22,972 nt of DNA from a virus: the IMG/VR virus record IMGVR_UViG_3300025892_000167, positions 1-22,972 of that record; one strand, given 5' to 3'. Of this stretch, positions 1-22,972 are shown in pieces. The translations under genes and the position numbers were made by a program. The stretch's first letter is position 1; every line of letters starts with the position of its first letter. The notes under the pieces were generated by a model. The model worked only from the letters and a program-made list of their open reading frames with translations, was not told the DNA's origin and made no database searches.

Positions 1-6
1 ATCTAC

Positions 7-276
7 ATGGCTACTCTTGCAGAATATACTTACCGATATGGTAAAATTCACGGTTCTAGTAAAGCATCTATGATACTTCAAAGACCACCAAAGAATCTTG
101 TTTCCAATAAAAATACCGAATTGACACAAGCAATGCCAGATTATTGTAAGATTAAGAATGACCCAATATCTGCATACAGAAATTACTATATAAAAGAAAA
201 GAAAGATTTTGTAAGTTGGAAGAATAGGTCAATCCCAGAATGGTTTCCCTTAGAAAACCATCTTATTAGGAGTTAA
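7..276 (+). CDS. Small hypothetical phage protein (89 aa)
   Basis: I do not recognise a named family. The protein is short, basic and rich in Tyr, with no signal peptide or membrane segment. Its C-terminal third has an aromatic pattern (NDPISAYRNYY, then KKDFVSWKNR and PEWF) of the kind I associate with small conserved proteins of marine T4-like phages. That association is from memory and names no function. The start at 7 is the first ATG in the window, so an upstream start outside the window cannot be excluded. The gene ends 1 base before the next ATG, and that next gene's GGAG ribosome binding site lies inside this one, so the two are probably translated together. Confidence 0.6.
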   Translation: MATLAEYTYRYGKIHGSSKASMILQRPPKNLVSNKNTELTQAMPDYCKIKNDPISAYRNYYIKEKKDFVSWKNRSIPEWFPLENHLIRS

Positions 277-277
277 T

Positions 278-637
278 ATGTCAGATGAGTACGAAACACA
301 TGACGCATTTATGAAAAGAATGATGAAAGAAGACTCTGCAAAGAAAGGTCTTTCAGAAATAGAAGTGCTTAAAAAAGATATGGCACAATTAACAGAAGCA
401 TATTATTCAGCTATAAAAAGAATTAAAGAATTGAATAAGGACATTGGTCGTTTAAGAGAATATTTAAATGCAACACATGAAATGAGAAAAGTAATAACGC
501 CAGAAACTTCTGAAGAAAAACTAAGACACTATATAAACGTAACAGCAGATTTAAGAAAAAATATATCTGAACCAAAAGTAGAAGAAAAATATGATGGAGA
601 AGCACCATCTACTTTAGCATCATTTTATAAAAACTAG
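278..637 (+). CDS. Hypothetical coiled-coil protein (119 aa)
   Basis: No family recognised. The sequence is strongly charged and almost entirely helical in character: residues about 25-100 are dense in Lys, Glu and Leu with heptad-like spacing (for example EVLKKDMAQL and IKRIKELNKDIGRL), so a coiled coil is likely. There is no cysteine, signal peptide or membrane segment. The start has a good ribosome binding site (TAGGAG, about 6 bases upstream) placed in the end of the preceding gene. It lies in the plus-strand run of small genes upstream of phoH. A structural or protein-interaction role is possible, but nothing in the sequence decides it. Confidence 0.65.
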   Translation: MSDEYETHDAFMKRMMKEDSAKKGLSEIEVLKKDMAQLTEAYYSAIKRIKELNKDIGRLREYLNATHEMRKVITPETSEEKLRHYINVTADLRKNISEPKVEEKYDGEAPSTLASFYKN

Positions 638-647
638 TGAGAATATT

Positions 648-959
648 ATGCCGACTTATATATTGACGAATACGAAGACTAACAAAACCTATGAGGAATT
701 TTGTTCATGGGATAATCTACAAACAATATTAAAAGATAACCCACACCTTAAACAAGAGTTAACAACAGCAGCTCTCGTAGGTGACCATGTTGCATCTGGT
801 AATCCATCTGGTAAAGGTATGGACGGTGGTATGAAAGAGGTGTTCGGTAAGATTGCACAGAACCATCCAAACAGTCCACTTGCAGATAGATTTGGTGATG
901 GTAAGAATGTCAGACAAAAGAAAGTAAAGACTGTTGCTAAGAAACATGGAATAATATAA
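648..959 (+). CDS. FmdB-like small protein lacking the zinc-ribbon cysteines (103 aa)
   Basis: The N-terminus (MPTYILTNTKTNKTYEEFCS, then a KDNPHLK segment) resembles the start of FmdB-type zinc-ribbon proteins and of the related small proteins common in T4-like cyanophages, which begin MPTY and have a short beta-hairpin followed by EEFxS and NPH. Unlike bacterial FmdB it lacks the two CxxC knuckles, having only one Cys at residue 19. The second half is Gly/Lys-rich (SGKGMDGGMKEVFGKI, then a basic tail) and likely flexible. Function is unknown; a regulatory or nucleic-acid-binding role is only inferred. Its stop codon overlaps an exact late promoter box (955-962). Confidence 0.6.
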   Translation: MPTYILTNTKTNKTYEEFCSWDNLQTILKDNPHLKQELTTAALVGDHVASGNPSGKGMDGGMKEVFGKIAQNHPNSPLADRFGDGKNVRQKKVKTVAKKHGII

Positions 960-962
960 ATA
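955..962 (+). promoter_or_regulatory. T4-type late promoter box upstream of phoH
   Basis: Exact TATAAATA, the T4 late promoter consensus. It overlaps the stop codon of the preceding gene and lies 94 bases before the phoH start. The window also encodes gp33, the late co-activator. It would give a leader of about 85 bases that contains the hairpin at 1010-1035, and would transcribe phoH and the lysozyme gene. No experimental start site can be read from sequence. Confidence 0.6.
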
Positions 963-1009
963 CACATGTGTAAAGGAAATATATTTTTAAACGAATATCC
1001 TTCTACACA

Positions 1010-1035
1010 GAGGGAAGAACTTACGTTTTTCCCTC
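1010..1035 (+). other. 11-bp RNA hairpin in the phoH leader
   Basis: GAGGGAAGAAC (1010-1020) pairs with GUUUUUCCCUC (1025-1035) around a UUAC loop, giving 11 bp with one G-U. It lies between the late promoter box and the phoH ribosome binding site (GAGG at 1046-1049). The 3' arm contains five Us but no U-tract follows the stem, so it is not a typical rho-independent terminator. It may stabilise the 5' end or attenuate read-through from upstream genes. Confidence 0.6.
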
Positions 1036-1056
1036 ACTTATTATTGAGGAATGATA

Positions 1057-1767
1057 ATGTCTAAAAAACAAAAGTTAGAAATTGGCTCAGGTAATTTAAT
1101 ATCTATAAAACCTATTACAGACAATCAAAAAATAGTATTTGAAACATGGAAACAAAAAAAGAATCAGTTTCTATTTGGTTGTGCTGGGACTGGTAAAACT
1201 TTTATATCTTTATATCTTGCATTACAAGATGTAATGAACCTACAAACGAAGTATGACAAAGTTGTATTGGTGCGTTCACTTATACCCACAAGGGAGATAG
1301 GGTTCTTGCCAGGCGATGAAGAAGATAAGGCTGCATTGTATCAAGTACCTTATGCAAATATGGTACAGTTTATGTTTCAACAACCTAATGAACAAGCATT
1401 TAATATGTTGTATGATAAACTAAAACAACAAGGTAGTTTGTACTTCTTATCTACCTCTTTTTTAAGAGGATTAACATTTGACAATAGTATTATTATTGTA
1501 GACGAATGTCAAAATTTAAACTTTCACGAACTAGACACTATTATCACTAGAGTAGGACAAGATTCAAAGATTGTATTCTGTGGTGATTTTGGTCAATCAG
1601 ATTTATCAAAAACAAACGAAAAGAATGGTCTACATGACTTCCTAAGAATACTAGAAGAAATGGAAGAATTTAACTGTGTAGAATTTGATATCGGTGATAT
1701 TGTTCGTTCTGGATTTGTAAGAAGCTATTTAATTCAGAAAACAAAATTGGGATTGGGGATTGACTAA
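1057..1767 (+). CDS. phoH: PhoH-like P-loop ATPase (236 aa)
   Basis: PhoH-family NTPase, one of the commonest host-like genes of marine phages. Visible motifs are Walker A GCAGTGKT (residues 41-48), Walker B with IIIVDE (145-150), and a downstream FCGDFGQ segment (174-180) typical of the PhoH/helicase superfamily. The length fits the core PhoH domain with no extra domain. I chose ATG at 1057 rather than 1051 because GAGG at 1046-1049 then sits 7 bases upstream, whereas the ATG at 1051 directly abuts it. PhoH is phosphate-starvation-inducible in E. coli and has been linked to RNA metabolism, but its role in phage is not established. The stop shares a base with the lysozyme start (TAATG), so translation is probably coupled. 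Confidence 0.92.
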   Translation: MSKKQKLEIGSGNLISIKPITDNQKIVFETWKQKKNQFLFGCAGTGKTFISLYLALQDVMNLQTKYDKVVLVRSLIPTREIGFLPGDEEDKAALYQVPYANMVQFMFQQPNEQAFNMLYDKLKQQGSLYFLSTSFLRGLTFDNSIIIVDECQNLNFHELDTIITRVGQDSKIVFCGDFGQSDLSKTNEKNGLHDFLRILEEMEEFNCVEFDIGDIVRSGFVRSYLIQKTKLGLGID

Positions 1768-2234
1768 TGAATATACAACAACTAAGAAAACAACTGGAAA
1801 TAGACGAAGGAGTAAAATATGACATTTACCTTGACCATCTCGGCTTGCCTACTTTTGGTATCGGTCATTTGGTTACTAAGACTGACCCAGAAAGTGGACA
1901 AGCAGTTGGGACTTCCATCAGTAAGGAAAGAGTCGCCGAATGTTTTGACATGGATGTCCAGTCCGTAATTAACGATTGTAATAAACTATATAAAGATTTT
2001 GAAGATTTGCCTGAAGAAGTACAACAAATCATAGCTAACATGATGTTTAACATGGGTTACACTAGATTGAGTAAATTTAAAGGTATGAAGCGTGGTGTAG
2101 ATTCTAAAGATTGGAATCAAGCTGCAGATGAAATGGTGGATAGCAGATGGTATCGCCAAGTAACTAACAGAGCAAACCGATTGGTCGAAAGAATGAGAGC
2201 AGTTGGTACAAAACTTGGAGCTCGTGATTTTTAA
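1767..2234 (+). CDS. e: T4-type lysozyme / endolysin (155 aa)
   Basis: Glycoside hydrolase family 24 lysozyme that cuts peptidoglycan between MurNAc and GlcNAc. The first 34 residues align with T4 lysozyme: E14 (in IDEG), D23 and T29 match the T4 catalytic triad E11, D20 and T26, and GIGH follows. The C-terminal half keeps the family's NMxFNMG segment and the SRWYRQVTNRANR motif. It matches full-length T4 lysozyme (164 aa) and has no signal peptide, so like T4 e it would need a holin or other export route. It could also correspond to the lysozyme domain of T4 gp5, but it stands alone here. It overlaps the phoH stop by one base, and both probably depend on the late promoter at 955-962. Confidence 0.92.
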   Translation: MNIQQLRKQLEIDEGVKYDIYLDHLGLPTFGIGHLVTKTDPESGQAVGTSISKERVAECFDMDVQSVINDCNKLYKDFEDLPEEVQQIIANMMFNMGYTRLSKFKGMKRGVDSKDWNQAADEMVDSRWYRQVTNRANRLVERMRAVGTKLGARDF

Positions 2235-2249
2235 GTAAGGTATTATATT

Positions 2250-2930
2250 ATGAAATTTAACCATGAAACAGTAGAGTTGCCTCCTATAACAGCAATAAAC
2301 AAAGATGGTGTTCGTGTCTACGAAACACCTCAGGGGAAATACTACCCTTCAATCACAACAGTATTGTCAATCAGAAATAAAAAAGGTATTATGGAATGGC
2401 GTAAAAGGGTTGGAGATGATGTTGCAAACTATATTGCAAGGACAGCTGCTAATCGTGGTACGAAAGTCCATCACATGGCTGAAGACTATTTAAATAACAT
2501 GCATTTGAACTGGCCTAATAAATGGTCAGAGCACCAAAAGAGTTTCTTGCCGTGGTGTATGTTTCAAAAACTTTCCCACAGACTAGAGAGTATAGATAAC
2601 ATTAGAAAACTAGAGGCTGGTTTATGGAGTGATAAGTATGGTCTTGCTGGACGTGTTGATTGTGTTGCAGAATACGATAACGAATTATCCATCATAGATT
2701 TCAAGACATCAACCAAAGAAAAGAAAGATGAATGGATTGAAAACTATTACATACAATGTGCAGCCTATGCTGAGATGTATGAGGAAAGAACTGGTGAGGC
2801 AATCAATCAACTTGTAGTGTTAGTCGTTACAGAAGATGGAACAGTTCAAGAGTTTGTTAAAGAAAAGACAGAATATATTCCGTTATTAAAGGAATCAGTT
2901 GATAACTGGTACAAAGAAAAAAACTTATAG
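2250..2930 (+). CDS. PD-(D/E)XK superfamily exonuclease, RecB/Cas4-like (226 aa)
   Basis: Predicted Mg2+-dependent DNA nuclease. Residues about 66-80 (RGTKVHHMAEDYL) match motif I, where a conserved His/Glu helix precedes the core. GLAGRVD (131-137) supplies the first catalytic Asp, IIDFKTS (148-154) supplies the D..K motif, and Q169 with Y173 (QCAAYAEMY) match the conserved QxxxY helix of the RecB/Cas4/AddB nuclease family. The protein is a single nuclease domain. Such genes are common in T4-like cyanophages, where a role in recombination or host DNA degradation is assumed but not proven. The ribosome binding site is AAGG about 10 bases upstream of the ATG. Confidence 0.85.
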   Translation: MKFNHETVELPPITAINKDGVRVYETPQGKYYPSITTVLSIRNKKGIMEWRKRVGDDVANYIARTAANRGTKVHHMAEDYLNNMHLNWPNKWSEHQKSFLPWCMFQKLSHRLESIDNIRKLEAGLWSDKYGLAGRVDCVAEYDNELSIIDFKTSTKEKKDEWIENYYIQCAAYAEMYEERTGEAINQLVVLVVTEDGTVQEFVKEKTEYIPLLKESVDNWYKEKNL

Positions 2931-2939
2931 GAGAAAATT

Positions 2940-3473
2940 ATGGTTATAGGAAGAAAAGTTCCAAATGATGTTACGTTTAATACAAGAGTTAGGAACGAAT
3001 ATTTGGGTGGAGATAATCCATACGAATGGCAAGAAATGACAACAGATGATTACTTTAAAGGTAAAAGAGTTTTGATATTCTCATTGCCAGGAGCATTTAC
3101 ACCAACGTGTTCAACAATGCAACTGCCAGGTTTTGAAGAACATTATAGTAAACTTAAAGCAACTGGAATTGATGAGATATATTGTGTATCTGTAAATGAC
3201 TCATTCGTGATGAACGCATGGGCAAAAGACCAGAAGTTAGAAAATGTAAAAGTTATACCAGATGGTTCTGGAGAATTTACCAGAGGTATGGGAATGTTAG
3301 TTGACAAAAGCAATCTTAGTTTTGGTAGAAGGTCTTGGAGATATGCAGCTCTAATTAATGATGGTATTGTAGAAATGTTCTGGGAAGAGCCAGGTAGAAT
3401 GGAAAATTGTCCAGATGACCCATATGGTGAAACAAGTCCAGAAAATATATTAAGCACTATAACTAATGAATAA
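2940..3473 (+). CDS. Peroxiredoxin, Prx5-like (177 aa)
   Basis: Thiol peroxidase of the AhpC/TSA superfamily, closest to the Prx5 group. The active-site segment FSLPGAFTPTCS holds the conserved P50, T54 and peroxidatic C57. GFEEHY follows as in Prx5 proteins, and RRSWRYAALINDG near residues 128-140 matches the conserved Arg and strand downstream. Two other cysteines exist (around residue 82 in YCVS, and in MENCPDD), so the resolving partner is uncertain; the protein may act as a 1-Cys enzyme. Expected reaction: reduction of H2O2 or organic peroxides using a host thiol. A strong AGGAG ribosome binding site precedes it. It is followed by the promoter of the tmRNA cassette, with no clear terminator between. 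Confidence 0.92.
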   Translation: MVIGRKVPNDVTFNTRVRNEYLGGDNPYEWQEMTTDDYFKGKRVLIFSLPGAFTPTCSTMQLPGFEEHYSKLKATGIDEIYCVSVNDSFVMNAWAKDQKLENVKVIPDGSGEFTRGMGMLVDKSNLSFGRRSWRYAALINDGIVEMFWEEPGRMENCPDDPYGETSPENILSTITNE

Positions 3474-3489
3474 AATCCTATCTTAACTA

Positions 3490-3519
3490 TTGACAAAGAC
3501 AATACTTTTGTGGTATATA
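3490..3519 (+). promoter_or_regulatory. Sigma70-type promoter for the tmRNA-pqqA cassette
   Basis: TTGACA (3490-3495) is followed after 18 bases by TATATA (3514-3519) in a strongly AT-rich stretch. Transcription would start near 3526, just before the tmRNA acceptor piece. It sits in a non-coding gap, and two other intergenic sites in the window (15938 and 19183) carry the same TTGACA hexamer with about 17-base spacing. This suggests use of the host housekeeping sigma factor. Confidence 0.6.
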
Positions 3520-3529
3520 TAATATACGA

Positions 3530-3785
3530 CTTGTTGAAGTGGAACAAAAGGTAGACAGGACTGGGGTGCGATACCCCACGCCTCCACCAAATCTAGATAG
3601 TTCCGAATTAGGGGGCGAAATAGGTTCGACTGGTATCACATAGTGAAATGGAGAGTTGTAGGTTGACTGCTTTATAGGTCAAAAGACTAAATGCAAACGA
3701 TAATTTTGCGTATGAAGGTTATGCTCTAGCAGCATAATTATTCGGGGTTTTAGGTGGACTACCTAGCAACAGAATGTCCACCATA
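3530..3785 (+). ncRNA. ssrA: Circularly permuted (two-piece) tmRNA
   Basis: The acceptor piece comes first. The T arm has stem TGGGG (3562-3566) with CCCCA (3574-3578) and a 7-base loop, followed by CGCCTCC (3579-3585), A and an encoded CCA (3587-3589). A 21-base spacer (3590-3610) follows. The coding piece then begins GGGGGCG (3611-3617), which pairs with all seven bases of the acceptor 3' strand and places G-U at the third pair, the alanine identity element. Next are the D-like segment GGTTCGACTGG, a helix 3663-3667/3678-3682, and a tag frame (3693-3737) encoding ANDNFAYEGYALAA then TAA. A helix 3753-3759/3776-3782 encloses CCTAGCAACAGAA, resembling alphaproteobacterial tmRNAs. Outer ends are estimates. 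Known role: rescue of stalled ribosomes with SmpB, tagging products for proteolysis. No smpB is seen in this window, so host SmpB would be needed. Confidence 0.93.
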
Positions 3786-3805
3786 GTTAAAAGGGAGTAT
3801 TTCTC

Positions 3806-3880
3806 ATGTGGAAATCACCAATAGTAAAAGAAGTAGCAGTAGGTTTAGAAATCAATTGTTACGCATGTGCTGAAATATAA
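3806..3880 (+). CDS. pqqA: PqqA-like RiPP precursor peptide (24 aa)
   Basis: PqqA is the ribosomal precursor from which PqqE and PqqD, with PqqF, PqqB and PqqC, build the cofactor pyrroloquinoline quinone by cross-linking a Glu and a Tyr. This peptide has the conserved Glu and Tyr at E15 and Y19 with the correct three-residue spacing. It shares W2, P5-I6-V7, E9, V12-G13 and the A22-E23-I24 ending with the alphaproteobacterial (Methylobacterium-type) PqqA. The ribosome binding site AGGGAG (3792-3797) is 8 bases from the ATG. It lies about 20 bases after the tmRNA coding piece and before a hairpin at 3893-3913. No pqqB-E genes are visible in the window, so it would need host enzymes or act otherwise. 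Two cysteines (C18 and C21) near the Tyr are unusual. Confidence 0.8.
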   Translation: MWKSPIVKEVAVGLEINCYACAEI

Positions 3881-3892
3881 TTAGTACAAATT

Positions 3893-3913
3893 GGTGGGGT
3901 GCAACGCCCCACC
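3893..3913 (+). terminator. Hairpin ending the tmRNA-pqqA cassette
   Basis: GGTGGGG (3893-3899) pairs with CCCCACC (3907-3913), with a possible extra T-G pair, around a short GCAAC loop. Only a weak T-rich stretch (TTAACCTTT) follows, so termination may be partial and allow read-through into gp33. Confidence 0.5.
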
Positions 3914-3939
3914 TTAACCTTTATTATGACGGAGTAATT

Positions 3940-4170
3940 ATGGAAGTGAAAGAGCCAGTACAAACACCTAAAGTATTTTCATTAGAAATAGAAAATATAG
4001 TCAAAGAAAAAAAATTAACACATATGGACGCCGTTTTATGGTATTGCCACAAGAATGGTATTGAACCAGATAAAGTGTCTAGTCTTATTACAAAAGCACT
4101 CAAAGAAAAAATAGAGAACAATGCTAGAGAGTTAAACTTTCTACCTAAGACAGCTCAATTGCCTATATGA
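3940..4170 (+). CDS. 33: Late promoter transcription accessory protein gp33 (76 aa)
   Basis: gp33 is the T4 late transcription co-activator that bridges the sliding clamp gp45 and RNA polymerase carrying gp55. The protein fits the short cyanophage-type gp33: FSLEIENIVKEKKLTHMDAV near residues 13-32, WYCHKNGIEPDKV, LKEKIENNARELNFL and a C-terminal PKTAQLPI. The hydrophobic and acidic C-terminus is where T4 gp33 contacts gp45. It is shorter than T4 gp33 (112 aa), as in marine relatives. A ribosome binding site (ACGGAG, 6 bases upstream) supports the ATG. It overlaps the next gene by four bases (ATGA). Its presence agrees with the exact TATAAATA boxes elsewhere in the window. Confidence 0.82.
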   Translation: MEVKEPVQTPKVFSLEIENIVKEKKLTHMDAVLWYCHKNGIEPDKVSSLITKALKEKIENNARELNFLPKTAQLPI

Positions 4171-4751
4171 ACTTTATAGAAACCTATAAAGTAGACCATG
4201 ACATTTGTGATAAATTTATAGATTTATTTCACCAATTTAAATCTCATCATTCGCATGGACAAATAATGAAAAATGATGAAAAGGGTGGTGTTCAAGATAA
4301 AAATGTAAAAGACTCCACCGATTTAAGCATTAACTGGTGGAATTCACAATCTCAACCTACAGTAAAAAAATATCAAGAAATATTAACAAATAATTTTTTA
4401 GACTATAGAAAAAAATATGAAATGGTTCAACAGTTAAGTATAGGTCTTGCAAATATTTTTAACATACAACATTATAAACCAAATGGTGGTTACAAAGCTT
4501 GGCATTTTGAAAGACACCACAATGAACAGTTAAGAATTTTTGCATTTATGACTTATTTAAATGATGTACCAGATGGTGGTACAGAGTTTTTATATCAAGA
4601 TTTAACATTAAAAGCAAAAAAAGGTGATACTGTAATATGGCCAGCCGAGTGGACTCATACACATAAATCACAAATATCAACAACACACGAAAAGTATATA
4701 GCCACAGGATGGTTTAGTTTAATACCAGATAAAGATAATGGAAGCAGTTGA
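4167..4751 (+). CDS. 2OG-Fe(II) oxygenase, prolyl-4-hydroxylase-like (194 aa)
   Basis: Double-stranded beta-helix dioxygenase of the P4H type, using Fe(II), O2 and 2-oxoglutarate. Conserved segments are HYKPNGGYKAWHFE (about 102-115), the FMTYLNDVPDGGTEFLYQ strand pair (127-144), KKGDTVIWPAEWTHTHK (151-167) and the EKYIATGWFSL ending. Iron ligands would be H113, the acidic E115 (HxE in place of the usual HxD) and H164 or H166; K176 could bind 2-oxoglutarate. Such genes are frequent in T4-like cyanophages and their substrates are unknown. It overlaps gp33 by four bases (ATGA) and gp59 by 14 bases, so it is embedded in a replication/transcription operon. It is one of four oxygenases in this window. 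Confidence 0.87.
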   Translation: MNFIETYKVDHDICDKFIDLFHQFKSHHSHGQIMKNDEKGGVQDKNVKDSTDLSINWWNSQSQPTVKKYQEILTNNFLDYRKKYEMVQQLSIGLANIFNIQHYKPNGGYKAWHFERHHNEQLRIFAFMTYLNDVPDGGTEFLYQDLTLKAKKGDTVIWPAEWTHTHKSQISTTHEKYIATGWFSLIPDKDNGSS

Positions 4752-5322
4752 GGTATATCAGATGTATTGTGCATTGAAGGCACACTTTGCAAAGGGTGAT
4801 TATGACTTTGTTAAATACAATGGTAAATCATCAGCAACAAAAAGTTCTTTCTGGAAACGTAATGACAGACACTTCTTTGTACGAACATCACGCAAATATA
4901 AAGACAAGGATACAATCAAAGATTACCTATTGTCAAACTTCATCAAAAATCAAAAAGGGTGGCTAGGTGATTTTAGTGATGAGAACTATGTGGAGTGGAA
5001 GAAACGTATGCAGAGTTTGACCTACACATTTGAGCAAGAGATAACCCCACTACTAGAGAATAATTCATTCAATGACATATTTGAAATACCAGATGATACA
5101 CACCCAAGACTATTAAAAGAACATCTTGGTAATCGTGTATCTATGGAAGCCATGATTATCCTTGACAGTCTTGTAGAATATACAAAGAATTGGGATAAGA
5201 AAATGAGTGGTGATGTGGTTTGGCCTAACATAAATAAAATGTTAAAAAACTACAAAAAGTTCTTGACATTCGATAGAAAAAGGTGTAAGATGATTCTTAT
5301 GACATTAATAAAACAGGAGTAA
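4738..5322 (+). CDS. 59: Loader of gp41 DNA helicase, gp59 (194 aa)
   Basis: gp59 binds fork DNA and gp32 and loads the replicative helicase gp41, mainly for recombination-dependent replication. The match to T4 gp59 (217 aa) is visible along the length: VYQMYCALKAHFAKGDYDFVKYNG near the start, the WKRNDRHFFVRTSRKYKDKD region (T4 has KRRDKYFFQKLSEKYK), NQKGWLGDFSD (T4 NQDAWIGDISD), and late in the protein MEAMIILDSLVEY, VWPNINKMLKNYKKFL and the basic C-terminus. It starts inside the preceding oxygenase gene (14-base overlap). gp32, its partner, lies two genes downstream, as expected for a replication cluster. Confidence 0.92.
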   Translation: MEAVEVYQMYCALKAHFAKGDYDFVKYNGKSSATKSSFWKRNDRHFFVRTSRKYKDKDTIKDYLLSNFIKNQKGWLGDFSDENYVEWKKRMQSLTYTFEQEITPLLENNSFNDIFEIPDDTHPRLLKEHLGNRVSMEAMIILDSLVEYTKNWDKKMSGDVVWPNINKMLKNYKKFLTFDRKRCKMILMTLIKQE

Positions 5323-5325
5323 ATT

Positions 5326-5523
5326 ATGTCCAATAGTTCAGAAGGTTTTTTTGAACATAAATGTGTGAAGCAATTAGAACGTATTCGTCAGTTAGAACAT
5401 GAATGTTCAGAGTTGCAGATTAAATACAATGAAATGGGTGAGAGGGTTAAGAAACTTGCTAGTAGACAACCAGAGTGGCCTCAAGGGTATCGTCCAAGAC
5501 GACATTTCAACAAACGTGTATAA
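5326..5523 (+). CDS. Small coiled-coil hypothetical protein (65 aa)
   Basis: No family recognised. Residues about 12-48 form a likely coiled coil (KQLERIRQLEHECSELQIKY, then NEMGERVKKLA), followed by a Pro/Arg-rich basic tail (PQGYRPRRHFNKRV). Two cysteines are present. The ribosome binding site is CAGGAG, about 8 bases upstream. It starts 3 bases after the gp59 stop, and its last codons overlap the GTG start of the next gene (5516). This fits translational coupling. Confidence 0.65.
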   Translation: MSNSSEGFFEHKCVKQLERIRQLEHECSELQIKYNEMGERVKKLASRQPEWPQGYRPRRHFNKRV

Positions 5524-6307
5524 AAAAGTTATAGTATATGGTAATGGTGAATCTAGACTAGGTAAAGTCTGGCCCACAAGTATACCAAACAGTATAGAAA
5601 CATGGGGTTGTAATGCAGTCTATCGTGATATGAAGGTTGATAATCTTGTATCCGTAGATTATAATATGCAACAAGAGATATATGAATCTGGATATGCTTC
5701 AGAGAATACTTGTTGGTTTACCGATTGGGAAATACTACCAGCATTTAGTGGTATCGTAGATATTATGAGAGATACAAATCCAGCTGAACTGATAAAAGAA
5801 ACATCAAGGGTTGGTAGAGGTAATGTTGTTATACAAGGTAAAGAACCAGAAACAGTTCATGCAAATGTAAAACAAGCTATGGAACAAAATCCAGATTTGG
5901 ATTATGAAGATTTAAAATTAAAAGCAGAAATGAATGTAGGAATATACATCACATGGGTTGATGATAATGATATGGTCAAAGGTATTGACTATCCTAATGG
6001 TTGGTCTGCTGGAAATACTGCACTACACCTTGCGTGTCAAGGGGGTGCTAACGAGATATACATGTTAGGTTTTGACAGTAGTGACTACAAAGAACCACTA
6101 AATAACGTGTATAAGGGTAGTGATAATTATCTGCCCGAAACTGCAAAGGGATTTAATCCAGTCAATTGGAATAATCAACTTAATACTATATTTAATGAAT
6201 ATACTATTGTGAATTTTAAGTGGGTTAATCCAATACATAAAATGATTAGTGAATATCCTAATGTAGAATATATAACATACGAAGATTTATACAATAACAT
6301 ACGATAA
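5516..6307 (+). CDS. Putative glycosyltransferase-like protein, MptE/GT42-type fold (263 aa)
   Basis: The protein opens with a nucleotide-binding-like strand-turn VIVYGNGESRLG. It continues with WGCNAVYRD, DNLVSVD, and later GWSAGNTALHLACQGGANEIYMLGFD. This order resembles the Rossmann-like proteins of the MptE/DUF115 and GT42 sialyltransferase kind (GNGxS near the start, a long Ala/Gly-rich helix, then I.LLGFD). I infer a sugar- or nucleotide-handling enzyme; the specific reaction is not known. I chose GTG 5516 because the meaningful sequence starts there; the upstream part of the frame (from ATG 5399) is the out-of-frame shadow of the previous gene. No good ribosome binding site precedes GTG, so coupling to the upstream gene is likely. 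Confidence 0.6.
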   Translation: MYKKVIVYGNGESRLGKVWPTSIPNSIETWGCNAVYRDMKVDNLVSVDYNMQQEIYESGYASENTCWFTDWEILPAFSGIVDIMRDTNPAELIKETSRVGRGNVVIQGKEPETVHANVKQAMEQNPDLDYEDLKLKAEMNVGIYITWVDDNDMVKGIDYPNGWSAGNTALHLACQGGANEIYMLGFDSSDYKEPLNNVYKGSDNYLPETAKGFNPVNWNNQLNTIFNEYTIVNFKWVNPIHKMISEYPNVEYITYEDLYNNIR

Positions 6308-6322
6308 CATAAGGAGATAAAA

Positions 6323-7216
6323 ATGTCGTTAGATTCATTACGAAAGAGCAATTCGCTCGATAAACTTCTAAATGCAGTAAAAGAAGATTCTGCACCTCAA
6401 GAAAAGAAATCCTATAAGGACGATAGATTATGGAAACCAGAGCTAGATAAGTCTGGTAATGGTTATGCAGTCATTAGATTTCTTCCATCTTGTGAAGGTG
6501 AAGATTTGCCTTGGGCAAAACTGTGGAGTCATGCTTTTCAAGGGCCAACTGGTCAATGGTATATAGAGAACTCTCTTACTACCGTTGGGGGTAAAGACCC
6601 AGTTTCAGAACATAACACAGCTCTGTGGAATTCTGGAATTGAATCAGATAAGGAAATTGCAAGGAAACAAAAACGTAAGTTGCAGTATTACTCAAACATA
6701 TATGTTGAGAGTGATTCTAAGCATCCAGAAAACAATGGTAAAGTTTTTCTATTCCGTTATGGGAAGAAAATCTTTGACAAGATTATGGCTGCAATGCAAC
6801 CTGAGTTTGAAGATGAAAGTGCAATCAATCCTTTTGACTTTTGGAAAGGTGCAAACTTCAAGTTAAAAATCCGTAAGGTAGATGGATACTGGAACTATGA
6901 TAAGTCAGAGTTCGATAGTCCAACTGCGATTTTAGATAATGATGACGCCATAGAAAGTCTTTGGAAATCTCAGTATTCTCTGAATGACTTTACTGCTGAC
7001 AGTAACTTCAAGTCATATGATGAGTTGAAAATCAGATTAGACACAGTTCTTTCTGGTAAAACTACTGTAGGTAATGTTACAGATTCAATAGAAGAAGAAA
7101 CTGTAGCCGCACCTAAAGTGGATACAACACCATCTGAGGCACCTAAAGTTGCTGATTCCGTAGATAGTGAAGACCAAGACTCTATGGATTACTTTAATAA
7201 ACTAGCGAACGCTTAG
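6323..7216 (+). CDS. 32: Single-stranded DNA binding protein gp32 (297 aa)
   Basis: gp32 coats ssDNA during replication, recombination and repair and contacts gp59, UvsY and the polymerase. The N-terminus (SLDSLRKSNSLDKLLNAV) resembles the cooperativity domain. The core shows RLWKPELDKSGNGYAVIRFLP (35-55), IENSLTTVGGKDPVSEHN (81-98), and QYYSNIYVES..HPENNGKVFLFRYGKKIFDKI (121-154), matching T4 ENEGKVFKYRFGKKIWDKI. The Ser/Asp-rich acidic tail (about 260-297) matches the partner-binding tail. The Cys ligands of the T4 zinc knuckle are absent. A strong AAGGAG ribosome binding site is present. A clear terminator follows at 7286-7320. Confidence 0.94.
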   Translation: MSLDSLRKSNSLDKLLNAVKEDSAPQEKKSYKDDRLWKPELDKSGNGYAVIRFLPSCEGEDLPWAKLWSHAFQGPTGQWYIENSLTTVGGKDPVSEHNTALWNSGIESDKEIARKQKRKLQYYSNIYVESDSKHPENNGKVFLFRYGKKIFDKIMAAMQPEFEDESAINPFDFWKGANFKLKIRKVDGYWNYDKSEFDSPTAILDNDDAIESLWKSQYSLNDFTADSNFKSYDELKIRLDTVLSGKTTVGNVTDSIEEETVAAPKVDTTPSEAPKVADSVDSEDQDSMDYFNKLANA

Positions 7217-7285
7217 TTTATGGAAACACGGTGGGCAAACCTTTAAATCCTCACGACTAGTCCCTGTTGATTTATAAACTGCTAA

Positions 7286-7320
7286 TGCACCCCAAGAGCT
7301 CTTAGGGGTGCATTTTTTTT
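7286..7320 (+). terminator. Rho-independent terminator after gp32
   Basis: TGCACCCC (7286-7293) pairs with GGGGTGCA (7305-7312), extended inwards by an AAG/CTT helix next to a bulged A, and is followed by eight Ts (7313-7320). It closes the plus-strand operon where it meets the minus-strand structural block (last gene ends at 7322). Read on the minus strand it has no U-tract, so it looks one-directional. The rest of the gap (7217-7285) shows nothing recognisable. Confidence 0.92.
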
Positions 7321-7321
7321 G

Positions 7322-9052
7322 TTAAATTCCACCATAACTAAGTTTACTAATAAGTGGGTCACCAGATACTATTGGATTAGTAGAAGTATGACTACTATTA
7401 TACATATTATTTTGTGTTGGTGCTACTGCTATATTATTTTCTTTTGATTGTACTACATCTTTTTTTATTTCTTTTACAACTCTAATAAGAACTCCGTCAA
7501 CAATTTTACCTATAATCTTTACTCTCTCACCATCTACAATGGCGTTAATTTCCCCACCTGACATTAAAAGTGCATCATCTCTTTTTTTGCTTTTATCAGC
7601 CATAACTCCTAAACTATTTTGAACTTGTGAAGTCAGTTGTTTGTCTTCATCTCTATTGTTCTGCAAAAAACGTATAGGCTTCATAAGAATCCTAAAAAAC
7701 TCATTAGCGTTAGCAGCAAGCCTTTGGTCATAACCACCTAAACCATCTTTAAATGCATCTTTGCCCAATACTCCTGCTATAAATGCATTATTAGTCGCAT
7801 TTGGTATATAAGGATTTAAAAGTGTTTGATTATCTATTCTTTGTCTTTCGTACTCATTTAAAGTCTTTGCATATTCTATCATAAATTTTTTATCTTTAGC
7901 ACTAGCCGAATTATACATTTCCTCTACTCCTGCTCCACCTTTTTCATCAGTAGTCTTAAACATTGTTTCTTTTAATCTCTCTCCTGGCTCAGAAGCTTCC
8001 ATTGCAAGTAATTTATTTTCTGCTTCACTATTGATACCAAAAAGGTTTGCTATTTTGGGGAATGCTTGATAAAATGCTTCTCCTATAGCAGAAACTATTC
8101 TTTTAAACATGATTTTTAGGTCATTTCGTACACCTACGAAAAAATCTTTTTCATCAGTTTCATAACCAAATAAACCTTTAGCAAGTGACCTTGAAAGAGA
8201 TTTAAAAAATAGCACAAAATCATCTTTAAATTTTGTAAAATTATCTTTAATTTGTTGAAAATAACCTTTTTGAAGTTTTTTCCCAGTTTTCCCATAAATA
8301 GGATTATCATTATCATCTACTAAAGTATCCCTTCCAAAACCAAATAATGAACCAACCAATTTAAAGAAACTCATTACAGATGTTTTAAATTTACCTGCTG
8401 TGTCATCCGTTTTCATTTCATCTAATGTACCTGTAAAAAGACCTGTAATAAATGTAATAGCATCTTTTACGCCTGGTATTACTTTTGTTCTAAGAAGTTC
8501 AATAAATTTTGGCCAATGGTCAGAGTTAAAAAATTTATCTAGCAATAGTATTCCACCTATAGCAAGACCACCTTGAATTAATTTTTTTATTACACCAAAA
8601 ATAGTTTTCCCACCTGATTTAAATGCCGCACCTATTCCAAGACCTCTATTTAATTTTCCAATACCTTTAGCTAAATTTCTCATTACTCTATTTTGATATG
8701 TTGCAAATTTTCCTGCTTTTAATAAAGCAGATGGTGCTTTTTTTCTTAACTTAGTTAATCTATCTAATATTTTTTGCCTAGCTTCTTTTCTTTTTTCAGC
8801 AGCTAGTTGTGCTTCATCAAGTTTTTTTTGTTTATCAGCAGCTATTTTATCTAAAGCAAGTTGTTTCTCTGCTTGTTTTGCTTGTTCCTCATTACCTTTT
8901 TTAATATTTTCTGTAGTTTTATCTTGAGATTTTGTTATTAATTCTGTTGAAATTTCTTGACTTTCTTTTTGACCTTCTTTTTGATTGGATATAAGTTTAT
9001 TAGTTGTTTTAACTTCATCTATAAGCAGTTTAAAATTTTTATCGTCAGCCAT
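7322..9052 (-). CDS. Tail tape-measure-like protein, probable gp29 equivalent (576 aa)
   Basis: The N-terminal ~105 residues are charged, low-complexity and helical (many Lys, Glu and Gln, e.g. AEKQLALDKIAADKQKKL), a likely coiled coil. Residues 151-171 form a hydrophobic stretch (IFGVIKKLIQGGLAIGGILL), with a second near 198-210 (AITFITGLFTGTL). Helix plus internal hydrophobic segments is typical of tape measures. The length is close to T4 gp29 (590 aa). Position supports this: it lies just downstream of the gp26 / frameshifted gp51 pair, where tail-assembly chaperones precede the tape measure. I cannot align it convincingly to T4 gp29 by eye. AGGAAA 6 bases upstream supports the ATG. It is the last gene of the minus block. 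Confidence 0.6.
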   Translation of the reverse strand: MADDKNFKLLIDEVKTTNKLISNQKEGQKESQEISTELITKSQDKTTENIKKGNEEQAKQAEKQLALDKIAADKQKKLDEAQLAAEKRKEARQKILDRLTKLRKKAPSALLKAGKFATYQNRVMRNLAKGIGKLNRGLGIGAAFKSGGKTIFGVIKKLIQGGLAIGGILLLDKFFNSDHWPKFIELLRTKVIPGVKDAITFITGLFTGTLDEMKTDDTAGKFKTSVMSFFKLVGSLFGFGRDTLVDDNDNPIYGKTGKKLQKGYFQQIKDNFTKFKDDFVLFFKSLSRSLAKGLFGYETDEKDFFVGVRNDLKIMFKRIVSAIGEAFYQAFPKIANLFGINSEAENKLLAMEASEPGERLKETMFKTTDEKGGAGVEEMYNSASAKDKKFMIEYAKTLNEYERQRIDNQTLLNPYIPNATNNAFIAGVLGKDAFKDGLGGYDQRLAANANEFFRILMKPIRFLQNNRDEDKQLTSQVQNSLGVMADKSKKRDDALLMSGGEINAIVDGERVKIIGKIVDGVLIRVVKEIKKDVVQSKENNIAVAPTQNNMYNSSHTSTNPIVSGDPLISKLSYGGI

Positions 9053-9061
9053 GATTGTTTC

Positions 9062-9286
9062 CTACTTTTTACTTGAACCAGTATATAATCCAAACCATGC
9101 TGCACCAGCACCAACAACTACTGAAACTAAACCACTTTGTTCCATTGTAGGTGCTTCTAATGCCATGTACCATGTGACAACTTTATATAATAAGTAAATA
9201 TACGTTGTTATGAATACTCTTGGAAATATTCTCCATTGGTCAACTGCATACGCTAAATCAACAGTTTTTTGATATTTATTATCCAT
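9062..9286 (-). CDS. Small two-TM membrane protein (74 aa)
   Basis: Two predicted membrane segments: about 22-42 (FPRVFITTYIYLLYKVVTWY) and about 51-68 (SGLVSVVVGAGAAWFGLY, glycine- and alanine-rich). A short acidic loop lies between them and a basic tail (SSKK) follows. Two-TM topology, size and a charged C-terminus are compatible with a holin, but it sits between the gp51-like segment and the tape measure rather than near the lysozyme gene, so a structural or assembly role is equally possible. Its ATG lies within the last codons of the gp51-like frame (stop at 9279-9281), suggesting coupled translation. AAGGA about 10 bases upstream could serve as ribosome binding site. Confidence 0.65.
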   Translation of the reverse strand: MDNKYQKTVDLAYAVDQWRIFPRVFITTYIYLLYKVVTWYMALEAPTMEQSGLVSVVVGAGAAWFGLYTGSSKK

Positions 9287-9475
9287 TTCTTTGATTTTCC
9301 TTTTTCATTTCTGCTTCTTCTTTTTTAATATGTTCTATCAATAATCCTGTGTATACTTCCCTTTCCCAAGGCATCATATTTTCTAACTCCATCAAATTAT
9401 ATTTATGGTGTTGCATCAACGCAAAGTTAGTTTTATAATAATTATTTACTGAGTCATGTGAAAGGGCTATACTAA
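9279..9475 (-). CDS. 51: gp51-like extension expressed by -1 frameshift from gp26
   Basis: In the -1 frame relative to gp26 lies an open stretch of 64 codons from AGT (9471-9473) to TAA (9279-9281). It encodes YYKTNFALMQHHKYNLMELE, then NMMPWEREVYTGLLIEHIKK and a charged tail. The MPWEREVY segment resembles the short gp51-like (baseplate hub assembly) proteins of marine T4-like phages. No ATG occurs before the conserved YYKTNFALMQ segment, and no ribosome binding site precedes the first internal ATG. The frame is open across the gp26 end, where a T TTT TTA heptamer (9473-9479) allows a -1 slip. The product would be a gp26-gp51 fusion of about 298 residues. T4 gp51 is a separate protein; the fusion parallels tail-assembly chaperone pairs such as lambda gpG/gpGT. 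Confidence 0.75.
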
Positions 9476-10174
9476 AAAAGAGTCCATACCCTCCAATGTC
9501 ATCTTACTCGTTACTTTTGTATTTGGATTTGTTATATCAACCACCATTTTTACTTTTGGCATGGTATCAAAGAACTTCATCACACCTTCAAGTTGTTGGG
9601 TGCTAAACTGGTCAATAAAATTATCTATATCTTTATCAGAAATATCAATCCTACTATAGATTGTATCACCATCATGCACTTCATGTATGCAACTTTTCAA
9701 TATAGAAAAAATAGAATCTGTTTCACTACCCTTTTTGTCTATTGTTCTTATATTATCCAAAGTAGGATATTTCATATGCATGGTAATGTTACTTGTAAGG
9801 GGTATTTTATCTGTATGACCCTCACCTATATCAACATCTAGTTTTGTTAAATCAATTTTTGTAGGAACACGAGTCTTGTTATCATCTGGACATAAAAGAT
9901 TTAATTCTACCATTTCCCCTACAGATTTTGCTCTTAACTGTAAAAATATATATTCGACATCAAATAAATTAACAGTCTTTACATCTACCTTTCCAAATGT
10001 ACAAGAACTAATTAAAGTTTCCATTGCATCATAAATTTGATTGTCATCTTTACTTTCTTCTGCAATCATTAATATTTTTTGTTCTTTTACTAAAAATGGT
10101 CTAAATTTAACTTTTTCGCCAGTTGATGGTACTTCCAACGTATATGTTGGAGATTCTAGTTTTGGTAATGCCAT
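9467..10174 (-). CDS. 26: Baseplate hub assembly protein gp26 (235 aa)
   Basis: The N-terminus MALPKLESPTYTLEVPSTGE followed by KVKFRPFLVKEQKILMIAEES and later DVEYIFLQLRAKSVGE are hallmarks of T4-like gp26 (PFLVKEEKIL and a D.EY.FL..R.KSVG core). The residues in between are mostly small and charged, as expected for this small baseplate hub/chaperone family. T4 gp26 is 208 aa. It is required for hub assembly; T4 works with gp51 and the tape measure gp29. AAAGGAT about 9 bases upstream supports ATG 10174. The 3' end carries the slippery heptamer that would extend it into the gp51-like frame, so two products are expected: gp26 (235 aa) and a less abundant fusion. Confidence 0.88.
   Translation of the reverse strand: MALPKLESPTYTLEVPSTGEKVKFRPFLVKEQKILMIAEESKDDNQIYDAMETLISSCTFGKVDVKTVNLFDVEYIFLQLRAKSVGEMVELNLLCPDDNKTRVPTKIDLTKLDVDIGEGHTDKIPLTSNITMHMKYPTLDNIRTIDKKGSETDSIFSILKSCIHEVHDGDTIYSRIDISDKDIDNFIDQFSTQQLEGVMKFFDTMPKVKMVVDITNPNTKVTSKMTLEGMDSFLV
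9473..9479 (-). other. Slippery heptamer for -1 programmed frameshift
   Basis: On the minus strand the gp26 frame reads TCT TTT TTA GTA TAG, so T TTT TTA fits X XXY YYZ exactly and lies one codon before the stop. It is the same heptamer used by HIV-1 gag-pol. After a -1 slip the next codon is AGT and the frame stays open for 64 codons. I see no obvious stable downstream pseudoknot. Confidence 0.75.
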
Positions 10175-10195
10175 AATTTTTCATCCTTTATTATA

Positions 10196-10933
10196 CTATA
10201 ATCTTGAAAGAACCTTTGGAATGTTAGCTCTAAAGTTTCTTTCTATGTTGTTCACGATTAAATCACCAATTCTTTCACCTAAAGGTCTTGGTAAATCGCC
10301 TTCGTCTGTTAAGTTTTTCCAATATCTATATGAGAATGAAATTCCAACTGTTGAAATAGTATTAGCAGCTGCATAATCTAAAGATACTGGTTCAACACTT
10401 TTTGGAAAACATTCGACCAATTCAACCCCATATTTTCTTCTATCTTGTTCGTCTAGTTGATAAATTTGTATACCACCAACATAACTATTGTAATATCCAA
10501 CATCAAATGATATTGGGTCAAATGCAAGTCTTTGCCATGTTTCAAAGAATGTTTTTTCTCTTAAATCAGTTGATAATTGAAATTGTGCTTGCAATTCTGC
10601 AAAAGAAAACCCTTGAACAATATTTCTGACTGGCCCATAAATATTCGTATCTTGTTGTGAGTCTAATGTTCTGCCTGGAAATGATATTTGACTACATCTC
10701 AATGATGTTCTTCTTACAGTACCATCTCCTTCATTTTGACCCATTATCAGAGCCCATAAATTTTTTTCTTCAGACCTACCTCCACCTTTAAACCCATTTG
10801 GTGGTTGGATAAGAATTTCATATCTACTGGGACGTGCATATCCATCACCACTACGAAATTGACTAAGAATTTCATTAAGAACACCATATGCAGTACCCTC
10901 TAATAGTGGCCCTGCTTTTCCATATTTTGCCAT
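10196..10933 (-). CDS. 54: Baseplate tail-tube initiator gp54 (245 aa)
   Basis: The middle and C-terminal parts have the tail-tube fold pattern shared by T4 gp19, gp48 and gp54: ISFPGRTLDSQQDTNIYGPV, FAELQAQFQLSTDLREKTFF, ETWQRLAFDP, GGIQIYQLD, then YGVELVECFPKSVEPVSLDY and STVGISFSYRYWKNL. T4 gp54 shows the same order (an SYETDYN...GRELDPL region, a RAMQDWVNSVQDP region, then GCIPISVSAPELSYD and DVTFAYR). With gp48 present nearby and gp53, gp26 and gp27 around it, gp54 is the best assignment, though a tube protein gp19 cannot be fully excluded. I start it at 10933 (MAKYGKAG) because AAGGAG lies 9 bases upstream; the longer frame from 10960 overlaps the previous gene. Stop and start share a base (TAATG). 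Confidence 0.75.
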   Translation of the reverse strand: MAKYGKAGPLLEGTAYGVLNEILSQFRSGDGYARPSRYEILIQPPNGFKGGGRSEEKNLWALIMGQNEGDGTVRRTSLRCSQISFPGRTLDSQQDTNIYGPVRNIVQGFSFAELQAQFQLSTDLREKTFFETWQRLAFDPISFDVGYYNSYVGGIQIYQLDEQDRRKYGVELVECFPKSVEPVSLDYAAANTISTVGISFSYRYWKNLTDEGDLPRPLGERIGDLIVNNIERNFRANIPKVLSRL

Positions 10934-11502
10934 TAAATCATACTCCTTGAATCTGACCAAACTTTTTTCTCATTAGCTTTGCTAAATCTTTGAACTGGTA
11001 ATAGGGTTGCGACAACAAACTCATCTGCATCTACCTTACGAAATGATGATTTGACATGACCAGCAAGATATCGTTTGATTGTTGGTCTTAATATTGGTAA
11101 TCTTTTTAATTGATTATATTTTCTCAACACATTTAGTTTTGTTTTACTGTCAAAATTAGTGTCTGAGCTATAATCCATCAATTCATCTAATAGTCTTATC
11201 CTCAATGGTATGGGTAGGTAGTGTAGATTGATACCTAAGAAACCATCTGAATATCTCTCTATGGGTAGAACCAAAGGAAACCTATCATAATATGGTAATG
11301 TCTTTTTAAATTTTGGGTCATAAAAAAACATGTTTAGATTACCATAGAAGGGTCTAGTGTTTTGTTTTCCATCTCTTATTAGTTGCATAGCAGAAGGTTG
11401 GCCAAACTCCTTGATTTTATCTCTAAACCAATCAGTAGATTTTGGACGACCTTTAGCAGCCTTAACTACACTCTGCATATATTTACTGGGTACTTGTGCC
11501 AT
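10933..11502 (-). CDS. Conserved T4-like structural protein, unassigned (189 aa)
   Basis: A distinctive conserved core runs from about residue 52 to 110: PFYGNLNMFFYDPKFKKTLP, then YYDRFPLVLPIERYSDGFLG and INLHYLPIPLRIRLLDELM. I know this YDxFPLVxPxE...GFLGxNxHYLP pattern from myovirus virion genes, but I cannot tie it to a T4 gene name. The C-terminal half is basic (YNQLKRLPILRPTIKRYLAG). No signal peptide or membrane segment. It sits between gp4 (head completion) and gp54, so it is probably a virion or DNA-end protein; gp2 occupies the neighbouring position in T4, but sequence evidence for gp2 is lacking. The ATG is 5 bases from the gp4 stop, and an exact TATAAATA lies 6-13 bases upstream of it. 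Confidence 0.7.
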   Translation of the reverse strand: MAQVPSKYMQSVVKAAKGRPKSTDWFRDKIKEFGQPSAMQLIRDGKQNTRPFYGNLNMFFYDPKFKKTLPYYDRFPLVLPIERYSDGFLGINLHYLPIPLRIRLLDELMDYSSDTNFDSKTKLNVLRKYNQLKRLPILRPTIKRYLAGHVKSSFRKVDADEFVVATLLPVQRFSKANEKKVWSDSRSMI

Positions 11503-11506
11503 ACTA

Positions 11507-11953
11507 CTATTTATACTTCGGATTCAAGTGGTCTTCAGTAAGAATTTTAAATTCCATACCTCTGTTCTCACAATAATCTATCGCACACTTCCATTTGGCT
11601 TGGTTGATACCCCAAGTCTTGACTTCGTTATACCATCTCTTGGTTTTACGTTTAGGTATTTTAATAGGTTCTTTACATTGAGCCTTAGGTTTGACCTCAA
11701 TAATAAACTTTTTATATGTACCATCACCTTGTTTTATCTTGATATAGAAATCTGGGAAGTATCTATGCATTCTTCCGTCCCACGGCGACCTATAGGGCAC
11801 TATAACTTCCTCACTACCCCATTCTACAACCTTCTCATTCCTATCACAATATACCATAAACTTACGTTCCCACAAAGAACGATAGATTACCTGTGATGGA
11901 TTGCCAACATATTTCTTGGGATTGTTGGGAATATATTTTCCTTTGTACGACAT
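11507..11953 (-). CDS. 4: Head completion protein gp4 (148 aa)
   Basis: Clear match to T4 gp4 (150 aa), which completes DNA-filled heads before tail joining and carries a nuclease-like fold. The N-terminus MSYKGKYIPNNPKKYVGNPS parallels T4 MSYKGKFKPKNPKKYKGDP. VIYRSLWERKFMVYCDRN, then VPYRSPWDGRMHRYFPDF and FIIEVKPKAQ follow. E29, D68 and the E86-V-K88 pair match the layout of a PD-(D/E)XK core. The C-terminal half is basic and Trp-rich (KRWYNEVKTWGINQAKWKCA). It is the first gene of the minus-strand structural block and faces gp48 across a 48-bp gap with its own late promoter box at 11993-12000. Confidence 0.93.
   Translation of the reverse strand: MSYKGKYIPNNPKKYVGNPSQVIYRSLWERKFMVYCDRNEKVVEWGSEEVIVPYRSPWDGRMHRYFPDFYIKIKQGDGTYKKFIIEVKPKAQCKEPIKIPKRKTKRWYNEVKTWGINQAKWKCAIDYCENRGMEFKILTEDHLNPKYK
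11508..11515 (-). promoter_or_regulatory. Exact late promoter box at the gp4 3' end
   Basis: TATAAATA on the minus strand, overlapping the gp4 stop and only 6 bases before the ATG of the next gene (11502). A typical start 6-7 bases downstream of the box would make a nearly leaderless transcript. It may equally be a by-product of the coding sequence (KYK then stop). Confidence 0.35.
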
Positions 11954-11966
11954 ATTATATAACTCT

Positions 11967-11974
11967 TATAAATA
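11967..11974 (+). promoter_or_regulatory. Late promoter box for gp48-gp53-hub operon
   Basis: Exact TATAAATA, 27 bases before the gp48 ATG (12002). The expected start near 11981 leaves a short leader holding the AGGAG ribosome binding site (11989-11993). It lies in a true intergenic gap between divergent structural operons. Confidence 0.75.
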
Positions 11975-11992
11975 GTTTAAATCCTATAGGAG

Positions 11993-12000
11993 TATTTATA
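11993..12000 (-). promoter_or_regulatory. Late promoter box for the gp4 operon
   Basis: TATTTATA on the plus strand, i.e. exact TATAAATA on the minus strand, 39 bases before the gp4 ATG (11953). With the plus-strand box at 11967-11974 it forms an inverted pair 18 bp apart. The two transcripts would overlap at their 5' ends by a few bases. Confidence 0.75.
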
Positions 12001-12001
12001 C

Positions 12002-13222
12002 ATGCCATTTTCATTTCGTACAGCAGCTTTAAATTTTGGAACTTCTGTTTTAACAAATACTATTTCAAACGCTATATCTCGTAAAAGTGGTAGAGGTGGT
12101 TCATATGATTTTGCAGATTTAAACAACTTTAGTGAAGGCCTTGGAAAACTTGGAATGAAAAATCTTAGATATCCCTTAGATGTAGAAGCAGCTCCAGGCT
12201 TAGGAAATCAAGGACATTATATTATGTTCTTTATTAATGAACAAACACGTTCAGAGTTGAAGGTTGGCAGAGGCACAGGATATAGGGGAGGTACAGGTGT
12301 AGGAGACCATGGCTTTGGTTCTAATACAAAAGGAAATTATAACTATACAGCTCCAAAAAAAAGAAGTACCTATGGTTCAAATGAAGAGGATAGAGAAATT
12401 GATGGACTTAAGCTTAATGCTACAAATAAGGGTAAATTAAGAACAGAATTTGAGTTTGAAAATTTAAATAGAAAACCAGTTGGTGCTGGAGAATCAACAG
12501 TATTCGTAAAGAGAAGAGCAACAAAAAGATTAAATACTGCAATTAGTATGTACATGCCAACAGGAGTTAAAGCTACATATGGTGCAAATTATCAAGATTC
12601 TGCTATAGGTCAAGGTGCAAGATTTGCTGCTGACCTTTATTCTGATATCATGGCAGGTACAAAAGCTAGTGATGCTGTGTTAGATACTTTAGCAAATGAC
12701 TTTCCTCAAGCTGTAAGAGAAGCAGCAATACTTGCTGCATTAAAATTAGCAGAAAATGTTCCAGGCTTTCAAGGTGCAACAGATGTATTAGGAATGGCAA
12801 CAGGAGAAGTTGTTGCAGAGAGATTAGAACTGGCTTTTAGAAATATTAACAAAAGAAAATTTCAATATACTTTTAAGATGTTACCAAAAAGTCGAGAAGA
12901 GGTTGATATGGTACATGAAATAGTTCTTGCGTTTAAAAAACATATGTCTGCATCATTTAAAGATGGAAATAGGTCTGGAAAAACATTAGTTGTGCCAGAC
13001 ACATTTAATATTGAATATATGTACAACGGTAGTGGTAATCAATACCTTCATAAAATATCAGAGTGTGTATTAGAAACAGTAGATGTATCGTATGGTGGCG
13101 ACAGATATAAAACTTTTGCTGGAGTTGATGGTAAAGGTGCTCCTCCAGTAGAAACCACATTATCTCTTAATTTTGCAGAACTAGAATTAATTTCAAGAGA
13201 ACGTATAGAAGAGGGATTCTAA
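12002..13222 (+). CDS. 48: Baseplate tail-tube cap gp48 (406 aa)
   Basis: gp48 sits on the hub and, with gp54, initiates the tail tube. The N-terminus is low-complexity and Gly/Ser-rich (about 1-170). GHYIMFFINEQTRSEL near 74-90 resembles the strand that begins the tube-like domain. The C-terminal domain matches T4 gp48: RKFQYTFKMLPKSREEVDMV (T4 KVFTWDLTPRSTEDLMA), a helix IVLAFKKHM, VVPDTFNIEYMY, ISECVLETVDVSY (T4 GPCQIQSIRFD) and TTLSLNFAELELISRERI (T4 FTLEITMREIITLNRA). T4 gp48 is 364 aa. A ribosome binding site AGGAG lies 8 bases upstream and the late promoter just before it. gp53 follows after 2 bases. Confidence 0.85.
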   Translation: MPFSFRTAALNFGTSVLTNTISNAISRKSGRGGSYDFADLNNFSEGLGKLGMKNLRYPLDVEAAPGLGNQGHYIMFFINEQTRSELKVGRGTGYRGGTGVGDHGFGSNTKGNYNYTAPKKRSTYGSNEEDREIDGLKLNATNKGKLRTEFEFENLNRKPVGAGESTVFVKRRATKRLNTAISMYMPTGVKATYGANYQDSAIGQGARFAADLYSDIMAGTKASDAVLDTLANDFPQAVREAAILAALKLAENVPGFQGATDVLGMATGEVVAERLELAFRNINKRKFQYTFKMLPKSREEVDMVHEIVLAFKKHMSASFKDGNRSGKTLVVPDTFNIEYMYNGSGNQYLHKISECVLETVDVSYGGDRYKTFAGVDGKGAPPVETTLSLNFAELELISRERIEEGF

Positions 13223-13224
13223 TT

Positions 13225-13791
13225 ATGTATTTTCAATCCATTCCAAAAATACCTTACGATTCATATGGAAATTATGACTTCAAAGTTGTTACCAATTTAT
13301 TAAGACGTGTCGCTGTTCGTGCAAAAGTAAAAGCAAACACATTAATGTACGACACCTATGATGTAAAGAATGGTGAAACACCAGAGTCTATTGCTTACAA
13401 ATTGTATGATGATGCAACTTTACATTGGGTTGTTCTTATTGTAAATGATATCACAGACCGTTATCATCAATGGCCTATGTCATACATACAATTTAGTAAA
13501 TATGTTACTGAAAAATATGTTAACACAGATGGAACTTCCAATGTGAGTGGTGTACATCATTATGAAATTGCACAAAGTTCTGGTGATACCGATACTAAAA
13601 TAGAGGTATATAATAATTCTGCATTGTATACTGGTGACACAGACTTTTATGCGTCTGCAACAACGGTTACAAACTATGAATATGAAGAGACACTACAAGA
13701 TAAAAAAAGAAAAATTCGATTACTTGACCCAAGATATGTAGAACGATTTGTAGATGAATATGTAAACCTAATGAGAGAGTCAGTATTGTAA
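13225..13791 (+). CDS. 53: Baseplate wedge subunit gp53 (188 aa)
   Basis: gp53 joins neighbouring wedges around the hub in the T4 baseplate. The sequence contains the family's LysM-like segment: YDVKNGETPESIAYKLYDDA then TLHWVVLIVNDITDRYHQWP (T4 gp53 has PEELANAIYGNPQLYWVLLMCNDNYDPYYGW). The C-terminus ends in a helix KKRKIRLLDPRYVERFVDEY then VNLMRESVL, as in T4 (RQIKIIAKSDINSFMNDLIR). Its length of 188 aa is close to T4 (196 aa). It sits between gp48 and the hub protein, with its stop and the next start sharing one base (TAATG), so stoichiometric co-translation is likely. Confidence 0.9.
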   Translation: MYFQSIPKIPYDSYGNYDFKVVTNLLRRVAVRAKVKANTLMYDTYDVKNGETPESIAYKLYDDATLHWVVLIVNDITDRYHQWPMSYIQFSKYVTEKYVNTDGTSNVSGVHHYEIAQSSGDTDTKIEVYNNSALYTGDTDFYASATTVTNYEYEETLQDKKRKIRLLDPRYVERFVDEYVNLMRESVL

Positions 13792-15089
13792 TGTCTATGA
13801 GTGGAACAGGCTACGGTATACAGTATGCTGGTGAATATACGTTAAAAAAATTACAGTTGATTAATGCTGATGGTCAAAAAAGTATAGATTTAACTGGGAT
13901 AACATTAGAAATAAATATTTTTGAAAATATATTTTTAAATGCAATTTCAGCAAGTTTGATGGTAGTAGATACAGCTGACCTTATTAATAATATTGGAATT
14001 TATGGACAAGAGTTTGTTGAGTTAGAAATAGAAACCCCCTCTTTGGACGATTACGCTATCAAACAGACGTTTTCAGTATATAAAGTTGGTGCAAGAGAAG
14101 ACGCAAATGCTGGAGCTTCAATATATGAATTGTCTTTAGTATCCCCAGAATTTATGTTAAACCACCGTAGAAGAATATCAAAGAGTTATAACGGAAATAT
14201 ATCTACCATAGTAGAGGATGCTTTGACAAATGACCTTTATGTTCAAACAGAAAAAGAACTATTCATAGAACCAACTAAGGGCGTTAGAAACATAGTTTCT
14301 CCAAACTTACATCCATACATGCTTATACAAAATCTTGCATTGGAAGCACAATCAGCAACAAGTGCATCTCCCCATTATCTGTTTTTTGAAAATCTGAGGG
14401 GATTTTGGTTTATAAGTTTACAGGAGTTATATAATCAAGACACGATAGGCGTGTATAATGCAACTCAAGCTGGAGAACTCTTAGACAATAAAACAATTGA
14501 TATTCAATCACAACTAGAAGCAGTTATAAACTATAACATTACAGGAAATAATGATACTTTAATGAACATAAAAAGTGGAATGTTAGGTTCTACAATTATC
14601 ACGCATGATATATATAACAAGAGTTACAATAAAAATACTTATGGGTATTTTAATGATTTTGAAAAACATGGCAGGATAGATGCAATGCCTATTTATAGTG
14701 ACGAAAGGGGTATAGGAAATTTTCCAGATTCAAGAATATTTGTTAATCCCACATCAACAACCACAGATTTTCAAGACGCACAACATCATGGACAATCTTC
14801 TGTCACATCAAATCAATTATCAGAAACTTTACTTCACCGTAAAGCAAGATTTGCTGAATTGGGTAATGGAATTAAAGTGCAGATGCGAGTAAACGGAACT
14901 ACCACTCTAAATGCTGGTCAAAAAATTGTGTTTGATAAACCAGCAAATAGTGAGTTTGGAAATAGACTTGACCCAGATTATCAAGGAGAATTTTTAGTTA
15001 CACAAACAAGACACATCTTCACTCAAGTAGAAAAGAAACATGAAATAATTTTTAGTGCTGTAAAAGACGCAGTACCACAACAACAATAA
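13791..15089 (+). CDS. 27: Baseplate hub protein, gp27-like (432 aa)
   Basis: T4 gp27 forms the trimeric hub ring that holds gp5. This protein is slightly longer than T4 gp27 (391 aa). Two regions support it: HPYMLIQNLALEAQSATSAS with YLFFENLRGFWFISLQEL parallels T4 [20 protein letters not shown] with WQDIMGVNMM, and the C-terminal FAELGNGIKVQMRVNGTTTL with LNAGQKIVF then GEFLVTQTRHIFTQ parallels T4 CSTIGNFNLTPGVKIIF then EFYVDEVIHELS. The N-terminal segment with LTGITLEINIFENIFLNAIS fits the first barrel domain. No lysozyme domain is fused. Alignment is by eye, so the assignment is probable. It is the last gene of the hub operon, and an AGGAG-led small gene region follows. Confidence 0.72.
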   Translation: MSMSGTGYGIQYAGEYTLKKLQLINADGQKSIDLTGITLEINIFENIFLNAISASLMVVDTADLINNIGIYGQEFVELEIETPSLDDYAIKQTFSVYKVGAREDANAGASIYELSLVSPEFMLNHRRRISKSYNGNISTIVEDALTNDLYVQTEKELFIEPTKGVRNIVSPNLHPYMLIQNLALEAQSATSASPHYLFFENLRGFWFISLQELYNQDTIGVYNATQAGELLDNKTIDIQSQLEAVINYNITGNNDTLMNIKSGMLGSTIITHDIYNKSYNKNTYGYFNDFEKHGRIDAMPIYSDERGIGNFPDSRIFVNPTSTTTDFQDAQHHGQSSVTSNQLSETLLHRKARFAELGNGIKVQMRVNGTTTLNAGQKIVFDKPANSEFGNRLDPDYQGEFLVTQTRHIFTQVEKKHEIIFSAVKDAVPQQQ

Positions 15090-15150
15090 AGGAGAACTCT
15101 CTATTAAAAAAAGTAAAACTCAAAATTTAAATTATCGAAGGGATAAACTT

Positions 15151-15321
15151 ATGGCTAACGCAAAACGCAAACACAGAATTAAGAACATGAACTTTCAACT
15201 ACAACATAGGAGAATTGAACAACCCAATACGAAAACCGATAAATACGAGTTAATAGAGAAGGTCAAAGATGAAATACTTCAACGAACTACAAGAAGGGGT
15301 GTACGACCCCAACATATTTAA
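15151..15321 (+). CDS. Small basic protein (56 aa)
   Basis: No family recognised. Highly basic N-terminus (MANAKRKHRIKNMNFQLQHR), then a charged helical stretch ending in RTTRRGVRPQHI. AAGGGA (15138-15143) is 7 bases before the ATG, a strong signal. The 3' end overlaps the next gene by 53 bases, more than usual, which lowers confidence in the last third. The frame is open further upstream to ATT at 15103, itself 8 bases after AAAGGAG, so a rare ATT start giving 16 more residues is possible. Confidence 0.45.
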   Translation: MANAKRKHRIKNMNFQLQHRRIEQPNTKTDKYELIEKVKDEILQRTTRRGVRPQHI

Positions 15322-15934
15322 GGCGTTCTTCATAGCTGGTGGGCCTGGCAGCGGTAAGTCATTCGTTGTCAGACGCACCACAGGTGGATTAGGTTTAAGA
15401 GTGGTTAACTCAGATGATGCATTTGAACATCAACTGAAGAAGGCAAACTTGTCCCTAAAGATGCCAGCATCTGAAACAGAACCAAGAGATGTAGTACGAG
15501 ATAGAGCAAAACAAACAACTGCATCTAGAAAAGCAGGATATATTGAAGGTCGTCTTGGTATCATCATTGATGGTACTGGTAGAGATTATGATAAGATTTC
15601 AAAGGAAGCCACAGAACTACAACAACTAGGGTATGACACATATATGATATATGTCAACACATCACTTGATGTTGCACTAGAACGTAATGCAATGCGTGCT
15701 AGAACTATCGCTACTCCTATCGTTACTAAGTCATGGAATGATGTGCAAAAAAATCTTGGTAAGTTCAGTCAGTTCTTTAGACAAGGACTTGTGATTGTGG
15801 ATAATAATGATGCTGGTGATGATGTATTCGATATGGTGTCTAAACAGATAAGAGGTCTTGTAAAGAAAAAAGTTAAGAATACTAGGGCCATGCAATGGAT
15901 ACGAAACGAATTAGATAAGAAAAAACGTAGATAA
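15269..15934 (+). CDS. P-loop kinase, zeta-toxin-like (221 aa)
   Basis: The N-terminal P-loop AGGPGSGKS (23-31) is followed by VVNSDD (a strand ending in an acidic pair), an Arg-rich helix and GIIIDGTGRDYDKI, a second strand with an acidic residue. YDTYMIYVNTSLDVALERN then resembles the lid and nucleoside-kinase helix. This order (GxxGxGKS, DD, IDGTG, V.tsl..al.RN) matches phage and bacterial zeta-toxin/AAA-type small kinases, in which a sugar or nucleotide is phosphorylated; the substrate here is unknown. The C-terminus is strongly basic (KKKVKNTRAMQWIRNELDKK) and might bind nucleic acid. GAGAAGG precedes the ATG. The start overlaps the small basic gene before it. A promoter follows at 15938. 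Confidence 0.8.
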   Translation: MKYFNELQEGVYDPNIFKAFFIAGGPGSGKSFVVRRTTGGLGLRVVNSDDAFEHQLKKANLSLKMPASETEPRDVVRDRAKQTTASRKAGYIEGRLGIIIDGTGRDYDKISKEATELQQLGYDTYMIYVNTSLDVALERNAMRARTIATPIVTKSWNDVQKNLGKFSQFFRQGLVIVDNNDAGDDVFDMVSKQIRGLVKKKVKNTRAMQWIRNELDKKKRR

Positions 15935-15937
15935 TCC

Positions 15938-15966
15938 TTGACAAACCCTTCATAATCTGGTACACT
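15938..15966 (+). promoter_or_regulatory. Sigma70-type promoter
   Basis: TTGACA (15938-15943), 17-base spacer, TACACT (15961-15966; TxxAxT agreement) in the gap after the kinase gene. Expected start about 15973, giving a leader of about 29 bases with GAGGAA (15990-15995) before ATG 16002. Shares CTTGACAAAC with the site at 19182. Confidence 0.6.
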
Positions 15967-16001
15967 ATACATAGTGATTCAGATTAATGAGAGGAAATAT
16001 T

Positions 16002-16307
16002 ATGAGTAAATTAATTGATAATTATGACAAAATGTATAACAAGGAAATGGTTTCTGTTATACACACAGCATTTGAAGATGTCCCAAGAGTAGTCGCTATG
16101 GTTTGGGTAAATTCAAAAAATTCAATAGCAGAAAAATTAGATAAAGCATTTATGTTAACCAACAGTATCAATGATGCGTGGTGGAACAACAAAGATGTAG
16201 AGGCTATGTTCCCAGATAAGGCATGTAGGTCTACTAGTGTTGGCGACCAAGTACTCATAGATGGTAAGAAATGGGTTTGTGATGTAAGTGGTTGGAGAAA
16301 ATTATGA
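16002..16307 (+). CDS. Hypothetical protein with SVGD...GW C-terminal motif (101 aa)
   Basis: No named family. The C-terminus STSVGDQVLIDGKKWVCDVS with GW resembles a short beta-domain ending that is common in small marine phage proteins (S.GD...G..y.c...GW), whose function is unknown to me. The rest is a mixed alpha/beta sequence with DAWWNNKDVEAMF. I start at ATG 16002 (MSKLIDN) because GAGGAA is 6 bases upstream; the upstream ATG at 15987 lies 3 bases before that signal and has none of its own. The gene is first after a sigma70-like promoter, and its stop overlaps the next start (ATGA). Confidence 0.65.
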   Translation: MSKLIDNYDKMYNKEMVSVIHTAFEDVPRVVAMVWVNSKNSIAEKLDKAFMLTNSINDAWWNNKDVEAMFPDKACRSTSVGDQVLIDGKKWVCDVSGWRKL

Positions 16308-16543
16308 TAACAGCAATAATGATAATAACATCAATGTACATACATGGAGATATGCGAACACATATGCCATCTATGAAAGAATGTCATAAAGCAAAGACAG
16401 AGGTTTTACTACAAGACCCTATGGCAAAGATAATATGTATACCACACTATAAAGAAGATAAATCTTCAAAGATGAGTGAACGCATGGGGGGTATGATGCG
16501 TGAGATGATGAATATGATGAAAGATTTTGAAAGTGGACAGTAA
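16304..16543 (+). CDS. Small exported Met-rich protein with two cysteines (79 aa)
   Basis: No family recognised. The N-terminus (ITAIMIITSMYIHG) is a short hydrophobic stretch that could be a signal or membrane anchor. The remainder is unusually rich in Met (15 of 79 residues) with several His: HGDMRTHMPSMKECH and SERMGGMMREMMNMMKDF. C27 and C45 are the only cysteines. Met/His clusters of this kind occur in copper-binding periplasmic proteins, but that is only a resemblance. I start at ATG 16304 since GGAG (16294-16297) is 6 bases before it and it overlaps the upstream stop (ATGA). It shares S-x3-C and CIP-x-Y patterns with the product of 17729-18013. Confidence 0.65.
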   Translation: MITAIMIITSMYIHGDMRTHMPSMKECHKAKTEVLLQDPMAKIICIPHYKEDKSSKMSERMGGMMREMMNMMKDFESGQ

Positions 16544-17291
16544 AAGTCCTATTGAAAAAGAAGATACCAAAGTATTTGTAGAGGTTTTTCAGCCTTGGTC
16601 TAACATGATTGTTCGTCTAAAAATACCAGACTCAATAACAAAATCTATGATTGAAATGACAGATGAAATTATGGATGACAAAAATGCAGAAAGTGCTGGT
16701 AAAAAACTTGCTGGACAGATAGACTCAGAATTAGTGATAAGTTTTTTAGACACAGATGTTTTAGATAAAAAAAATAGCGATTTTATTTTGTCTTGTGTTC
16801 AAAGATATGTAACAGATTCTTTAAATCAAGCATATGGGTGGGACAAAGCTCAAGCAAATATAGTTACAAAAGATGATGTCTTTACGAAGTTTGAATCTAT
16901 GTGGGTTGTATCACAAAAAGATAATGAATATAATCCTTTACATCTTCATGGCACTGGCTGTGTTTCTGGTGTGTTGTATTTAAAAATACCAGAATACTTA
17001 CCAGACAGAAAGAAGAAGACTTCAAAAACAAGGTCAAGGACAACTGATGGTGCTTTAGAGTTTGTCAACAATGCATGTTTAGATGGACGATTTGCGAGTG
17101 GAATATGTTCATTTAATCCAGAGCCAGGTGAGTTATATCTATTTACTGGATATCAGCCCCACCAAGTGTACCCATTTCGTAGTGTAGATGGTAAGGGTGA
17201 AAGACGTAGTATATCATTCAATGCAGATTATATAACTAAAGAAAAATTAGAAGAACTGAGAAAAAAGGAAGCAAAAGGTAAAAATGAATAA
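16527..17291 (+). CDS. 2OG-Fe(II) oxygenase superfamily protein, paralogue 1 (254 aa)
   Basis: Belongs to the putative 2OG-Fe(II) oxygenase family seen in cyanophages (Pfam PF13759 type). Likely iron ligands are H139 and/or H141 in YNPLHLHGTG and H212 in YQPHQVYPF; R226 or R227 in GERRSISFN would bind 2-oxoglutarate. The strand SGVLYLKIPEY (147-157) matches the core jelly-roll. The start is uncertain: TTG 16527 or GTG 16533, both inside the 3' end of the preceding gene and with no good ribosome binding site, so coupling is likely; the numbering here uses TTG. It is a close paralogue of the product of 20626-21357 (shared QPWSN, WVVSQKD.EYNP, YLKIPEY, QPHQVYPFRS.DGKGERRSIS). Confidence 0.82.
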   Translation: MKVDSKSPIEKEDTKVFVEVFQPWSNMIVRLKIPDSITKSMIEMTDEIMDDKNAESAGKKLAGQIDSELVISFLDTDVLDKKNSDFILSCVQRYVTDSLNQAYGWDKAQANIVTKDDVFTKFESMWVVSQKDNEYNPLHLHGTGCVSGVLYLKIPEYLPDRKKKTSKTRSRTTDGALEFVNNACLDGRFASGICSFNPEPGELYLFTGYQPHQVYPFRSVDGKGERRSISFNADYITKEKLEELRKKEAKGKNE

Positions 17292-17424
17292 TACAGAAAC
17301 ACGTATAGACAATGTATACACAGCATTAGACAACGCAGAGAGTGATTGGGCTAAAAATTATTGGGCAACAGTACTAACAATATTATTGCGTCAAATGAGG
17401 TCAGAGAAACCCACAGTTCACTAA
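17284..17424 (+). CDS. Small hypothetical protein (46 aa)
   Basis: ATG 17284 lies within the last codons of the oxygenase gene (8-base overlap), with AAGG about 6 bases upstream (in AAAAGGTAAAA). The peptide contains ETRIDNVYTALDNAESDWAK and NYWATVLTILLRQM, a likely helical pair with a hydrophobic centre, resembling small conserved marine-phage proteins of this layout. No signal peptide. Function unknown. It sits directly upstream of the IscA-type gene. Confidence 0.6.
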   Translation: MNNTETRIDNVYTALDNAESDWAKNYWATVLTILLRQMRSEKPTVH

Positions 17425-17444
17425 ATAATAGTAGGAGTTTCTCA

Positions 17445-17726
17445 ATGGTAACATTAACAGAATCAGCAAGAGAATATCTAAAACAAGTTGGTAAACCAAA
17501 CGTCTACCTTAGCGTACAAGGGGGTGGGTGTAGTGGTTTTACTTATGTGTGGGATACCACAGATGAGAAACCAACTGTAGAAAACCTTCACGTTGACCCT
17601 ATAGCAGAAATGTATGTATTGGGTTGCACAATAGACTATGTGAAGGAATTAGGTGGTAGCTTTCTAAAAGTTATCAATCCTAATGCCACAGCACAATGTG
17701 GTTGTGGGGAGAGTTTCGGTGTGTAA
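17445..17726 (+). CDS. A-type Fe-S cluster carrier, IscA/HesB-like (93 aa)
   Basis: IscA/ErpA/SufA family proteins carry Fe-S clusters or iron to apo-targets. The start LTESAREYLKQ and VYLSVQGGGCSGFTYVW (20-36) are typical, and the three cluster-binding cysteines are present: C29 in GGGCSGF, and C85 and C87 in AQCGCGESF. C61 (VLGCTIDYV) is extra. The family is normally about 100 aa, so it is complete. I start at ATG 17445, with TAGGAG 8 bases upstream; the longer frame from 17361 begins with TTG and adds no conserved sequence. It lies in an operon with an Nfu-type gene (18273), so the two probably act together on Fe-S proteins. Confidence 0.93.
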   Translation: MVTLTESAREYLKQVGKPNVYLSVQGGGCSGFTYVWDTTDEKPTVENLHVDPIAEMYVLGCTIDYVKELGGSFLKVINPNATAQCGCGESFGV

Positions 17727-17728
17727 CA

Positions 17729-18013
17729 ATGACCATAAATATATGGACATTTTTCTTCGTTGTTGTATTCAATAATCAATACACTTCAGCAATAGAGTAC
17801 AACAGTCTAGAACAATGTTTACAACAACAATACGAAGTAGAAAAAGACCCAAGTGTGTTATATTATGAAAGAGAATGGATTGACACATTAGAATATGGGT
17901 GTGTAAAAAGAATTAAAAGGTATGTAGAAGAATGTGAATTGCTACCAATGGATTATGTTAATAAGAAACAATGTATTCCATATTGGGAGCATTGGGCTAA
18001 AAATAGGAGATAA
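17729..18013 (+). CDS. Small exported protein with four cysteines (94 aa)
   Basis: No family recognised. The N-terminus is a short hydrophobic segment (IWTFFFVVVF, about 5-14) followed by a polar region, so a signal peptide or anchor is likely. Cysteines at 30, 58, 69 and 82 could form two disulfides outside the cytoplasm. The layout (hydrophobic start, S-x3-C at about residue 30, later Cys followed by I-P-x-Y) resembles the product at 16304-16543 and partly that at 18016-18276, suggesting a divergent family. The start at ATG 17729 is chosen since the frame before it (from 17696) overlaps the IscA-like gene. No good ribosome binding site is visible. Confidence 0.6.
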   Translation: MTINIWTFFFVVVFNNQYTSAIEYNSLEQCLQQQYEVEKDPSVLYYEREWIDTLEYGCVKRIKRYVEECELLPMDYVNKKQCIPYWEHWAKNRR

Positions 18014-18015
18014 GT

Positions 18016-18276
18016 ATGAATTTATGGTATATAACAGTTTTAGTTATTACTACATTATCGCCGCCTGAGGGTTACATGCAATACACACAAGGATTTAAAG
18101 ATGAGGCAAGTTGCCAATCATTTTTAAACGAGCCAGGTGTTAAAGAGCAAGTTGAAGCAGACATAAAATGGCAAACACAAAATGTTTTAATAGAATTAGG
18201 TGATTATACTTGTATGCAAAGAGGAGAGGCAATAGAGAAAAATGCTAGATTCGGTCATGGAGCAGTAGACATATGA
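18016..18276 (+). CDS. Small exported protein with two cysteines (86 aa)
   Basis: No family recognised. The first ~15 residues (NLWYITVLVITTLS) are hydrophobic and followed by a PPEG turn, consistent with a signal peptide or anchor. Two cysteines (C33 in DEASC and C66 in YTCM) may form a disulfide. Size, hydrophobic start and the position of the first Cys match the neighbouring 94-aa and 79-aa products. TAGGAG lies about 6 bases before the ATG. It overlaps the Nfu-like gene by four bases (ATGA), so exported and Fe-S genes are interleaved. Confidence 0.62.
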   Translation: MNLWYITVLVITTLSPPEGYMQYTQGFKDEASCQSFLNEPGVKEQVEADIKWQTQNVLIELGDYTCMQRGEAIEKNARFGHGAVDI

Positions 18277-18548
18277 GAACAGATGAAGAAGTAATAGCAG
18301 AGATTGAAAATCTTATAAACATACAGATACAACCATCTGTAGCAATGCATGGTGGTGTAGTAACATTACATTCTTTTAAAGAAGGTGTTGCAACCATGTT
18401 TATGAGTGGAGCATGTAGTGGTTGTGGTTCTTCAACTGCAACACTAAAGATGGGTATAGAACAACTATTGCAGTATCATATACCAGAAGTTAAATCAGTA
18501 GAAGGTGTAGATGATGAGAATTCTGAAGTCGCACCATATTATAGTTAG
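18273..18548 (+). CDS. Nfu/NifU C-terminal domain-like Fe-S scaffold (91 aa)
   Basis: Nfu domains hold a [4Fe-4S] cluster between two subunits through a CxxC motif and pass it on. Here C48 and C51 lie in GACSGCGSSTATLK (46-59), followed by the family helix GIEQLLQYHIPEV and V..V. The N-terminal part (VIAEIENLINIQIQPSVAMH) with GGVV matches the core (I...IRP.v...GG.v.l). It is the NfuA-type domain alone, without the A-type degenerate domain of E. coli NfuA. It starts in an ATGA overlap with the gene before. With the IscA-type protein 550 bases upstream it forms a phage-encoded pair for Fe-S biogenesis; no IscS, SufS or IscU is seen in the window. Confidence 0.93.
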   Translation: MRTDEEVIAEIENLINIQIQPSVAMHGGVVTLHSFKEGVATMFMSGACSGCGSSTATLKMGIEQLLQYHIPEVKSVEGVDDENSEVAPYYS

Positions 18549-18556
18549 GAAAAACA

Positions 18557-18982
18557 ATGTACGAATATAGATGTAAGATTGTAAAAATTGTTGACGGTGA
18601 TACAGTTGACGTGGATATAGATTTAGGCTTTGGTGTATGGATGCACAAAGAACGTATAAGACTATACGGTATTGACACGCCAGAGAGTAGAACCAGAGAT
18701 TTAGATGAAAAGAAATACGGTTTGATTGCCAAAGGTTGGATAGAAAAGTTTATGCCTCTTGGCTCAATGCAGACACTTATCACACAAAAAGATAAGTCAG
18801 GAAAGTTTGGTCGTATTCTAGGCAAGTTTAGAGTAAATGACGGTAGTTATGATATCATATTAAATGATTGGATGATAACAAATCATCATGCCGTTGCATA
18901 CTATGGTCAATCTAAACAAGACATAGCAGAACAGCATATTATCAATAGAGGTCATGTAGATTCTGCTATGGAAGAAAACTAA
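18557..18982 (+). CDS. Thermonuclease, SNase-like (141 aa)
   Basis: Staphylococcal-nuclease fold, a Ca2+-dependent nuclease of DNA and RNA. Core motifs are KIVKIVDGDTVDVDIDLGFG (7-26, with D13 and D15 near the metal site), ERIRLYGIDTPESR (32-45) and DKSGKFGRILG (79-89). R35, E43 and R86 correspond to the catalytic R35, E43 and R87 of staphylococcal nuclease. The length fits the single domain, and there is no signal peptide, so it would act in the cytoplasm, perhaps on host DNA or RNA; this role is inferred. A GGAAAA stretch 6 or more bases upstream is a modest ribosome binding site. Eight bases separate it from the Nfu-like gene. Confidence 0.92.
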   Translation: MYEYRCKIVKIVDGDTVDVDIDLGFGVWMHKERIRLYGIDTPESRTRDLDEKKYGLIAKGWIEKFMPLGSMQTLITQKDKSGKFGRILGKFRVNDGSYDIILNDWMITNHHAVAYYGQSKQDIAEQHIINRGHVDSAMEEN

Positions 18983-18988
18983 CATTGC

Positions 18989-19177
18989 ATGATTACATTA
19001 GACGAATCAAATACAGTAAAATATTATTGTTCAAACTGTTCATGTGAAAGTCATTGTCAATCAATGTGTGAAGAGCCGATAGGTGTAGGCGCTACAGATA
19101 AAGCAATAATGTGTGAGTGTGAAGAATGTGTTTGTCCTCTATGTAGTTATACAGAACAAATGAAATATGGTTCGTAA
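18989..19177 (+). CDS. Cys-rich metal-binding protein (62 aa, 10 Cys)
   Basis: Ten cysteines in 62 residues (14, 17, 19, 23, 27, 42, 44, 47, 49, 52) in two clusters: YYCSNCSCESHCQSMC and MCECEECVCPLC. Spacing CxxCxC and CxCxxCxC recalls bacterial metallothioneins (e.g. SmtA-type CxCxxCxC), or a pair of zinc knuckles. One His (H22) lies within the first cluster. Acidic residues are frequent. No family match can be claimed. The start is ATG 18989, 6 bases after the SNase stop, with no clear ribosome binding site. It precedes the promoter at 19183, so it is the last gene of its operon. Confidence 0.72.
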   Translation: MITLDESNTVKYYCSNCSCESHCQSMCEEPIGVGATDKAIMCECEECVCPLCSYTEQMKYGS

Positions 19178-19182
19178 ATGTC

Positions 19183-19211
19183 TTGACAAACGTCAAGGTA
19201 TTTGTTATTAT
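19183..19211 (+). promoter_or_regulatory. Sigma70-type promoter with inverted repeat over -35
   Basis: TTGACA (19183-19188), 17-base spacer, TATTAT (19206-19211). The -35 box is inside the perfect inverted repeat CTTGAC (19182-19187) / GTCAAG (19192-19197), which may be an operator. Expected start about 19218, close to the AGGAG ribosome binding site of the next gene. Confidence 0.72.
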
Positions 19212-19229
19212 TAAAAATAGGAGAAAATT

Positions 19230-19457
19230 ATGATTGATAAAGTGATATATTGGTTAAGGAAAACTACAGAGGTAGGTGTTTGCTTAATCGCATTAAGTAT
19301 CGTTGCAGAAATACTATTTGGTGTCTACACACCATTCTTCCCACCAGTCATAGAGAATGTTGTGTTCTTTGTTGCTGAGTTAGGTGAAGAAGGATTAATA
19401 GGTATAGTTGCAATAGGAATATTATGGGCTATCTATGCAAGGAATAATGAAAAATAG
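19230..19457 (+). CDS. Small two-TM membrane protein (75 aa)
   Basis: Two hydrophobic segments: about 12-33 (TTEVGVCLIALSIVAEILFG) and about 54-70 (EGLIGIVAIGILWAIY), separated by a loop with FFPPV and an acidic patch (ELGEE). The N-terminus is basic (KVIYWLRK) and the C-terminus polar. Size and topology fit a holin or another small phage membrane protein; neither can be decided. A strong AGGAG (19219-19223) precedes the ATG. It has its own promoter with an overlapping inverted repeat (19182-19197). It is first in a run of small membrane proteins (19230-19897). Confidence 0.65.
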   Translation: MIDKVIYWLRKTTEVGVCLIALSIVAEILFGVYTPFFPPVIENVVFFVAELGEEGLIGIVAIGILWAIYARNNEK

Positions 19458-19539
19458 TTGGATTGTTCTATGGGTTTTACTCTGGTTCGGTTTCATATTC
19501 TATCTAATGTCAGAACACACTAGGTTTTTTGCAGCATGA
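19447..19539 (+). CDS. Single-TM microprotein (30 aa)
   Basis: ATG 19447 overlaps the end of the preceding gene. The product is MKNSWIVLWVLLWFGFIFYL followed by MSEHTRFFAA: basic/polar start, one strongly hydrophobic helix with several Trp, and a short polar tail. It ends in an ATGA overlap with the next gene, so the overlapping chain supports a real gene. Function unknown. A membrane-inserted partner of its neighbours is possible. Confidence 0.6.
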   Translation: MKNSWIVLWVLLWFGFIFYLMSEHTRFFAA

Positions 19540-19778
19540 AAGAATTAGAACCTTTCAGTAAAGAGTGGTTAGAGAAAGAGATAAAGGAATCTTATCCAGC
19601 AGTCATAGGTATGGCTAAAATACGTTGGAGAATATATGAGTGTTGGAATTGGAACGACAAACCATCACTTAAAAAACTAAATATTCTGTGGAGTTTGATA
19701 CCCTATAAGTATCTATGCTACAATCGTTTAGGAATACATATAGTATGGCCTTGGACAAAGAAAGACGTAGAAGGTTAA
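19536..19778 (+). CDS. Hypothetical Trp-rich protein (80 aa)
   Basis: No family recognised. It is rich in Trp, Tyr and Lys (e.g. IRWRIYECWNWNDKPSLKK) with no clear signal peptide, although LNILWSLIPYKYL is moderately hydrophobic. The start overlaps the preceding microprotein (ATGA) and its 3' end overlaps the next small gene by 34 bases. The compact overlapping layout suggests a translationally coupled accessory operon. Confidence 0.55.
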   Translation: MKELEPFSKEWLEKEIKESYPAVIGMAKIRWRIYECWNWNDKPSLKKLNILWSLIPYKYLCYNRLGIHIVWPWTKKDVEG

Positions 19779-19897
19779 GAACCACAGGCAAGTGGTTTGT
19801 GAAACAAGAGAAAGATAAGTGGTTATGGGTTAACTGGACATTTCCACTTGCACTTATTATCAGTTTATTTTTTTATGTAATTACGGAGTTGTTATGA
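19745..19897 (+). CDS. Small single-TM protein (50 aa)
   Basis: Basic N-terminus (ALDKERRRRLRTTGK) followed by one membrane helix near the C-terminus (FPLALIISLFFYVITELL). This is a typical cytoplasmic-in, tail-anchored microprotein. ATG 19745 is preferred because AGGA lies about 10 bases upstream; an ATG at 19715 would extend it further into the preceding gene. It ends in an ATGA overlap with thyX. Confidence 0.5.
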   Translation: MALDKERRRRLRTTGKWFVKQEKDKWLWVNWTFPLALIISLFFYVITELL

Positions 19898-20534
19898 GTG
19901 TTAAATTGATAGACCACATGGGAACAGACCTATCTGTTGTGAACGCAGCCAGAGTATCATTCGCAAAAGAAAATAAAGAATTTGAAGTCGTTGATGATTC
20001 ACGACTCATACGTTATCTAGCAAAACATAATCATTGGAGTCCATTCGGACACGCATCATTACAGTTTCATGTAACCGCCCCCATCTTTGTGGCACGTCAA
20101 TTAGTCAAACACCAAGTTGGACTTGTGTGGAATGAAGTGTCACGAAGATATGTTGATACAGAAGTAGAATTTTATGTTCCTGAAGAGTGGAGAGCGAGGC
20201 CTGATAAAAATATAAAACAAGGTAGTGCAGATAAAGCTGTAGATATAAATCCAAGAGGTGATATTGTTAATCATTATCAACATGCTTTAAAACAAGCCAA
20301 GTGGTCATATGAACAATTAATAAGACAAGGTGTAGCACCAGAAATGGCTAGAATGGTATTACCACAAAGTACAATGACCGAATGGTATTGGAGTGGTACG
20401 CTTATGGCATTTGCAAGAGTATGTAATTTAAGATGTAAAGAAGACGCACAAAAAGAAACACAAGATATTGCAAACGATATAGATAAATTGTGTAGAGAAC
20501 AGTTTCCAGTTAGTTGGAACGCATTAAGAACAAT

Positions 20535-20544
<10 letters not shown>
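19894..20544 (+). CDS. thyX: Flavin-dependent thymidylate synthase ThyX (216 aa)
   Basis: ThyX makes dTMP from dUMP using FAD, NADPH and methylene-tetrahydrofolate. N-terminal SVVNAARVSF and HNHWSPFGHASLQFHVTAP (45-63) are typical of the family. The signature region RQLVKHQVGLVWNEVSRRYV (68-87) departs from the usual RHR-x7-S: KHQ replaces RHR and eight residues precede S83. Downstream FYVPEEWR and RMVLPQSTMTEWYWSGTL fit phage ThyX, and the length is normal. The start is an ATGA overlap with the previous gene. The stop codon lies inside the tRNA-Thr gene (20542-20544, tRNA start 20535). Confidence 0.93.
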
Positions 20545-20610
<66 letters not shown>

Positions 20611-20625
20611 GAATTGAGAGAAAAT

Positions 20626-21357
20626 ATGACAGAAGAAGTTAAGATTGAAGTGATACAGCCATGGTCTAATCTAATATACAAAATTACCATGCCAGATAAC
20701 ATCACACAAGGACTCATAGAACACACAGATAAGATGAGAGAAGACCCAAACACACCAAGTTATGGTCAAAGTCTTGTAGGTCAAGTAGATGAAGAACTAG
20801 AAATAAACATAAGAGAACTTCCTACAAACATACTAAACTTTCTAATAAATTGTAGTCGTGAATGGTTATTCAATCAATTCAATCAAGGATTTGGTTGGGA
20901 GCCGTCATGGAATTTAAAAAAAGAAGATTTGAACATGCAGTTTATCAGCATGTGGACAGTATCCCAGAAAGATGGAGAATACAATCCAATACATACACAC
21001 CCAGCAGCTGCAGTATCAGGCGTTCTCTATCTAAAGATACCAGAATATAAGAAAGATAAAAAGGACACAACAAAACCCCATAAGCAACGCACAGATGATG
21101 GCTCACTTGTGTTTACCAATAATAGTGGTGCAGATAGACGGTATTGTGTAAGTAATTGTAATGTCAATCCAAAGGTTGGTGAATTGTATATATTTGGTGG
21201 TCTACAACCACATCAAGTATATCCATTCCGTAGTTTAGATGGTAAGGGTGAAAGACGTAGCATATCATTTAATATTGTCAACCACCCAATTGACGAAGTT
21301 GAAAAGATAAAATCAGACCATTTTAAATCAAATCAAGGGGTAACATTAAATGACTAA
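20626..21357 (+). CDS. 2OG-Fe(II) oxygenase superfamily protein, paralogue 2 (243 aa)
   Basis: Same family as the product of 16527-17291. Probable iron ligands are H123/H125 in YNPIHTHPAA and H196 in QPHQVYPF; R210 in GERRSISFN would bind 2-oxoglutarate. SGVLYLKIPEY (131-141) is the jelly-roll core strand and QPWSNLIYKITMPD (11-24) is a shared N-terminal segment. The start is ATG 20626 (MTEEVK) after GAGAG; an upstream GTG (20602) lies inside the tRNA. It overlaps the following zinc-ribbon gene by 8 bases. Substrate unknown. Confidence 0.83.
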   Translation: MTEEVKIEVIQPWSNLIYKITMPDNITQGLIEHTDKMREDPNTPSYGQSLVGQVDEELEINIRELPTNILNFLINCSREWLFNQFNQGFGWEPSWNLKKEDLNMQFISMWTVSQKDGEYNPIHTHPAAAVSGVLYLKIPEYKKDKKDTTKPHKQRTDDGSLVFTNNSGADRRYCVSNCNVNPKVGELYIFGGLQPHQVYPFRSLDGKGERRSISFNIVNHPIDEVEKIKSDHFKSNQGVTLND

Positions 21358-21529
21358 CTGTATACATTGTGGCACAGAGTTAATACATGGTGGTGACCAT
21401 GACGGAGATGACGAAGACGAATACGATATGGTTAGCAATTTCAGTTGTCCTAACTGTGAAACGCATGTGCTTGTGTATCATGCATATGAGGAAAAAGAGA
21501 AAGATTTCTACACAGGGCCAGGACACTAA
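21350..21529 (+). CDS. Zinc-ribbon microprotein (59 aa)
   Basis: NCIHCGTE (C4 and C7) and SCPNCET (C33 and C36) form a four-cysteine zinc ribbon around an acidic loop (GGDHDGDDEDEYD). The rest is charged (YHAYEEKEKDFYTGPGH). The ATG lies inside the preceding stop region (8-base overlap), and the stop shares a base with the next ATG (TAATG). Zinc-ribbon microproteins usually bind nucleic acid or protein; no specific role can be claimed. Confidence 0.7.
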   Translation: MTNCIHCGTELIHGGDHDGDDEDEYDMVSNFSCPNCETHVLVYHAYEEKEKDFYTGPGH

Positions 21530-21678
21530 TGTGGAAATATTGGTGCAAGGCAATCGGCATTAAAGCATTTGATGAAGACGATAAGGCAGATAAGGTTGCA
21601 ATCATACGCACAATATGGATATGTTTACATATAATTACATGTTTTGCAATAATAGCCAACACATTAAGACAATGGTAA
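21529..21678 (+). CDS. Small membrane protein (49 aa)
   Basis: The N-terminus WKYWCKAIGIKAFDEDDKAD is polar and followed by one hydrophobic segment (about 24-44, including IWICLHIITCFAIIAN). The GIKAFDEDxKAD...IIRTIW pattern is one I recall from small conserved proteins of T4-like cyanophages, but not with a function. The ATG shares a base with the previous stop. There is no separate ribosome binding site, which points to reinitiation. Confidence 0.62.
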   Translation: MWKYWCKAIGIKAFDEDDKADKVAIIRTIWICLHIITCFAIIANTLRQW

Positions 21679-21735
21679 TACTAAATAGTATCACGTTCAT
21701 CATATAGACGGAAGTACCCAATCTAGGGGAAGGAA

Positions 21736-21759
21736 CGCACTCTTTGAATAAGGAGTGTG
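21736..21759 (+). promoter_or_regulatory. Leader hairpin covering a ribosome binding site
   Basis: CGCACTC (21736-21742) pairs with GAGTGTG (21753-21759), 7 bp with one G-U. The AAGGAG ribosome binding site (21750-21755) of the 33-codon gene at 21762 overlaps its 3' arm, so opening the hairpin could control translation. The whole gap 21679-21761 is G/A-rich (GGGGAAGGAACG just before the stem). Confidence 0.45.
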
Positions 21760-21761
21760 TT

Positions 21762-21863
21762 ATGAATCAACAAACACTAATACAATATCTAAAATTAATA
21801 GAAGAACGCAGACGTAGACGTATAGAAAGAATCCTATACTGGAAACGAATTACTGCGCTCTAA
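21762..21863 (+). CDS. Arg-rich microprotein (33 aa)
   Basis: The 33-residue product begins MNQQTLIQYLKLIEERRRRR and ends with [13 protein letters not shown]: one amphipathic helix with an Arg run. AAGGAG (21750-21755) is 6 bases before the ATG. The gene ends tail-to-tail with the minus-strand oxygenase, overlapping it by 14 bases. A nucleic-acid- or membrane-binding peptide is possible. Its coding status rests on the start signal and on being open, not on a family match. Confidence 0.5.
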   Translation: MNQQTLIQYLKLIEERRRRRIERILYWKRITAL

Positions 21864-22395
21864 GGGTAAAGTCGATTGCGAGTCTTTTCTTATCGGATAG
21901 GATATCGTCAGCCCTATGGGTGACTCTGGGGTCAAATAATAGGAAATCGCATGGTACGAGGGGAAAGACTTTCCCACCATGCGTGAATCCACCACCATCA
22001 ACGGCACAATCCCAATCGGAGTTCAATACACCGAGTAGTTTAATAATCTTCTTGTCTTTCAGAGCATCATTCACATGGTCGGTATGGTAGTTATCCTCTC
22101 TATGTCTATCCTTGAGGGATATACCACAGAAAAGTATCTCTGGATAGAAATACTTTGGTTCTTTCTCATAGATATTCAGAAGAAGACTCATAGCCATACC
22201 AGCCAACTGTGTATCATTGTTTGCATCTTTTTTACCACCATTAACAACATCTAGTTTGAGATGTTTCTTCTCAAAGGGTGAATTAGGGCCCATAGGGTAT
22301 TTCATATGCCAACACTCACTCTGTTGTGCTTGATACTTCATGAACTCTAGAAACATGGGTGTACAGCAATCCTCAATCGTCTTAATGATTGCCAT
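21850..22395 (-). CDS. 2OG-Fe(II) oxygenase, P4H-like (181 aa)
   Basis: Contains a canonical HxD...H...R set: H104 and D106 in [11 protein letters not shown]160 in [11 protein letters not shown], and R171 in [10 protein letters not shown], which would bind 2-oxoglutarate. The connecting region [20 protein letters not shown] and [13 protein letters not shown] is the usual jelly-roll pattern. It differs from the other three oxygenases in the window. I start at ATG 22395 ([10 protein letters not shown]), inside the uvsX 3' end (14-base overlap). The longer frame from 22419 adds only shadow sequence. Substrate unknown; the 14-base overlap with uvsX indicates co-translation. Confidence 0.85.
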
Positions 22396-22972
22396 ATCGG
22401 AATTCCTTGTCAGCGGCAATCTCTATCTTGTCCATGATGTCTTTGGTGAAATACTTCTCTGGGTCATTCAATATGGACTTACCATACTGCTTCGTCCCAT
22501 CAGGCATCTCATATCGTGTGGATACCTTCTTGAATATATCATATTTCTCTGCAAGCTCCAATAGTCCATAATACTTGTCTAATCCCTTGTCATAGGTCAG
22601 ACGTACATCAACCATCTTATTCTCTATGGTCAGACGACTCTTATGATTCTTACAATGCACGATATTACCAACAACCTCTGTACCATCCTTCTCTTTCTTC
22701 TTGGATAGGAAGATAATAGAGGAGGCCGCATATTTCAGACCACTTCCACCACCCATCTCTTTGGTAGGGAACATTGAACCCATAGAGTCATAGGTATGAT
22801 TGGTCACCACCATAGGGACTTTCGCCTTCCCTAATTTCAGGGTTAGCACTCGGAACGCCGCTTTTAACACTTGAGCACGAGTCATATCTCTTGTTTCCTT
22901 ACCATCAGCGGTATCCTCCACCTCTTTGGTGGTAGACAGCATACCCAATGAATCAAGGCAGAGGAACAACGG
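22382..22972 (-). CDS. uvsX: UvsX RecA-like recombinase, 3' part (197 codons visible)
   Basis: The 5' part lies outside the window, on the right. The visible part includes the Walker B strand [11 protein letters not shown] and the helix [20 protein letters not shown]. The loop after [19 protein letters not shown] fits the L1/L2 DNA-binding region of UvsX, with T4-like [20 protein letters not shown]. The C-terminal acidic/helical part YDIFKKV...[14 protein letters not shown] fits UvsX rather than cellular RecA. UvsX drives strand exchange with UvsY and gp32. It overlaps the downstream oxygenase gene by 14 bases. Confidence 0.93.

Follow-up and report, generated by a model that had tools for sequence, protein, structure and literature searches.

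The IMG/VR virus record analysed here (22,972 bases, all of which constitute the window) belongs to a marine, T4-like virus, whose tail-tube cap protein finds its nearest homologues in the phages HTVC008M, Melnitz and Mosig (26-34% identity). It carries a permuted tmRNA gene (ssrA) of the alphaproteobacterial type, intact and located at approximately 3527-3784 (+ strand). Its other genes include those for PhoH, a PDDEXK nuclease and a gp33-like late-transcription coactivator, and the gene order (PhoH - PDDEXK - tmRNA - gp33) is that of Melnitz. The locus comprises the following features:

2250..2930, + strand: PDDEXK nuclease, conserved upstream neighbour of the tmRNA (PF12705; synteny)
3490..3523, + strand: candidate sigma70-like promoter, TTGACA (3490-3495), 18 nt, TATATA with extended TG (TGGTATATATAATA) (sequence)
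3527..3589, + strand: tmRNA acceptor piece, 5' end approximate (RF04321, RF01849, covariation, sequence)
3556-3558, + strand: P2 strand CAG of the acceptor piece
3562-3578, + strand: T arm UGGGG/CCCCA (sequence reading)
3579-3585, + strand: acceptor 3' strand CGCCUCC (sequence reading)
3586 and 3587-3589, + strand: A73 and encoded CCA (sequence reading)
3590..3610, + strand: spacer (intervening segment), 21 nt, without ORF (sequence)
3611..3784, + strand: tmRNA coding piece, including D-loop analogue and tag region (RF01849 to 3784; helices counted in covariation)
3611-3617, + strand: acceptor 5' strand GGGGGCG, its third pair with the acceptor 3' strand being G-U (G3-U70)
3630-3632, + strand: P2 strand of the coding piece
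3693..3737, + strand: tag frame GCA..UAA, ANDNFAYEGYALAA (ARAGORN, Rfam, sequence; codons 3693-3734, UAA 3735-3737)
3753-3759/3776-3782, + strand: 3' hairpin with ACCTAGCAACAGAA, in the coding piece
3806..3880, + strand: pqqA-like ORF MWKSPIVKEVAVGLEINCYACAEI (PQQ precursor peptide), 24 aa, directly after the tmRNA (PF08042, TIGR02107)
3893..3916, + strand: terminator-like hairpin closing the tmRNA-pqqA unit (hairpin scan)
3940..4170, + strand: late-transcription coactivator (T4 gp33-like), conserved downstream neighbour (PF16805, 74.1 bits; phrog_254)

ARAGORN recovered a permuted tmRNA at 3497-3828 (+ strand) with the tag ANDNFAYEGYALAA. Two Rfam models, RF04321 tmRNA_permuted (3527-3737; 121.2 bits, E 1.4e-23) and RF01849 alpha_tmRNA (3479-3784; 109.5 bits, E 2e-29), matched so far above their gathering thresholds that a chance match is excluded, while the one-piece model RF00023 had no match in the window, the order of the parts being permuted. 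An earlier, sequence-only reading had placed a permuted tmRNA at 3530-3785 and proposed covariance models as a check; the prediction is confirmed, with coordinates right to within a few bases. The architecture it described can be read directly from the letters: the acceptor piece, with T arm and encoded CCA, lies ahead of the coding piece, and an alanine-type acceptor (perfect 7-bp GGGGGCG/CGCCUCC stem with G3-U70 as third pair, A73 and CCA) joins the two across the 21-nt spacer (3590-3610). The tag frame (3693-3737) is terminated by UAA, as had been noted, and has a hydrophobic C-terminus. When folded in isolation, the tRNA-like domain recovered its acceptor and T stems and was mildly more stable than shuffled sequences (z of about -1.4), for which reason we relied on covariation instead.

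What did not stand was the implied novelty of a two-piece tmRNA in a phage, since a permuted tmRNA was published in 2022 for the Methylophilales phage Melnitz (MZ577097), in a study whose tally of two-piece tmRNAs in phage genomes stands at 53, of which 50 are marine or aquatic (PMC9004378). The window's tmRNA is a further member of this class. Melnitz resembles the window in its alphaproteobacterial-type permuted tmRNA, its PhoH, PDDEXK and gp33 neighbours and the absence of a detectable SmpB, but differs in spacer (142 nt with a candidate ORF, against 21 nt without one), in tag (ANDNYVPVDYALAA against ANDNFAYEGYALAA), in the pqqA-like ORF (not found in its locus by a pattern scan, present in the window) and in the glutamine riboswitch, which sits at ssrA in Melnitz (PMC9004378) and 18 kb away in the window. 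RF04321 matched in all three complete phages (Melnitz, HTVC008M and Mosig), though the tmRNAs of the pelagiphages HTVC008M and Mosig (90.6 and 93.6 bits, respectively) are more divergent, with the ARAGORN tags ANFNEYALAA and GEDNFALAA. The cyanophage literature searched reports no phage tmRNA. Alphaproteobacterial ssrA shares with the window the order acceptor piece - spacer - coding piece, the GGGGGCG/CGCCUCC stem, the ANDN- start of the tag and the 3' ACC.AGCAACAGAA hairpin; the tags end mostly in ALAA in phages, as against RLAA, ALAA or AVAA in the cellular sample.

In most of the close relatives listed, TTGACA/T-N-TGGTATAAATA or TGGTATATATA occupies the corresponding position ahead of the tmRNA, and many carry the TGGTATAAATA form, which, as TATAAATA, also fits the T4 late-promoter consensus. 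In the window, the promoter scan scored the site at 3496-3523 with 10/12, a frequency expected by chance in this region (6 sites found, 5.1 expected). The pqqA-like ORF exceeded the cut-offs of both families (PF08042: 24.6 bits, cut-off 21.1; TIGR02107: 27.7 bits, cut-off 20), has the conserved E-x-x-x-Y pair of PqqA (GLEINCY, E15 and Y19) and is preceded by a GGGAG Shine-Dalgarno sequence. It is kept in close relatives (52 relative matches, which fall into 11 protein variants), in which hairpins of different sequence occupy the same place after pqqA. The tmRNA and pqqA are probably co-transcribed. A phage pqqA was reported earlier from the Lake Baikal T4-like methylophage population VP_266 (PMC7678222).

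Conservation and selection among phage relatives

Relatives were collected by two protein scans, and the fixity of the locus was assessed in 59 distinct complete PDDEXK-gp33 intervals, found by protein and not by tmRNA pattern. All 59 contained a tmRNA (42 recovered by ARAGORN, the remaining 17, which ARAGORN alone missed, by Rfam), which indicates that the gene is fixed in the clade; in a differently drawn phage group, the tmRNA was described as 'common, but not defining' (PMC9004378).

Covariation was assessed on an alignment of 42 phage tmRNAs (41 distinct) over 22 tested pairs, with shuffled and slid controls. Among the 41 distinct sequences, 95.8% of the tested positions were paired (79.0% in shuffled controls), and covariation reached 0.417, against 0.123 in shuffled and 0.024-0.062 in slid controls. 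Compensatory change was strong in the tRNA-like helices and the 3' hairpin, and was also found at pairs 5 and 6 of the acceptor stem. The alanine-type identity elements were invariant: G3-U70, A73, CCA and 5/5 T-stem pairs occurred in 82/82 phage tmRNAs. Part of this set was chosen by a pattern fixing CTCCACCA/GGGG, and the locator gave those features some weight, but the 28 protein-found tmRNAs agree. All 82 have the full T stem, whose stem and loop sequences come in 20 combinations.

In 58/58 distinct phage tag frames, alanine is encoded by the final codon, the one before it and the fourth from the end; as these codons are kept through four synonymous spellings, the tag peptide is under selection. 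Three phage tmRNAs (L015, L056 and L064) have tags ending in AQAA and not ALAA. The tmRNA is thus no sporadic acquisition: a large clade of marine phages has it as a fixed gene under selection, and ARAGORN often misses it.

Protein genes within the tmRNA spacer of relatives

Spacers measured 8-48 nt in the cellular sample and 8-499 nt in phages, and in some relatives they span 133-499 nt and mostly bear ORFs. The clearest case is a conserved membrane-type ORF of 38 aa (MKNPLVREVSKWMFKAYIxWSICADITLLAGIIYLVFF), encoded by 228 viral contigs, 80 of which were fetched (L196 and L495-L573, e.g. L196:1714-1827). It was present in 77 of the 80, and at each of these 77 loci its TGA stop lies exactly one base 5' of the coding piece. 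In 69 of the 80 contigs, the ORF is enclosed by a 7/7 acceptor stem, with the CCA 39-42 nt upstream of its start; at the other eight loci with the ORF, no CCA was found within the 120 nt examined. The ORF has an AGGGG-type ribosome site and is under purifying selection, with a pN/pS of 0.122 in frame and of 1.02 and 1.98 in the two alternative frames (34 distinct sequences). The ends of this spacer pair as a stem, and the ribosome site falls within a predicted hairpin. A single precursor would hence yield both the tmRNA and an mRNA for the 38-aa protein, and the question of how a spacer that needs excision can also be translated becomes testable.

Other spacers hold different genes. An ORF starting MNWDWHW was found in 43 contigs (L574-L616), in 30 of them within tmRNA spacers (pN/pS 0.086). 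We rejected it as tmRNA-specific, since the module (about 130 nt) also occurs elsewhere in phage genomes, with free copies outside tmRNA genes in L580, L595 and L609 (twice in the last), and we regard it as a dispersed element. One contig (L164) has a gene resembling an HNH homing endonuclease (131 aa) inside a 464-nt spacer, around which the acceptor stem, coding piece and tag region are still present. Melnitz and L240/L245 carry spacer ORFs of the IPKYLSG type.

Protein genes inside a tmRNA gene have a counterpart in tmRNA genes with group I introns that harbour homing endonuclease genes (PMC11915505), although there they lie in a self-splicing intron, and in the phage relatives in the spacer excised from a permuted gene. 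The sections of that 2025 survey drawn on here describe one permuted spacer that holds a tRNA gene and a second with a repeat, and mention no protein gene in such a spacer (PMC11915505). What appears to be new, besides the fixity of the gene and the chimeric ssrA described below, is that the excised spacer of the permuted tmRNA carries protein genes in relatives. The spacer of the window (21 nt) is too short for any such gene; the window itself has neither a spacer gene nor a chimeric ssrA (see below), but belongs to the same locus.

Chimeric ssrA genes in an alphaproteobacterial family

A BLAST-type search of 385 alphaproteobacterial genomes with the window's tmRNA returned no close copy (the best matches reached about 75% identity over 70-95 nt), which rules out a recent capture from a host. 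The best DNA match, confined to the tag and 3' part, came from genome G402, the ssrA of which is chimeric: its 5' part is 97% identical to that of a family member, while its tag and 3' domain match the phage contig L228 (91% over 96 nt, E 3.6e-32). Over more than about 26 nt, none of the remaining genomes among the 385 matched this L228 region. Within the family, 4 of 13 genomes (G402, G414, G415 and G416) bear the chimeric gene (loci L281, with the tmRNA at 2437-2786 on the - strand, L474, L475 and L477), and its recurrence in independent assemblies makes an artefact unlikely. The chimeras have tags of the form ANDNVASQD(F/H/Y)ALAA, and the other family members ANDNDLALAA or ANDNRMALAA. In G402 the gene resides on a 920-kb contig (WLWZ01000001.1), flanked by what we take to be a thyA-like gene on one side and an sspB-like gene on the other.

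In a tree of the tag plus 3' half, phages and chimeras grouped together, apart from cells (support 100/99.9), and the 5'-half tree gave no resolution. An AU test did not reject the chimeras joining the cells (p 0.30), so that the phage-to-cell direction is drawn from parsimony and sequence identity, not from the tree alone. As the trait is derived within the bacterial family, transfer from phage to bacterium would be the most parsimonious direction. It can now be tested whether recombination of phages with host ssrA alters the degradation tags of bacteria. Overall, we hold it to be quite likely that the clade's permuted tmRNA is a fixed locus, the excised spacer of which doubles as a site for small-protein genes, and that at least one alphaproteobacterial lineage received the tag and 3' domain of its chromosomal ssrA from these phage tmRNAs.

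Partners, proposed function and rival readings

The sequence-only reading had seen no smpB in the window, and a protein family search agreed. Nor did 20 related phage records, among them the complete Melnitz, HTVC008M and Mosig, yield SmpB (PF01668) in a search that recovered the family in 10 of 14 control genomes. Given this absence, we assume that SmpB, AlaRS, the processing RNases and ClpXP are those of the host, and the phage tmRNA presumably uses host SmpB.

We regard the gene as very probably functional and of phage lineage, its most likely role during infection being to rescue ribosomes and add tags together with SmpB, AlaRS and ClpXP of the host. Transcription of the precursor would start at the promoter near 3490-3523. 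Host RNases, among them RNase P and the enzymes that process tRNA 3' ends, would cut out the 21-nt spacer, and the two pieces would remain paired via the acceptor stem and P2. Host AlaRS would charge the tmRNA via G3-U70, A73 and CCA, and together with host SmpB it would, in the infected cell, free ribosomes that have stalled on cleaved or non-stop mRNA, adding ANDNFAYEGYALAA to the stalled products and so directing them to degradation by ClpXP. The phage would benefit by keeping ribosomes free while host ssrA and mRNAs undergo destruction. The comparison also makes it possible to test why lytic phages should bring along ribosome rescue but no SmpB.

Tagging might instead be targeted at chosen proteins, as the sigma70-like promoter before the gene and the degron-like ALAA end could suggest; we deem this improbable, given that tmRNA acts wherever ribosomes stall and does not select proteins, and that nothing in the analysis shows targeting. 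An equally improbable reading has the RNA acting as a decoy or inhibitor: by competing with host tmRNA for SmpB, AlaRS or ribosomes, it would block host trans-translation rather than carry it out. This reading has a precedent in phage DS6A, where a short, CDS-less tmRNA form inhibits the endogenous tmRNA when expressed in E. coli (PMC11915505), but a decoy needs no tag, whereas the complete frame, start context, degron-like end and stop are selected in 58 distinct frames.

Selection on the tag peptide speaks against a relic as much as against a decoy. Although tmRNA genes are known from the literature to serve often as insertion sites for integrative elements, it seems highly unlikely that the gene is a functionless passenger left over from host DNA (e.g., from an attachment site in ssrA): it is complete and fixed in place, covaries and keeps its tag under selection throughout a divergent clade, and has no close cellular copy in the 385 alphaproteobacterial genomes. 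Ribosome rescue and tagging with host partners is the reading that we retain.

Several further features were recorded elsewhere in the window. The glutamine riboswitch (RF01739, 43.6 bits; 21692-21741, + strand) is followed by an ORF for a very basic protein of 33 aa (21764-21865), for which family searches gave no convincing match. Two TIGR02466-type proteins (16527-17291 and 20602-21357, + strand; scores below the curated cut-off) are probably paralogues, and a tRNA-Thr(UGU) gene (20535-20610) lies between thyX, the end of which it overlaps, and the second of these copies. The phage also encodes proteins with Fe-S_biosyn and NifU-like domains (17361-17726 and 18273-18548, + strand), resembling those of iron-sulphur cluster assembly.
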